Origin: Planctomycetota bacterium
GTDB lineage: Bacteria; Planctomycetota; JAJSAM01; JAJVHW01
Assembly: GCA_021414065.1 (NCBI GenBank)
Contig: JAIOPE010000015.1
Coordinates: forward strand, 24,140-88,139
Direction: 5' to 3'
DNA length: 64,000 bases
Shown: positions 1 to 64,000 of the stretch, piece after piece
Numbering within the stretch: position 1 is the stretch's first letter
Layout of the letters: every line of letters starts with the position of its first letter
Translations under genes and position numbers: made by a program
The notes under the pieces: generated by a model
The model's input: the letters and a program-made list of their open reading frames with translations, nothing else
The model's database searches: none
Told to the model about the DNA's origin: nothing

Positions 1-4
1 CGCC

Positions 5-1870
5 ATGGGACGATCTCAGCGCTTCCTGGACGCACTCCGCACCCGCGTGCTCGTCGGCGACGGCGCGATGGGCACGGAACTCCACGCCCGCGGCCACGCG
101 TCGGACGAGTGCTACGAGTCGCTCAACACGAAGGCGCGCGACGCCGTCCGCGAGGTGCTCGCGGCCTACGTGAACGCCGGCGCCGACGTGATCGAGACGA
201 ACACGTTCCGCGCGAACCGCACGCACCTCGACACCTTCGGCCTCGGCGACAAGGTCTTCGAGTTCAACTACCGCGGCGCACGGCTGGCACGCGCTGCGGC
301 AGGGCGTGACGTCTTCGTCGCCGGCAGCGTGGGCCCGCTCAGCGTGGCGGCCAATCCCGGCGCCGAGCACGTCTCCGACTCGAAGGCCGTACACACGTAC
401 GAAGAGCAGATGGGCGCGCTCGCCGCCGGCGGCGTCGATCTGATCCTTCTCGAGACGTTCACGGACCTGCGTCAGATCCGCGCCGCGATCCGTGCCGCGC
501 GATCGGCGGCGCCGGAACTCCCCGTGCTCGCACAGATGGCGTTCTACGAGGGCCACGGCAGTCTCGGCGGCGTCTCGATCGGTCAGGCCATCGAGGAGAT
601 GCTCGCCGAAGGTGCGAGCGGCGTGGGAGTCAACTGCGGCCGCGGTTTCGCCGACGCGCTGCGCGTGGTCGAGAAGATGGCCGCGCTGACGGACGTCCCG
701 ATCTCCGTGTACCCGAACGCGGGCCTCCCCGAAGCGCGCGAGGGTCGGCTCGTCTACCGTCAGACGCCTGCGTACATGGCCGACATGGCCGAGCGCATGG
801 CGGCGGTCGGCGTGAACCTGATCGGCGGCTGCTGCGGGACCGACGCCAAGTCGATCGCCGCCATCGCGGCGCGGTTGAAGGGCCGTGCGTTGTCGCCGCG
901 GGTGCGCGGGCGGATCGACGTCGTCGAACCGAGCGCCGCGAGCGCTGCTGCCGCGACGCCGACCGCACCCGTCGAGACCAGTATCCTGCGACATCTCGGC
1001 AAGGAGCCGCTCATCGTCGCCGAGCTGGACCCGCCGCGCGGGATGAACACGGAACGGGTACTCGACGGCGCTCGCAAGCTGCGCGAAGCCGGTGCCCACC
1101 TGATCTCGATGGCGGAGAACCCGCTCGCGTCGATCCGCATGGGGAACGTCGGGATGGCGTACCTCGTGAAGCGCGACGCGGGCGCGGAACCGCTCGTCCA
1201 CTTCACCGGCCGCGACCGCAACACGATCGGCCTGCACAGCGACCTCATGGGCGCAGCGGCGCTCGGCGTGCGGCACGTCCTCGCCGTGACGGGCGATCCG
1301 GCGGGTGCTCGCGAGAGCGGGATCACGTCGGTCTACGACGTGAACTCGATCGGAATCTGCAAGATCGTCACCGCGTTGAACGAGGGGCGCACGCTGCACG
1401 GCGTGGACATCGGCCGGTCCGCCGGTCTCACGCTCGGCGTGGCGTTCAACCCGAACTTCCGCACGATGACGGGGCAGGTGAAGAAGCTCCGTCAGAAGGT
1501 GGACGCGGGCGCGCGGTTCGCGCTGTCGCAACTCGTCTACGACAGGGCGCGCATGGCGGAGATCCCCGAGGGCGTCCGCGCCTGCGGCATCCCCGTGCTT
1601 CCCGGCGTGATGCCGCTCGTCTCCCACAGGAACGCGCTCTTCATGCACCACGAGGTGCCCGGCGTCCACCTGCCCGAGGACATCCTCGCGCGCATGGAGA
1701 AGCATCCGACCGGCCCCGATGCCGAGAACGAAGGCCTCGACATCGCCCGCGAGATGATCGACGTCGCGCTGGCCGCCGGCGCACCGGGCATCTACCTCGT
1801 CACTCCGTTCCAGCGCGCCGACCTCACCGCCACGCTCGTGACGTACGTGCGGAAGGCGTGGAAGAAGTAG
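5..1870 (+). CDS. Bifunctional homocysteine S-methyltransferase / methylenetetrahydrofolate reductase
   Basis: N-terminal VLVGDGAMGTELHARG, GVNCGRG and GGCCGT zinc-site motifs; C-terminal MTHFR motifs (AELDPPRG, HFTGRDRN, LAVTGDPA, GVAFNPN, FALSQLVYD). Confidence 0.93.
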   Translation: MGRSQRFLDALRTRVLVGDGAMGTELHARGHASDECYESLNTKARDAVREVLAAYVNAGADVIETNTFRANRTHLDTFGLGDKVFEFNYRGARLARAAAGRDVFVAGSVGPLSVAANPGAEHVSDSKAVHTYEEQMGALAAGGVDLILLETFTDLRQIRAAIRAARSAAPELPVLAQMAFYEGHGSLGGVSIGQAIEEMLAEGASGVGVNCGRGFADALRVVEKMAALTDVPISVYPNAGLPEAREGRLVYRQTPAYMADMAERMAAVGVNLIGGCCGTDAKSIAAIAARLKGRALSPRVRGRIDVVEPSAASAAAATPTAPVETSILRHLGKEPLIVAELDPPRGMNTERVLDGARKLREAGAHLISMAENPLASIRMGNVGMAYLVKRDAGAEPLVHFTGRDRNTIGLHSDLMGAAALGVRHVLAVTGDPAGARESGITSVYDVNSIGICKIVTALNEGRTLHGVDIGRSAGLTLGVAFNPNFRTMTGQVKKLRQKVDAGARFALSQLVYDRARMAEIPEGVRACGIPVLPGVMPLVSHRNALFMHHEVPGVHLPEDILARMEKHPTGPDAENEGLDIAREMIDVALAAGAPGIYLVTPFQRADLTATLVTYVRKAWKK

Positions 1871-1894
1871 CGCGTCGCGCCGACGCCCGCGGGG

Positions 1895-2650
1895 CTAGGG
1901 CTTCGCGGTGATCGTCAGCGGCATCTGCAGCGAGCGTGCGGGCCCGTTCGGGCCCTTCCACATGGGGAGGCCGAGGCGGGCCCAGACCGGATCGGCGCGC
2001 AACTCGGCGTGGACGGTGTACTCCCCGGGCGGGAGAGCCAGGTCGGCGGTGCCGACGACGAGGGCGGGGAGGTCCATCGAGGCGCCCGACGCGACCAGTG
2101 TCGTGCGACGCGGGTACGGGTCGGGACCGGACTCGACAACGCGCCGGACTTCATTGCCCCCGCCGTCGAGGACCACGATCGAAAGCGTGGGGTGGGGCTC
2201 GCCCGGCGCAGGCAAGTGGAACGGCTTCAGGCTCGTGTTGACGAAATGGACGGTCGCAGGCACCGAAGTCCCGCTCAATGCGCTCGGCCAGCGAAGCTCA
2301 AGTTCGACGACCAAGTCGCCGTCCGCAGACGTCGTGACGACGCGGGGCTCGATCTGCGCTGGGTTTGGGACGACCTCCGGCGCGGGGACTGCACCGGCCG
2401 CCTGGCCGTTCGCTGCCGCCTGGACCACCACCGGGACCATCGCCGCGGCCGGCCCGGTCGCCGCCGCTGAGCCTGCGGCAGACTCGAGCGAAGGCGCGAG
2501 GAAACGCGGCACCGCGAGCGCGGCGGTCGTCCCAAGCACCGCAACTGCGATCAGGACGACCGCAAGTCGCGAGGACCCCGCGGCGCGTCGCGAGAGATCG
2601 CGTCGCGCAGGCGTGGTGACGGAGGGGGTGCGGCGGTCGGTTGGGTGCAT
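1895..2650 (-). CDS. Hypothetical membrane-anchored extracytoplasmic protein
   Basis: N-terminal Arg-rich segment then TM helix (LAVVLIAVAVLGTTAALAV), Ala/Pro linker, beta-rich C-terminus. Confidence 0.6.
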   Translation of the reverse strand: MHPTDRRTPSVTTPARRDLSRRAAGSSRLAVVLIAVAVLGTTAALAVPRFLAPSLESAAGSAAATGPAAAMVPVVVQAAANGQAAGAVPAPEVVPNPAQIEPRVVTTSADGDLVVELELRWPSALSGTSVPATVHFVNTSLKPFHLPAPGEPHPTLSIVVLDGGGNEVRRVVESGPDPYPRRTTLVASGASMDLPALVVGTADLALPPGEYTVHAELRADPVWARLGLPMWKGPNGPARSLQMPLTITAKP

Positions 2651-2727
2651 GGGGGCTCCACGTCCCTGTCGGACCTGCGCACGGGCTTGCTTGAGGCGGC
2701 GGTGCGCGCGGGTCGATACTCCCTCTC

Positions 2728-5700
2728 ATGCAACCTCGCATCGCACCTGAGTCCGTCGTGTCAGCGCTCGTTCGCCTCGCCGGGCGAACCCTGGCCGGTT
2801 GGAGTGCCCGCGTTCGCGTCGGCGCCGACCCGCGACGCTGCGAGGCGGGAACGATCGTCTTCTTCCCGCGGGGCGCGTTCGTGCTGCGCTGCGGGATTGC
2901 GGCGATCGTCGAGGTCGCGAGGGGCGGAGCGTCCGCTGGGCCGGTGGAAGCACTGGCGCTGTCGCAGGTGCTGGCGCAGGCGGTGGCGGACGTTGCGGCC
3001 GTCGAGGGCGCGTCTCTGGCCGCGGCCCGAGCCGACGGTGCGATCTCCGAGTCCCTTCGGGCGTCGTACGCGGGCGGCGACGAACGACTCGACCGACTTG
3101 CCGCGTGGGCCCGGAGTCTGAAGCGCGGCGCGGCGTTCCCGCAACTGGCGACCGACGGCGCGTGGCGGGCGAGCGTGGTGGAACTGGCGGCGCGCCTGCG
3201 CGGCTTCGCCGATCTCGAGGACGCCCGACTGCAACTCGCCGCCGCGGATCTGGCCGACGCGGAAGTCGAGGTGTTCTCAGCGCGACTGCTCCGCGTGCGC
3301 GACATCGCGTGGCAGGTGGAGCGCGAGGCCGTTCCGCAGGCCGACGAAGCGATCGCCCTCTGCGGCGAAGACGCTCCCACGCCGAAGCTCGTCGCCGACC
3401 TGCGCAATGTGACGGCGGTGCTCCGTTGCATCGATCGCATCGAGATCCGCGGCCGCGACTCGGCCGGTCTGGCCGTGCAGGTCTCGTTCAAAGACGCCGG
3501 CGGGCTCGCCTCGTTCCGTCGCCGATCCGACGGTCTCGGCATCGCGTCGGACCTCGAGCGTCGCACGCTGCTGCCCGACCTCGCCGCGATGTCGGTTGCG
3601 GTCTCCGCGGGGACCACGCCCTGTGTGACGTTCGTCTACAAGGTGGCGGCGGAAGTGGGGCGACTTGGCGACAACGTAGCGGAACTGCGACGCCAGATCC
3701 GCGGCGACACCGCGCTGCGCGCGGCGTTGTCGGTGGACGGCTCTCTCGCAGTCGTGCTCGGCCACACGCGGTGGGCGTCGAGCGGCGTCATCAGCGTGCC
3801 GAACTGCCACCCGGTGGACAACGGAACGCACCGCGACGCCGGCGGCGCAAGCGCCGCGTCGGTTCGCACGGGGCGCATCTTCGTGGTGATGAACGGCGAC
3901 GTGGACAACCACATCGACCTGCGCGACCGCTACGAGCGCGAGTCGTCGCTCGCGGTCTCACCGCGCATCACCACGGACACGAAGGTCGTGGCGCTCGAGA
4001 TCGACCGGCAGGTCGCTGCGGGGCACGGCATCGAGGACGCGTTCCGCCTCGCCGTGCAGTCGTTCCACGGATCGTGTGCGATCGGCATGGTCACGGATCT
4101 CGCGCCAGGCCGCGTGTTCCTGTCGCTCCGCGGGAGCGGCCAATCGCTGTACATCGGCGCGTCGGATGCCGGGTTCATGGCGTCGTCGGAGGTCTACGGC
4201 GTCGTCGAGGAGACGCCGAAGTACCTGAAGCTCGACGGCGAGAAGGACCGCATCGCGGGCGACCCGTCCACCCGCGGCCAGATCGTCGTCATCTCGGCCG
4301 ACGGCGCGCTCGGCGAGTCCGGGCTCGTGCGCCGCGGCTTCGACGGACCCGCTCTCGCTGTCGAGGCGAAGGAGATCCGCACGGCCGAGATCACCACGCG
4401 CGACGTGGACCGCGGCGACTTCGACCACTTCTTCCGCAAGGAGATCACCCAGTCCACGCGATCCGTTACGCGCACGCTCTGGGGCCGCGTGATCACGGGC
4501 GCCGACGGTCTGCGCCGCGTCTCGCCGCGCATCCTCTCGGACCGCGTTCGCGCACACGTCGCGTCGGGCAAGGTGAAGGAGATCCTCGTCGTCGGACAGG
4601 GCACCGCGGCCGTCGCCGGCATGGGCATCTCGGAGTTCTTCCGCCGCGCCGCGGCGGGCACGCCGATCCGCATCCACGCGCTCCCGGCGACGGAACTCTC
4701 GGGTTTCCACCTGCGCGACGACCTCTCGCACACGCTCGTGATCGCCGTCACCCAGTCCGGTTCCACGGCAGACACGAACCGCGCGGTGGACCTCGCGCGC
4801 CGCCGCGGCGCGGTCGTGATCGCCATCGTGAACCGCCGCAACTCCGACATCACCTACCGGGCCGATGGCGTCGTCTACACGTCCGACGGCCGCGACGTCG
4901 AGATGTCGGTCGCGTCCACGAAGGCCTTCTACTCGCAACTCACCGCGGGCGCGCTCGTCTCGCTGGCGCTCGCCGACGCATTCGGCGTGATCACTGCGTC
5001 CGACCTCGACCGTGAGGTCGCGGCGCTCGAGAATCTGCCCGCGCTGATGCAGCGGATGTTCGACGTCGAAGACACGATCCGCCGCGCCGCCGCGGAACTC
5101 GCCCCGACGCGCCAGCACTGGGCGGTCGTCGCCAGCGGGCCGAACCAGGTCGCGGGGGAAGAGGTCCGGATCAAGCTCTCGGAGCTCTGCTACAAATCGA
5201 TCGCGGTCGATACGGTCGAGAACAAGAAGCACATCGATCTGTCGAGCGAGCCGCTGGTGATCGTGCTCGCCGCGGGCAACCCGGAGTCGGTGCTGAACGA
5301 CGTCGTGAAGGACGTCGCGATCTTCAAGGCGCACAAGGCAGTGCCGATCGTCTTCGCGCCCGAGGGCGACCGTCGGTTCGACCCGTACGCCGCGGCCGTC
5401 ATCAGCGTTCCGGCGGCGCCGCCGCTGGCGTCGATGGTGCTCTGCGCGCTCGGTGGGCACCTCTTCGGCTACCACGCGGCGCGCGCCATCGACGAGAACG
5501 CGCGGTTCCTCTCCGGCGTCCGCGCCCAGGTGGTCGAGGCGATCGGCGACGATCGCGCCCGCGGCGAACTTCCGACGACGCTCGCGCCGTCGCGCCGCGA
5601 GTTCCTCGACCGTCTCCAGCAGGACCGGTTCACGTCGTCGATGCACCCCGTGACCGCTGTGCGGCTCTCGTCGCTGCTCGACCTGGCGACGGGCGTCGCC

Positions 5701-6432
5701 GTCGACACTCCGGAGACGCTGGCGTTCGCCGGGGCGCTCGACGGAGACGTACTGGCTGGTCTCGTCAACGTGCTCGGTCGGGCGCTGGACGAGTGCGCGC
5801 GCCCCGTGGATGCGATCAAGCATCAGGCGAAGATCGTCACGGTGGGCACGTCTCGGCCCGAGGAGGCGATGCGGGGCCTCGTCGCCGACGCGCTCGCCGT
5901 TGCGGGGGTGGACCAAGACGCACTGGCGCCCGTGGATCTGCTGGAGATCCGCCGCATCCAGCCGGCCGTGCGCGAGGTCGCAGGGCTCACGCGATACGTC
6001 GTTGCCGGTCTTCGCGCCGACGGTTCGCCGGGCCACGAGACGACGCTTCGCGTCGTGGACCGCCGGGGCGTCGCGGCGTCGATGAAGTCGCGCGCGGAAC
6101 AGGGCGCGCCGCTTGCCGGCACGAAGCGACAGGTCGTGTCCGACCGGCGGCTGTTCCTCGGCGTCGGGCGGGGCGACGGCCACCGGATCGCGATCCTTCC
6201 GATGCTCGGTGCCGATCGCATGGTGTCGGGCCTCGTGCTGCTGCACCTCGCGTTCCTTCCGGACCTGTCGCGCGCGGCGAAGTCCGAGTTGCTCGGAGCG
6301 AAGCTCGACCGCCTCCGTGATCTCGTCACGGAGACCAACCGCACCTTCGACCTCGCGATGCTCGATCGGCTGACGCCGGAGCAGATCGTCGTCGAAGATG
6401 CGAGCGACCTGGCCGAGCGCATCGTCGCGTAG
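2728..6432 (+). CDS. Large GlmS-like protein: class II glutaminase-like domain with insertion, tandem SIS domains, C-terminal extension
   Basis: CGIAAIVE (nucleophile-like Cys ~54), RIEIRGRDSAGLAV, HTRWASSGVISVPNCHPVDN; SIS motifs VVGQGTAAVAGMG, TQSGSTADT, VASTKAF. Confidence 0.85.
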   Translation: MQPRIAPESVVSALVRLAGRTLAGWSARVRVGADPRRCEAGTIVFFPRGAFVLRCGIAAIVEVARGGASAGPVEALALSQVLAQAVADVAAVEGASLAAARADGAISESLRASYAGGDERLDRLAAWARSLKRGAAFPQLATDGAWRASVVELAARLRGFADLEDARLQLAAADLADAEVEVFSARLLRVRDIAWQVEREAVPQADEAIALCGEDAPTPKLVADLRNVTAVLRCIDRIEIRGRDSAGLAVQVSFKDAGGLASFRRRSDGLGIASDLERRTLLPDLAAMSVAVSAGTTPCVTFVYKVAAEVGRLGDNVAELRRQIRGDTALRAALSVDGSLAVVLGHTRWASSGVISVPNCHPVDNGTHRDAGGASAASVRTGRIFVVMNGDVDNHIDLRDRYERESSLAVSPRITTDTKVVALEIDRQVAAGHGIEDAFRLAVQSFHGSCAIGMVTDLAPGRVFLSLRGSGQSLYIGASDAGFMASSEVYGVVEETPKYLKLDGEKDRIAGDPSTRGQIVVISADGALGESGLVRRGFDGPALAVEAKEIRTAEITTRDVDRGDFDHFFRKEITQSTRSVTRTLWGRVITGADGLRRVSPRILSDRVRAHVASGKVKEILVVGQGTAAVAGMGISEFFRRAAAGTPIRIHALPATELSGFHLRDDLSHTLVIAVTQSGSTADTNRAVDLARRRGAVVIAIVNRRNSDITYRADGVVYTSDGRDVEMSVASTKAFYSQLTAGALVSLALADAFGVITASDLDREVAALENLPALMQRMFDVEDTIRRAAAELAPTRQHWAVVASGPNQVAGEEVRIKLSELCYKSIAVDTVENKKHIDLSSEPLVIVLAAGNPESVLNDVVKDVAIFKAHKAVPIVFAPEGDRRFDPYAAAVISVPAAPPLASMVLCALGGHLFGYHAARAIDENARFLSGVRAQVVEAIGDDRARGELPTTLAPSRREFLDRLQQDRFTSSMHPVTAVRLSSLLDLATGVAVDTPETLAFAGALDGDVLAGLVNVLGRALDECARPVDAIKHQAKIVTVGTSRPEEAMRGLVADALAVAGVDQDALAPVDLLEIRRIQPAVREVAGLTRYVVAGLRADGSPGHETTLRVVDRRGVAASMKSRAEQGAPLAGTKRQVVSDRRLFLGVGRGDGHRIAILPMLGADRMVSGLVLLHLAFLPDLSRAAKSELLGAKLDRLRDLVTETNRTFDLAMLDRLTPEQIVVEDASDLAERIVA

Positions 6433-6474
6433 AAGTGATGTGCCGTCGCCGAACCGCTCGATAGCATTCCGGTG

Positions 6475-7359
6475 ATGATCACCCATCGACTCGTCGCGTT
6501 CGCCCTTGTCGCGTCCCTCGCCGTGCTCGCGAGCGCCTGCGGCGCCGACCCGGCGCCAAGTCGCCCCGTGGCGCCGCCCGCCCCGGCTCCCGCGCCGCAT
6601 GTCGCCGTTCACGTGCGACTCGTCACCACGACCTCGGTCCAGGACAGCGGCCTGCTCGCCGCGATCCTGCCCGAGTGGGAGCGGGCCACGGGCGACGTCG
6701 TGGACGTGATCGCGCTCGGCACCGGCGCGGCGTTCAAGTCTGCAAAGGACGGCAACGCCGACCTTCTGCTCGTCCACGACAAGAAGGGCGAGGAGGAGTT
6801 CATCGCTTCCGGCGACGGCGTGGGGCGCACCGAGTTCCTGTGGAACTCGTTCGAGATCCTCGGCCCCGCGTCGGACCCGGCGCAGGTCAAGGGCGTGAAG
6901 TCGGCGCCCGAGGCGCTGAAACGGATCGCCGCCGCAGATGCGAAGTTCGTCTCCCGTGGCGACGACTCGGGCACGCACCGTCGCGAAAAGTCGCTCTGGG
7001 AGAAGGCCGGCGGGCGCCCGACGTGGGCCGGGTATCGAGAAGCTGGGCAGGGCATGGGACCGACGCTTCGCATCGCCGACGAGACCGACGCGTATGTGCT
7101 GTGCGACCAGGGAACCCGATACGGCTACAAGGGCGCGCTACGCCTCACGTCGCTGCTGGCGGCGACGCCGGAGCTGCGCAACGTCTACTCGGTGGTCCGC
7201 CTGAACGTTGCGAAGCACACGCACGTGAAGAAGCAGGCGGACGATCTCGCGGCCTGGCTGCTCACGCCCGAGACCGCCAAGCGCATCGAGGCGTTCCAGG
7301 TGAACGGGAACACGCTCTTCAACTCGTTGCGCCTCACGCCTCCCGCGAAAGACCAGTGA
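6475..7359 (+). CDS. tupA: Tungstate ABC transporter substrate-binding lipoprotein (TupA-type)
   Basis: Lipobox-like LASAC; VRLVTTTSVQDSGLLAAILPEWERATG, ALGTGAAFKSAKDGNADLLLVHDKKGEEEFI, FVSRGDDSGTHRREKSLW as in TupA/WtpA-type proteins. Alternative GTG start at 6472. Confidence 0.88.
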   Translation: MITHRLVAFALVASLAVLASACGADPAPSRPVAPPAPAPAPHVAVHVRLVTTTSVQDSGLLAAILPEWERATGDVVDVIALGTGAAFKSAKDGNADLLLVHDKKGEEEFIASGDGVGRTEFLWNSFEILGPASDPAQVKGVKSAPEALKRIAAADAKFVSRGDDSGTHRREKSLWEKAGGRPTWAGYREAGQGMGPTLRIADETDAYVLCDQGTRYGYKGALRLTSLLAATPELRNVYSVVRLNVAKHTHVKKQADDLAAWLLTPETAKRIEAFQVNGNTLFNSLRLTPPAKDQ

Positions 7360-8003
7360 ACGACGTCGCCGAAGCGACCGGCCTCACACTCGCCATCTCG
7401 GTCGCGTCGGTCGTCTTCGCGACGATTCCAGCGTTGCCTCTCGCCGTCGCTCTCGGGCTGTCCCGCTCACGCGCGGCCGACGTGGCGCTCGTGGCTGCGC
7501 GGACGGCGATGGCGTTCCCGACGGTGCTCGCGGGGCTGGTCGTCTACGGCATGGTCTCGCGCCACGGGCCGCTCGGCTCGCTTGAGTTGCTCTACACGCC
7601 GTCTGCGATCGTGGCGGGCGAGGTGATGCTCGCGTTCCCGTTGGTCGTCGCGCTCGGCGCGTCGGCCGTGCGCGGACTCGACCCGCGTTTCGAGGAGACA
7701 CTCCGCGGACTCGGCGTGACCGGCGTGCGACGCATGCTGCTCACGGTGCGGGAGGCCGGTCCCGGCGTCGTGACGGCGATCCTCGCGGCGTTCGCGCGCT
7801 GCGTGACGGAGCTGGGCGTGGCGTTGCTCGTCGGAGGCAACCTGAAGGGCAGCACGCGAACGCTGACCACGGCGATCGCCCTCGAGACGTCCCGCGGCGA
7901 CTTCGACCGCGCGGTGCACCTCGGTTGCGTGCTGCTCGCGGTGGCGGTCGTGGTGAACGTGCTCCTCGCATGGTCTTCGCGAGGACGGAGCGCAGCCCGA
8001 TGA
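7356..8003 (+). CDS. tupB: Tungstate ABC transporter permease (TupB-type)
   Basis: GTG start overlapping tupA stop (GTGA), in frame with ORF ending 8003; hydrophobic, EETLRGLGVTGVRRML permease loop and ELGVALLVGGNLKGSTRTLTTAI. Confidence 0.85.
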   Translation: MNDVAEATGLTLAISVASVVFATIPALPLAVALGLSRSRAADVALVAARTAMAFPTVLAGLVVYGMVSRHGPLGSLELLYTPSAIVAGEVMLAFPLVVALGASAVRGLDPRFEETLRGLGVTGVRRMLLTVREAGPGVVTAILAAFARCVTELGVALLVGGNLKGSTRTLTTAIALETSRGDFDRAVHLGCVLLAVAVVVNVLLAWSSRGRSAAR

Positions 8004-8614
8004 TCGTCGCCGTCGTGAGTTCCGCGAGCGTGCGCTTCGACGACGGACGGACCGTTCGGCTGCCGGAACTCCGGATCGCGCCCGGCGAGCGCGTGGTCGT
8101 CGTCGGTCGGAACGGAACGGGGAAGTCCACGTTGTTGCGGGTGCTCGCACGCATCGCAGTCGCCGACCCGCTCGTTGGGGGAACCGTGGATCTGCCGACG
8201 GCCGCCGCCGACACCGCGTTCGTCGCTGCGCGTCCCTATCTGCTGCGCGGCACGGTGCTGTGGAACGTGGAGTTGCCGCTCGCCGCGCGTGGCGTGCCCC
8301 GGGCGGCGCGTCGCGTCCGGGCGATGGCCGCACTCGCCGAGATGGGCGCCGAGTCCCTCGCGGCACGTACGCGCGTCGGACTCTCCGACGGCGAAGTGCA
8401 GCGCGTGGCACTTGCGCGCGCGCTCGTCACCGAACCGAGACTCCTCCTGCTCGACGAGGCGCTCGCCTCGCTCGACGAAGTGGGAGCGACGGCGCTGGCG
8501 GCGGCGCTGCGAGCGCGGGAAGATCTGGCGGTCGTAGCTGCGGCTCCCGCGGAGCCCGCGATGCCGCCTGGCGTGAAGGTCCGCGTCGTCCGATCCGGAG
8601 AGACATCGTCATGA
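8000..8614 (+). CDS. tupC: Tungstate ABC transporter ATP-binding protein (TupC-type)
   Basis: ATGA overlap with tupB; Walker A GRNGTGKST, signature LSDGEVQRVALARAL, Walker B LLLLDEALAS. Confidence 0.85.
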   Translation: MIVAVVSSASVRFDDGRTVRLPELRIAPGERVVVVGRNGTGKSTLLRVLARIAVADPLVGGTVDLPTAAADTAFVAARPYLLRGTVLWNVELPLAARGVPRAARRVRAMAALAEMGAESLAARTRVGLSDGEVQRVALARALVTEPRLLLLDEALASLDEVGATALAAALRAREDLAVVAAAPAEPAMPPGVKVRVVRSGETSS

Positions 8615-10341
8615 TGAAGAACACGTCGCTCATGGGAGTTGCCGCCCTTGCGCTGTCCGCGACGGGGCTCTGCGCCTGCGGGGCGGACGGCGCGGCCGTC
8701 GTCGAGGCCAACGCGCAGGCGAATGAGTCGCGGCGCCCGAAGCTCGTCGTGCTGCTCTCCATCGATCAGTTCCGCGCGGACTACCTGACGCGCTTCGACG
8801 ATCTCTACCTGCCGCCGAAGTCCGACGGCAAGCCGGGCGGGTTCCGGTACCTGACCGAGACCGGTGCGTGGTTCACCGACGCACACCACGACCACTACCC
8901 GACCTACACCGGACCGGGCCACTCCGTCCTCCTCACCGGCGCAGCGCCGCACGTCTCGGGCATCGTGGGGAACCAGTGGTACGACCGCGCGCTGAAGCGC
9001 GTGCGCTACTGCGTCGAGGGCACGCCCTCGGATGGCGCGGCCGAAGGGAAGACCACTCCGGAGACGCTGCGAGTCACCACGGTGGGCGACGAGTTGGAGA
9101 CCGCGACCGGCGGGCAGGCGAAGACGTGGAGCTTCGGCCTGAAGGACCGCGCGGCGGTGCTCATGGCGGGGCACCTCGCCGACGGCGTGTTCTGGTTCGA
9201 CGACGTCCGCGGCAAGTGGGAGACGAGTGACTGGTACAAGGGCGACGACAAGGCGCCCGAGTGGATCCGAGAGTGGAACAAGGCGCGGGGCCCGGACCAG
9301 TCGTTCGGGGCCAAGTGGGAGTTCGGCGGCGGGCCGCAGGCGCTCGCCCGGCTCTGGGTTCCCCCGGGCGATCCGCGCCCCGAGGCGTTCTCGATGACGC
9401 TCGACCAGGGCAAGCCCGTTTCGAAGGGGGGCGAAGGCAAGGAGGCGCAGGCGTTCTACAAGAACTGGGCGCGCACGCCGTTCGCGACTGACTGGGTCCT
9501 GCGCACGGCGCTCCGCTGCGTCGATGCCGAGCAGTTGGGGCGCGACAACATTCCGGACCTGCTCACGATCAACCTCTCGACGAACGACTACGTGGGCCAC
9601 GCCTACGGCCCGGACAGCGCGCAGGTGCTCGACATCTCGGTCCGCACGGATCGCGCGCTGTCGGAGTTCTTTCGCGGCCTCGACGAGAAGGTCGGACTCG
9701 CCGACTGTGTCGTTGTGCTCTCTGCGGATCACGGCGTCGCACCGAACCCTCTCAAGTCGAGGAAGGTGGGCCTCCCGTCGGGCGTGCAACCCGACGACGA
9801 CGGCGGCATCGGCGTGTCTCCGCAGCGCGACGCCGCCGAGAAGGCGCTCGATCTCGCCTTCGGCGCCGACGACTGGGTGCTGTCGCACGTTGAACATCAG
9901 GTCTACCTGAACCGCGAAGCGATCCTGCGCCACCCGACCGTGACGGCGGAGCGGGTCGAAGACGTTGCCGCCCGCGCATGCGAGCAGTTCGAAGGCGTCT
10001 ACGCGTGCTGGACCCGCTCACAGATCCTCAATGGGAGGTTGCCCGACGTGCCCGAGGCGAAGCTCGTGTCGCGCGGGTTCCACCGGCGCATCTCGGGCGA
10101 CGTGATCATCGTGGCCGATCCGTTCTGGTCGCCCGCGCGCGGCCGCGACGGCGCCACACACGGTTCGGTGTTCACGTACGACACGAAGGTGCCGGTGGTC
10201 TTCTGCGGATTCGGCGTGAAGGCCGGACGGGTCCGCGAACGCGCGTCCACGCTCGACATCGCACCGACGTTGAGCGAACTGCTCGGGATCGCTCAGCCTT
10301 CCGGGAGCGAGGGCCGGGTGCTCGGGGAGGGCCTGAAGTAG
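8611..10341 (+). CDS. Alkaline phosphatase-superfamily / type I phosphodiesterase-like lipoprotein
   Basis: ATGA overlap with tupC stop; signal peptide with LCAC; LLSIDQFRADYL, YPTYTGPGHSVLLTG, NLSTNDYVGHAYGPDS, SADHGVAPNP. Confidence 0.85.
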   Translation: MMKNTSLMGVAALALSATGLCACGADGAAVVEANAQANESRRPKLVVLLSIDQFRADYLTRFDDLYLPPKSDGKPGGFRYLTETGAWFTDAHHDHYPTYTGPGHSVLLTGAAPHVSGIVGNQWYDRALKRVRYCVEGTPSDGAAEGKTTPETLRVTTVGDELETATGGQAKTWSFGLKDRAAVLMAGHLADGVFWFDDVRGKWETSDWYKGDDKAPEWIREWNKARGPDQSFGAKWEFGGGPQALARLWVPPGDPRPEAFSMTLDQGKPVSKGGEGKEAQAFYKNWARTPFATDWVLRTALRCVDAEQLGRDNIPDLLTINLSTNDYVGHAYGPDSAQVLDISVRTDRALSEFFRGLDEKVGLADCVVVLSADHGVAPNPLKSRKVGLPSGVQPDDDGGIGVSPQRDAAEKALDLAFGADDWVLSHVEHQVYLNREAILRHPTVTAERVEDVAARACEQFEGVYACWTRSQILNGRLPDVPEAKLVSRGFHRRISGDVIIVADPFWSPARGRDGATHGSVFTYDTKVPVVFCGFGVKAGRVRERASTLDIAPTLSELLGIAQPSGSEGRVLGEGLK

Positions 10342-10431
10342 TCCTGGTCCCCGCCGAGTTCGGGACTTCCCCGGCCGCGCGTCGAGGACTGGCGAGTGTC
10401 CCGCGCCGCGCACCGTAGGATCGACGTTGTC

Positions 10432-10707
10432 ATGCCCGTCCCGCTCCACGTTCCAGAGGTGCTGCGTCGTTACACCGGCGACGCCGAAGTCGTTCCCGTG
10501 ACGGGCTCCACCGTGCGCGAAGCCCTCGCGTCGCTCTTCCTCGCGCATCCGGCGATGCGCGTCCGCACGCTCGGCCCGGACGGCCGGATCTGGCCCTATC
10601 TCGTGCTTTCGGTGAATGGCACCGAGGCGCCGCGCGACGGTGCGCTGGACGTGGCGCTGGCGGATGGCGACTCGCTTCGCCTCGTCGGAGCTGCGGAGGG
10701 CGGCTGA
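10432..10707 (+). CDS. MoaD/ThiS-like ubiquitin-fold sulfur carrier
   Basis: About 91 aa; YLVLSVNGTEAPRDGALDVALADGDSLRLVGAAEGG with C-terminal Gly-Gly; followed by moeA. Confidence 0.8.
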   Translation: MPVPLHVPEVLRRYTGDAEVVPVTGSTVREALASLFLAHPAMRVRTLGPDGRIWPYLVLSVNGTEAPRDGALDVALADGDSLRLVGAAEGG

Positions 10708-11966
10708 TGACCTCCGATCCACGCGACGTGCGTATGCGTGGCTTCCGCGAGCGGGTCAGCGTGGCCCGGGCGCTCGAGGTCGCTCTCGACGGACTGTCGC
10801 CACGTCACGCGGAAGACGTTCCGCTCGAGCGCGCCGCCGGGCGTGTCCTGGCGCGCGACGTCGTCAGCCAGGTGGATGTCCCGTCGTTCGACCGCTCGGC
10901 GATGGACGGGTACGCGGTGGACGCATCCGCCACGTTCGGCGCGACTCCCTACGACCCGGTGAAGCTGGGACTGAACGGCGAGTCGATGCCCGGGTGTGAC
11001 GTCTCGCGGGTGGAGGCGGGGCCCCTCCGCGCGGTGCGGATCATGACCGGCGCGCCGATGCCGCGCCTCGCCGACGCGGTCGTGCCCGCCGAGCAGGCCC
11101 GCGAGAGCGGGAACGACGTGTTCATCGACACGCCGGTGACGCCGTGGAAGAACGTGGGCCGTCGCGGGGAAGACGTGCGCGCAGGGATCGCCGTGATGAA
11201 CGCAGGTCGTCGCCTCCGGCCGCAGGATCTCGGACTGCTCGCGAGCATCGGATTCGGCGTGGCGCCCGTGGTCGCGTCGCCGCGGGTGCGCATCCTGGTT
11301 TCCGGCAACGAACTCGTCGCGCCCGGAGAGCGTCCGCAGGGCTCGCAGATCGTGGACAGCAACACGCCGATGCTGCGGGCGCTCGTCGAGTGCGACGGCG
11401 GCACGGTCGAGGCCGCGCTGCGACTCCGAGACGACGCCGATGCGATCCGCGACGCGATCACCGCGCCCGGCGCGGACGTGATCGTCGCCGCGGGCGGGAC
11501 TTCCGTCGGGCGCGAGGACCACCTCCCGAACCTCGTGCGCGAAGTGGGACGACTCGACGTCCACGGCGTCGCGATGCGTCCGTCGTCGCCGACGGGCATC
11601 GGCACGGTCGGGCGCACGCGCATCTTCCTGCTCCCCGGGAACCCGGTGTCGTGTCTCGCCGCCTACGACTTCTTCGCGGGGCCGGCCATCCGGCGGCTGG
11701 CGGGGATGCCGGTGGCGTGGCCCTATCCGTCGCGTCGCGTCCGTCTCGCCGGTCCGCTCTCGTCGCAGATCGGCCGCACCGATTACTGCCGCGTCACGGT
11801 CGGCCCGGGCGGCGCCTCACCCCTCGCCGTCGCAGGCGCGTCGGTGCTGTCGTCCACGACGCGCGCCGCCGGCTTCGTCGTGGTCCCCGCCGGGTCGGAG
11901 GGCTACGCGGCGGGAACCGAAGTCGAAGTGTTCTTCTACGACCCACTCGCGGAGCGCGACGCGTGA
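10707..11966 (+). CDS. moeA: Molybdopterin molybdenum/tungsten-transferase MoeA
   Basis: FDRSAMDGYAV, GEDVRAG, RILVSGNELVAPGE, IVDSNTPML, AAGGTSVGREDHL, FLLPGNPVSCLAAYDFF. Confidence 0.93.
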   Translation: MTSDPRDVRMRGFRERVSVARALEVALDGLSPRHAEDVPLERAAGRVLARDVVSQVDVPSFDRSAMDGYAVDASATFGATPYDPVKLGLNGESMPGCDVSRVEAGPLRAVRIMTGAPMPRLADAVVPAEQARESGNDVFIDTPVTPWKNVGRRGEDVRAGIAVMNAGRRLRPQDLGLLASIGFGVAPVVASPRVRILVSGNELVAPGERPQGSQIVDSNTPMLRALVECDGGTVEAALRLRDDADAIRDAITAPGADVIVAAGGTSVGREDHLPNLVREVGRLDVHGVAMRPSSPTGIGTVGRTRIFLLPGNPVSCLAAYDFFAGPAIRRLAGMPVAWPYPSRRVRLAGPLSSQIGRTDYCRVTVGPGGASPLAVAGASVLSSTTRAAGFVVVPAGSEGYAAGTEVEVFFYDPLAERDA

Positions 11967-13945
11967 GGCAGGAGCAGTTCCTCGACGTGGTGGACGAGCG
12001 TACGGCCCGATCCCGGTTCGAAGCAGCGTGCATACACGTCGTGCCGCGCGTCGAGTCAGTGGCGCTCGCAGCGGCCCTCGGACGCGTGCTCGCGGCCGAC
12101 GTTCGATCCGGCGTGGACGTGCCTGCGTTCGACCGGAGCGACGTGGATGGCTTCGCCGTGCGCGCGTCCGACACATTCGGCGCCGAGGAACTCGCTCCGG
12201 TCCGGCTCGCGCTGTCGCCGGTCCGACTCGCCGCCGGGTCCGCGCCGCCCACGGGGTTCACCGTTCCTGCGCGAACCGCTGTGCCGGTGGCGACCGGCGG
12301 CGTGCTGCCGCGCGGAGCCGACGCGGTGGTGATGATCGAGTACACGCGGCCGGATGCGTCCGGTCACGACGACGTCGTGTTCCTCGTCCACGCAGTGGCC
12401 CCTGGTGCCCACGTGAGCTTCGCGGGCAGCGATCTCGGTCGCGGCGAGATCGTGCTGCGGCGCGGCACGCTCCTCACGTCGCGGGAGACCGGGATGCTCG
12501 CTGCGATCGGCGCGGCGAGCGTGGAGGTGTTCGCCAGGCCACGCGTGGCGATCCTCTCGACGGGCGACGAGATCCGGGCACCGGGTGCGTCGCTCGAGCC
12601 GGGCCAGATCTACGACTCCAATCAGCGGATACTCGCCGACGCGGTGACGGAAGCCGGCGGAGTCGCGATCGAGTGCGGTATCCGCCCCGACGACGCGGCG
12701 CTCCTCGCCGCCGACGTGCGGGCGCTGGTCGTGCGGTCGGGAGTCGGCGCGGGCGCAGATGCAGATGCCGACGCAGACGTGATCCTGCTCTCCGGCGGCA
12801 CGTCGAAGGGTGCGGGCGACCTGAACTACCGCGTGGTTGCCGAGCTCGCCGCCGAGATCGCAGGGTCGCCTGGGATCGTGGTGCACGGCGTCGCGCTCAA
12901 GCCGGGCAAGCCCATCTGCATGGCGGTCGTCGGACGTGTTCCGATCGTGATCCTGCCGGGCTTCCCGACGTCGGCCATCTTCACGTTCCACGAGTTCGTG
13001 GCGCCCATGCTGCGACGTCTCGGCGGCCGCGCGGACGACACCGAGTCCACGGTCGCCGCGGTGGCGCCGCTCCGCATGACTTCGGCGGTGGGCCGCACGG
13101 ACTACCAACTCGTCAACCTCGTGCCCGGCGCGAGGGGGCTTGCCGCGTACCCGATCGGCGCTGGGTCGGGGAGCGTGTCCGCGTTCTCGCGGGCCGACGG
13201 CTTCGTGCGCATTCCCCAGGACGCAGAGTACGTCGCCGAGGGCACAGCGCTCACGGTGCGACTTCTCGGTCGCGGCGTGCGCCCGGCGGATCTGGTGTCG
13301 ATCGGCAGCCACTGCGTCGGTTTGGACCGACTGCTCGGACTCGTGGCCGCACGCGGGTTCGTCGTGAAGGCGATCTCCGTCGGTTCTCAGGGAGGCCTGA
13401 ACGCTCTGGCCCGCGGCGAAGGTGACGTCGCCGGCACGCATCTGCTCGACGCCGCGACCGGGGTCTACAACGTCGCTTTCCTGCCGCCGGGCGTGCGCCT
13501 TGTGAAGGGCTGGTCGCGGCGCCAGGGCCTCGTGTTCCGGCGCGGCGATCCTCGATTCGAGGGGTGCGCGCTGGATGCGTTCGTCGCGGCGGCGAAGCGC
13601 GACGGCGTTCGAATGGTGAACCGCAACGCGGGCAGTGGCACGCGGATGCTCATCGACGGCCTGCTCGGCGGCGCGCGACCGGACGGCCATCTGCACCAGG
13701 CGCGGAGTCATCACGCCGTTGCTGCTGCGGTGGCGCAGGGCCGTGCCGACTGGGGAATGACGCTCGACGTGCTCGCGGCGTCGCACGGGCTCGGGTTCGT
13801 CTTCGTGCGCGAAGAGGAGTACGACCTCGCGGTGCCGGAGGCGCGGTGGGATCGTCCGGCGGTCGTCGCGTTGCGGGAAGCTCTCGCGTCGAACGCCGGG
13901 GCCGCTGAACTCTCAGCCGCCGGTTTCGTTCGCAGGATCACATGA
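11963..13945 (+). CDS. MoeA fused to C-terminal periplasmic-binding-protein-like domain
   Basis: GTG start overlapping moeA stop (GTGA); second MoeA (FDRSDVDGFAV, LSTGDEIRAPG, SGGTSKGAGDLNYRV, GVALKPGKPI, ILPGFPTSA) followed by PBP-like segment VKAISVGSQGGLNALARGEGDVAGTHLLD...MVNRNAGSGTRMLID. Confidence 0.9.
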   Translation: MRQEQFLDVVDERTARSRFEAACIHVVPRVESVALAAALGRVLAADVRSGVDVPAFDRSDVDGFAVRASDTFGAEELAPVRLALSPVRLAAGSAPPTGFTVPARTAVPVATGGVLPRGADAVVMIEYTRPDASGHDDVVFLVHAVAPGAHVSFAGSDLGRGEIVLRRGTLLTSRETGMLAAIGAASVEVFARPRVAILSTGDEIRAPGASLEPGQIYDSNQRILADAVTEAGGVAIECGIRPDDAALLAADVRALVVRSGVGAGADADADADVILLSGGTSKGAGDLNYRVVAELAAEIAGSPGIVVHGVALKPGKPICMAVVGRVPIVILPGFPTSAIFTFHEFVAPMLRRLGGRADDTESTVAAVAPLRMTSAVGRTDYQLVNLVPGARGLAAYPIGAGSGSVSAFSRADGFVRIPQDAEYVAEGTALTVRLLGRGVRPADLVSIGSHCVGLDRLLGLVAARGFVVKAISVGSQGGLNALARGEGDVAGTHLLDAATGVYNVAFLPPGVRLVKGWSRRQGLVFRRGDPRFEGCALDAFVAAAKRDGVRMVNRNAGSGTRMLIDGLLGGARPDGHLHQARSHHAVAAAVAQGRADWGMTLDVLAASHGLGFVFVREEEYDLAVPEARWDRPAVVALREALASNAGAAELSAAGFVRRIT

Positions 13946-16290
13946 TCGAGGGGGACGACACGATCGGGCGAGGGCCGGCGGCGGCGGCGCCGACACGCGG
14001 ATCGGGGTTCGGCCTGTTCCTCGCGTTCGCTGTCGTCGTCGGGGCGTACCTCGCATCGCTCGTCGCGACGCGGCCGATCGCGGCGCTCGGCATCGACGCC
14101 CCGACCGAGGCGTTCTCGGCCGCGCGTGGCGAGGCGGTTCTCCGGGATCTGCTCAGCGAAGGAGTGCCGCACCCCGTCGGGAGCGAGGCGAACCGCGTCG
14201 TGCGCGACCGGATCGTTGCGCAGCTTCGGGGGATCGGACTTGCGCCGACGGTGGAACGTCACTTCGTCGTCGCGCCGAACGAGAACGTGAGCGCGTGGGT
14301 CGAGAACGTCGTCGCGCGCATCCCGGGCGCGGAGCCCGGGCCGGCGATCGTGCTCGCGGCGCACTACGACTCGGTTCCCGCTGGTCCCGGTGCGTCCGAC
14401 GACGGCATCGGTGTCGCGACCGTGATCGAGTCCGCGCGTGCGATCCGCGCCGGGTCCGCGCTCCGTCGCGACGTGCTCCTGCTCATCACCGACGGCGAGG
14501 AGGCGGGCCTTCTCGGCGCCAGGGGGCACGTCAAGGCACACGGCGTGGACGACATCGCGGCGGTCGTGAACATCGAGGCGCGTGGAACGTCGGGGCCGAG
14601 CTTGATGTTCGAGACCGGTCCGGGCACGGCCGCGACGGTTCCCGCTTGGACGGGCGGCGCACGTCGCGTGCTCTCGTCGTCGCTCTTCGCATCCGTCTAT
14701 CGGCGGATGCCGAACGACACGGACCTGACCGTGTTCCGTCGGCTCGACGTCCCGGGGCTGAACTTCGCGTGCGTCGGTCGCGTGCAGCACTACCACACGC
14801 CGCTCGACTCGGTCGCGAACGTGGACCTGCGGACGTTGCAGCATCATGGCGACAACGCGCTGGCTGCGGTGCGCGGACTTGCGGCGGCCGAGTTGGCGTC
14901 GGTTCCGGCCGTGGACGCCCGCGAGGTCTCGTGGTTCGACGTGCTCGGGCTCGCGACGGTGCGCTGGCCGATCGCCTGGACGTTGCCGCTGGCGCTGGCG
15001 GCGTTCCTCTCCGTGATGCTTGGGATCGCTGCCCGCGTGCGTCGCGGGGAGCTTCGCGGTGCAGTGATCACATGGGGTTTGACGGCCGCGCTCGCGACCC
15101 TCGCGGCGACGACGGGGCTCGTCGCCGGACTCGGCTGGGCGTTCCACGCGACGTCCGCGGTGCCGGGCGCGTTCGTCGCGTCGTCGAGTGGGCCCCTCGC
15201 TGCGGCCGCGGGCGCCGGACTCCTCGTGGTCGGCGCGGTCGGCGTGCTCTCGGCGCGCCGTGCCGGGGCGCTCGGGCTCTGGTCGGGCGCGTGGTTTTTG
15301 ATCGGCGGGGGTGGGGTCGCGGTTGCGCTGCTCCTGCCGGAGGCTGCGTGGCTCCTGCTCGTTCCGGCTTTCGCGGCGGGTGCGACGGGCGCGTTGCTGG
15401 CGTTCCGTCCGCGCGCTCCCGCCGGGATGCCGGGAACCAGTGATCCCGGGGTCCACGCAGCCACGATCGTCCCGCTGGCGGTTGGGTGCGTCCTCTGGTT
15501 CCCGTTCGTGCCGCTCGTCACGGATGCCCTCGGTCTCGGGTGGCTCGCGGTTCCAGCGATTCCGTACGTACTCGCGTCGGTCGTGCTCCTGCCCGCAGTC
15601 GCGGCCGGCGGTGGTCGGCGGTGGATGATCGCCGCCGCCGGCCTGGTGCTCACGGCCAGCGGGGTCGTCGCCACGTTCGTCGCGGCGCCCTGGACTCCAG
15701 AGCTTCCTCGGCGGATGAACGTCGCGTGGTCGCGCGACGCCGCGGATCACCACGCGCATTGGATCGTCCGGCTGGACGGACCGATGCCGCCGGCGATGCT
15801 CGCCGCACATGCGTTCGAGGACGAGACTGCGCGGATCGTCCCCTATGAGAACGTGCGTGGGTGGGCCGCGGAGGCTCCGTTCGTGGATCTGCCCGGGCCG
15901 GCGCTCGACGACCTCCAGATTCGCGCAGTCGCCCAGAGCCGCCGCGTTCGGTTCCGTCTGACGTCCCGCCGGGGTGCGCCTGTCACGACGCTTGCGATCG
16001 ATCCGAAGGCGCGCATTCGGCGGGTGACCATCGGAGGCACGGTGGTTCCCCCCGAGTCGATCCGCGTCGGCACCGACGGTCCGTTCGTGATCCACTGCCT
16101 GACCACGCCGCCCGAGGGTGTCGAGATCGACATCGACATCGCCGACGAGAGGCCGCTCGATCTGTACGTCTCGGACCAGTCGTCCGGCCTGCCGCGCGGG
16201 GCCGACGAGATCCTGCGCTCGCGTCCGTCCGATGCCGCACCGCACCAGGACGGCGACGTCACGATCGTCCACCGGAAGCTCCGTCTGTAG
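13942..16290 (+). CDS. M28-family metallopeptidase with multipass membrane region
   Basis: ATGA overlap; VLAAHYDSVPAGPGASDDGIGVATVIE, LITDGEEAGLLGARG, VVNIEARGTSGPSLMFETGPG; several hydrophobic helices after ~aa 340. Confidence 0.85.
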   Translation: MIEGDDTIGRGPAAAAPTRGSGFGLFLAFAVVVGAYLASLVATRPIAALGIDAPTEAFSAARGEAVLRDLLSEGVPHPVGSEANRVVRDRIVAQLRGIGLAPTVERHFVVAPNENVSAWVENVVARIPGAEPGPAIVLAAHYDSVPAGPGASDDGIGVATVIESARAIRAGSALRRDVLLLITDGEEAGLLGARGHVKAHGVDDIAAVVNIEARGTSGPSLMFETGPGTAATVPAWTGGARRVLSSSLFASVYRRMPNDTDLTVFRRLDVPGLNFACVGRVQHYHTPLDSVANVDLRTLQHHGDNALAAVRGLAAAELASVPAVDAREVSWFDVLGLATVRWPIAWTLPLALAAFLSVMLGIAARVRRGELRGAVITWGLTAALATLAATTGLVAGLGWAFHATSAVPGAFVASSSGPLAAAAGAGLLVVGAVGVLSARRAGALGLWSGAWFLIGGGGVAVALLLPEAAWLLLVPAFAAGATGALLAFRPRAPAGMPGTSDPGVHAATIVPLAVGCVLWFPFVPLVTDALGLGWLAVPAIPYVLASVVLLPAVAAGGGRRWMIAAAGLVLTASGVVATFVAAPWTPELPRRMNVAWSRDAADHHAHWIVRLDGPMPPAMLAAHAFEDETARIVPYENVRGWAAEAPFVDLPGPALDDLQIRAVAQSRRVRFRLTSRRGAPVTTLAIDPKARIRRVTIGGTVVPPESIRVGTDGPFVIHCLTTPPEGVEIDIDIADERPLDLYVSDQSSGLPRGADEILRSRPSDAAPHQDGDVTIVHRKLRL

Positions 16291-16337
16291 TCGGCCGTCT
16301 CTACAGAGCGATCAGCGACCGTTCCGATCTAGACTGC

Positions 16338-16913
16338 ATGGCCGACGCAGCGCTCTCCAACCACCGCATGGATGCCACGCGCATGACCAAGCTCTCGCCG
16401 ACCTCGCGCAAGTTCATCCGCGACTGGGGCGAACTCGCCGACCGCTGGGGCGTCGATCGCACCACGGCCGAGGTGCACGCACTGCTGTACGTCTCGAAGG
16501 TGCCGATGGACATCGGTGCGATCGCCGATGCGCTCGCCAAGGGGGCCGACGACACCCAGGTCGGGCTCGACGCGCTTCGCGCGATGGGTGTGGTGCAACT
16601 CGCCGCGCGGAACGCCGGATCGCTCCGCTACGAGTGCCTGCCCGACGTCTGGGAGATGTTCCGCGCCATCTTGGAGGAACGCCGCCGCCGCGAGGTCGAA
16701 CCCGCCGTCGCGACGCTGCGAGACGCGCTCCTTCGCGCCGACAACGATCCCGAGTGCGACGAGCACACACGCCGTCGCCTTGAGGACATGCAGTTGTTCC
16801 TGCGCGACTCGCTCGGCCTCTGCAAGCAGTTCTCGTCGATGCCCGGCCCGGAGGTCCGCCGCCTGCTCAAGATGGGCGGCAAGATCCGCAAGGCTCTCGG
16901 CCTCGCTGATTGA
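16338..16913 (+). CDS. GbsR/MarR-family-like transcriptional regulator
   Basis: SRKFIRDWGELADRWGVDRTTAEVHALLYVSKVPMDIGAIADAL winged-HTH-like region; start could also be ATG 16368 or 16383. Confidence 0.7.
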   Translation: MADAALSNHRMDATRMTKLSPTSRKFIRDWGELADRWGVDRTTAEVHALLYVSKVPMDIGAIADALAKGADDTQVGLDALRAMGVVQLAARNAGSLRYECLPDVWEMFRAILEERRRREVEPAVATLRDALLRADNDPECDEHTRRRLEDMQLFLRDSLGLCKQFSSMPGPEVRRLLKMGGKIRKALGLAD

Positions 16914-16955
16914 CGCGATCGGTCAGATCGCGAGCCTTCCACTTGACGCGTTGGC

Positions 16956-18830
16956 TCAGATCGCGAGCCCTTCCTCCGCCGCCATCCGGTCGAACGCCGC
17001 GACCACGCGGTCGCGCAGCGCGCCGAAGAACTCCTTCGTGTTGAAGTACGGAAGCTCCGTCGCCGGGTGCGGCAGATGGACGTCGTCGGGCATCGCGTAG
17101 TCGGTCGCGACGTATCCCTGGCGGCGCTCGATGCGCCAGCCGCGCAGGTGCGTGCGCCGCACGACGCGCTGGAGTTCCTCGGCGGTGACTGCGAGCCCCG
17201 TCAACCCGCGGATGCCCTCGATCACGACGTCGTCCTTCAATCCGCAGAACTTGCAGATGCCGAGCACGTCGTCGCGCAGCATCGTGGGCCCGCGGCGCGT
17301 GATCGCGTCCACCCAGTAGTCCATGCCCGTCTCCTTCTCGTAGACGAGCAGCAGGTACGTGCGCATCGACATGTGGCCGCCCGCGAGGGCGAACGGGTAT
17401 CCGGGGTTCGTCTGCGGCAGATACGCGGGATACTCCATTCCCTTGCTCTGCATCGCGTAGGCGGCTTCGCCGGTGGCGACTGCCAGACGCTTCGTCCCCT
17501 GCCCGAGCTCCGGCAGCCGGCCCTCCGCGATCGCGATGATCGCGTGCTCCGCTGCGGCGACGTCGCCGTAGGCGAGTCCGCCCGCGACCGTGCGCCCCGC
17601 GGCAGCGTTGCGACGGTTGAACTCCATCGCGTATGAGAGCGTCACGCCGCAACTGATCGAGTCCATGCCCATCTCGTCCACGAGTTCGACGAGATCGCAG
17701 GCGGGGTCGATGTCGAACACGCCGATGTTTGACGCGAGCAGGTTGAGCGGTTCGTAGTCGAGCTTCGCGCGGTAGCGGCCGGGCTTGCCGTCGGGTTTCT
17801 TGTCGTAGACGTTCTTGTGGCAGCGGATGCCGCAGCGGTAGCACGCTTCGTCCTTCACGACGTGGTCGCCCTTCTCGACTTCGGGCCGCCACAGCGGCTT
17901 CGACACCTCGGTGCCGGTGGGCATGAAGTTGAACTCGGGCACGGCGTGGATGGGGCCGAGCGCCTCGTAGTTCGCCCACGTACCGCCGCCGCCGCCGGTC
18001 TTCTTCTCGCGGAACCGGGCGCTGCCCGTGCCGCGCGCGACCTCGGTGTTGATGGTCTTCAGCGCGGCCGGTTGCGACTGCGCGGGCGGGTCCTTCACGT
18101 CGCACGCGATCGCCACGAGGTGCTTCGAACCCATCACGCCGCCGATGCCGCCGCGCCCGCACCAGCGGGGCTTCGGGTCGCCCGAGGCGAACTGGTTCTC
18201 CGACGACAACGCGATCGCGGCGTACCGGACGGCGTCCCAGTGGTCGCCGGCGGGGCCCGTCACGGCGAAGTGCGCCTCGGGGAAGCGGCGGTGGAGCGTC
18301 TGGATGCGGTCGTTCACGCGGCGCCCGACGAGGTCCGCGCCGTCTTCGAAGAGGAACGTCGCGGGGCCCGTGGCCGCGTCAACTGCGTCGCCGGCGTTCT
18401 CGCCGCTGTTGCGCACGATCCGCAGCAGCGTCGGCCGGTCCGCACGACCCGTGAAGACGATCTCGTCGATCCCGAGGTGCCGCAACTTCGTCCCGAACTT
18501 GCACGACCCCGCGGTCCACATCGCCGACGGCTTCCCGGCGTCCGACGACTTGAGCGGCGAGTAGGCGTGGAAGAACGTCCGCAGGCCCGTCATGAACTGC
18601 GTCCCGGAGAGCAGTCCGAGGTTCAGGATCAGCGTGGCGCGCGGGTCGTACGCGTCGTCCACCGGCCGCCCCTCAAGCAGTTTCATCGCCCGCGCGATCC
18701 CGCCGAGCGCGTCCTCGAGGTCCTCGCACGGAGCCGACTCGAAGCGCACCGTGCGCGTCGTGAGATCGACGTGATAGCGGCTCACTCGGAAGTCGGTTGC
18801 GGTGCGCGACGGGGCGGCGGTCGAGGTCAT
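16956..18830 (-). CDS. Aldehyde:ferredoxin oxidoreductase family tungstopterin enzyme
   Basis: GRGGIGGVMGSK, 4Fe-4S motif CYRCGIRC plus distal GICKFCG, DEMGMDSISCG, KGMEYPAYLPQTNPGYP. Confidence 0.92.
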   Translation of the reverse strand: MTSTAAPSRTATDFRVSRYHVDLTTRTVRFESAPCEDLEDALGGIARAMKLLEGRPVDDAYDPRATLILNLGLLSGTQFMTGLRTFFHAYSPLKSSDAGKPSAMWTAGSCKFGTKLRHLGIDEIVFTGRADRPTLLRIVRNSGENAGDAVDAATGPATFLFEDGADLVGRRVNDRIQTLHRRFPEAHFAVTGPAGDHWDAVRYAAIALSSENQFASGDPKPRWCGRGGIGGVMGSKHLVAIACDVKDPPAQSQPAALKTINTEVARGTGSARFREKKTGGGGGTWANYEALGPIHAVPEFNFMPTGTEVSKPLWRPEVEKGDHVVKDEACYRCGIRCHKNVYDKKPDGKPGRYRAKLDYEPLNLLASNIGVFDIDPACDLVELVDEMGMDSISCGVTLSYAMEFNRRNAAAGRTVAGGLAYGDVAAAEHAIIAIAEGRLPELGQGTKRLAVATGEAAYAMQSKGMEYPAYLPQTNPGYPFALAGGHMSMRTYLLLVYEKETGMDYWVDAITRRGPTMLRDDVLGICKFCGLKDDVVIEGIRGLTGLAVTAEELQRVVRRTHLRGWRIERRQGYVATDYAMPDDVHLPHPATELPYFNTKEFFGALRDRVVAAFDRMAAEEGLAI

Positions 18831-18947
18831 CGGGGGTCCTCCGCGGCGCAGTGTACCGGAGGGACCTGAGTCTCCTGCATGCCAGCGTTCACGGTCTCAC
18901 CGACCCGCGGCCGCCCGCGGCGGCTACGATGTGGCGAGGGAGACTTC

Positions 18948-21320
18948 ATGCGCCACGCCGCCGCTGCATTCCTGGTCCTGATCGCCTGTGCCGCGTCGTC
19001 GCGGGCGGACGAGCCCGCGGAGCCCAGATACGCCGACAAGCCCGCGTCTTGGTGGGTCGAGGAACTCATTGCAGGAGACAACCCCGAGGCCGCGGGCAGC
19101 GTGCTGCGCAAGATGGGCGACAACGCCGCGCCGTCCGTCGCGGCCCGCCTTCCGACGACGCGCGCCGCGAGGGACAGGATCGCCCTGCTCTCGTTGCTCG
19201 GCGCGATGAAGGTCGTTCCTGCGTCGGTCGCGCCGCACTTGCAGGTCTGTCTCCGATCGGACGACGCCGCGGAGCAGCGGGCGGCGCTGAAGGTCACGGA
19301 GCGCGTCGCGACGGGCGCGGCGGGACTGGCGAGCGACATCGCAGCGCTCCTCGGGTCGTCCGCGCCGGATGTCCGCGCGAGCGCCGCGACCGCACTCGGC
19401 GCGATGGGTGCCGCCGCCGTGCCGCACGTGGACGCGCTCGTCGCGTGCATCGATGATGCGGATCCGCGCGTCCCGCTCGCGGCGGTCACTGCGCTCGGTC
19501 GGATCGGGCCCCCGGCCGCGGCGGCGCTTCCGGATCTTCTGTCGATCGCCGTCCCGCGCCCGCAGCAGGCGGCGCTCCTGTATGCACTCGTCGCGATCGG
19601 CCCGGACGACGAGCGCGTGGCCGACGCATTCGTGCGGGCGGCCGATTCCTCGGACGAGCAGACGCGCGCGACCGTGTCCCACTTCCTCTCGCGCGTGACG
19701 CCGGTCGCCGGCGCGGTACAGGCCGCCGCGATCCGGCTCGTGAAACACGGCGACGCGAAGTGCCGGAGCGCCGCGGCCCAGGCGCTGGGCCGCCACGGCA
19801 CGCAGCACGGGCGGTTCGCGGACGAACTGTACGTCTTGCTCGGTGATTCGGACGTGGGCGTCGTCGGCGCCGCGACCGAGGCGATGCTCCCGCGTGGAGA
19901 GGGCCCGCGACCGTCGGCCGAGCGGGTGGTCGCCGTATGGCGCAGTTCGAAGTTCCCCATGGCGTTCACCCAACTGCTGAAGTCACTCGGCGCGGAGGTC
20001 GGGACCGCGCTGTTCGAGGCAGCGGCGTCGGACAACGACGAGCTGCGCGGCTCCGCGTGGCACATCATCCAACGTACGCAGAGCGGGAGTCTCACCGCCG
20101 ACGCCGACTCGCTGACGCGCGTGCTCCTGGACCATCGGATCATCGCCGATCGGCGGTTCGGTCTGTTTTCGCTCGTCGTCAATCAGGGCGCGATGGTCGG
20201 CGAACCGCTGCGCCTCGTGCTGAACGCGGTGGTGCGAGAGGGAGATCCCAAGTCGGCCGCGCTGGCTGTGCCCCTGCTGAGCAAGGGCCCGGATCGACTC
20301 GGGCCGCTCCTGGCGGCAAGCGCCCGTCCCGAGCCCGAGGTGCGCGCGGCGGCGCTCGCCGCGATGGCGAACCTGTTGGCGGCCGACGCAACTGTGCGCG
20401 ATGCGACGGTGCGGGCGCTCGACGATCCCGACGAGGCCGTCCGCGCGACCGCGCTGCGCGTCTTGTCCGGCCATCGCGGCCCCGCGTGGGACACGGCGTC
20501 GGCGGCGCGCGACGCGCTTCTGGCGCGCCTTCCCGCGCTGGTGGGCGTCGGACCGGAGGAGCGTCGCAGCGTTCTCTCCATCGCTGCGTCCATTCCGGAA
20601 GCCGCGCGGCCGCTGCCGCTCCTCGTGTCGATGCTCGCGTTCGACGACTGCGCCGAGTCCGTGATCGACATCCTGGGCGCCCGCGGGGCGAGCATCTTGC
20701 CTCGCCCCGCCGATCCGGACCCCGCCGCGCTCCTGACGCCCCTGCTCGACGGCGAGGACCTGGTCCTCGCGGCTCGGGCCGCTCGCGTGCTCGCCATGCG
20801 GCGGCGCACCGCCCCGGGCATCGTCGAGCGGCTGCCCGCCTGGATCGAGTCGTCCGACCCGCGCGTCGCGCGGGCTGCGCTGCTGGCCGCGAACGACCTC
20901 GTGAATGCCGACATCGCGCGAATTGGCGGGTCGCTCGTCCGTGCGGCGCGCGCAGGAGTCGAGGGTGTGGCGTGGCCCGCGTGCAGCGCTCTGTCGCGCA
21001 TCGCCAACGACGAGCCCGTCGCGCGCGACGCCCTGCTCGCGGTCGCCGACGACCCCAAGAACTCCGGGCAGATCGCGGTGATTCAGTTCCTGGCGTCCTT
21101 CGGCGATCCCGGCATCACGCGCATCGTCGCGTTCCTTGACCACCAGAACCGCGACGCGCGGCGGAGCGCGTGCATCGCGCTGCTCCCGATCGCGCGACGC
21201 GACGGAGGCAACCGCGAGGTCCTCGTCTCCGCGACGCCGTCCCTCGATCGCCTCGCAGCGTCGGACGACCTGGAGGTTGCCCGCCTCGCGAAGGACGTGC
21301 TGACGGCGATCCGCCGGTGA
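18948..21320 (+). CDS. Secreted HEAT-repeat protein
   Basis: Signal peptide MRHAAAAFLVLIACAASSRA; repeated Ala-rich helical units (e.g. DVRASAATALGAMGAAAVPHVDALVACIDDADPRVPLAAVTALGRIG). Confidence 0.8.
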   Translation: MRHAAAAFLVLIACAASSRADEPAEPRYADKPASWWVEELIAGDNPEAAGSVLRKMGDNAAPSVAARLPTTRAARDRIALLSLLGAMKVVPASVAPHLQVCLRSDDAAEQRAALKVTERVATGAAGLASDIAALLGSSAPDVRASAATALGAMGAAAVPHVDALVACIDDADPRVPLAAVTALGRIGPPAAAALPDLLSIAVPRPQQAALLYALVAIGPDDERVADAFVRAADSSDEQTRATVSHFLSRVTPVAGAVQAAAIRLVKHGDAKCRSAAAQALGRHGTQHGRFADELYVLLGDSDVGVVGAATEAMLPRGEGPRPSAERVVAVWRSSKFPMAFTQLLKSLGAEVGTALFEAAASDNDELRGSAWHIIQRTQSGSLTADADSLTRVLLDHRIIADRRFGLFSLVVNQGAMVGEPLRLVLNAVVREGDPKSAALAVPLLSKGPDRLGPLLAASARPEPEVRAAALAAMANLLAADATVRDATVRALDDPDEAVRATALRVLSGHRGPAWDTASAARDALLARLPALVGVGPEERRSVLSIAASIPEAARPLPLLVSMLAFDDCAESVIDILGARGASILPRPADPDPAALLTPLLDGEDLVLAARAARVLAMRRRTAPGIVERLPAWIESSDPRVARAALLAANDLVNADIARIGGSLVRAARAGVEGVAWPACSALSRIANDEPVARDALLAVADDPKNSGQIAVIQFLASFGDPGITRIVAFLDHQNRDARRSACIALLPIARRDGGNREVLVSATPSLDRLAASDDLEVARLAKDVLTAIRR

Positions 21321-21332
21321 GCCGACGCTCGT

Positions 21333-21926
21333 CTACTGCGGGGCCGACTCGGCCGCCGGCGTCTTGCCCGGGCTCACCGGCACGACGCGCGCGAGAACGA
21401 CCACCGGCTCGGCGCCCGCGCCGACCGGAACGCGAACCACGCGCGATTCGACTCCAAACGCCAGGTCGGCGGTGCCCTCGACCTCGTCCGTGACGAGCTT
21501 CGGGATCTGGATCGTGACGGGCTTCGTGAACGCTCCGAGCGTCGTCGTGAACGTCTCGATGGGGCGCTTCAGCGCCGCGCGCCTCACCTTGTACGCGAGC
21601 TTCACGCGACCGTCGGGCGCGTCGGCGACGTCGCACTCGAACCACACACCCTCATCCAACGTCTCGATGACCGGGTCGACGATGAAGCACTCCTGCCCGA
21701 CCTCGACCTCGTAGTCCTTGACGTACGTGTACGGCTCGACCGCCATCGCGTTCGCGCGCTGACCGGCGCGACAGGTCGCGCTCGGCGCCGCGACCCGCGT
21801 TCCGTCGGCCCGCTCGAACGCGATCTCGATTCGGACGTCGTTCGGAGTCTCCGCGATCGGCGTGGCGCGCGTCGCGCAGCCCGCAGTCGCCCACCCCACC
21901 AAAGCCAGCAGCGGCCAGCGATTCAT
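21333..21926 (-). CDS. Hypothetical lipoprotein
   Basis: MNRWPLLALVGWATAGCATRAT lipobox-like start; beta-rich body; start approximate. Confidence 0.6.
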   Translation of the reverse strand: MNRWPLLALVGWATAGCATRATPIAETPNDVRIEIAFERADGTRVAAPSATCRAGQRANAMAVEPYTYVKDYEVEVGQECFIVDPVIETLDEGVWFECDVADAPDGRVKLAYKVRRAALKRPIETFTTTLGAFTKPVTIQIPKLVTDEVEGTADLAFGVESRVVRVPVGAGAEPVVVLARVVPVSPGKTPAAESAPQ

Positions 21927-22173
21927 CGGTGCCTCCATGGCCGACACGCTCGCGCCGTCACGTCATCGGTGCATCACGTCGCAGCCGCCGTCGCCGCCGG
22001 CTGCGCGTCGGCGTCCGACGGTGGCACGAGCGCGGCGTTGACATCGTGCCGTTCGCGGAGTGCGTGGCGAACCTGGACCAGTGGATCTGAGGATGACGGC
22101 GCACGCCGCGGGGCCCTCGCGCCGCCGGTCGTCGTTCCCGGTCGCCTGCGCGCGCGGTACGATCTGTTGCGCA

Positions 22174-22548
22174 ATGTCCACCAGGCTCTTCCGGACGATG
22201 AAGCTCGCAGACGACGACCGACCGGCAGTTGGGAGACTTCCGAAGATGCTCGGTGTCCGGATCGGGATCGACGTCCGCCCCGATGCGCAGGACCGCGTGC
22301 GTCCCGGCGCGGGCATGTCGGCTTCAACGGACCCCTACTCCCTGTTGCCCCACCTCTTGCCGAAGGCGTACGGCGGCACCGCAGACGATCCGCTTTGGGA
22401 GATCGGCGACGACCGCATCGGGGATCCGCTGGCGGTGCGCGCCACGCGACGGCCGCACCACGTTCAGGTCGAGCCGCAGCGGATGATGGATCTCAACGAC
22501 TACGAACGGGCGCTCGCCGGCACGCGCGACGACTGGAGCATGTCATGA
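22174..22548 (+). CDS. Hypothetical ~124-aa protein, first gene of three-gene cassette
   Basis: MSTRLFRTMKLADDDRPAVGRLPKMLGVRIGIDVRPDAQDRVRPGAGMSAS...HHVQVEPQRMMDLNDYERALAGTRDDW; stop overlaps next ATG. Confidence 0.65.
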   Translation: MSTRLFRTMKLADDDRPAVGRLPKMLGVRIGIDVRPDAQDRVRPGAGMSASTDPYSLLPHLLPKAYGGTADDPLWEIGDDRIGDPLAVRATRRPHHVQVEPQRMMDLNDYERALAGTRDDWSMS

Positions 22549-22841
22549 CCGCCGATGCGATCTCATCAGGCTTGGCGCGCTACCTCGAGATCGAGCGTCG
22601 CTTGCTCGCGCATCGCGCGAGTCGGTGGTTCGCGGGGGTGACGGACGGCGAGGACCCGGCTGAGGCCCGGTTCTTCGACGAGCTGGACGACGCGGGCAAC
22701 GCCCTGACAGGCGACGAGCGGGCGGCGCTGCGAGAGATCGTCATCGCGAGGGCGACCATCCGGCCCGGCGACACGGACGTGGACGTCGCCTCACCGACAC
22801 GGACCGGGCAGGGGCCGCGTCGCGTGGCGCGGGTCGCCTGA
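22545..22841 (+). CDS. Hypothetical 98-aa helical protein, second gene of cassette
   Basis: ATGA overlap with previous gene; LARYLEIERRLLAHR...FFDELDDAGNALTGDERAALREIV. Confidence 0.65.
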   Translation: MTADAISSGLARYLEIERRLLAHRASRWFAGVTDGEDPAEARFFDELDDAGNALTGDERAALREIVIARATIRPGDTDVDVASPTRTGQGPRRVARVA

Positions 22842-23638
22842 TGTACGTCACCGCACACCGCGTCGAGACGCCGGGGAACAGCACGGGAGTCAACTCGTAC
22901 CTGTTCCTGCACTTCGACGACCCGGTGCCGATGCTCCGCCCCGAGGAACCCGACGTCGCCTACGTGGCGCAGTTCGCCGCCGGGACTTGCGTCGCGGAGA
23001 AGGAAGACGTCCGTCCCGGCGGCAACACGGTCAAGTGCTCGCTCGATGTCGTTGGTTGCGACGATGCGTCGGCGGTGAGCGTGCGACGGGTGGTGGCGGA
23101 ACTCCGGGCGCAACTCCAGAGGAAGCTGCCGCCGCTTCGCGCCGTGACGTCCGGACTCGCGGCCGCATTCAACGCAACGCTGGACTTCGACGAGGATCCC
23201 GTCGGCCGTTTGGCGGCGTTCGATGATCTGTCGTCGCGCGTGCTGGCCATGCTGCCGCTTCGTTCCAAGGCGCACCAGCCGCGCGGGCCACTCGTCGTCT
23301 GGGTGCAGTACCGCGCGGAGGGCATCGAGCTGTCGCTGCCGTCCGCGACCCGCGCTCGCCTAGGCAGCAGCATTGCGCATCGTATGAAGGCGGTGCTTCC
23401 CGCCGAGGTCGTGGCCCACTTCCCCGGCAAGGGGCGCGAGGCCCTCCTCGACGTCGCGACGGCGCTCACCGGGAAGAACCGCGACCAGCTTCGGCGTGCC
23501 GGCGGACTCGTGTTCGTGGACCCGACGACCGAGGCCGAGGTGCAGCGGTGGCCGGAGGCGTTGTCGTCCGCGCAGCCGTCCGCGCCGCCCGTCGTTTCTC
23601 GTAAGCGCGGAAAGGTCCAGCGCCGCCGCTCGCCTTGA
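22841..23638 (+). CDS. Hypothetical 265-aa protein, third gene of cassette
   Basis: TGATG overlap with previous gene; YVAQFAAGTCVAEKEDVRPGGNTVKCSLDVVG; basic C-terminus. Confidence 0.65.
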   Translation: MYVTAHRVETPGNSTGVNSYLFLHFDDPVPMLRPEEPDVAYVAQFAAGTCVAEKEDVRPGGNTVKCSLDVVGCDDASAVSVRRVVAELRAQLQRKLPPLRAVTSGLAAAFNATLDFDEDPVGRLAAFDDLSSRVLAMLPLRSKAHQPRGPLVVWVQYRAEGIELSLPSATRARLGSSIAHRMKAVLPAEVVAHFPGKGREALLDVATALTGKNRDQLRRAGGLVFVDPTTEAEVQRWPEALSSAQPSAPPVVSRKRGKVQRRRSP

Positions 23639-23677
23639 TCCGACGTCGCCGTCGCGGTCGCTACGCGACTCGTGCCA

Positions 23678-24892
23678 TTACGCGATTGGCGACTCTGCGG
23701 CCGGTTCGGCGCTCGCCTCCCCCGACTCCAGCGGATGGAAGTCGTGGACCTCGCGGCGCTCGCAGGCGGCGAGGACGAGCGGGGCGAGGTCGTACTTCGA
23801 CTCGGCCTCGCGGACCTCGGCGACCGTGGTGATCGTGCGCGGGTGGCGGGCGACGAGGAGGCCGCAGCAATCTTCGCCGGGGCGTACGGAGATCTCGTAC
23901 GTGCCGATGCGGCGGGCCGTGTCGATCGTGTCGCGCTTGATCGATCCGTGGAGGGGGCCGAGGATCGGCGGCTCGACTGCGTCGTAGACGGACGCCAGGT
24001 TCTCGAGCGTCTGCGACGCGACCTGGCTGATGGCGTCGCCGACGACGATCGCCGTGGCGTGCGACGCGCGCTTCATCTCGGCCGCGACGCGCAGCATCGC
24101 GCGGCGGTAGAGGAGCATCCGCAGTTCCGCGGGCGCGGCGGCGACGATCTCCCGCTGGATGTCCTCGAACGGAATGAGCACGAGCCGCATGCGGCCCTGA
24201 TGGCGGGCGAGCGCGCGGCCGAGGTCAAGGACCTTCTCGCGGACGCCCTCGCCGGAAAAGCTCCGATTCCAGAGGTGCAGACAGCTCACGTCGCACCCGC
24301 GGACCATCACGCGCCACGCGGCGACGGGCGAGTCGATGCCGCCCGAGAGCAGCGCGACGACCTTCCCGGCGGTGCCGACCGGCAGTCCGTCGGGACCCTG
24401 GAACCGAGCGGCGTGGACGTAGCCGGCGTGACCGTCCACCTCGACCGCGAAGTCGTCGGCGGGGTCGTGCAGGTCCACGGTCCGGCCCGTGGCCTGCCAC
24501 ACCGCACCGCCGATCTCGCGCATCATCGTCATGCTGTCGAACGGAAGCGTCTTCTCCGTGCGTCGGGCCGTGATGCGGAACGTGCCCTTGCCCTTCCTCG
24601 CGGCTTCGACGGTCACCTTCGCCATCGCTTCGATCGTCGGGGCGGTGCGCGTCGCGGCGGCGACCCACGCGATTCCCGGTTGCAGGGCGATCAGGCGGAG
24701 CAGGTCCTCCCGCAGTTCCTCGGGGATGTGCTCCATCGAAAACGTGAGTCGGCCGGACTCGCGGCGCACCTTCACCGGAGCGACCGGCGCGAGCAGTCGC
24801 TGGACGTTCGTCGCGAGGCGGCCCTCGAACCAGGAGCGGTTCCCGCCCTTGGTCCCGATCTCTCCGTAGTGGATCACCGCGTGGTCGTGCAT
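23678..24892 (-). CDS. thiI: tRNA 4-thiouridine sulfurtransferase ThiI
   Basis: HYGEIGTKGGNRSWFE, KVVALLSGGIDSPVAAWRVMVRG (PP-loop), VGDAISQVASQTLENL. Confidence 0.93.
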   Translation of the reverse strand: MHDHAVIHYGEIGTKGGNRSWFEGRLATNVQRLLAPVAPVKVRRESGRLTFSMEHIPEELREDLLRLIALQPGIAWVAAATRTAPTIEAMAKVTVEAARKGKGTFRITARRTEKTLPFDSMTMMREIGGAVWQATGRTVDLHDPADDFAVEVDGHAGYVHAARFQGPDGLPVGTAGKVVALLSGGIDSPVAAWRVMVRGCDVSCLHLWNRSFSGEGVREKVLDLGRALARHQGRMRLVLIPFEDIQREIVAAAPAELRMLLYRRAMLRVAAEMKRASHATAIVVGDAISQVASQTLENLASVYDAVEPPILGPLHGSIKRDTIDTARRIGTYEISVRPGEDCCGLLVARHPRTITTVAEVREAESKYDLAPLVLAACERREVHDFHPLESGEASAEPAAESPIA

Positions 24893-25017
24893 GGGGAACC
24901 GGCCAAGGTGCGGCGGGGGCCTGCGCCCGTCCAGGAACGGCGGAGCGGCACGGGAAATGCAACCCGGCGGGCGAGCCCGGGGATAACGTCCCGGACCAAC
25001 TGCCAAGGAGACATCCC

Positions 25018-25416
25018 GTGTCGATGCACAAGCTCGGATACCTGGTCCTCTGCGACGCGCACACGAAGGCTGCGGGCAAGGACTGCCTGATCGGCGTGTT
25101 CAACCGCATCTTCGTGGGCCGTTTCCCGGCGATGCACGAGACGTGCTTCCTCGCCTTCGAGCTGTGGACGACCCCCGGCGACCACAAGCTCGGCGTCCGC
25201 ATCAAGAACACCGACGGCGGCGACGCCGTCCAGCCCCTCGGCCCGCTCGAGATGAAGGTCTCGGCCGTCGGCCAGGCGAGCGGTGCGATCCAGCTCCGCA
25301 ACCTGCCCCTCGAGAAGCCGGGCATCTACTCGTTCGTCGTCGAGATCGACGGCGAGCCCGTCGGCGCCCGCGACCTGATTGTCGAGTCGATCCCGCAGCG
25401 CCCCGCGCAGGCGTAA
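25018..25416 (+). CDS. Conserved hypothetical protein (DUF6941-like)
   Basis: AAGGAGA SD; LGYLVLCDAHTKAAGKDCLIGVFNRIFVGRFPAMHETCFLAFEL and LPLEKPGIYSFVVEIDGEPVG; family assigned from memory. Confidence 0.6.
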   Translation: MSMHKLGYLVLCDAHTKAAGKDCLIGVFNRIFVGRFPAMHETCFLAFELWTTPGDHKLGVRIKNTDGGDAVQPLGPLEMKVSAVGQASGAIQLRNLPLEKPGIYSFVVEIDGEPVGARDLIVESIPQRPAQA

Positions 25417-25433
25417 GCCGCTCGAACGACTGC

Positions 25434-25471
25434 ATGGCCCGACAGTCCCTTCGCGGGGGCTGCCGGGCCAT
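25434..25471. terminator. Intergenic hairpin, likely bidirectional terminator
   Basis: ATGGCCCGACAGTCCC-TTCG-CGGGGGCTGCCGGGCCAT between convergent genes. Confidence 0.6.
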
Positions 25472-25481
25472 TTCGTGGACG

Positions 25482-25802
25482 TCAGTCCGCTCGGCAGGCG
25501 GTTCCGACGAGGACCCGGCCCGCCTCGACGCGGACCTCCACCGGGCGGGCCGACGGCGCGTTCTTGAACAGCGGGCACGCGCCCGTCGCGACGTCGAACT
25601 TCCAGCCGTGCCACGCGCACACGATGAAACCGTCGCGCAGCACGCCCTCGCTGAGGGGGGCACCCGCGTGGGGGCAGTGGTCCACGAGCGCGGTCCAGCC
25701 GGCCTCGGTGCGCAGGAGAGCGACCGCGGTCCCCGAAACGTCCACGCGGCGGGCCGTGCCGGGCTGCTGATCGTCCACCGAACCGACATCTTGCCAGGTC
25801 AT
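25482..25802 (-). CDS. Rieske [2Fe-2S] ferredoxin-like protein
   Basis: CPHAGAPLSEG and CAWHGWKFD cluster-binding motifs. Confidence 0.92.
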   Translation of the reverse strand: MTWQDVGSVDDQQPGTARRVDVSGTAVALLRTEAGWTALVDHCPHAGAPLSEGVLRDGFIVCAWHGWKFDVATGACPLFKNAPSARPVEVRVEAGRVLVGTACRAD

Positions 25803-25854
25803 GGCGGGGGAGTCTCCCGGACGGGAGGCTCGCAGGGCGAGCTATCGTAGGGGG

Positions 25855-26499
25855 GTGCGCAACCCCGACCCGCCGGACGACGTCCCCCGGGTGGTGATCG
25901 ATCGCGCCGAGGACCTCGTCCGAGACCGCGGCCTCGTGGCGGCGTTCCGCGCGGGCGACGGTGCCGCGTTCGAAGAGATCGTCCACCTGCACCGGCGGCG
26001 GCTCTTCGGGATCGCGCTCCGCCGGACGGGCAACTCGACCATCGCCGAGGATGCCGTGCAGGTGGCGCTCGTCCAGGCGTGGAAGCACCTGCCTCGCATG
26101 GACGGCGAGATCGATCTGACGGCCTGGCTGACGACCGTGGTCCAGAACGCCGCGCTCGACCAGATCCGCCGCGACCGCCGTCAGGACCGTCTGGCCCAGC
26201 GGGCGCACGACGCAGTCGCGGAGCAGGATGACCGCCGCGGGGCCGACCGGCCCGCCGAGGCGTCGGGCGGCGACCTGGAGCGCGACGAGCTCGGCAAGAT
26301 CCTCCTCGAAGGCGTGCGCGCCCTTCCGGAGCCGTACCGCGTGGCGCTCGACCTGTTCCATGTCCAGGGGCTCTCCGTCGAGGAGATCGCCCGCACGCTT
26401 TCGATGAACGAGAACACCGTGAAGTCGCACCTCGCCCGCGGGCGGGGATTGCTCCGGCGCCGCCTCGGCAGCGCTCTGGAGCGTGGAGGTTGGTTGTGA
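25855..26499 (+). CDS. ECF-type RNA polymerase sigma factor
   Basis: GTG start; AFEEIVHLHRRRLFGIALRRTGNSTIAEDAVQVALVQAWKHL region 2; SVEEIARTLSMNENTVKSHLARGRGLLRRRL region 4. Confidence 0.9.
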   Translation: MRNPDPPDDVPRVVIDRAEDLVRDRGLVAAFRAGDGAAFEEIVHLHRRRLFGIALRRTGNSTIAEDAVQVALVQAWKHLPRMDGEIDLTAWLTTVVQNAALDQIRRDRRQDRLAQRAHDAVAEQDDRRGADRPAEASGGDLERDELGKILLEGVRALPEPYRVALDLFHVQGLSVEEIARTLSMNENTVKSHLARGRGLLRRRLGSALERGGWL

Positions 26500-28298
26500 T
26501 CTGCAGAGACTTTGCCGACAGAGTGGACGAACTGATCGACGGGACGCTCCCGCCGGCCGACGCGTCCCGACTTCGGGAGCACGCGACGGGCTGCGCCACG
26601 TGCGCGGCCGACATGGCCCGCGCCGAGCGTTTCCGTGCGTTGATGGCGGGTGGCGGGCGCGTCGCACTGGCGCGCGCCGCCGACCACGGGGCGGCGATCC
26701 GTGCCCGCGAGGCGGCCGCGGCGGCGGGGCCGCGTCCCGGCGCTCTCGTCCGTCTCCGCGCGCCGCTCGCAGCGGCGGCGATGCTCGTCGCAGGTGTCGG
26801 GCTCGGGTGGGCCGTCGCGCCGTCCGCGCCCACGATCGACGCCGTACTCGACGCGGGCGAGATCACGCTGTCGCGCGGCGAGCGCCGGACCGTGGGTGAC
26901 GGCCGCACCGTCGTCGCCGACACCGACACGAAGATCGTCGTCCCCGCGGGGTCCGACGGCTCGCGCTTGCGCCTCGACGACGGCGCCGCGGTCTTCCAGG
27001 TCGTGAAGGGGAAGCCGTTCACCGTCGAGACGGAACTCGGCACGGTGGACGTGCGCGGCACGCTGTTCCATGTGGCGCGCCGGCCGGACCGGTCGGTGAC
27101 GGTGGGCGTGATGTCGGGCGTGGTCGTCTTCACGCCGAAGGGCGGTGGCGCCACTCGAACGCTACGCGAGCGGACGACGCTCACGGTGGCCCCGGACGGT
27201 GGGCAGCGCCTGCTCTCCGACTCGGAGACGACCGATCTGACGCTCCGCCTGGAGATGCAGGCACTTGAGATGGACGCCCTCCGCGGCGACCTCGTCGCGA
27301 GAGATGAGGAACTCGCGGCGCTTCGGGCTCAGGCGGGCGTCGTCGCCGCGGCGGCCGCCCCTGCGAAGCCCGGCGACACGATCCCGTGGCGCGAGCTCGG
27401 CGTGAATGCGTGCAAGCTGCTCGCGCTCCGCCCCGACGACCCGGCGTTCCTCGACTCGATGTCGATCTTCCTTGCGAACTCGAAGGAGCTCGCGGCGGTG
27501 ACCGGCGCGGCCCAGCCGTGGGACTGGCCGATGCACCCGGTCGTGATCGCACGCTCGGCGCCGGGGTTCGTCGAGGCCCTCGCGCCGTCGGCCCCGCCGG
27601 AGGCGCGCGCACGCGCCGCCGCCGCAATGGGTTCCGCCGCCGAGGAGTACGCGAAGGCGGCGACGCCCGACGCGCTTCCGACGGCCGTGTTCCAGGCGCG
27701 TATGCGCATGCTGCGGGCGATCATCGTCGGACTCCGCGAGGAGCTCGGCGCGGACCCCGCCGCCGAGCTCGCGCGCGCCGTGGCGCTCGGCCGCGACGGC
27801 ATGCCCATTCGCGTGTCGTCGGTGCAGGGCCCGGCCCGCGAGGAGTTCGTCGGCCACTGGGTGCGTCAGCTCGATTTGACCGACGCGCAGCGCGCCGAGG
27901 TCCAGTCGCTCTCCGATCGGCGCATCGACGCCACGCTCGCCGTGCAGCGCGACATCATCGGTCGGCTCGGCGACGCAACCGGTCGCGCGTTCCTCTTCCC
28001 CCAGATGATGTGGGGCGGCCCCCGCCGCCCGCGTGGCGACGGCATCGCGAAGCCCGACGACGCCGGTTCTGGCGTCGGTGCCGGGGAGACGCCTCGGACC
28101 GGTCCCGCCCCGCGGGTCGAGCCCGCACCCGTGCTCGACGCGCCGACCGCTATCGCGACCGCACTGTCCCGCATCGACGCGAAGCTCGCGCTGACCGACC
28201 CGCGCCTGGAGTTCGAGCGCGCCGTCCGAGTGATCGTCACGCCGGAACAGTACGCGCGCGGCTTCCCGCCGGTGGCGGTCGTGACGTTCAAGGAATGA
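26496..28298 (+). CDS. Anti-sigma factor-like zinc-finger protein with TM helix and FecR-like domain
   Basis: GTGA overlap with sigma gene; HATGCATCAADM zinc-finger-like motif, TM AAAAMLVAGVGLGWAVA, FecR-like VKGKPFTVETELGTVDVRGTLFHVA. Confidence 0.85.
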   Translation: MICRDFADRVDELIDGTLPPADASRLREHATGCATCAADMARAERFRALMAGGGRVALARAADHGAAIRAREAAAAAGPRPGALVRLRAPLAAAAMLVAGVGLGWAVAPSAPTIDAVLDAGEITLSRGERRTVGDGRTVVADTDTKIVVPAGSDGSRLRLDDGAAVFQVVKGKPFTVETELGTVDVRGTLFHVARRPDRSVTVGVMSGVVVFTPKGGGATRTLRERTTLTVAPDGGQRLLSDSETTDLTLRLEMQALEMDALRGDLVARDEELAALRAQAGVVAAAAAPAKPGDTIPWRELGVNACKLLALRPDDPAFLDSMSIFLANSKELAAVTGAAQPWDWPMHPVVIARSAPGFVEALAPSAPPEARARAAAAMGSAAEEYAKAATPDALPTAVFQARMRMLRAIIVGLREELGADPAAELARAVALGRDGMPIRVSSVQGPAREEFVGHWVRQLDLTDAQRAEVQSLSDRRIDATLAVQRDIIGRLGDATGRAFLFPQMMWGGPRRPRGDGIAKPDDAGSGVGAGETPRTGPAPRVEPAPVLDAPTAIATALSRIDAKLALTDPRLEFERAVRVIVTPEQYARGFPPVAVVTFKE

Positions 28299-28947
28299 AG
28301 GGCGGGGGCGTCTCGAGCGACTGGGCGTGAATGCGACCGTCGCTCGTCCAGTCCTCGGGAGGCAAGAGCGTCCAGCCATCGGCGGGCTCCGACTCCCCCG
28401 GAATGGACGCGAACCAGACACGCTCGGGCGCGTCGTCCGGCCCGCAGCGTGCGAGCAAGCGATGGAACGACGCCTCGTCGGCGGTTGGGAACCGTCCGGG
28501 CGAGATCCAACGCGGAAGCGATGGCAACAGCGCGTGGACCAGCCAAATCACGACTGCAACCACCGCCAGCACCGTGCAGATCGCCGCAGTCCAACGGATC
28601 TGATCCGAGCGATCGTGCAAGCGCACGACGCCGACATAGATGGCGCCGACGGCCGCAGGCACGGCGCCGATGCCGAGCCCGGCGAGGATCGCGCGCCCCC
28701 AAGCCCACCGGGCGTTCGCCGCGGGCAGGCACTTGCAGTGTGGGCACGGGGCGAACCCGAATCCGGGGTCGCGCCCGAGGGGCGCGGAACGACTGCGCAT
28801 CTGATCGTCCGCTTGGCGCCGCAAGTCGAAGTCTGAGGTCGTGAATCGGAACCCTGACGTCTGCACCTTGACGCGCTCCCCGACCAGCGCCCAGTAGGTG
28901 GCCCGGCAGCCGGTGCAGCGGAGGTGGCGCAGTTGCGCCCATCGCAT
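28288..28947 (-). CDS. Hypothetical membrane protein with zinc-ribbon-like CxxC motifs
   Basis: LRCTGC and CPHCKC motifs, two hydrophobic segments; start approximate. Confidence 0.6.
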   Translation of the reverse strand: MRWAQLRHLRCTGCRATYWALVGERVKVQTSGFRFTTSDFDLRRQADDQMRSRSAPLGRDPGFGFAPCPHCKCLPAANARWAWGRAILAGLGIGAVPAAVGAIYVGVVRLHDRSDQIRWTAAICTVLAVVAVVIWLVHALLPSLPRWISPGRFPTADEASFHRLLARCGPDDAPERVWFASIPGESEPADGWTLLPPEDWTSDGRIHAQSLETPPPFIP

Positions 28948-29156
28948 CTCGAAGTTGAGGTGCTTGACGAGTGCGTGGACGAGGATCGATGCGCCGGACA
29001 TCCAGGTCGGTTGAGTGTACCCGCGCAGGGCGACGCGCTCGGCTCGTCCGGAGAACGCAGACATCCACGCACTGGTTCCGATGCGGCTTCCGTGATGGGG
29101 CGGGGCGTTCGTCGGTGGCGCTCGAGCTCCGGGCACGACTCCGTGCGCATCGGTAT

Positions 29157-29693
29157 TCAGACGGAGTCGAGGCGGCCGCGCCAGACGAGGAACCCTGCGG
29201 CCTCGCCCACGATCTCGTGACTCGTCGGATGCAGCGTCGCCCGCCAGCGGACGGGGAACACGGCTTCGCGGGGGCGGCCGAGGAGCGCCATCATCCGCGC
29301 CACGAACGCGGCGTCGGGGACGATCATCCCGTGCCACAGTGGGACCTGGCCCCGGTCGCAGCAGATGGTCGGCTCCTGCGACTCCACGTCGGCCGGGTCG
29401 CCGGGGGAGTAGCTGACGTGGCCGTCGAGCGTGGAGCCGTCGGCGAGCGTGAACACGGCGTGCAGCAGGAAACGGCCGTCGGGGAACTCGCACGCGCCGG
29501 TCGCGTCGGCGGACGCGGCGTCGATCGGCATCACGGTGCAGATGTCGGGGCCGGTCATGTGGCCGTCCTCCGGCGGGAACCACCAAGCGGCGTGCGCGCG
29601 CAGGTCTGCGGCGGTGAGTTCCTGCACCTGACGGCGGCCTGGGTATGGGTCCTCGACGGGGCGCCCGCCGAACACGGCCTTGTCGTAGCTCAT
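29157..29693 (-). CDS. Hypothetical protein
   Basis: ORF starting MSYDKAVFGGRPVEDPYPGRR; start overlaps the stop of the upstream GT gene (ATGA). Confidence 0.55.
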   Translation of the reverse strand: MSYDKAVFGGRPVEDPYPGRRQVQELTAADLRAHAAWWFPPEDGHMTGPDICTVMPIDAASADATGACEFPDGRFLLHAVFTLADGSTLDGHVSYSPGDPADVESQEPTICCDRGQVPLWHGMIVPDAAFVARMMALLGRPREAVFPVRWRATLHPTSHEIVGEAAGFLVWRGRLDSV

Positions 29694-31414
29694 GGCGTCC
29701 TCGCGCTCTGCAACGGCAACCGGTAGAGGCGCCAGCACCCGCCAATGAACAGGTCGGGCTTCGCGTCGGTGACGGGATCGTGCGGCGCGGCGCGCCACGC
29801 GCTCGTCGAGATCGCGAGCCATCCGGTCTCGGGGAGCGGTGCCTTCCGTGACGCATCGCGGAGCAGGTGCAACGGCGGGACATCGCACGCGTTCACGAAG
29901 CGCGCCGGACCCGACGTCGCCATCACGTGGACCTCGCCGAGGCCGCGCGCCTTCGCCTCGTCGATCAGGCGATAGAAGCCCTGCCCCCAGTCGGCGTTCG
30001 ATTGGACGGCGATCCGCCATCCGCCCTCGGCGCCGCCGGCGGCGAGGTTCCACCACGCGAGCCCGTCGGGCACGGCGAAGAAGCCCTCGGCGAGATGCAG
30101 GAGCAGCATGGCTCCGACGGCGCCGACCCGCGCGACGGACCCGATCCCGTCGCGCCCAATCCGCACGCCGACGAGAACGCAGAGAGGCGCGACGGCCGGC
30201 AGAACGTGGCGCACGCCGAGGTTGTGGCGCGACACGACGGCCGCCGCGAACGGAAGCGCGAATGCAGCCAGGAGCACCCATTCGGCGGCGTCGGGGCGGC
30301 GGCGGCGGAGCGTCCACGCCGCGATCCCGGCGAGCACGATGCTCCCGAGCGTCGCCTTGCCGAGCGCGACGACCGGGAAGTACGACCACCAGCCGAGCTT
30401 CCGCGCCTCACCGAAGTAGTGGAAGTAGAGACGGTCGTGCTGCTTCGACGCTTGGAAGACGAGGCTCTGGAACCACCTCGGCGCCGGCACGGGCACGTTG
30501 CGCGCGATCCACTCGACGCCCGGCAGGTTCGGTGCGACCCGCGCCGCGAGGTCGCCCTTCGACTCCGCGCCGACGAGCAGGCCGGCGTCGAACCCGTAGC
30601 CCGCCCAGAGCACGATCGCCGCGGCGAGAAGCACCAGCGCTGCGAGGCCCGCCGCCCGTCGCCACGAGGCGCGCTCCCCGGAGGGCCCGGAGCGTCGCAC
30701 GAGCAGCGCTGCCGCAACGACCGCGATCGGCACCAGCACGATCGCCGTGTGTTTCGCCATGAGCGCGACGCCGAGAGCTGCGCCGGCGACGAGCGACCGG
30801 CGGGCGGTCCACACCCGGCCCGGGAGCGACGCCAGCGCGATCGGCGTGACGGCGAGCAGAGCCGCGCCCGTGGCGACGATGTCGGTCGTCGCGAGCCCGC
30901 CGTGCGAGTAGAGCATCGGCGACGCCGCGACGAGCCCGCCGGCGACCGTCCCCGCGAGCGGACCGCCGTCGCTCCCGCCGAGTCGCCTCGCCAGCCAGAC
31001 CGCGAGCGCCGCGAGCAGGCCGAACGCGATGGCCACGGGCACGCGCGACGCTCGCAGCACCGCGCGCGTCGGCGAGGGCGACTCCATCAACAGCCGATCG
31101 CCGAGCGCCGTGAGCGAGTCCGACGGGGGCCGCGCCGCGAACGCGTCGGGCGGAAGGCTGACGAGCGGCAGCGCGGACGACGTCACGTAGAGCGCGAGCG
31201 GCGGTTGCCACAGGAGCACGGGCGCTTCGAAGTCGCGCGACCTCGCGATGTACGCGCCCTGGCCGATGTACGTCGGTTCGTCGTCGGTGGGGGACGCGTT
31301 CCAACTCGAGAGCAGCGCGAGTGCGGCGGCGAGCACGGCGAACACGAGCGGAGCGATGCGTGTCCAGGCGTCGCCTCGATTCGTCGCGTCGCGGCCGGTC
31401 GCGGGCGTGGTCAC
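29690..31414 (-). CDS. Multipass membrane glycosyltransferase (PMT/ArnT-like, GT39/GT83-like)
   Basis: N-terminal TM then WNASPTDDEPTYIGQGAYIARSRDFE and many TM helices; AKHTAIVLVPIAVVAAAL, RHNLGVRHVLPAVAPL. Confidence 0.75.
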   Translation of the reverse strand: MTTPATGRDATNRGDAWTRIAPLVFAVLAAALALLSSWNASPTDDEPTYIGQGAYIARSRDFEAPVLLWQPPLALYVTSSALPLVSLPPDAFAARPPSDSLTALGDRLLMESPSPTRAVLRASRVPVAIAFGLLAALAVWLARRLGGSDGGPLAGTVAGGLVAASPMLYSHGGLATTDIVATGAALLAVTPIALASLPGRVWTARRSLVAGAALGVALMAKHTAIVLVPIAVVAAALLVRRSGPSGERASWRRAAGLAALVLLAAAIVLWAGYGFDAGLLVGAESKGDLAARVAPNLPGVEWIARNVPVPAPRWFQSLVFQASKQHDRLYFHYFGEARKLGWWSYFPVVALGKATLGSIVLAGIAAWTLRRRRPDAAEWVLLAAFALPFAAAVVSRHNLGVRHVLPAVAPLCVLVGVRIGRDGIGSVARVGAVGAMLLLHLAEGFFAVPDGLAWWNLAAGGAEGGWRIAVQSNADWGQGFYRLIDEAKARGLGEVHVMATSGPARFVNACDVPPLHLLRDASRKAPLPETGWLAISTSAWRAAPHDPVTDAKPDLFIGGCWRLYRLPLQSARTP

Positions 31415-31424
31415 GGGGCGGAGA

Positions 31425-32222
31425 CTACGCGTCCGCGAGTCCGGTCCGCACCTTCGCGGCGACGTCGTTCGCGGCTGCGTCGTGGCCGACCGAGCGCTCG
31501 ATGCGCTTCGCGACGTCGTCGGCCGAGCCGCGGTCGGTGTCCACGACGAGCGACGCCTGCGAGTAGAGCGGCGCGCGGTCGTCGAGGATCTGGCGCAGCT
31601 CGGCCATCGCGTCGGGGCGGCGGGCCATGGGCCGGAAGTCGCCCTGTTGCTCCACGCGGGCCATGTGGTCCTCCGGCCGCGCGCGCAGCCACACCGTGAA
31701 GCACGATCGCCGCAGCAGGTCGAAGGTCTCGGGCGCTGTGACGATCCCGCCGCCGGTCGCGAGCACCGCCGGCGTCCCGCGGGCGAGGAAGGCGTCGAGG
31801 GCGCGGCTCTCCATCCGCCGGTAGTAGCCCTCACCGTGGACTCGGAACACCTCGTCGAGCGGCAGGCCGGCCTGCTCTTCCACGAGTTCGTCGAGCTCGA
31901 CGAGCGGCACGCCGAGTCGATCCGCCAGCGCGCGGCCCACCGTGCTCTTCCCGGCTCCGCGCAGGCCGAGCAGGGCCACGTTCGGCACGCGGGGCGCTTC
32001 GAGCAGTTCGCCCGGCGACGTCCCGAGCGCCCGGGCGACGCGCGCCAAGTTCAGGATCGAGATGTTGGCCCGCCCGGCTTCGAGGTCGGCCAGGAACCGC
32101 GCCGAGATTCCCGCCGACTCGGCAAGTTGGACGAGCGTCATGCCGCGGTCGGCACGCCGTCGGCGGACCTGGGCGCCGACGTCGCGCAGTAGCGAGTCGC
32201 CTTCGGGCAGAGCGGTGGTCAC
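31425..32222 (-). CDS. BoxR/BzdR-like regulator: XRE-type HTH plus shikimate kinase-like domain
   Basis: RADRGMTLVQLAESAGISARFLADLEAGRANISILNLARVARAL HTH, then VALLGLRGAGKSTVGRALADRLGVPLVELD P-loop; divergent from boxC. Confidence 0.88.
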   Translation of the reverse strand: MTTALPEGDSLLRDVGAQVRRRRADRGMTLVQLAESAGISARFLADLEAGRANISILNLARVARALGTSPGELLEAPRVPNVALLGLRGAGKSTVGRALADRLGVPLVELDELVEEQAGLPLDEVFRVHGEGYYRRMESRALDAFLARGTPAVLATGGGIVTAPETFDLLRRSCFTVWLRARPEDHMARVEQQGDFRPMARRPDAMAELRQILDDRAPLYSQASLVVDTDRGSADDVAKRIERSVGHDAAANDVAAKVRTGLADA

Positions 32223-32228
32223 GTCGGA

Positions 32229-32267
32229 ACTATACTGCAATGACCGGAGTCACGACGGCAATATACT
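32229..32267. promoter_or_regulatory. Divergent boxR-like/boxC promoter region
   Basis: Minus-strand TATAGT (32234-32229) 6 nt before GTG 32222; plus-strand TATACT (32262-32267) upstream of boxC. Confidence 0.55.
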
Positions 32268-32327
32268 TCTCTGGAGACCTGGGTCTCCGTCTAACCTGCC
32301 GAGCCCGACACGGAGACGCATGATTCC

Positions 32328-33992
32328 ATGGCCGACCACAACGCCAAGACGCCTGAAGTCCACTTCCACCGGCACCCGGACCACTACAAGCACTGGAAGC
32401 TCGACTTCGAGGGCGACATCGCCCGGCTCCGCATGGCGGTGCAGGAAGACGGCGGCCTCAACCCCGACACCGTCCTCAAGCTGAACTCGTACGACCTCGG
32501 CGTGGACCTCGAACTCGCCGACGCCGTCCAGCGCGTGCGTTTCGAGCACCCGGAGGTCCGTTGCCTCGTGGTCACGAGCGTCACCCCGCGCATCTTCTGC
32601 GCCGGCGCGAACATCCCGATGCTCGCGAGCTCGACGCACGGCTTCAAAGTGAACTTCTGCAAGTACACCAACGAGACGCGGCTCTATCTCGAGGACATGG
32701 CCGCGAACTCCGGCGTGAAGACCCTCTGCGCGGTGAACGGAACGGCGTCCGGCGGCGGCTACGAGTTGGCGCTCGCGTGCGACTGGATCCTGCTGCCGGA
32801 GGACGGTAACACGGCGGTCTCGTTCCCGGAGGTTCCGCTCCTCGGCGTGCTCCCCGGCACGGGCGGGCTCACGCGCCTCGTGGACAAGCGCAAGGTGCGT
32901 CGCGACCTCGCCGACGTCTTCTCGAGTCTCGCGGAAGGTGTGAAGGGACGCCGCGCCGTCGAATGGCGACTCGTGGACGAGTGCGTCCCGTCGTCGCAGT
33001 TCGCGGCGGCCGTCGAGCGCCGCGCGCACATGATGGCCGACGAGGCGAAGCTCACGCACCCGCTGCGCGCCGGCCCCGGCGTGACGCTCCCCGAACTCGA
33101 GTGCACGCGCGCCGCCGACTCGTACCGATGGAAGTACGTGACGATGGACCTGCGCCGCGCCGACCGGATGGCCGAGATCACCATCCACGCGCCGGAGGCC
33201 GTGCCTGCGAACCTTGCCGCAATCCGCGCCGAGGGCGCGTCGTGGTGGGCGCTCCGTTGCTTCCGCGAACTCGACGAAGCGTTGCTGCAACTGCGCTTCA
33301 ACCAGCCGGAGACCGGGCTCGTCCTGCTCCGCACGAAGGGCGACGCCACGAAGGTGATGGCCACCGATCACCTCTTGTCGGAGCACCATGGCGACTGGTT
33401 CGTCACCGAGGTCCGTCTGCTCATCAAGCGCGTGCTGAAGCGCCTCGACGTGACCGCGCGGAGCCTCTTCTCGATCGTCGAGCCGGGGTCGTGCTTCGCA
33501 GGCACGCTCTACGAGATCGCCCTCGCGTCGGACCGCATCTACATGCTCGATCACCCGGACGAGCCGAACCACGTGCGCCTCTCCGAGATGAACGGCGGCG
33601 CGTATCCGATGGCGAACGGCCTCACGCGGCTCCAGACGCACTTCCTCGGCGAGCCCGAGCGTGTGCGCCAGGTGCTCTCTCACCTCGATCCGTTCAGCGC
33701 CGCGACCGCGCTGAAGGAAGGGCTCGTCACCTTCGCCCCGGACGACATCGACTGGGACGACGAGGTCCGGCTCGCGATCGAGGAACGCGTGAGCCTCTCG
33801 CCCGACGCGCTCACGGGCATGGAGGCGAACCTGCGCTTCGCCGGCCCGGAGACGATGGAGACGAAGATCTTCGGCCGACTCTCCGCGTGGCAGAACTGGA
33901 TCTTCCAACGCCCGAACGCCATCGGCGAGCGCGGCGCCCTCACCTGCTACGGCAAGCCGCAGCGTCCTGAGTTCGACTGGCGCCGGACGTAG
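32328..33992 (+). CDS. boxC: 2,3-epoxybenzoyl-CoA dihydrolase (benzoyl-CoA-dihydrodiol lyase) BoxC
   Basis: 554 aa crotonase-superfamily protein: FCAGANIPMLASSTHGFKVNFCKYTNETRLYLED, NGTASGGGYELALACDWILLPEDGNTAVSFPEVPLLGVLPGTGGLTR. Confidence 0.93.
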   Translation: MADHNAKTPEVHFHRHPDHYKHWKLDFEGDIARLRMAVQEDGGLNPDTVLKLNSYDLGVDLELADAVQRVRFEHPEVRCLVVTSVTPRIFCAGANIPMLASSTHGFKVNFCKYTNETRLYLEDMAANSGVKTLCAVNGTASGGGYELALACDWILLPEDGNTAVSFPEVPLLGVLPGTGGLTRLVDKRKVRRDLADVFSSLAEGVKGRRAVEWRLVDECVPSSQFAAAVERRAHMMADEAKLTHPLRAGPGVTLPELECTRAADSYRWKYVTMDLRRADRMAEITIHAPEAVPANLAAIRAEGASWWALRCFRELDEALLQLRFNQPETGLVLLRTKGDATKVMATDHLLSEHHGDWFVTEVRLLIKRVLKRLDVTARSLFSIVEPGSCFAGTLYEIALASDRIYMLDHPDEPNHVRLSEMNGGAYPMANGLTRLQTHFLGEPERVRQVLSHLDPFSAATALKEGLVTFAPDDIDWDDEVRLAIEERVSLSPDALTGMEANLRFAGPETMETKIFGRLSAWQNWIFQRPNAIGERGALTCYGKPQRPEFDWRRT

Positions 33993-34045
33993 TCCGCGCC
34001 GACGACCCCTTCCACTTCACGTCCCTCGCTGGAGGTTTCCCCCCG

Positions 34046-35473
34046 ATGTCCATCGCCGACCTCTCCGGAAAGATCCCGAACAACGTCAACCTGAAGGACG
34101 ACAAGCGTCTGCTCCGCGCCCTCGAGTCGTGGCAGCCCCACTTCATCGACTGGTGGAAGGAGATGGGGCCCGAGGGGTTCCAGGCCGACGACGTCTACCT
34201 GCGCACGGCCGTCAGCGTGGACCGCGAGGGCTGGGCGCAGTTCGGCCACGTCCGCATGCCCGAGTACCGCTGGGGCATCTTCCTCGCCGACCAGGAGCCG
34301 GACCGCGTGATCCCGTTCGGCGACAACTTCGGCAAGCCGGCGTGGCAGGAAGTTCCCGGTGAGCACCGCAACGCGCTCCGCCGGATGATCGTCACGCAGG
34401 GCGACACCGAGCCCGCGTCGGTCGAGCAGCAGCGCCGACTCGGCCAGACCGCGCCGTCGCTCTACGACATGCGGAACCTGTTCCAGGTGAACGTCGAAGA
34501 GGGGCGCCACCTCTGGGCGATGGTCTACCTGCTCCACTCGTACTTCGGTCGCGACGGCCGCGAAGAGGCGGAGGACCTGCTTCTCCGCCGCTCGGGCAAC
34601 CCGGACAAGCCGCGCATCCTCACGACGTTCAACGACCCGTGCGAGGACTGGCTCTCGTTCTTCATGTTCACGACGTTCACGGACCGCGACGGCAAGTTCC
34701 AACTGCATGCGCTCGCTGAGTCCGGCTTCGACCCGCTCTCGCGCACGTGCCGGTTCATGCTGACCGAGGAGTCGCACCACATGTTCGTCGGCGAGACGGG
34801 CATCCAGCGCGTCGTCAAGCGCACGTGCGAGGTGATGAACCAGGTCGGCGACGACCCGGCGAAGGTTCGCGCCGCGGGCGCGATCGACCTCCCGACCGTC
34901 CAGAAGTACCTGAACATGTGGTTCACGTCGTCGGTGGACCTGTTCGGCGGCGAGAAGTCGAGCAACGCCGCGAGCTACTTCGCCGACGGCCTGAAGGGCC
35001 GCTTCACCGAGTCGAAGTACACCGACCACGTCTGCGTCGAGGGCGTGTACGAGATGCCGGTCGTGCAGGAGGACAAGCTCACCACCGAGCAGGTGCCGCT
35101 CCGCATCGCGATGAACGAGATCCTGCGCGACGGCTACGTCTCCGACTGCGAGAACACGGTCGAGCGCTGGAACAAGGTCCTCGAGCGCGAGGGCCGGAGC
35201 GAGCGCCTGTACCTTCCGAACCGCCGCTTCAACCGTCGGGTCGGTGAGTACTCCGGCATCCGCTTCGACACCGCGGGCGCCGTCATCACCGAGCACGAGT
35301 GGACGAAGCGCCGCGACGAGTGGCTCCCGAACCAGGCCGACCTGTCGTTCGTGAAGAGCCAGATGCACCAGGTCCTCGAGCCGGGCAAGATTGCCGCGTG
35401 GATCGCGCCGCCGCTCAAGGGCATCAACGACAACCCCTTCGCCTTCGAGTACGTCCGACACCACGCGAGCTGA
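34046..35473 (+). CDS. boxB: Benzoyl-CoA 2,3-epoxidase oxygenase subunit BoxB
   Basis: IPNNVNLKDDKRLLRALESWQPHFIDWWKEMGP, NVEEGRHLWAMVYLL, TEESHHMFVGETGIQRV di-iron-type motifs. Confidence 0.95.
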   Translation: MSIADLSGKIPNNVNLKDDKRLLRALESWQPHFIDWWKEMGPEGFQADDVYLRTAVSVDREGWAQFGHVRMPEYRWGIFLADQEPDRVIPFGDNFGKPAWQEVPGEHRNALRRMIVTQGDTEPASVEQQRRLGQTAPSLYDMRNLFQVNVEEGRHLWAMVYLLHSYFGRDGREEAEDLLLRRSGNPDKPRILTTFNDPCEDWLSFFMFTTFTDRDGKFQLHALAESGFDPLSRTCRFMLTEESHHMFVGETGIQRVVKRTCEVMNQVGDDPAKVRAAGAIDLPTVQKYLNMWFTSSVDLFGGEKSSNAASYFADGLKGRFTESKYTDHVCVEGVYEMPVVQEDKLTTEQVPLRIAMNEILRDGYVSDCENTVERWNKVLEREGRSERLYLPNRRFNRRVGEYSGIRFDTAGAVITEHEWTKRRDEWLPNQADLSFVKSQMHQVLEPGKIAAWIAPPLKGINDNPFAFEYVRHHAS

Positions 35474-35494
35474 AGCTCGCACCGCTACGTCACG

Positions 35495-35528
35495 ACCGCG
35501 GCCGCGCGATGACTCGCGCGGCCGCGGT
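35495..35528. terminator. Hairpin downstream of boxB
   Basis: Perfect 15-bp stem ACCGCGGCCGCGCGA-TGAC-TCGCGCGGCCGCGGT followed by TTCGTTTCG. Confidence 0.7.
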
Positions 35529-35539
35529 TTCGTTTCGTC

Positions 35540-36055
35540 TCAGCCGATGCGGCAGCGCGGCGCGTCCGCGGGCACACCGTGCTCGGCGAGCATGCGGTTG
35601 ACGTAGCGGGGGTCCGAGGAGACGTCGCGCCACGCCCAGCCTTCGGGGGCCGCCGGGGCGGGTGTGCCTTCGGAGACCTCGAGTTCCGCGACGACAAGGC
35701 CCGCGTGCGGGCCGTCGAAGACGTCGAGTTCGATGCCCGACGGGAGCACCCAACGGCGCTTCGAGATCCGCCACGGCGCGAGCGGGAGGAGTTCCGCGGC
35801 GTCGGCCGCCGGGATCGCGTAGGCGAACTCGCGGCAAGTCTGAGGACTGCCCTCGCGGCGCGAGCCGGGGACCTCTGCCTTCACGTCGATCGTGCCGCGC
35901 GCCGGACTGTCACCGGGCCCCGTCTTCAGCCGCACGCGGACCGCGGGCACGCCGGCGCCGCCGCAGAAGTACCCCTGGTCGATGCGAACGGGCGCACCGT
36001 CCGGAAGCGCAGGCAGGCGGGTGACGACGAACTTCCACTCGATCTCAAGAGGCAT
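35540..36055 (-). CDS. CYTH-domain protein (triphosphate tunnel metalloenzyme-like)
   Basis: N-terminal LEIEWKFVV (ExExK-type start), RVRLKTGPG, ISKRRWVLPSGIELDVFDG, AELEVSEG. Confidence 0.85.
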   Translation of the reverse strand: MPLEIEWKFVVTRLPALPDGAPVRIDQGYFCGGAGVPAVRVRLKTGPGDSPARGTIDVKAEVPGSRREGSPQTCREFAYAIPAADAAELLPLAPWRISKRRWVLPSGIELDVFDGPHAGLVVAELEVSEGTPAPAAPEGWAWRDVSSDPRYVNRMLAEHGVPADAPRCRIG

Positions 36056-36163
36056 GACATCGAGAGTAGAACGGGGACAGGGTTAACTTGAGCAGTTACG
36101 CGTCACGTAACACCCGCGGCGTCCCGACCGCGCGGACAGACCGCCGCCGTCACGCGCCCGCCC

Positions 36164-36727
36164 TCACACGCCAGCGAGTGCGGTCTCGCCGTCGATCACC
36201 GACGCCGCTGCGAACAGCACCGCGGCGATGCGCAGGACGTCGTTGACGGCCTCCATCCGCACACCGTGCTCCTTCAGCTTGCCGACGTGCGATTCGAGGC
36301 ACATCCCGCAGCCGTTCACGGCGGACACGCCGACGCTCCAGAGCTCGAAGTCCACCTGCGGCGCGCCGTGGGTCATCATCCCCTGCATGCGCAGGCGGGC
36401 GAGGACCTGGTTCAGCGTGTCGTCGTGGAGCAGGTGACGCGATCGGTAGAAGATGTTGTTCATCGCCATGAGCGCCGCGGCGGTGCGGGCAGCGGCGATG
36501 GTCGTCTCGGCGGCGGACGCGTCCGCCGGAGACGCGGCGAGGCGCTTCCTCGTCTCGCCCATCGCGGCGCGGATGACGTCGGCCTGACGCGTGGCGAGGG
36601 CCACCGCGAGCACTGTGCCCCAGAGCTGACCGGGCGTGAGGTGCTCGCTCCGGTCGAGGGAGCCGAGGTTCAGGCGGATGTCCTTCGCCGTGTCGGGGAT
36701 GCGGGTCTTGAGGGTCTCGAAGTCCAC
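36164..36727 (-). CDS. AhpD / carboxymuconolactone decarboxylase-like protein
   Basis: GTG start; AMNNIFYRSRHLL, SAVNGCGMCLESHVGKLKEHGV (CxxC-H). Confidence 0.88.
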   Translation of the reverse strand: MDFETLKTRIPDTAKDIRLNLGSLDRSEHLTPGQLWGTVLAVALATRQADVIRAAMGETRKRLAASPADASAAETTIAAARTAAALMAMNNIFYRSRHLLHDDTLNQVLARLRMQGMMTHGAPQVDFELWSVGVSAVNGCGMCLESHVGKLKEHGVRMEAVNDVLRIAAVLFAAASVIDGETALAGV

Positions 36728-36964
36728 GGGGCACGTCCTTCTTGCAGGGGAGTACCGGGGCGGGCGGCGGGGGGACTTCCGCCGCGCGCGCCGCCCCGGG
36801 TGCCGGCTCTTCCGGCGGGGGAGGGAGAGGGGGGTTAACGAGCGATTCCGTTCACGACGCGCATCCGCGGAGCAGAGCGGCCGGGCCGGACCGAGGAGAA
36901 GGGGGCGCAGCGCTCGTGGCGGGGTTCCCGACGAGGTAGGCACGAGCCGCGGACGGTGCAGGTC

Positions 36965-37504
36965 CTACAGCTTGATCGTGGCCTGGCCGGGCTTCCAGTT
37001 GCAGGGGCAGAGCTCGTCGCTCTGGAGGGCGTCGAGGACGCGGAGCGCCTCGTCGGGGTTCCGGCCGACCTTGCCGGCGTTCACCGTGACGTGCTGGATC
37101 ACGCCGTTCGGGTCCACGATGAACGTGGCGCGCATCGAGACGCGGTCGTCACCCATGAGGATGCCGAGGGCGGTCGAGAGCGACTTCGAGGTGTCGGCGA
37201 GGAGCGCGATGCCGAGGCCCTTCAGGTCGGCGTTGTGCGTGCGCCACGCGAGGTGGACGAACTCGGAGTCGGTGCTCGCGCCGAGGACCACGGCGTCGCG
37301 CTCGGCGAACGCGGGGGCGAGCTTCGCGTAGCCGACGATCTCCGTCGGGCAGACGAACGTGAAGTCCTTCGGGTAGAAGAAGATCACGCGCCACTTGCCC
37401 TTGTGCGTCTCCGCCGTGAAGGTCGGGAACCCGGCCTTGACGTGGTCGTCGTTGACGACGGCCTTCAGCGCGTACTCGGGGAACTTGTCGTTGACGGTCA
37501 GCAT
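36965..37504 (-). CDS. Peroxiredoxin (AhpC/Prx type)
   Basis: FFYPKDFTFVCPTEIVGYAK peroxidatic motif; resolving DELCPCNWKPG; SD AGGAGA before ATG. Confidence 0.95.
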   Translation of the reverse strand: MLTVNDKFPEYALKAVVNDDHVKAGFPTFTAETHKGKWRVIFFYPKDFTFVCPTEIVGYAKLAPAFAERDAVVLGASTDSEFVHLAWRTHNADLKGLGIALLADTSKSLSTALGILMGDDRVSMRATFIVDPNGVIQHVTVNAGKVGRNPDEALRVLDALQSDELCPCNWKPGQATIKL

Positions 37505-37625
37505 GTCTCGATCTCCTCTGGGAAGTCCTGCGGGGAGGCACCTGCCTCCGATGGGCACACGATCGCCGACCACGTTCCATCGATCCAGTCGCAAACATGG
37601 ATGCATTCGATAGACTGAGTCGATC

Positions 37626-38537
37626 ATGGACGTCACCCTCCGCCAGCTTGAGTACGCGGTCGCAGTCGCCCGGCTCGGTCACTTCGGCCGCGCGGCCGAG
37701 GCGTCGCTCGCAACGCAACCGGCGCTCAGCGCCGGGATCGCGCAACTGGAGGCCGTGCTCGGCGTGCCTCTCTTCGAGCGGGGGCGCAGCGGCGCGCGGC
37801 CGACGGTCGCCGGCGCCGAGATCGTCCGCCGCGCGGAGGAGGTGCTCGCCCGCGTGGACGACCTGCGTGACGCCGCTCGTGCCGTCCGCGGGCCCTTCGC
37901 GACGCCGCTCCGGCTCGGCGTCATCCCGACAGTCGCTCCGTTCGTGCTGCCGAAGGCCGTGCCCGCGCTGCGTGCCCACTGGCCCAAACTCCGGCTGGAA
38001 TTGCGGGAGGACCAGACGGCGCGCCTCGTCCACGCGCTCGGCGAAGGGTCGATCGACGTGGCCCTCCTCGCCGAGGAGGCCGACCTCGGCGGGATGGAGA
38101 CGCTGCGCCTCTACGCGGACCCGTTTGTGCTCGCGGTACCGGCGGGGCACCGGCTGGCGGGGCGCGCTCGCGCGAGCGAGAGGGTCCTCCAGCACGAGCA
38201 GGTGCTGCTGCTCGAGGAAGGGCACTGCCTGCGCACGCAGGCGCTCTCGTTCTGCGAGCGGCTTGGCGTCCGCGAGTCCGCCGACGTGCGAGCGACGAGT
38301 CTGACGACCCTCGTCCACATGGCGGCGGGCGGCCTCGGCGTGACGCTGCTGCCCGCCATGGCGTCGTCGCTCGGTCTCGGCGCCGGGCTGACGCTCGTCC
38401 CGTTCGGCAGCCGCGCGCCGTCGCGCACCATCGTGCTCGCATTCCGCCCGACTACGGCCCGCCGCGACGAACTCCGCGCCGTGGCGGACGTCCTCCGCAG
38501 CCGCCCGCCCGCTGGAACGGTTTCGCTTCGCGCGTGA
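37626..38537 (+). CDS. oxyR: OxyR-type LysR-family regulator
   Basis: LysR HTH plus LLLEEGHCLRTQALSFC, matching the redox Cys pair of OxyR; divergent from peroxiredoxin. Confidence 0.9.
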   Translation: MDVTLRQLEYAVAVARLGHFGRAAEASLATQPALSAGIAQLEAVLGVPLFERGRSGARPTVAGAEIVRRAEEVLARVDDLRDAARAVRGPFATPLRLGVIPTVAPFVLPKAVPALRAHWPKLRLELREDQTARLVHALGEGSIDVALLAEEADLGGMETLRLYADPFVLAVPAGHRLAGRARASERVLQHEQVLLLEEGHCLRTQALSFCERLGVRESADVRATSLTTLVHMAAGGLGVTLLPAMASSLGLGAGLTLVPFGSRAPSRTIVLAFRPTTARRDELRAVADVLRSRPPAGTVSLRA

Positions 38538-38570
38538 CGCCGGCGCCGCGTCCGGGCAGTCTGTGACGCG

Positions 38571-39254
38571 ATGGACCCCGTCTGGCTCCCGCCGAACGCG
38601 CCGCTCTGGTTCCCGCCCGTGGACGAGGCGGACGACGACGGACTCGTCGCGGTCGGAGGTGACCTGTCGCCGCAACGGATACTGCTCGCCTACGAGCGCG
38701 GCATCTTCCCTTGGTACGAAGAGGGCCTGCCGCCCCTCTGGTGGAGCCCCGACCCGCGGACGGTGCTGACGGCGGAGTCGCTCCACGTCTCGCGGAGTCT
38801 CGCCCGCACGATCCGGAGCGGGCGGTTCACGGTGTCGCTCGACCGTGCATTTGGCGACGTCATCCGCGGCTGCCGCGAGGGTCGTGAGGACGCGACGTGG
38901 CTCTTCGGCGACATGGTCGAGGCGTACGAACGCCTGCACCGGATGGGAGACGCGCACAGCGTCGAGGTGTGGGAGGGGACGCGACTCGTCGGCGGCCTGT
39001 ACGGCGTGCAGCGCGGCGCGCTGTTCGCCGCCGAGAGCATGTTCCACCGCGCGACCGACGCGTCGAAGGTGGCGGTCGTCGCGGCGGTGCGCTCGTTCTT
39101 CGCGGCGGGGGTCCAGGTGTTCGACGTCCAGATGACGACGGACCACCTGCTGTCGATGGGCGCGGTCGAGTGGTCTCGGGCCGTCTACGTGCGCGCCGTG
39201 GCCGGCGCGGTGAGCCGCCCAGTCGGATTGTCGGTGCGGCTCGGGTCGGATTGA
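38571..39254 (+). CDS. aat: Leucyl/phenylalanyl-tRNA--protein transferase
   Basis: GLVAVGGDLSPQRILLAYERGIFPWYEEGLPPLWWSPDPR, LVGGLYGVQRGALFAAESMFHRATDASKVA, FDVQMTTDHLLSMGA. Confidence 0.97.
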   Translation: MDPVWLPPNAPLWFPPVDEADDDGLVAVGGDLSPQRILLAYERGIFPWYEEGLPPLWWSPDPRTVLTAESLHVSRSLARTIRSGRFTVSLDRAFGDVIRGCREGREDATWLFGDMVEAYERLHRMGDAHSVEVWEGTRLVGGLYGVQRGALFAAESMFHRATDASKVAVVAAVRSFFAAGVQVFDVQMTTDHLLSMGAVEWSRAVYVRAVAGAVSRPVGLSVRLGSD

Positions 39255-39290
39255 GTGGCGCCGGCCGGCTCGGCGCGGTATCGACGGGCC

Positions 39291-40307
39291 ATGCAAACGC
39301 ACCGCAAGATCGGGACCTTGGTCGCATCCCTGGCGCTCGCCGCCGCCCTGGCGACGGCGACCACAGTCGCCTGGGCCAAACCGAAGACGACGTTGCTCGA
39401 CGGTCTCAAGTCCGGGCTCGAAGCGCGCGCCCTGACGCTTGACCCGGAGCAGCCGGTCGATGTCGCCCGGGCGCTGGTGATCCGGGCGGCGCTCCAGAAC
39501 ATCAAGAAGGACAAGTCCACGTCGCTTGACGGCGACATCGGCACGCTGAAGAAGGTCGCCGGCAAGATCGAACTCGCGTACGGCGTGAACGACGCGCTGC
39601 TCGTCGCGTCGCTCGACGGGTTCATCGCGCGCGTGCAGGCCGACCTCGCGCCGGCCGAAGCCGGCGCCCTGGCGATCTTCGACCCGACCACGCGGGCCGC
39701 AGTGGACGGACTTCTCGTCACCGCCCGCTCAAGCCTTGCAGCCACGCTGAGCCCGCCGACGGACGGCAACTCCGTGAAACTCCGCGCGACCACGCTGCGC
39801 ACCGCGGCGCGAGCCGTCGCTGCGGCTGCGAGTCGGATCGCGAAGCCCGAGCTTTGCGTGAAGGGCGGCGGCTGGTTCTCCACGGTTGGCGCAACCGCGT
39901 TCGCGCCGGAGTTCACGACCGGGACGTTCTACGGCTCGTCGTTCACTTCGCCGTTCACCTCGTTCGAGCTGAACTCCTATCACTACGACCGGAAGAACAC
40001 GGCGGACCCGTATGCACGCGGGGCGACCTACATTCGGTTCGACGGCGCGCAGTTCCACGGGACAGGCGACTACGCGCTCGGGATCGGGGCCGAGCCGGCG
40101 GTTCTCACCTACACGGTGAACGGCGTGAGTTGGACCGCGACGTCGGGCACGGCGCACGTCACGCGCTGGGATCCGGCAAAGAAGGAGCTCCGGGGAACCG
40201 TCGAGGCCACTCTGACGAACTTCGGCGGCGGAGAGCCGACAACGATGCAGCTCACCGGCGGCCGATTCCGCGCCTGCCGCTGGCACCTCGCCGCCGTCCC
40301 GCAGTAG
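39291..40307 (+). CDS. Hypothetical secreted protein
   Basis: Signal peptide LVASLALAAALATATTVAWA; no recognised domain. Confidence 0.65.
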   Translation: MQTHRKIGTLVASLALAAALATATTVAWAKPKTTLLDGLKSGLEARALTLDPEQPVDVARALVIRAALQNIKKDKSTSLDGDIGTLKKVAGKIELAYGVNDALLVASLDGFIARVQADLAPAEAGALAIFDPTTRAAVDGLLVTARSSLAATLSPPTDGNSVKLRATTLRTAARAVAAAASRIAKPELCVKGGGWFSTVGATAFAPEFTTGTFYGSSFTSPFTSFELNSYHYDRKNTADPYARGATYIRFDGAQFHGTGDYALGIGAEPAVLTYTVNGVSWTATSGTAHVTRWDPAKKELRGTVEATLTNFGGGEPTTMQLTGGRFRACRWHLAAVPQ

Positions 40308-40309
40308 CG

Positions 40310-40359
40310 CTCAAAGGCCGCGAAGAGCCCCCTCGCGGGGTCTCTTCGCGGCCTTTGAG
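40310..40359. terminator. Strong bidirectional terminator hairpin
   Basis: Perfect 18-bp arms CTCAAAGGCCGCGAAGAG / CTCTTCGCGGCCTTTGAG with inner CCCC-TCGC-GGGG between convergent genes. Confidence 0.85.
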
Positions 40360-40386
40360 TTGAACGGCCCCTTTGAGTTGAACGGC
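40353..40386. repeat. Two 16-bp direct repeats, 18-bp period, overlapping the terminator arm
   Basis: CTTTGAGTTGAACGGC at 40353-40368 and 40371-40386. Confidence 0.85.
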
Positions 40387-40463
40387 GACGGGCCGGCGGT
40401 CGCCGGGTCGATGTACATGACGCAGCGCAGGTGGGGCGCGCAAGCGCGTCCGCGGGCTGCTTC

Positions 40464-41090
40464 TCAGCGCGTGCCGAGCTTTGCCTCGAGGACGTCTGCC
40501 GTCATCGGGCGTGCGATCCACCGGGTGACGACCTTGACGAGCTTCGCGTCGTCGAGCTTGTGCCCGCGCGCGGCCGCCATGCCTTCCAGCTTCGTGCGCT
40601 GCTCCGGCGTGAGCGACGCGACGAGATCCTTCGCGAGCGGGGCGAGCTTCTCCGCCGTGCGCTTGCGCAGTTCGCGGACGGCCTCGCGGTGCTGCGCGTG
40701 CGCAGCCTTGCGCGTCTCGCGGTCGGGCTTCACTTCGGGTGTGCCCGTGGCCGTCTCGGCCTGCGCCTTGACGAGCACCTGGGCGAGTTCCTTGCGCGCC
40801 TCGGCGACGATCGGCGCAGCCGCGCGGGCCTTCTCAAGCGCCATGCGCTGCTGGTCCGGGGTGAACGCGAGTGCCTGGACGACCGCCTGACGACGGTGGC
40901 GCATCTTGCCGAACCGCTCGCGCAGACCACCGCGGTCGCCGCGAGCATGGCCGCGTCCACCGCGTGCGTGCTTGCCGACCGCGGGGGCCCTGCCCTGCTT
41001 CGCGTGGTCGCCGGCGAGGGCGTTCGTCGTGGTCGCGGCGCTGAGCAGAGCGGCCGCCGTGAGGATCAGGATCTTCGTTGCGTTGAGCAC
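40464..41090 (-). CDS. Hypothetical periplasmic Spy/CpxP-like protein
   Basis: Signal peptide, SD GGAGGT, LAFTPDQQRMALEKAR and LTPEQRTKLEGM LTxxQ-like motifs. Confidence 0.6.
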   Translation of the reverse strand: MLNATKILILTAAALLSAATTTNALAGDHAKQGRAPAVGKHARGGRGHARGDRGGLRERFGKMRHRRQAVVQALAFTPDQQRMALEKARAAAPIVAEARKELAQVLVKAQAETATGTPEVKPDRETRKAAHAQHREAVRELRKRTAEKLAPLAKDLVASLTPEQRTKLEGMAAARGHKLDDAKLVKVVTRWIARPMTADVLEAKLGTR

Positions 41091-41167
41091 CGGGCACCTC
41101 CGAGTGAGTCGTACGGTGGATGAACCCGCGCCGTCGCACCGGGTTTCGCCCGGCGCGCGACACGCGC

Positions 41168-41629
41168 TCAGCGCGGCTCGCAGCGGATGTCCGACTTCAC
41201 GGAGTTTGCGATGAAGCAGGCCGAGTGGGCCTCGTGGTGCATTGCGTCGAGCTCTGTGCGTGACGGGACGCGCTCCGGGGAGAACGTGGCGCGCGGACGC
41301 AGCGTCACCGTCGTGATCGCCAGGCGACCGTCGGCGCCGCGCGCGAGCACGCCGTCGGCTTCGTCGTCGTAGGCGTCCACGCGGAAGCCGTGCCCCGCAG
41401 CGATCGACAGGAACCACAGCATGTGACAACTCGCCAGCGACGCGACGAACGCTTCCTCCGGATCGACGGCCGACGCATCGGAGCACGGCGCGGGCACGAC
41501 GCTCGGCGACGCCGACGCGGACACCTCGGCGCCGCCGTCGAACCGCCAGACGTGGGCACGGCTGTAGCGCCCGTCGGTGAACGTTTGCTCGCCGCGCGTC
41601 CAAGAGACGACGGCGCGGTGGATGGTCAT
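41168..41629 (-). CDS. OsmC-family protein
   Basis: DPEEAFVASLASCHMLWFLSIAAGHGF and HHEAHSACFIANSVKSDI Cys motifs. Confidence 0.9.
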   Translation of the reverse strand: MTIHRAVVSWTRGEQTFTDGRYSRAHVWRFDGGAEVSASASPSVVPAPCSDASAVDPEEAFVASLASCHMLWFLSIAAGHGFRVDAYDDEADGVLARGADGRLAITTVTLRPRATFSPERVPSRTELDAMHHEAHSACFIANSVKSDIRCEPR

Positions 41630-41643
41630 CGTGGTCTTCCCGG

Positions 41644-42207
41644 CTACGCCCGCGAGTCCCACGTGACGTCGCCGCAGGACTTCGCCTTGTTCTCCCACCG
41701 GGCCATCACGAACAGGAGGTCGGAGAGGCGGTTCAGGTAGGGGACGGTGAACGCGCCGACCCTCTCGTCGCGGGCGAGGTGGGTGAGGAGGCGCTCGGCG
41801 CGGCGGCAGACGGTGCGGGCCACGTGGAGGTGGGCGGCGGCGGGGGACCCTCCGGGAAGGACGAAGTTCGTGAGTGGCGCGAGGTCTTCCTGGAGGGCGT
41901 CGATGTCGCGCTCCAGGGCATCGACGTGGCGCGGTTCGATCTTGGGGACGGGCATCCGGGCCTTGTCGTCCTCGAGCACGCAGAGGTCGCTCCCGAGGTG
42001 GAAGAGCTCGTTCTGGATGCGGCCGAGCATCGCGTCGAGGCGCGGCGCGACGCCGGACGCGCGGACGACGCCGAGGACGGAGTTCGTCTCGTCCACCGTG
42101 CCGTAGCACTCGATCCGCAGGGCGTCCTTCGGAAGGCGCTGGCCTCCGCCGAGGGCGGTCGTGCCGTCGTCGCCGGTGCGGGTGTAGACCTTCGTGATGC
42201 GGGGCAT
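41644..42207 (-). CDS. Cob(I)alamin adenosyltransferase, PduO-type
   Basis: [78 protein letters not shown]. Confidence 0.95.
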
Positions 42208-42291
42208 GGCGGCTGAGGCTAGCTCCCCCGGCCACCGCCCGGGACGACGTTCGTCCTTGGCGGCGTCCCCGGCGGCAGGCAGGATTGAGGG

Positions 42292-43476
42292 ATGCCGGGC
42301 CAGTCCCTCTTCCCCAACGCATCCCCCCACGCCGATGTGCTCGCGCGGTTCCCCCGTGAGCACGGCGTGCTCCCCGAGCAGGCGATGCGCGAGTTCGTCC
42401 GCAAGGGCTTCATCGAGGCCGACGATCCGATCGAGGAAGCGCAGTTTCAGCCGTCGAGCCTCGATCTGCGTCTCGGCGGCACGGCGCACCTCGTGCCGGC
42501 GAGCTTCCTGCCGCGACCCGGTCAGGCGTTCACGGAACGGCTGAACGCGCTGTCGCAGGAGCAGATCGATCTCACGCGGCCGGGCGGCGCCGTGCTCCAG
42601 GTGGACAGCGTCTACATCGTGGAGTTGCAGGAGCGGCTCCATCTCGGCGACGGCATCCGCGCCATCGCCACGCCGAAGAGCTCGACGGGTCGGCTCGACA
42701 TCTTCACGCGACTGATCTGCGAGCGGGCGACGGAGTTCGAGCGCGTCGCGCCGGACTATGAGGGGCGGCTGTTCATCGAGATCCGCCCGCGCTCGTTCGC
42801 GATCCGGGCCCGGACGGGCGACCGTCTGAACCAGCTTCGGTTCCGTCGCGGGCCCGAGGCGCGCATCCGCCTCACCGACGCCCAGTTGGCGTGGGAGCAC
42901 CGGCACAGCGGGCTCGTCGGGAAGTGCCTCGTGGCGGAGGATCTGCTCTTCGACCAGGGCCTGCGATTCAGCGTGGACCTGACGGGGAACGAGTCCGGCG
43001 CGCCGGTCGTCTACCGAGCTCGGAAGCACGCGCGCGAGGTGATCGACCTGGCTCGCATCGGGGCGTACGACCCCGGCGAGTTCTGGGAAGCCGTCTCCTG
43101 CCGCCGGGCCGAAGGCCTCATCCTCCACCCGGACGAGTTCTACATCCTGGCGACTGTCGAGCCGGTGCGCGTCCCGCCGCACCTTTCGGCCGAGATGGTT
43201 GCGTACGACACGAACATCGGCGAGTTCCGGGTCCACTACGCCGGGTTCTTCGACCCCGGATTCGGCTGGGACGCGAGCGACCGTCGCGCCGGGACGCCCG
43301 CGGTGCTCGAGGTGCGCGCCCACGAGACGCCGTTCCTGCTCGAGCACGGTCAGCAGGTCGGACGCCTCGTCTACGAGTACCTGCTCGCCACGCCCGATCG
43401 CATGTACGGCCAAGGCATCGGCTCGAACTACGCGAACCAGGGACTCACCCTCGCGAAGCAGTTCCGGCGAAGCTGA
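42292..43476 (+). CDS. dcd: 2'-deoxycytidine 5'-triphosphate deaminase (long form)
   Basis: [41 protein letters not shown]; 394-aa two-domain form. Confidence 0.88.
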
Positions 43477-43487
43477 TCCCGGAATCG

Positions 43488-43519
43488 CGCCGCCCCGGCA
43501 GAACGTCACCGGGGCGGCG
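43488..43519. terminator. Bidirectional terminator hairpin
   Basis: 11-bp arms CGCCGCCCCGG / CCGGGGCGGCG between convergent genes. Confidence 0.7.
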
Positions 43520-43564
43520 GTAGAGCGCGTCGGTGGGAGGGAGTCCGGCGCACCCCTAGGTCAG

Positions 43565-46423
43565 TTACGGAGCGTCGAGGTAGACGTAGCCTCCGTGTGC
43601 GCCGTAGCCGCAGTCGGCTCCGATCGCGGAGATCGTGATCGCGTGACCGCCACGACCCGAGAGGTCGATGGTCACGGGCTGCCACGGGACGTACTTCCAC
43701 GAGCCCCACGCGTCGGCGTTCTGCCAGGGGAACCCCGGCTCGTTCGAGTAGTGGTGGATCGTGTAGAGATCCTCGTCCGTGGTGGCGTCACGCACCTTGA
43801 TGTCGAAGTACGGCTGGTTCGGCGGATCGTGCTGCGGGTCCTCCAGGACGGCCGCCCACGCGAACTTGAGCACGGTCCCCGCCGTCGGCACGTTCAGCGA
43901 CCGTGTCGCGGACGAGATGTAGGAGTCGGACCAGCGATCCTCGATCCGGAGCGCGTAGTTGCCGTGGAAGACCATCGGCAGCGCGGTCGCGATCGGGTCG
44001 AAGCCCTCCGCCACGATCTCCGAGTGGCCCGGCACCACCGACCCAGGAGTCGCGTCGTACCAGGTGTGTGTCTCGACCGTCCAGTCGGACATGTCGCCCA
44101 TCTCGAAACCGAGGTTGCGCAGCGACTCGACCTGCACGGACCAGAATGCCCGCGAGGTCGTTCCGCCCACGGTGACGTCGAGCGTCACGACGTGGAAGCC
44201 CGCGACGTGGAACGTGTAACCGACCGGCTGACTCGACCCGCCGTTGTCGATCACGTCGGCCGGCTCGCCGGGGGCGTCGTAGAACGTCCACACGTACTGC
44301 GGAGCGGACGGCGGTTGCGCGCTGAACGTCGTCGGCGCCGGATCGAACGACGCAGCGTCGCCGACGGCCGGGACCGTCGGGAGCCAGGTGAAGTCCGGCT
44401 GGAACGTGAAGGGAGCGGCGCAGTCCGGCACGACGACGAGGTTGTCGCGCTTCACGCAGAACTCGAGCTGCTCCTCACCGGCGACGCGCAGGGCGTCGAT
44501 CAGGAACGGCATGGAGTCGTTGAGATTCCCGGTGACGAAGTAGCCGCCGAGGAAGCGGCCGGCGCCGTGGAGGAACGCAGACGGTGCGAAACCGTTCGGG
44601 TTCCACTGCCAGAGGGCGTGCGCGATCTCACGCCAGTTCCGGCTGTTGTTCTGCGCCAGGAACTGCTGCAGCGCGACCACCATCTGCTGCGGCGTTCCGG
44701 ACCACTGGATGTCGGCCAGCTCCGTCACGAACGCCTGCTCCGCCGGGCTCAGATTCGGACCCGTGAAGCGGTTGACGAGGAGCTCAGTGAGATCGGCCGG
44801 CGTGAAGCGGGTCGGGGTCGTCATGTTGAAGATGTGGAGCACGGCGCAGAGGGCGTTCGCCGTATTCCCGAGGCCGCCCGGCGTGTTCAGGTCGAACGAG
44901 TCCGTGATCGCGTCGGCCGAGAACTCCGTGTCGCCCACGGTCACGTCCACGCCGAGCGCGAACGGGTCGGGCACGACCACCGGGTAGCCGTGAAGCTGCG
45001 CGTCGCGAGGACGGACGAGGTGCAGACGCCGCAGGCTGCGCGGACCGCGCTCCTCGACGCCGTAGAACACGTAGCGCGGGTTCACGAACACCGCGTGGCC
45101 GCTGTCGGAGCCGAAGACGTTGAACGTGGCCGGCTCCTCGAAGTCGCCCCACGGCGTCGAGAACAGCCGCTTCCCGGGGGCGCCCCAGTCGATCAGAGCG
45201 AGCGTCTCACGCGCGGCCTTGTCGCCCGCTCGGAAGACCTCCGGATACTTCGCCGGGTCCGACAGGGCCTGCGGATCCTCCGTGAGCGCCGCGCGGACGG
45301 CGGTCACGAGGAACGGGAACGAAGCCGCGCTGGGTGCTGCATCGAAGAACCGCTCGCGCTGCACGTCGTCGAGGCGCGCGACCCAGGGGTGCAGACCGAC
45401 GACCCCGAGAGCGATGCGATTCACGTCCACGGTCACCGGGAGCGCCGCGTCGGCCGGGCGCACCGCGAACGGCGCGAAGACCACGCCGTCGCCGTCGGAC
45501 AGGAAGTTGATCTGCGTGACGTCGGGGCGGACGCCGTCCATCGGCGAGCCGAGCGCACCGCTCGCGGCGGACGTCGTGATCCCCACGGTTCCAGCGGCCG
45601 GCGCGATGAGGAGCGTCGGGTCGAGCGTGTACGTGGCGGGAGCGACGACCGGCGCGTCGTCCGGTTGGAGCAGGCACTCGACCAGCGTCTTCGTGCTCGT
45701 GCCGACCGGCTGCGTCGGCGTGAGCTTGATCTTGGCGAACTGTTTGCGCGAGGTGAAGCCCGCGAGCTTGATCTTCCACGAGCCGGTGGACGGGGCGAGG
45801 AACTCCGTGACGACGAGGTTGCCTGCCTCGTCGTAGGTGATCCAGTTCGTCAGATCGATCTCGTTCCCGTTCGGGTCCACGGCGAACGCCTCCAGAACGT
45901 CGTCGAGACTCTTCACGGGCGACACCAGCGCGTCGAGCGACGCCCCTCGCAGCAGATCGATCGACGCGAACGCCGCGAACTCCTTGTTCGGCTTGACGCG
46001 CACGGTTCGGCCCTTGGCCGACTTCGGCAGGATCGCGTTCGTCAGGATCTCGAAGTCACCGACCAATGTCCCGGGCGCCTCGACGCGCAGTCGGTACTGG
46101 CCCGACGACTTCAGCGTGACGGTGCCGAACTTGCCCGGCTTGATCCGCCCTTTGGGGCCGACCATCTTGTCCCACGCGTCGAGGACCTCGGCGCGCGCGA
46201 CGGGGCCGCCGGTCACGGGAGTGACGGCCACGCGGACCTTCATCGCCTTCAGGCCGTCGAAGACGGCGTCGTCCACGTCTCCGACGAAGTCGATCGCGCC
46301 GTGGACGGTGTCGCCGGGCACGATCGTGCGATCGGGCAGATCTCCTGCCATCGAGGGGGCCGCTGGCGCGACGAGCGCGCCGGTGAGCCCCGCTGCCAAG
46401 ACGAACATGGGCGTTCGCCGCAT
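43565..46423 (-). CDS. Large secreted protein with PKD-like segment
   Basis: Signal peptide MRRTPMFVLAAGLTGALVAPAAPSMA; SAPQYVWTFYDAPGEPADVIDNGG...YTFHVAGFHVVTLDVTVGG; SD GGGGAGGAG upstream. Confidence 0.75.
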   Translation of the reverse strand: MRRTPMFVLAAGLTGALVAPAAPSMAGDLPDRTIVPGDTVHGAIDFVGDVDDAVFDGLKAMKVRVAVTPVTGGPVARAEVLDAWDKMVGPKGRIKPGKFGTVTLKSSGQYRLRVEAPGTLVGDFEILTNAILPKSAKGRTVRVKPNKEFAAFASIDLLRGASLDALVSPVKSLDDVLEAFAVDPNGNEIDLTNWITYDEAGNLVVTEFLAPSTGSWKIKLAGFTSRKQFAKIKLTPTQPVGTSTKTLVECLLQPDDAPVVAPATYTLDPTLLIAPAAGTVGITTSAASGALGSPMDGVRPDVTQINFLSDGDGVVFAPFAVRPADAALPVTVDVNRIALGVVGLHPWVARLDDVQRERFFDAAPSAASFPFLVTAVRAALTEDPQALSDPAKYPEVFRAGDKAARETLALIDWGAPGKRLFSTPWGDFEEPATFNVFGSDSGHAVFVNPRYVFYGVEERGPRSLRRLHLVRPRDAQLHGYPVVVPDPFALGVDVTVGDTEFSADAITDSFDLNTPGGLGNTANALCAVLHIFNMTTPTRFTPADLTELLVNRFTGPNLSPAEQAFVTELADIQWSGTPQQMVVALQQFLAQNNSRNWREIAHALWQWNPNGFAPSAFLHGAGRFLGGYFVTGNLNDSMPFLIDALRVAGEEQLEFCVKRDNLVVVPDCAAPFTFQPDFTWLPTVPAVGDAASFDPAPTTFSAQPPSAPQYVWTFYDAPGEPADVIDNGGSSQPVGYTFHVAGFHVVTLDVTVGGTTSRAFWSVQVESLRNLGFEMGDMSDWTVETHTWYDATPGSVVPGHSEIVAEGFDPIATALPMVFHGNYALRIEDRWSDSYISSATRSLNVPTAGTVLKFAWAAVLEDPQHDPPNQPYFDIKVRDATTDEDLYTIHHYSNEPGFPWQNADAWGSWKYVPWQPVTIDLSGRGGHAITISAIGADCGYGAHGGYVYLDAP

Positions 46424-46694
46424 GGGATGCTCCTCCCCGCTGTGTCTGCGTGTCGGACGGCCGGGCGTGTACGCCGCGCCCGCGTCTCCAGGCACTGCAC
46501 CCCATATTCTACCTGCGTTTCAGAGGCGATGCCGGTTGTGCTCGGGATACGCATTGATATCCGTCGATGCGTGTAACGGGCGTCATCGGAGCGGCGGATC
46601 ACGAGTGCGGCGTGACCCTCGCACTTGCGCCGGAGATCGATGTTCCGGCAGCATGCGAAGCGTCGAGCGGGCTAGAGACCGGAGTCGGCGACCC

Positions 46695-46751
46695 GAGAAC
46701 GCAACCGGGGAACGAGAACGCAACCGGGGAACGGGGACGCAACCGGGGAAC
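46695..46751. repeat. Tandem repeat, three copies of a 19-bp unit
   Basis: GAGAACGCAACCGGGGAAC x2 then GGGGACGCAACCGGGGAAC. Confidence 0.9.
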
Positions 46752-46789
46752 GTCGCAGGTCGCCGCGGCGCGCTCCGCCCTGGAATCGG

Positions 46790-46819
46790 CACGGCCCGGG
46801 GACGGATCCCCGGGCCGTG
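46790..46819. terminator. nrdJ terminator hairpin
   Basis: 13-bp arms CACGGCCCGGGGA / TCCCCGGGCCGTG just beyond the stop of the minus-strand nrdJ. Confidence 0.75.
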
Positions 46820-46839
46820 CAAGAGTCAGCGGGAGGCGG

Positions 46840-49800
46840 CTACGAGCAACCGCTCGTTCCGCCGCAGGAGTCGCACTTCAGGCAGGTCCCGTTGCGGACG
46901 AGCGTGAACTGCTGGCACGCGCCGCACGGGTCGCCCTCGTAGCCCTTCAGACGCGCCTCCTGAGCGCGCATGGCCTTCGGCATGGCAGTCGGTCCGGACG
47001 GCTTCGCAGCGCCGTTCGACGATGACTTCGACGTGCCGTTTGCGTTCGACGGCCCTCGTCCCGAAGCTGTCTTCGGCGCGACGACGACCGGCGGCGCAGA
47101 CACGGTTGCAGTCGCAGACGCCGCGGCCGCCGCCGGGGCCGAGAGTCCGGGACTCCGCAGGGCCGCGGCGGGCGCGATCACCGCGGACTGCGGCCGCCGG
47201 ATGAACTCCGGGTCAGCCGGCGCGATCCCCGCGGATCGCGCCGGACGAGGGTCCGCGTGGTCGTTGTCCGGCTCCTCGTGCTCTTCTTCGTGGTCGAACA
47301 GTGGGAGCGGGCTGGACTCGGCCGGCTGCACGGTGTCGTTGCGGAGGTCTTCCTCGTCCACCTGGGCGAGGTCGCGGCGGCCGAGGTAGTTGATCGCGAG
47401 ATCGCGGAACACGTAGTCGATGATCGACGTGACCATCTTGATCTTGCCGTGGCCGCGGACCATGCCGTTCGGCTCGAAGCGCGTGAACGTGAAAGCGTCC
47501 ACGAACTCCTCGAGCGGCACGCCGTGCTGGAGGCCCAGCGACACCGCGATCGCGAAGCAGTTCATCAAGCTCCGGAACGCAGCGCCTTCCTTCGACATGT
47601 CGAGGAACAGTTCGCCGAGTTCGCCGTCCTCGTACTCGCCGGTGCGGAGGTAGATCTTGTGGCCCGCGATGACGGCCTTCTGCGTGTACCCCTTGCGGCG
47701 GTCCGGCAGGCGGTGACGCTCGCGCAGGTAGCGCACGATGACCTTCTTCGCGGCCGTCTCGGCGAGCGCCTTGACCTGCTCGGTCTGCGTCGGGGCGGGC
47801 GCCGCGACAACGGGCTCCGCGCGCTGCGCGTCTGCAGCGGCCTCGCCGTCGTCGTCGGAGAACGCGTTGAGCGGCTGGCTCAGCTTGCTGCCGTCGCGGT
47901 AGAGCGCCACGGCCTTGAGCATGAGCTCCCAGCCCTGGCGATACGCGGCCTTCACGTCTTCGACCGACGCCTCGGTCGGCATGTTGATCGTCTTGCTGAT
48001 CGCGCCCGAGAGGAAGGGCTGGGCCGCGGCCATCATGTAGAGGTGCGCCTGGTAGCGGATGTACCGCTTGCCGCGGCGGCCGCAGCGGTTGGCGCAGTCG
48101 AACACGGGGAGGTGCTCGTCCTTCAGGTGGGGCGCGCCCTCGACGGTCATCGCGCCGCCGCAGTAGTCGTTGGCGCCGTCGATCTCTTCCTTCGAGAAGC
48201 CGATCGCGCGGAGCAGGTCGAACTTCGGCGCGGCCATCTGCTCGTCGGTCAGGTGCAGAACGTCGTGGCAGAACTCGTCGCCGAGCGTCCAGCGGTTGAA
48301 CACGAAGGAGATGTCGAACGCCTGCTCGATCTGCTTCTCGACCTTCACGATCGCGTCGGGCGTGAAGCCCTTGGCCGCGAGGGTCTCGTGGTTCACGCCG
48401 GGCGCGCCGCGGAGCGTCTTCGCGCCGAGCACGTAGCGGCCGATGTCGTCGATCTGCTGCTTCGTGTAGCCGAGCTTCGTGAGTGCCGGCGGCAGACTCT
48501 GGTTGATGATCTTGAAGTAGCCGCCGCCCGCGAGCTTCTTGTACTTCACGAGCGAGAAGTCGGGCTCGATGCCGGTCGTGTCGCAGTCCATGATGAGGCC
48601 GATCGTGCCCGTGGGCGCGATCACCGTGACCTGGGCGTTGCGGTAGCCGTGCTTCTCGCCGAGCTCGATGGCGCGGTCCCACGACTGGCGCGCCGCCTGG
48701 ACGAGCGCCGCCGGGCAGTGCCGGGCGGCGATGCCCTGCGGGCGGATCGTCAGGCCCTCGTAGTCGGACTTCGGCGCGTCGTAAGCGGCGCGGCGGTGGT
48801 TGCGCATCACGCGGAGCATCGCGTCGCGGTTCTTCGCGTAGCCCGGGAAGGGCCCGAGCTCAGCCGACATCTCGGCCGACGTCGCGTAGCTCTCACCACC
48901 GAGGATCGCCGTGAGCGCGCCGCAGATCGCGAGGCCCTCGGGGCTGTCGTAGGGGATGCCCTGGCGCATGAGGATCGTGCCGATGTTGGCGTAGCCGAGG
49001 CCGAGCGTGCGGAACTCGTAGCTCTTCTCGGCGATGGCGCGGCTCGGGAAGCTCGCCATGAGCACGCTGATCTCGAGCACGACCGTCCAGAGGCGGATCG
49101 CGTGCCGGTAGCCGTCCACGTCGAACGTGCCGTCGTCCTTCAGGAACTTGATCAGGTTGAGCGACGCCAGGTTGCAGGCCGTGTCGTCGAGGAACATGTA
49201 CTCGGAGCACGGGTTCGACGCGTTGATGCGGCCGTCGGCGGGGCAGGTGTGCCACTCGTTGATCGTGCTGTCGTACTGGAGACCCGGATCGGCGCAGGCC
49301 CACGCGGCGTACGCGACGCGGTCCCAGAGTTCCTTTGCGGGGAGCGTGTGGTGGACCTTGCCGTCGGTGCGGCGCGTGAGCGCCCAGTCGGCGCCGCGGT
49401 CGAGCGCCTCGAAGAACGAGTTCGGCACGCGCACGGAGTTGTTCGAGTTCTGGCCGGAAACCGTGTGGTAGGCCTCGCCCGTCCACTCGGCGTCGTACTC
49501 GTCGAACTTCACGCCGGAGACACCCTGCTCGGCCAACTGGAGCACGCGGCGGATGGCGCCGTCGGGCACGAAGCCTGCGCGCGCGTCGCGGACGGCCTGG
49601 CGCAGCTTCGGGTTCTTCGCCGGGTCGGCGACGCGGCCCGCGTCGGTCGTGCAGGCGGCGAGCACGGCGTTCAGCCGGCGATTCATCGCGCGGGAGCCGG
49701 CGACGAGCGCCGCGACCTTTTCCTCTTCGTGGACCTTCCACGACACGAACCGCTCGATGTCGGGGTGATCGAGGTCGAGGCAGACCATCTTGGCCGCGCG

Positions 49801-50577
49801 ACGCGTGGTGCCGCCGGACTTGATCGCCCCCGCGGCGCGGTCGCCGATCTTCAGGAACGACATCAGGCCCGACGACTTCCCGCCGCCCGAGAGCGGTTCG
49901 TTCTCGCCGCGGAGGTGGGAGAAGTTCGTGCCCGTGCCGGACCCGTACTTGAAGAGGCGCGCCTCGCGCGTCCAGAGGTCCATGATGCCGCCGTCGCCGA
50001 CGAGGTCGTCCTTCACCGACTGGATGAAGCACGCGTGGGGCTGCGGGCGCTCGTAGGCCGACGCCGCGAGCTTGGTCTCGCCGGTGGCGGGATCCACGTA
50101 CGTGTGCCCCTGCGCCGGACCGGTGATGCCGTAGGCGTAGTTCAGGCCGGTGTTGAACCACTGGGGCGAGTTCGGCGCGCAGACCTGCGCGGCGAGCATC
50201 CAGCAAAGCTCGTCGTAGAACGTGTGCGCGTCGTCTTGGGAGTCGAAGTAGCCGTGCCTCGCACCCCAGTGCATCCAGCATCCGGCGAGGCGGTGGAAGA
50301 CCTCGCGGGCGTCGTGCTCACCGCCGAACGCCTGCTTGCCGGACGGATCCAGCTTCGGCGTTCCGTCGGCCTGCTTGAGCGGCACTCCGGCGCGCCGGAA
50401 GTACTTCTGGGCCAGGATGTCCACCGCGACCTGGGACCAGCCCGCGGGGACGTCGATCCCCTCGAGCTTGAAGACCGTGGAGCCGTCGGGATTGCGGATC
50501 TCCGAGGTGCGCTTGGCGAACTCGATGCTCTGGTAGGGGCTCGCGCCCGCTGTGGTGAACCTACGTGCGATCTTCAC
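46840..50577 (-). CDS. nrdJ: Vitamin B12-dependent ribonucleotide reductase (class II)
   Basis: [65 protein letters not shown]-terminal CGACQ...[17 protein letters not shown] start with SD GGAGAG. Confidence 0.95.
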
Positions 50578-50764
50578 GACGCTCTCCGTTCCGGGCGACG
50601 GAGGGGCCCAACCGGCTCCCCCCTCTCCCGCTTACCTCAGGCCCCGGCGGCCGATCTCGTGGCCGACGCGGGCGGACTCCGGTTCTCTCTCGCAGTTCCC
50701 TGCCGGTTGCCCGGGCAGGTCCAAGTCTCTTGGCTCGTTCGCAACGGTCCGCGTCGTTCACCGC

Positions 50765-50806
50765 TCGGTTCCGTCTCCGGTCGGTTCCGTCTCCGGTCGT
50801 CTCCGG
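50765..50806. repeat. Short tandem repeat in nrdJ leader
   Basis: TCGGTTCCGTCTCCGG x2 plus partial TCGTCTCCGG. Confidence 0.85.
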
Positions 50807-51111
50807 TCGTCGAACAAAGCAGCGGACCGTTCGAAGGTCCACTTCGCGGATCGATCTGGGGACCATTCTGCCGAGGGGCGGGGACAGACTCGGGGCGGCG
50901 CGCCGTGACGACGGACGCCACCGGCGTCCGAACCGATCGTTGCGTCGCTCCGCCCCGCCCCCTCGCCCCACCCGCAGCGGCGCGGATGGGGGGAGGGGGC
51001 GGCAACTATACCTAGTGGCTCAACCGAGCGCTAGCCCCTAGATGCAGTGTTTTTTCGGTCGCAGCTCCGGAGGCGGCGTCGCAGCGGGAGCGCGGGTCCA
51101 CCCCGGACCAT

Positions 51112-54100
51112 TCACGGGCGTTCGCGCTGCACGTCCTGCCCCACTCCGGCAACTCCGGCAAGTCGCGGCCGTCCGTGGCGCGCGGGTTGCCGCGGGGGAC
51201 GATCAGCGCAGCTTGGCGAGCGCGGCGCGCGAGGCGGCTGCACCAGAACACGACGCGCGATGAGCACGCGGGCGGAGCCGGGAGCGTCGTTCGCGGCGAG
51301 TTCCGCCAGTGCCGCACCCCACGGGTGCAATCCGATCGCGTCGGCTTCCGTCGGCGACTTCGCGAGCAGATCCGCAAAGGCGGCGAGCGCTTTCTCCCTC
51401 GTGCCTGCCACCCGGAGCGCGATCTCCGCCGCCGCCGCGCGGATGCGAGGCGGGGCCTGGCGTGCGGTCCACCGGTCGAGCACTGACGCCGCACGCGTGA
51501 CGTCGCCCGAGCGCGCGAGCGCCGCGGCGCGGACGAACGCGGTGTCGGGCTCCGGCGCGCTCATCTCGTCTGCCGTGGCGATGTCCGCCGACGAGTCCTC
51601 GGCGCGCCCGGCGAGTCCGCGCAGGAACGCCCGCACGACCCAACCGCCGGCGATGTCGGGACGGCTCTCGACCACTGCCGTGGCGAGCGCGTCGGCTCCA
51701 TCCGGCGCCGGCGCGGCGCCCGCCGCCGCGCAGAGGGCGAGGACGAGTCGGCTTCCCGTGCCGCCGGGCTCCCGCGATTCGGCCGCACACAGCGCCAGCG
51801 CCTCCGAGGTGAGCGCCGCACGTCGCAGACCTAGAGCGGGGCCGCCGGCGGAGTCTGGACCGGCGGCCAGCGAGGACACTTCTTCGAGGGCGGCGAGCGT
51901 GGAGAGCAGTTCCCCTGCCTCGGCGCTCGTTGTCGCCAGTCGTGTCAGCGCCAGACTCAGGATGCATCGCCCGGGGATCGACGTGGGCCGCAGGCGGCGC
52001 ACGATGCGCGCCTCGGCCGCCGCCTCCGCCAGGCGCTGCGAGTCGAGGAGAGCCCTGGCGAGGAGCAGGTGGAGGTGCGCTCGATCCGGATCCGCCGCCA
52101 GAACCTGCCGCGCGTCGTCCATGCCGGAGTCGGCGTTGCCGCTCGCGATGGCGAACGCGCCGCGGAGCGCGATGGCCGTGGCCGCGCCGTCGCGTCTCGC
52201 GCTGACGGCCACGAGGCGAGCCGCGGCCGCGGATCGGTTCTCCGGCGTGGACGACGCGCCGCGAGCGAGTCGTGCGAGGCCGCTGCGCACCTGCAGGGAA
52301 GCGTCGCCCGGCGACGTGAGCACCGCCGCGTCCCACACTTCGGCGGCGTCGTCGAATCGGTCCGCGTCTTCGAGACACGCGGCCACCTTCGCGAGCGAGT
52401 CCGGCACCTCTCCGGCGGCCAGCCGGGCGCGGCGGAGCGCCGCTTCGGCTTCCGCCGCGCGTCCGGCGATCGCCATCGCCCGGGCCGCGTCGAGGAGGCG
52501 GTCGAGATCCGCCCCGGCCGGGGCCAGTTCCTCCATCGACGGCGCGTTGCCCGAGAGCGCTGCTGCCGTGAGGCGCAGGTCGGCCAGCGAACGGACCGCG
52601 CCCACGGCCGACGGAGCCGCGTCGATCGCCGCCATGGCGGCTGCCGGCCGTCCGCTCTCGACGAGCGCGTGTGCGAGGTACTCCAGCGCTGTGGCGTCGT
52701 CCGGGTGCTGGGAGAGCACCGCTGCTGCGGCGTCCAACGCCACGGACCACTGCCCGTGACGCAGCGCCTCTCGCATGAGGGTGTTGACATCGGTTCGCTG
52801 TGGGTCCGCCGCCGCGGACGCCGCGATCGACTCGGGACGCTCGTTGCCCAGTCCGGTGAACGCCCGCACGATCCGCAACTCCCGCACCGCCGGATCGTCG
52901 GGGTAGATCGCGAAGAGGCGCGCGAACCGCGCCGTGGCCTCGTTGTCGTGTCCGGTGAGCGCGTCCCACTGTGTCCGCCAGTAGAGGAGCGACCGGTCGT
53001 CCGGATCCAGCGCGGCCAGCGCGTCCATCTGCTCCAGTGCGGTGCGCGTCGCGGCGTCGGCATTGAACCGCGCCCGCCGTCGTTGCAGTGCCGCGGGCAT
53101 CGCGCTGTCGAGCATCCGCCGCCGCGGTCGCGGATCGATCGGCGCGGCCGCCTGCCACTCTTCGAGGCGACGTTGCACGTCGCGCGAATCGTCCGACGCG
53201 ATCGCGGCGTCGGCGGCCGCTTCGAGCGAGTCCGGCGTGTCGGCTGCGCCCGCGGACCGAGCAGCCGAGATTGCTCCCATCGCGTCCAGTGGACGGTTCG
53301 CGTCGAGACGGATTCGAGCGACCGCTACGGCGGCGCCGACGTTGCCGGGGTCCGTCTGGAGGACGGAACTCAGCTCGTCGAGAGCCTGCGATTCGCGGCC
53401 GCAGTCGCGGAGCGTGCGGGCGCGGTCCACGCGGAGTTCCGTCGAGGTCGCGCCCGTCGGGGGACCGCCGAGCGCATCGATGGCGGCCGCCGTGTGCCCC
53501 GCAGCGAGCAACGCACGGGCGACGTCGATCCGTACCCGCGGGTCGTCGGGAGCTGCCCGGACGAGGGCTGCGGCGGACGTTTCGATGGTGTCCAGGTCGG
53601 GCGAGGGTCGGACCGCGAGCGCCCGGGCCGCCGCGCGCGCGGCCGCGATCGCCGCCGGGCCGCGCGTCCCGAGCAGCGGTGCCGCGTTGCGCGCGACCGC
53701 ATCGCACAGATCGATGGTCCGGCGGCGGTGCTCGGCGGCGCCGGGCCAGTCCGCGGCCGCGAGCAGAGCGTGTACGGCGGCGGCGTCGGCGCACACCGAG
53801 ACGTCGTCGGAGTTCTCCGTCATCGCCGCGTCGAACGCGGCGGCCGCCTCGACGCGGTGGCCGAGGCGGGCGAGCGCTTCGGCCACGACCGAAGCCGCGC
53901 CGGGCCCCTGCGCTGCGCGTGCCTCCGACAGCGCGGCGAGCGTCTCCCCTCTCGCCATCAGTTGGTTCGCCACCACGAGTTGCAGACCGGGGAGGTTCGG
54001 GTTGCTCGCCAGCGCGCGCCTCGCCTCTGCGAGACCGGCGTCCGTCTCTCCGAGCGCGAAGTGCGCTCTCGCGAGGAGGGCGTGGGCCTCCGCGTCGCCC

Positions 54101-54483
54101 GGCCGGAGCCGCAGGTATTCGGTGAGCGCCCGAACTGCGGCCTCGGTGTCGCTCGTGGCGGCCGCGGCGAAGGCCTCGTTGCGCAGGGCGGTCGCGCTTC
54201 GGCTGTCGCGGGCGAACGGCCAGATCACGAGCGCAGCGCCTGCGACCCCGATTGTCGCGATCACACCGAGCGCGATGTGCACCCGTCGCCTTCGCTTCGC
54301 GCGCTCGGCCATTCCGACCACGCGCGGAACGATCCGGCGGCAGTTGGGGCACGTGTGCTGGTCGAGCGTCACGACGATGGCGCAGACGCACACGCGGACG
54401 CGCGGTTCCGCGCAGGTCGGGCAGACCTCCGCCGCGGACGGGACGGCGGTGCCGCAGACGACGCAGTTCAGGAACTCCGACAA
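51112..54483 (-). CDS. Large TPR-like protein with N-terminal zinc ribbons and one TM helix
   Basis: LSEFLNCVVCGTAVPSAAEVCPTCAEPR, HTCPNCRRIVP, TM VHIALGVIATIGVAGAALVIWPFA, then many TPR-like helices (YLRLRPGDAEAHALLARAHFALGETDAGLAEARRAL). TTG start inferred. Confidence 0.75.
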   Translation of the reverse strand: MSEFLNCVVCGTAVPSAAEVCPTCAEPRVRVCVCAIVVTLDQHTCPNCRRIVPRVVGMAERAKRRRRVHIALGVIATIGVAGAALVIWPFARDSRSATALRNEAFAAAATSDTEAAVRALTEYLRLRPGDAEAHALLARAHFALGETDAGLAEARRALASNPNLPGLQLVVANQLMARGETLAALSEARAAQGPGAASVVAEALARLGHRVEAAAAFDAAMTENSDDVSVCADAAAVHALLAAADWPGAAEHRRRTIDLCDAVARNAAPLLGTRGPAAIAAARAAARALAVRPSPDLDTIETSAAALVRAAPDDPRVRIDVARALLAAGHTAAAIDALGGPPTGATSTELRVDRARTLRDCGRESQALDELSSVLQTDPGNVGAAVAVARIRLDANRPLDAMGAISAARSAGAADTPDSLEAAADAAIASDDSRDVQRRLEEWQAAAPIDPRPRRRMLDSAMPAALQRRRARFNADAATRTALEQMDALAALDPDDRSLLYWRTQWDALTGHDNEATARFARLFAIYPDDPAVRELRIVRAFTGLGNERPESIAASAAADPQRTDVNTLMREALRHGQWSVALDAAAAVLSQHPDDATALEYLAHALVESGRPAAAMAAIDAAPSAVGAVRSLADLRLTAAALSGNAPSMEELAPAGADLDRLLDAARAMAIAGRAAEAEAALRRARLAAGEVPDSLAKVAACLEDADRFDDAAEVWDAAVLTSPGDASLQVRSGLARLARGASSTPENRSAAAARLVAVSARRDGAATAIALRGAFAIASGNADSGMDDARQVLAADPDRAHLHLLLARALLDSQRLAEAAAEARIVRRLRPTSIPGRCILSLALTRLATTSAEAGELLSTLAALEEVSSLAAGPDSAGGPALGLRRAALTSEALALCAAESREPGGTGSRLVLALCAAAGAAPAPDGADALATAVVESRPDIAGGWVVRAFLRGLAGRAEDSSADIATADEMSAPEPDTAFVRAAALARSGDVTRAASVLDRWTARQAPPRIRAAAAEIALRVAGTREKALAAFADLLAKSPTEADAIGLHPWGAALAELAANDAPGSARVLIARRVLVQPPRAPRSPSCADRPPRQPARHGRPRLAGVAGVGQDVQRERP

Positions 54484-54485
54484 CG

Positions 54486-54680
54486 TCAGTCTCCCGGCTG
54501 ACGCTTCGAGACGAGGAGGACGCCGCCCGTTCCCACAGCGGCGCCGAGTGTGGCTCCGGCCGTGAGTCCGATCGCAGGCGCCTGGAAGTCGTCCGGCCAC
54601 AGAGTGGTCGCCAGCAGGACGCCGCCCCAGCCTCCGGCGAAGCCCATCAGGATCGCCCACAGGAGGATGCGCCCGCACAT
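54486..54680 (-). CDS. Small two-helix membrane protein
   Basis: MCGRILLWAILMGFAGGWGGVLLATTLWPDDFQAPAIGLTAGATLGAAVGTGGVLLVSKRQPGD. Confidence 0.55.
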   Translation of the reverse strand: MCGRILLWAILMGFAGGWGGVLLATTLWPDDFQAPAIGLTAGATLGAAVGTGGVLLVSKRQPGD

Positions 54681-55047
54681 GCGGCTGAGTGTCCGCGGGC
54701 GCTCGCGATGGCGGGCCGTGAATTCCGCGCCCCCGGGAGGCGGGGCCAGCCTTCTGGGCGTGAGGCCCCGGCTCGCTCTCGACTCCGCACCGGCGCCGGC
54801 CCGGACCGAGGAGTCGATGGTCCCGCCCTCGTGGCCGCGGCCCCGACGAGGTAGGGACGAGTTCCGACGGCACCGGGGGGGATCGGCCGCTCCGGTGTCA
54901 GGCCCCGAACCGCGGGCGCCGGCGCGCCGGCCGAGTCGGCACTCGGGTTGCGCAACGCCTACTGCCGATCCGCGCGGCGTCCAAATCGATGGACGCAGGA
55001 CGTCGCGGACGGTCGTCACCCGGCTGGGCCGGGCGGAGGCTCTGGAC

Positions 55048-55773
55048 GTGAACCGACCCACATCTGCGCTGGACTCCTTCTTCGGGGCCTTTGGCGTCAA
55101 GAGAACCGACGCCGAGGCCGACTCGGCGACCGCGGACGAGCCCGCCGTGGACGTCGCCGCAGATGCAGTCGCCGCCGCCGCCGCCGTCGCCGTCGAGACC
55201 CGTCCGACCGCTTCGGAGCAGCGGGAGGCGCCCTCGGTCGCGCCGGCTCCCGCTCGCGCGCCGCTCGGTCCGGCGACACCGCTCACTGACCGCTACCTCG
55301 CGACGACCCTCAGCGAGGCGCGCCGCGAGATCGAGGAGAAGACCGCCCGCATCGAGGACCTCGAGACCCAGCTCCGCACGACCCTCGAACGCCTTGGCCG
55401 CCGCACCACCGAGGTCCGCAACCTCGAGTCCCGCGTGAAGGTCCTCGACCCGATCGTCGAGCAGGTCCGCCAGCGCGACCACTGGCTCGACGAGGCCCGC
55501 AAGGAGACGCGGAAGTCCCAGACCGACCTCGACTACGAGGCCGACCGCCGGAAGTCGATCGAGTCCGACATCACTGCGCTCCGCAAGGAGATCGACTGGC
55601 GCGACTACGTCATCAGGGACATGGAGAAGCTCCCCGAGCAACTCCGCGAACGCGAGGCGATGATCCTCCGCCTCCGCAAGGACCACGTCGCAGCCCTCGC
55701 CGAGCGCGACGCCGAGATCTCCCGCCTGCGCGCCCGCACCGACGAGCTGAGCCGCACCGCCGCGAGCGCGTAG
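55048..55773 (+). CDS. Hypothetical coiled-coil protein
   Basis: GTG start with SD GGAGG; SEARREIEEKTARIEDLETQLRTTLERLGRRTTEVRNLESRVKVLD heptad-rich C-terminal half. Confidence 0.7.
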   Translation: MNRPTSALDSFFGAFGVKRTDAEADSATADEPAVDVAADAVAAAAAVAVETRPTASEQREAPSVAPAPARAPLGPATPLTDRYLATTLSEARREIEEKTARIEDLETQLRTTLERLGRRTTEVRNLESRVKVLDPIVEQVRQRDHWLDEARKETRKSQTDLDYEADRRKSIESDITALRKEIDWRDYVIRDMEKLPEQLREREAMILRLRKDHVAALAERDAEISRLRARTDELSRTAASA

Positions 55774-55845
55774 CACCGCGTCCCGGGGGGGGGGGAGTTA
55801 CGAACTTCCTGACGGCCCTCGGCGACGTTCGGCTTCCCTCGCGCG

Positions 55846-55884
55846 ACCTCTCCTCGAGAGCCGCGCACCGCACGCGTCTGGGCG
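55846..55884 (+). repeat. Dispersed direct repeat, copy 1
   Basis: ACCTCTCCTCGAGAGCCGCGCACCGCACGCGTCTGGGCG; differs from 59105-59143 by one base. Confidence 0.9.
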
Positions 55885-55994
55885 TCACCTCCACAGCAGT
55901 GGTCGCGGCTCGCAGCCGCAGTGCCGCGGAGTTTGTCGGCGAGCACGCGGCGGCTCGAACGTCTCGAACGTCGCGGGTTCACCACTCGACCGCA

Positions 55995-58190
55995 CTACGC
56001 GCGCTGGCTGTGATCCGTCGCGAGGCGTGCGTCCATCTGCGCTTCGAGTTGTGCGCGGATGTCCGGCGCGTTCGTGAACACGTCGCGGAACACCTTGCCG
56101 CGAAGCGTCGCGAACACGCAGTCGGTGACGGTCGTCACCGACGCCGTGCGCGGCACCTGGCGCAGAAGTGCCACCTCGCCGAAGAAGTCGCCGTCGTTCA
56201 GACGGGCGATCTCGCGGTCGCTTCCCTCAGCGTCCGGGATCGACACCGACACCGTTCCGTGCGCGACGATGAAGAAGCGTTCGCCTTTGTCGCCGTACGT
56301 GATGACTCTTCGACCGGCGGCGACCCTTTCGATGATGAAGAGCCCGGCCGTCTGCGTGAGCACCGCGGCGTCGAGACCGCTGAAGATCGAGATGCGGCGG
56401 AGCCAATCGGGACGCACGTGGCCGTCGTTGCCGGTCTCTGAGAGCGACACGCCGGACTGTTTGTCCCAAAGTGCGGCGTAGGCGCCGCCGCGGGCGACGA
56501 GATCCGCGTGGCGCCCCTGCTCTGCGACGCGGCCGTCTTGGAAGACGACGATCTGGTCGGCGCCCATGGCGGTGCTGAGTCGATGGGTCACGGAGATCAT
56601 CGTGCGCCCGGCGCGGACGCGGTCTAGCGTCTCCTGCACGGCGGCCTCGGTCGTCGGATCGAGCGCCGACGTGGCTTCGTCGAGGAGGAGGATGCGCGGG
56701 TTTCGCAAGAGCGCGCGTGCGAGTGCGATGCGTTGGCGTTCGCCGCCGGAGAGCGACTTTCCGAACTGGAAGATGGGCGTGGCGTATCCCTGCGGCAGGG
56801 CCACGATCGCGTCGTGGACGCCGGCCGCGCGGGCGGCGTCTTCGATCTCGGTGTCTGTGGCCCAGGGGCGTCCGCGGCGGATGTTGTCGCGGATCGTGGT
56901 CTCGAAGAGGAAGCCCTCCTGGAACACCACGGCCATCTGGCCGTACAGCGTCTTCTTCGTCACGTGTCGGAGGTCTTGACCGTCGAAGAGGACCGTGCCG
57001 GACTTCGGATCGTAGAAGCTCATGATGAGGCTGAGCGCAGTGCTCTTCCCCGACCCGCTGCCGCCGACGAATGCGACCGACGTGTCGGCCTGGATCGTGA
57101 GATCGGGCACCTGCAGGACGACCCGATCCTTCTCGTACCCGAATTCGACGCCGCGCAGGACGATGTCGCGCTTGAGCGGTGGGAGCGGCGCGGCGTTCGG
57201 CGCCTCTGCGACATCCACCGGGAGCGCCAGGATCTCCTCGATGCGGCGCACGCTGACCGCGGTGCGGATGAGGACGGGCACCGTGCCGGCCATTTCGCGG
57301 ACAGCGATGGCGAGCGATTGAACGACCGAGTAGTACGCGACGAGTTCGCCGACCTTCAGCGACTTGTCGAACACGTACCAACTTCCGACCGCGAGGACCG
57401 CGATGCTCATCCCTTGCAGCGCGATCGCGGGTGTTCGCTCCGCAAAGGCGTTCAGCATGTTGAACCGCACCAGGAGCGGATGGAGGGCCGCCTGGTGTTT
57501 CTGGAACTCCTCGGTCGCCATGCTGTCGAGTTGGTACGCGCGAACGACGTTCTGCGCGTTGAGCGTCTGGTTCACAGTGTTCGAGGTGTTGCGGAGTTCG
57601 CGCTTCACTTCGTGCCCCTTGGCGACTGCGCGGGGAGTGAGAAGCCGTGGCCCGAGGATCATGAACGGCACGGCGATCGCGCAAACGAGCGTGAGTCGCT
57701 GATCGAGGAACGAGAGGGCGACCGCCGCGAACAGAATGGCGATGATGGCCGACACTGCGGACATCACAGCGGCGAACGCCGTCTCGATCGCGCCGATGTC
57801 GCCGTTGAAGCGACCCATGAGATCGTTCACCTTGACGTGCGCGAAGTAGCCGCTCGACAGTCCCTGTAGATGCTTGAAGTAGCGTTCGCGGACATCGTTC
57901 GTGAAGTTGGCAGCGAGGCGGGCCTGGAGGACGTCGCGAGAGAGGTGCGCCGCGGTGCTCACGACGACGGCCGCCGCGATCACGATCACGACCGTGATCG
58001 TCGCGTCGGCGTTCATCGGCTTCAGCCCGGTCTCGATCAGGTCCTTCAGTGCCATGCGTTGCACGAGATCGGCGATCACGCGCACCACAACGGCAGCGAT
58101 GAGGACTGTGGCGAGCCCACGCCACGGTCGAACGTAGCGCAACAGCGTGCGCACGGCGGCTACGGGTCCAAATGGATCTGGGAGGGGCAT
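55995..58190 (-). CDS. ABC exporter (TM plus ATPase) with C-terminal cyclic nucleotide-binding domain
   Basis: TM domain, Walker A GGSGSGKST, LSGGERQRIALARALLRNPRILLLDEATSALD, then cNMP-type ISIFSGLDAAVLTQTAGLFIIERVAAGRRVITYGDKGERFFIVAHGTVSVSI...LNDGDFFGEVALL. Confidence 0.92.
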   Translation of the reverse strand: MPLPDPFGPVAAVRTLLRYVRPWRGLATVLIAAVVVRVIADLVQRMALKDLIETGLKPMNADATITVVIVIAAAVVVSTAAHLSRDVLQARLAANFTNDVRERYFKHLQGLSSGYFAHVKVNDLMGRFNGDIGAIETAFAAVMSAVSAIIAILFAAVALSFLDQRLTLVCAIAVPFMILGPRLLTPRAVAKGHEVKRELRNTSNTVNQTLNAQNVVRAYQLDSMATEEFQKHQAALHPLLVRFNMLNAFAERTPAIALQGMSIAVLAVGSWYVFDKSLKVGELVAYYSVVQSLAIAVREMAGTVPVLIRTAVSVRRIEEILALPVDVAEAPNAAPLPPLKRDIVLRGVEFGYEKDRVVLQVPDLTIQADTSVAFVGGSGSGKSTALSLIMSFYDPKSGTVLFDGQDLRHVTKKTLYGQMAVVFQEGFLFETTIRDNIRRGRPWATDTEIEDAARAAGVHDAIVALPQGYATPIFQFGKSLSGGERQRIALARALLRNPRILLLDEATSALDPTTEAAVQETLDRVRAGRTMISVTHRLSTAMGADQIVVFQDGRVAEQGRHADLVARGGAYAALWDKQSGVSLSETGNDGHVRPDWLRRISIFSGLDAAVLTQTAGLFIIERVAAGRRVITYGDKGERFFIVAHGTVSVSIPDAEGSDREIARLNDGDFFGEVALLRQVPRTASVTTVTDCVFATLRGKVFRDVFTNAPDIRAQLEAQMDARLATDHSQRA

Positions 58191-58383
58191 TGCGCGGTGG
58201 TGTGTCGCCGGATTGCACGGGGCTCCACGCCAAGCAGACCAAACGCAGGGGCCGAGCGCGAGAGTTTCGCGCTTCGGAAGCCCCGCACCGGCGTCAACGA
58301 TCGACGCGGCGCTGGGAAACTCGGAACGCCGATCGCTCGTCGCGGGCAGGAACCGGAACGACCCACCCGAGGAGCCCTCCCAC

Positions 58384-59104
58384 GTGACGGCGACGCTGTT
58401 CACTCCCCTGCAACTCGGATCGCTTACGCTGCCGAACCGCATCCTCATGGCGCCGCTCACACGGTGCCGTGGCGACACGGACCACGTTCCGATGCCGATC
58501 ATGGCCGAGTACTAGGCCCAGCGCGCGAGCGGCGGCCTCATCATCGCCGAGGCGACGATGGCGATCGAACGGCACTCGTCCTTCTGGCCGGAACCGGGCA
58601 TCTACTCGGCGGCGCAGGTCGCTGCGTGGCGGCGGACGACCGACGCCGTGCACGCCGCGGGCGGGTGCATCTTCCTTCAACTTTGGCACGGCGGGCGTGC
58701 CTGTCATCCGCTCCTCAACAACGGTGCTCGGCCGGTGGCCCCGAGCGCACTTCCGATCCTCAACGACGAGGTACACACGCCGCAGGGGAAGAAGCCGTAC
58801 GTGGTGCCCCGCGAACTCCGCGATGACGAGATCCCCGGGATTGTGACGGGCTTCGCGAAGGGGCGCAGAACGCGAATTCGGCCGGGTTCGACGGTGTCGA
58901 GATCCACGGCGCGAACGGGTATCTCTTGGACGAGTTCTGGCGCGACGACGCGAACCAGCGCAAGGTCCGGTACGGAGGTTCCGCCGAGAACCGTTCGCGG
59001 CTCATGCTCGAGGTTGTCGCTGCGGCGGGTGCCGTGAGGGGGAGCGACCGCGTCGGCCTCCGTATCTCCCCGCTCAACAGCTGCAACAGCATGATCGACA
59101 ATCA
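58384..59104 (+). pseudogene. Disrupted Old Yellow Enzyme-family alkene reductase
   Basis: LFTPLQLGSLTLPNRILMAPLTRCR then in-frame TAG (58513-58515) in MAEY*AQRASGGLIIAEAT; frameshift near 58863; FDGVEIHGANGYLLDEFWRDDANQRKVRYGGSAENRSR in another frame; 3' end missing. Confidence 0.88.
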
Positions 59105-59143
59105 CCTCTCCTCGAGATCCGCGCACCGCACGCGTCTGGGCGC
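59105..59143 (+). repeat. Dispersed direct repeat, copy 2
   Basis: ACCTCTCCTCGAGATCCGCGCACCGCACGCGTCTGGGCG; begins where the OYE pseudogene is truncated. Confidence 0.9.
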
Positions 59144-59372
59144 ACGCCCCTGGGTGTCACGTCAGTCGCGGTGGCCGCGGCCCGCGGCCGCGGCGCGGAG
59201 GGCTCGCTGCGACGAAAGTGCCCAGCCGCCGCCGGATGCCGGCGCGACGACGAGTTCGTGAGGTTGTGGGGACCGTCCCCAGGTGCCACGGCATCGCCGT
59301 CGCCCCTCGCGGCTCCAGCGACGATCGGCAAACCTGAACCGATTCCGACGCGACATCCGATTCTGTGGATAG

Positions 59373-62300
59373 ATGTCGATGCGTCGTTCTGCCCGCGCCC
59401 TTGGACCGGAGGCGCTGCTCGTTCACAGGGAGTGGATCGAGCGCGTCGCGCGTGCGCTCGTCCGCGGCGACGCGGACGCCGACGATCTGTCGCAGCAGGC
59501 ATGGGTCGAACTGCTTTCGCGCCCGCCGGAACGAGAGCCCGAGCGGCTGCGGGGATGGCTGCGGTCGGTGCTTCGGTTCAAGGCGATCGACGCCAGGAGA
59601 TCGGCGGGGGCTCGCAGCCGCCACGAGACGGCGGCGGCGCGAGACGCACGGGAGGGGGTCGATCCCGCCGATGTCGTCGCTCGTGCGGAGACCATCGACC
59701 GGGTCGCACACGCCGTGCTTGAACTCGACGAGCCCTATCGCACGACGGTCCTCTTGCGCTGGTTCGAGGATCTGCCGCCCCGCGAGATCTCGAAGCGACA
59801 GGGCATTCCCGTGGAGACCGTGCGGACACGGCTGAAGCGGGCCCTTGCTCGGCTTCGCACGCGCTTGGACGCCGACAGCGGCGGCGACCGGCGCGCGTGG
59901 TGTCTGGCGCTGCTCCCGTTTGCAGGATCGTCGCGCGAGAGCCTCGTGTCCGCGACGGTCACCGGAGGTCTGGCCATGGGGATGAAGACGTGGGGCGCAG
60001 CGGCCGTAGCTCTCTTGGTGCTCGGCCTGGGCGTGACGTGGTTCAGATCGCAGTCGGCCGTGGAGACGTCGAAGCTCGGCTCGGTCGGTCCGCTGGACAC
60101 CGGCGTCGGTCGGACACTCCCGCGCGACCATCGCGCTGCGTCGCAAGCCGACGTGCTCCCGCCTTCCGTCGATCTGAACGCATGCGACCGGGATTTGGAC
60201 CTGCACGGCGTCGTCGTCGCCTCGGATGGCGCTCCGGTGGCCGGCGCGCGCGTCGCGACGTCCGACTTCCGTTGGCAGCGTACGAGCCTTCTCAACATGG
60301 AGGTCGGATACGACGCGACGCCGGGTCCCGAAACCCGGACAGCGGGCGACGGCACGTTCTCGTTGCGGCTGCGCCGAGGGGCGCAGGTGCTGTTGACGGC
60401 GAGCGCGCCTGGGTTCGCGCCGACCGAGCTTCCCGCCTGCCAAGCGGGTGAGCGCGTGCGGGTGGTCCTCGGACCGGGCGTACGCCTCATCCTGCATTGC
60501 CGCGACGAGACCGGCGCCCCGGTCACGGGGGCGACGGTCTGGCTCTCGCCCTTCGATCCGTCGCACCGGGTTCCGTCCGGCAGGCTGCTGAGCCTCTCCG
60601 ACGCTGCGGGCGACTGCGTGGTCCCCAGTGTCCGTCCGAGTTCCACGCTCATGGTGATGGCCGTTCATCCGCGATTCGTGAACGCATCCGACGGGGGCAT
60701 GATCGCGATCCCGGCCAGCGGAACTGCGGAGCAGACGCTCCAGTTCCGCAAGGCGCGGATGCTACGCGGGCGCGTGACGGATGCGTCGACCGCTACTCCC
60801 GTGCAAGGTGCGCGCATCAATACAGGCTGGTCGTTCACGACCTGGGTGGAGACGGACGCCGAAGGGCGTTTCGAACTCGCCGGCGCCGCCGAGAGCGACT
60901 TCGGGATGCGGGTCCGTGCGGCTGGCTACGCCGAGTCACAGGCGCGACTCACTTCCGCCGACACGTACGACGTTGCACTTCTGCGCGGCGACCGCGTGCA
61001 GGGACGCCTCGTGGGGCCCGACGGCAAGCCTGTCGGCGAGGCGCTGATCGGGGTGACGAGCCACGGCGGGGGCGGCAGCGACCGTGCGTTCGACGCGACG
61101 AGCGACGCGGACGGTCGTTTCGCCGTCGAGGACTTGCGCCACGACCAGCCGCACACTCTGACATTCCTCGCAGCGGGCCTTGGACGTTATCTGCTCGACT
61201 TCGATCCCGCCGCGCAGGAGGGCGGGACGATCGACGTCGGCGATGTCGCGTTGCCCGCAGCGCGGATGATCGAGGGGCGGGTCGTGGATGACGGCGGCGC
61301 TCCCGTGCCCGGAGCGGCGGTGCGTCTCTACGGGTTCAACGAGGACCGCGAGCGACTGCGTCCCGGCAAGTCGTTCGTCAGCACGCACTATGGGTGTCGC
61401 GAAGAGCGGCGGACCGACGACCTCGGGCGCTTCCGCTTCCCGGAACTGTGTCCCGGAGACTACGACCTCGACGTCGTCACGGCCGACGTGCGCACCACGC
61501 AGACCTCCGTGGCACTGGCTGCGGATCGCGACGTGGCCGGCGTCGAGTTGAAGCTCCCGGGCGGAAAGCAGTTCGTCGTGGACGTGAAGGACAGCCAGGG
61601 TGCGCCGGCCGCGGGAGTCACCGTCCAAGTCGTGATACGCGACGGATGGTCCGGGTCGCAGACGACGCAGGCGGACGGCCGCGTCGCGTTCTCCGTGACG
61701 TCCGATGTCGTGTCGTTGAGCGCGTTCAGTTGGACGAAGGCGCTGCTCTTTGCGCCCTCACGCCGCGTAGAGGCCGGCGCAACGACGGCGACGGTCGTCC
61801 TCCGCAATGCGCGCGCGGTCCGCGGCCGCATCGTCGATCCCGAGGGACGACGGCTCGTTCCGGGGAATGTAGGCCTTCGAGTGTTCGAAGGCGGACGCCC
61901 CATGCCCGTCGATCCGTGGGGCCAGAACGTGATGGGCACGTTCAACGACGCCTCGTTCGAGGCGTCCGTGCCGCTCGACGGCGCGATCGATCTTGTCGTG
62001 GACCCCGTCGTCGCATCGGACGGACGACTGCTTCAGGGCGAACTGCGCGGCATCCGGCCCGACGCGACGGACGTGGTGCTGCAGACTCGCATCGTTCCGC
62101 TTGATCGAGAGCTGACGGTGATCGTGCTCAATCCCGATGGTCGTCCCGAGGCGGGCGCTGAGGTGGAGGCGTCGATCGCGCCCGGGCGCTCCACAAAGCG
62201 TGTCGTCGCAGGTCCCACCGGCCGCGCCTACCTTGAAGGTCTGCCCGCCACGCCCGTCACGATCTACGCGACACTCCCGGCGGATCATCCACACCGCGCG

Positions 62301-62642
62301 GATTGGATCGCGGCGAGCGTCGCGAGCGCGAGGGCGGACGCGGGTGAGGTCGAGCTGATGTTCACCGAGGGGCGGCGCGTTGCGGGAGTCGTTCGCAGTC
62401 CGGATGGCCGTCCGCTGAAGGGCGCAAGCGTCTGGGTCTATCGATCGCAGCACGTCTTCGCGCAACTCATGAGCGATGACGACGGGCGGTTCGCGTTCCC
62501 CGCGCCGTTCGCGGAATCGAAGTCGCTGTACCTGCTCGCGTGGAAGCAGCCGGCGGACGGCGTCCAGTGGGAGGCTCGGCTGGACGGCATCCCGGACTCC
62601 GCGGCGGAGCTTGAGCTCACGTTGAAGCTGGCGGGGCGGTAG
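59373..62642 (+). CDS. ECF sigma factor fused to TM helix and extracytoplasmic carboxypeptidase-regulatory-like domains
   Basis: ALVRGDADADDLSQQAWVELLSRPP region 2, LPPREISKRQGIPVETVRTRLKRALARLRTRL region 4, TM WGAAAVALLVLGLGVTWF, then repeats such as GVVVASDGAPVAGARV, GRVVDDGGAPVPGAAVRLYG, GVVRSPDGRPLKGASVWVY. Confidence 0.88.
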   Translation: MSMRRSARALGPEALLVHREWIERVARALVRGDADADDLSQQAWVELLSRPPEREPERLRGWLRSVLRFKAIDARRSAGARSRHETAAARDAREGVDPADVVARAETIDRVAHAVLELDEPYRTTVLLRWFEDLPPREISKRQGIPVETVRTRLKRALARLRTRLDADSGGDRRAWCLALLPFAGSSRESLVSATVTGGLAMGMKTWGAAAVALLVLGLGVTWFRSQSAVETSKLGSVGPLDTGVGRTLPRDHRAASQADVLPPSVDLNACDRDLDLHGVVVASDGAPVAGARVATSDFRWQRTSLLNMEVGYDATPGPETRTAGDGTFSLRLRRGAQVLLTASAPGFAPTELPACQAGERVRVVLGPGVRLILHCRDETGAPVTGATVWLSPFDPSHRVPSGRLLSLSDAAGDCVVPSVRPSSTLMVMAVHPRFVNASDGGMIAIPASGTAEQTLQFRKARMLRGRVTDASTATPVQGARINTGWSFTTWVETDAEGRFELAGAAESDFGMRVRAAGYAESQARLTSADTYDVALLRGDRVQGRLVGPDGKPVGEALIGVTSHGGGGSDRAFDATSDADGRFAVEDLRHDQPHTLTFLAAGLGRYLLDFDPAAQEGGTIDVGDVALPAARMIEGRVVDDGGAPVPGAAVRLYGFNEDRERLRPGKSFVSTHYGCREERRTDDLGRFRFPELCPGDYDLDVVTADVRTTQTSVALAADRDVAGVELKLPGGKQFVVDVKDSQGAPAAGVTVQVVIRDGWSGSQTTQADGRVAFSVTSDVVSLSAFSWTKALLFAPSRRVEAGATTATVVLRNARAVRGRIVDPEGRRLVPGNVGLRVFEGGRPMPVDPWGQNVMGTFNDASFEASVPLDGAIDLVVDPVVASDGRLLQGELRGIRPDATDVVLQTRIVPLDRELTVIVLNPDGRPEAGAEVEASIAPGRSTKRVVAGPTGRAYLEGLPATPVTIYATLPADHPHRADWIAASVASARADAGEVELMFTEGRRVAGVVRSPDGRPLKGASVWVYRSQHVFAQLMSDDDGRFAFPAPFAESKSLYLLAWKQPADGVQWEARLDGIPDSAAELELTLKLAGR

Positions 62643-62948
62643 CGCGACCCATGGCCGTTCGCGTCGATCGCCGTTTCCCCGGACTCCATCGCCCTCTCCC
62701 GCCGCCGAGCCGACAGCGCGGTCGCGGAGATCCGCGTCGTCCCAAGGCTTGCGTGCCCCAACGTGCTGCCACCGGTCTGCCACGCAGCTGGGTCCAGCCG
62801 ATCGGCACCGACTCCGAGGACCGCGTTGCGGGCGGAGCACCGGAACTCCCGGAGACGAATCGCCGAGCAGCGGCCCTAATCTGCAGATGCGACCGAACTC
62901 TGGACGAGCTGGACCCGCGACCGCGACGAGCGGTCGTTCGAGTCTCTC

Positions 62949-64000
62949 GTGGTGCCGGAACTGCCGCATGCACTGAGCTTCGCGAGGCGGCTCGGATGCA
63001 GTGCCGCCGACGCCGAGGACGCGCTGCAGGATGCTCTCGCCCGTCTCTCCGCGGTTCGCGACGACGCACCCACGAGCCTGGGCGTTCGGGCGTGGCTCTG
63101 CCGCGAGGTGCACCAGTCTGCCCGAACTCGGCTTCGGTCGGAGCGGCGGCGCAGGACGCGTGAGGTGGCCACGGCCGTACCGCCGGGAGCGCATCGCGTC
63201 GACTCGGCGACCGCGATCCGCGACGAGGTCGAGTTCGCCCTGTCGGGGCTCGACGACGACGAGCGGGTCGCGGTGCAGCTCCGGTACCTGCACGACCTCG
63301 ACTACAAGGACATCGCGAACGTGCTCGGGGCGTCGGAGGGGGCGTGCCGACAGCGGGTTCACAAGGCCCTCGCGCGCCTGCGGGTGCGATTGGGGGGCGA
63401 CGCCGCGGCGCTCGTAGCGGCGCTGCCGCTGCCGGTGATCCGCGACGCATCGGCAATCGTGAAGGGTGCGATAGCGAAGGCGACGGCCGTCTCGGCTGCG
63501 TCGGGAGGGGTGGTGGTCATGGCGACGACGACTCAGAAGATCGCGATCGTGGCGATCGCCGCAGCAGCGCTCGGCGTCGGCGGGACGCTCACGGTCCAGC
63601 ATGCCGTGGGAACGCCGGACCCGGCACTGCCGGTCACGAACGTCGTTGAGCCGACGCGCGAGGGGAGGACCAGGACGCGCGTGGCGGGACGGGCTGACGA
63701 TGCGGTGCCCGCTTCGGAGGTGGAGGCGCTGAAGGCGCGCATCACCGAACTCGAGCTGAGCCTTGCGGGGACTCGTGAGAAGGCGGACGACCTGGACGCA
63801 ATGGACCCGATGGCCGTGCTCGTCTACTCGAGGAAGCCGATCGCGTGGAAGGCGAAGAGGCTCCTCGAGATCGCCGACGAGCGCCAGCGCTGGGCGGCGA
63901 TGGGGAAGGTCGCGCAGGTGCTCGCTGAGAAGGAGAGCAGCGGACGCGAGTTCCTCGACGCGCTGAAGTCGGAGACCGATCCGAAGGTGATCGGGATGCT
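62949..64000 (+). CDS. Second ECF sigma factor fused to TM helix and C-terminal region, truncated by window end
   Basis: Reading frame open from 62880 (TAA at 62877-62879) to window end; LPHALSFARRLGCSAADAEDALQDALARL, LDDDERVAVQLRYLHDLDYKDIANVLGASEGACRQRVHKALARLRVRL, TM KIAIVAIAAAALGVGGTLTV. GTG start uncertain. Not in the supplied ORF track. Confidence 0.75.
   Translation, partial: MVPELPHALSFARRLGCSAADAEDALQDALARLSAVRDDAPTSLGVRAWLCREVHQSARTRLRSERRRRTREVATAVPPGAHRVDSATAIRDEVEFALSGLDDDERVAVQLRYLHDLDYKDIANVLGASEGACRQRVHKALARLRVRLGGDAAALVAALPLPVIRDASAIVKGAIAKATAVSAASGGVVVMATTTQKIAIVAIAAAALGVGGTLTVQHAVGTPDPALPVTNVVEPTREGRTRTRVAGRADDAVPASEVEALKARITELELSLAGTREKADDLDAMDPMAVLVYSRKPIAWKAKRLLEIADERQRWAAMGKVAQVLAEKESSGREFLDALKSETDPKVIGM

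Follow-up and report, generated by a model that had tools for sequence, protein, structure and literature searches.

Does the gene at 59373–62642 of the window (the whole 64,000-nucleotide stretch of Planctomycetota DNA analysed here) encode a sigma factor held in the membrane by a large extracytoplasmic domain array, and is that single chain the only product of the gene? Sigma factors fused to transmembrane (TM) segments are already known, as are planctomycete ECF sigma factors with WD40 or N-terminal extensions. Tethered ECF sigma factors number only a handful of known cases, whereas in some Planctomycetota a single genome has dozens of members of the family described here.

Domain architecture of the fused gene

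The open reading frame (ORF) is intact on the forward strand, without an internal stop (Table 1). By its domains the product falls within the ECF (group 4 sigma-70) class, with regions 2 and 4 present and regions 1 and 3 absent. It passes the NCBIfam model TIGR02937 (sigma70-ECF) with 78.3 bits against a cut-off of 42.9, and stays below the cut-offs of TIGR02984 (Planctomycetaceae subfamily; 41.5 against 183.75 bits) and TIGR02989 (Rhodopirellula-Verrucomicrobium; 39.2 against 124.55 bits). AlphaFold, run on the sigma-TM part with an alignment of 110 sequences, modelled residues ~11–183 with confidence as a sigma fold, including an extra helix (173–183) after sigma4, and predicted disorder in the linker before the TM helix (186–206) and again after it (226–265). 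A Foldseek search with this model, used solely as confirmation of the ECF fold, matched SigW, SigE, SigH and SigL (best E 8.9e-6), with TM-scores on the target of up to 0.84 for region 4 alone and low values for the whole chain. The extra helix lies within a family-specific segment of consensus GGDRRAWxxALLPLA, in which the W is found in 77% and the L in 81% of family members; the helix (pLDDT ~93–96) could dock either on sigma or on the membrane.

A hydropathy scan found a strong TM segment directly after sigma in this gene and in the paralogous ORFs. The mean net charge flanking the segment, +1.3 before and −0.9 after, matches the expectation for an N-in/C-out orientation. The 864 residues that follow contain seven CarboxypepD_reg stretches (Pfam, 1e-53), and a separate AlphaFold model of the full-length chain resolves residues 266–1089 into about nine beta-sandwich domains. 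The preliminary description, which had read ECF regions 2 and 4, a single TM segment and about 850 residues of carboxypeptidase-regulatory-like repeats into one ORF, is borne out: both sigma regions are found by Pfam within a confidently modelled fold that passes TIGR02937, hydropathy and the AlphaFold helix agree on one TM segment at ~206–225, and the length and content of the tail are close to those claimed. The evidence supports a sigma factor tethered to the membrane and joined to a large array outside the cytoplasm.

Table 1 Features of the fused gene and its neighbour, in window coordinates
Feature	Position	Strand	Basis
Full-length ORF: ECF sigma, linker, TM, extracytoplasmic array (1089 aa)	59373..62642	+	73% identical orthologue
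Sigma-70 region 2, aa 18–79	59424..59609	+	Pfam PF04542 (Sigma70_r2, E 8e-9), AlphaFold
Sigma-70 region 4, aa 110–161	59700..59855	+	Pfam PF08281 (Sigma70_r4_2, 2e-10), AlphaFold
Family-specific post-sigma4 segment, GGDRRAWxxALLPLA, ordered helix 173–183	59883..59930	+	Predicted
Single TM segment, ~aa 206–225	59988..60047	+	Hydropathy, AlphaFold helix
Extracytoplasmic array, ~nine beta-sandwich CarboxypepD_reg/Ig-like domains, aa 266–1089	60168..62639	+	Pfam, AlphaFold
Internal Shine-Dalgarno GGAGG, 7 nt before internal ATG	59964..59968	+	Kept in 73% orthologue
Predicted second product MGMK-TM-receptor, 888 aa, without sigma	59976..62642	+	Start spacing, mRNA structure, frame, codon
ECF-type −35-like box TGAACCGATTC, 38 nt upstream of sigma start codon	59335..59345	+	TGAACC, family position
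Second, divergent ECF-TM gene, cut by contig end	62949..64000	+	Pfam sigma r2 and r4
Internal Shine-Dalgarno (GGGAGGGG, 63503–63510) and in-frame ATG (63519) of second gene, ahead of TM	63503..63521	+	

Directly 3' of the gene, at 62880–64000 of the window, lies a second ECF-TM gene. The first start codon usable for it is GTG 62949, but its sigma N-terminus can be read from well before this point, with no in-frame ATG, so that its start is either unusual or affected by an indel. Just upstream of the fused gene, at 58147–59258, lie pieces of an NADH:flavin oxidoreductase in different frames (PF00724 profile positions 2–41, 69–156 and 180–236), which represent either a broken gene or assembly indels, and the reverse strand at 55995–58502 encodes an ABC exporter (membrane and ATPase parts) with a fused C-terminal cyclic-nucleotide-binding domain.

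A family of sigma-receptor fusions

The source genome (5.5 Mb in 184 contigs, ~88% complete) has 72 sigma-70 matches, at least 19 of which combine an ECF sigma factor, a single TM segment and a long tail; related genomes have as many as 94, 102 and 151 sigma-70 matches. A contig scan with the 59373 protein as the single query gave one true relative, and a wider genome search was then used. A model of the sigma-linker-TM region scored with E below 1e-40 in ~60 of 294 Planctomycetota genomes, belonging by our own count to roughly 24 families, the other genomes giving generic ECF scores alone (~1e-20 to 1e-38). Fused ORFs were gathered from mostly draft assemblies, using the window gene and its relatives as the basis for similarity: 129 distinct ORFs from 13 genomes and 58 from ~30 further genomes, 187 altogether. 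Their sigma N-terminal starts were assigned by rule, the start codon being ambiguous in some.

The order sigma, TM, tail is the same in all 187, and every member whose sigma part scores in full is an in-frame fusion, the exceptions being ORFs truncated where the retrieved sequence ends and one in which no clear TM segment is seen. CarboxypepD_reg was found in 42 of the 59 tails scanned, where further beta-sandwich families are also common. The closest relative of the window gene, in another Planctomycetota MAG, is a full-length orthologue with 73% identity; this and the constant order across the distinct ORFs argue that the fusion did not arise by chance. On one contig (G000, C100:54832-89723, loci L051 and L052), a run of about nine weak sigma-70 matches shares a single strand, and Ser/Thr kinase-TM genes are interspersed.

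A probable internal start between sigma and the membrane helix

The junction of the window gene reads acc GGA GGT ctg gcc ATG ggg ATG aag, with the in-frame ATG at 59976 (codon 202) placed four codons ahead of the membrane helix. We scored such a site wherever GGAGG, AGGAG or GGAG stood 5–10 nt before an in-frame ATG or GTG in the short region between sigma and TM, and compared the counts with a null in which synonymous codons were shuffled with each ORF's own usage (500 runs). The site is present in 114 of the 187 fused ORFs, against a synonymous-codon expectation of ~26. The hypothesis of an internal start arose in the window's own genome. In the first set 80 of 129 ORFs have the site (null 18.9, s.d. 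3.6, maximum 31), and windows of equal size gave 8.3 in the tail and 3.1 in the sigma part. The independent set of 58 ORFs from the ~30 further genomes replicated the excess (34, against 7.5, s.d. 2.3), and it persisted when all 187 were thinned to below 50% sigma identity (31 of 56 against 8.0). About 39% of members have no recognisable Shine-Dalgarno sequence plus start, several of these having AAGGGA-type sites instead. The anti-Shine-Dalgarno sequence CCTCCTTTCT is the 3' end of 16S rRNA in relatives. Between the window gene and its 73% orthologue the bases around the site differ, GGAGG and ATG being common to both, and several reciprocal-best pairs with 37–71% identity have the internal site in both partners.

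A conserved site of this kind could in principle be a by-product of the protein sequence. If the full-length fusion were the sole product, a GG-x-x-M-x-x-K motif might be kept as a helix start or a protease site, and the motif is indeed visible at the protein level (G 84%, M 55%). The choice of codons is, however, strongly non-random given the amino acids. The Gly four codons before the ATG is encoded by GGA in 49 cases and GGG in 10, and GGC is not among the most frequent codons listed there, although it makes up 46% of Gly codons in the family ORFs. Of the 87 junctions that contain GGA-G, 42 have ATG, 15 have GTG and 3 have another Val codon at 8 nt downstream, and codons neighbouring this position are far less often ATG or GTG; the start codon thus sits at a fixed, optimal 7–8 nt from the Shine-Dalgarno sequence. 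The mRNA near the internal start is also more weakly structured than synonymous versions in which Shine-Dalgarno sequence and start were retained (−9.4 against −11.3 kcal/mol, s.d. 0.23), an effect absent at ATG and GTG codons taken as controls from other places in these ORFs. Since a protein-level motif would select neither those codons nor weak structure, we regard a purely protein-level cause as improbable. These sequence comparisons show selection at the coding level on the Shine-Dalgarno sequence, the start codon and weak mRNA structure at the internal site.

The site directly adjoins the TM segment, and Shine-Dalgarno-like pauses have been proposed earlier for membrane proteins. The element might therefore slow elongating ribosomes before the TM helix and aid its insertion, with no initiation at all. 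A pause would not account for a start codon retained at exactly 7–8 nt, and the genes for Ser/Thr kinases with a TM segment and an outside domain, taken from the same and related genomes, have the junction site in none of 32 cases. This control rules out a generic pause before TM helices, and we consider pausing here very improbable.

Programmed frameshifting near the Shine-Dalgarno sequence could free sigma, with the receptor re-initiated afterwards. Stops in the +1 frame are enriched near the internal start, where their frequency is 78%, compared with 30% for windows in the tail, and ATGA or GTGA occurs at the start in 51 of 114 ORFs. The synonymous null already gives 40.7 such cases, so that amino-acid context explains most of the excess, and stops in the +2 frame are depleted near the site. 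With the +1 enrichment mostly accounted for by the null, release of sigma by frameshifting was rejected and appears the least probable of all the readings considered.

The predicted internal products have a K or R within residues 1–8, directly before the hydrophobic segment, in 110 of 114 cases, an N-terminus that resembles a signal anchor. We conclude that the gene very probably encodes two in-frame products, a sigma-receptor and a sigma-free receptor. This modifies the preliminary description, which had assigned both signal sensing and the sigma function to a single polypeptide and had named separate translation, through an internal start or stop, as what would speak against it. The full-length fusion stands, but the internal start seen here and in most relatives would also yield a receptor without sigma. 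Neither a stop codon nor a frameshift signal was found, so it is the receptor that is separable from sigma and not sigma from the receptor.

Start and putative promoter of the sigma part

The N-terminal sigma starts differ from the internal ones in that a Shine-Dalgarno sequence lies near only 23 of 129, with anti-Shine-Dalgarno pairing energy not above background. Ordinary long ORFs in the same loci have one in ~21%, in accord with the small fraction of Shine-Dalgarno genes reported for Planctomycetes (PMC5397173). Upstream of the family genes the hexamer TGAACC is strongly enriched in a strand-specific manner: of 183 family ORFs, 47 have it 34–46 nt ahead of a start codon, against 1.2 expected, so that it is recognisable in only about a quarter of members. 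ECF promoters have a −35 element of the GGAAC/TGAAC type, ~35 nt from the transcription start. Taken with this spacing, the position of the box implies a transcript that begins at, or a few nucleotides before, the sigma ATG, and so a near-leaderless mRNA.

The exact sequence TGAACCGATTC occurs at 13 sites in four genomes, and 8 of these sites, the window gene's among them, are followed after 36–42 nt by the start codon of a family member. The five others have no family gene downstream, some lie inside other genes, and they look like chance occurrences; outside the family, the same search in the four genomes pointed to no convincing regulon. The presence of the box before the family's own genes suggests that these are autoregulated. 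GATTC/GAATC words are also enriched on both strands upstream of family genes, perhaps as an inverted-repeat site.

A proposed model for signalling by two products of one gene

We propose that a scarce full-length chain, consisting of the ECF sigma factor, flexible linker, TM helix and beta-sandwich receptor, would be translated from the near-leaderless start, and the sigma-free receptor (TM and array) from the internal Shine-Dalgarno site at codon 202. Sigma would be held at the membrane until cleavage in or near the TM segment freed it, and the freed sigma would probably use the TGAACC-type promoter to switch on the gene that encodes it. The model as a whole, with both receptors made from one gene, release and autoregulation, seems to us reasonably probable.

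Since no stop separates sigma from the TM segment, translation cannot give free sigma, so tethering would be obligatory and release most likely proteolytic. Tethering followed by release we hold to be probable, with good though not high confidence. By analogy, the proteolytic step would resemble that of IutY, a known sigma-TM-periplasmic chain which requires Prc/RseP cleavage (PMC5411451). The genome does contain site-2 proteases (PF02163), which are near-universal and hence not specific; neither a dedicated site-1 protease nor a ligand was identified. The lack of a dedicated protease would suit a permanent tether, in which sigma acts while bound to the membrane or the fusion merely limits the amount of sigma, and the disordered linker might allow sigma to reach RNA polymerase there. 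We consider a permanent tether unlikely, given the precedent of IutY and the established activity of regulated ECF factors as free sigma.

Both products would have the same outside domain, and with it ligand, partners and protease in common, and for this reason the free receptor would probably determine what share of all receptor carries tethered sigma, acting through mixed oligomers or through competition for ligand or protease. That it sets a response threshold in either of these ways is a tentative suggestion, to which we give somewhat less than even weight. We also raise, as a rather doubtful generalisation, that there is a class of Planctomycetota signalling systems in which the ratio of sigma-bearing to sigma-free receptor is set by leaderless versus Shine-Dalgarno initiation on one mRNA. 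If true, the state of translation initiation alone could shift the sensitivity of dozens of parallel autoregulated pathways.

The conserved internal start would mean that the receptor is needed without sigma too, and thereby add a new design rule to what is known of one-component signalling at the membrane, in a family in which no separate anti-sigma domain is recognised. Annotation of these genes as single proteins would overlook half of the family's products.

Comparison with known systems

We found no earlier report in the open-access literature of a conserved internal start between a sigma factor and its receptor, nor of CarboxypepD_reg/beta-sandwich domains combined with sigma factors. 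The comparisons that follow draw on the relevant portions of the papers cited.

The nearest parallel is IutY of Pseudomonas putida (ECF243), a sigma/anti-sigma hybrid (PMC5411451, PMC8999054) whose sigma part is freed when Prc and RseP remove the outer part (PMC5411451). Both IutY and, from sequence and model, the product of the window gene combine a cytosolic ECF sigma factor, a single TM segment and an outside domain in one chain. The outer part of IutY is a cell-surface-signalling anti-sigma domain for a TonB receptor, whereas that of the window gene is a CarboxypepD_reg/Ig-like array in which Pfam finds no FecR-type domain. IutY is described as unique and those portions report no internal start for it, in contrast to the large multi-paralogue family found here.

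C-terminal fusion of sigma to one or more TM helices is also a feature of ECF48, ECF52 and ECF53, SCO4117 having in addition a periplasmic sugar-binding region (PMC8999054). The window family shares the C-terminal fusion to a TM segment; these groups, as described there, are actinobacterial and have a zinc-finger anti-sigma (ZAS) segment, where the window family has the GGDRRAWxxALLPLA helix and a disordered linker. Pfam gives no zf-HC2-type match in the 59373 gene product, whose ~40 residues between sigma4 and TM are partly disordered. Among planctomycetes, ECF57 carries WD40-like repeats (PMC8999054) and the former ECF87–89 carry N-terminal extensions (PMC8999054, PMC8103513). The window family resembles these extended factors in its phylum, its expansion into paralogues and its large fused regions, and differs, on the same accounts, in having a TM segment and a beta-sandwich array in place of WD40-like or N-terminal extensions.

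Two isoforms from an in-frame internal start are known for CheA (long and short). ClpB likewise has two isoforms (PMC6168691, in the part concerned with them). Like these, the window gene would give two in-frame products from one ORF; unlike what is described for them, the internal start of the window family divides a transcription factor from a membrane receptor and recurs across most of its members.
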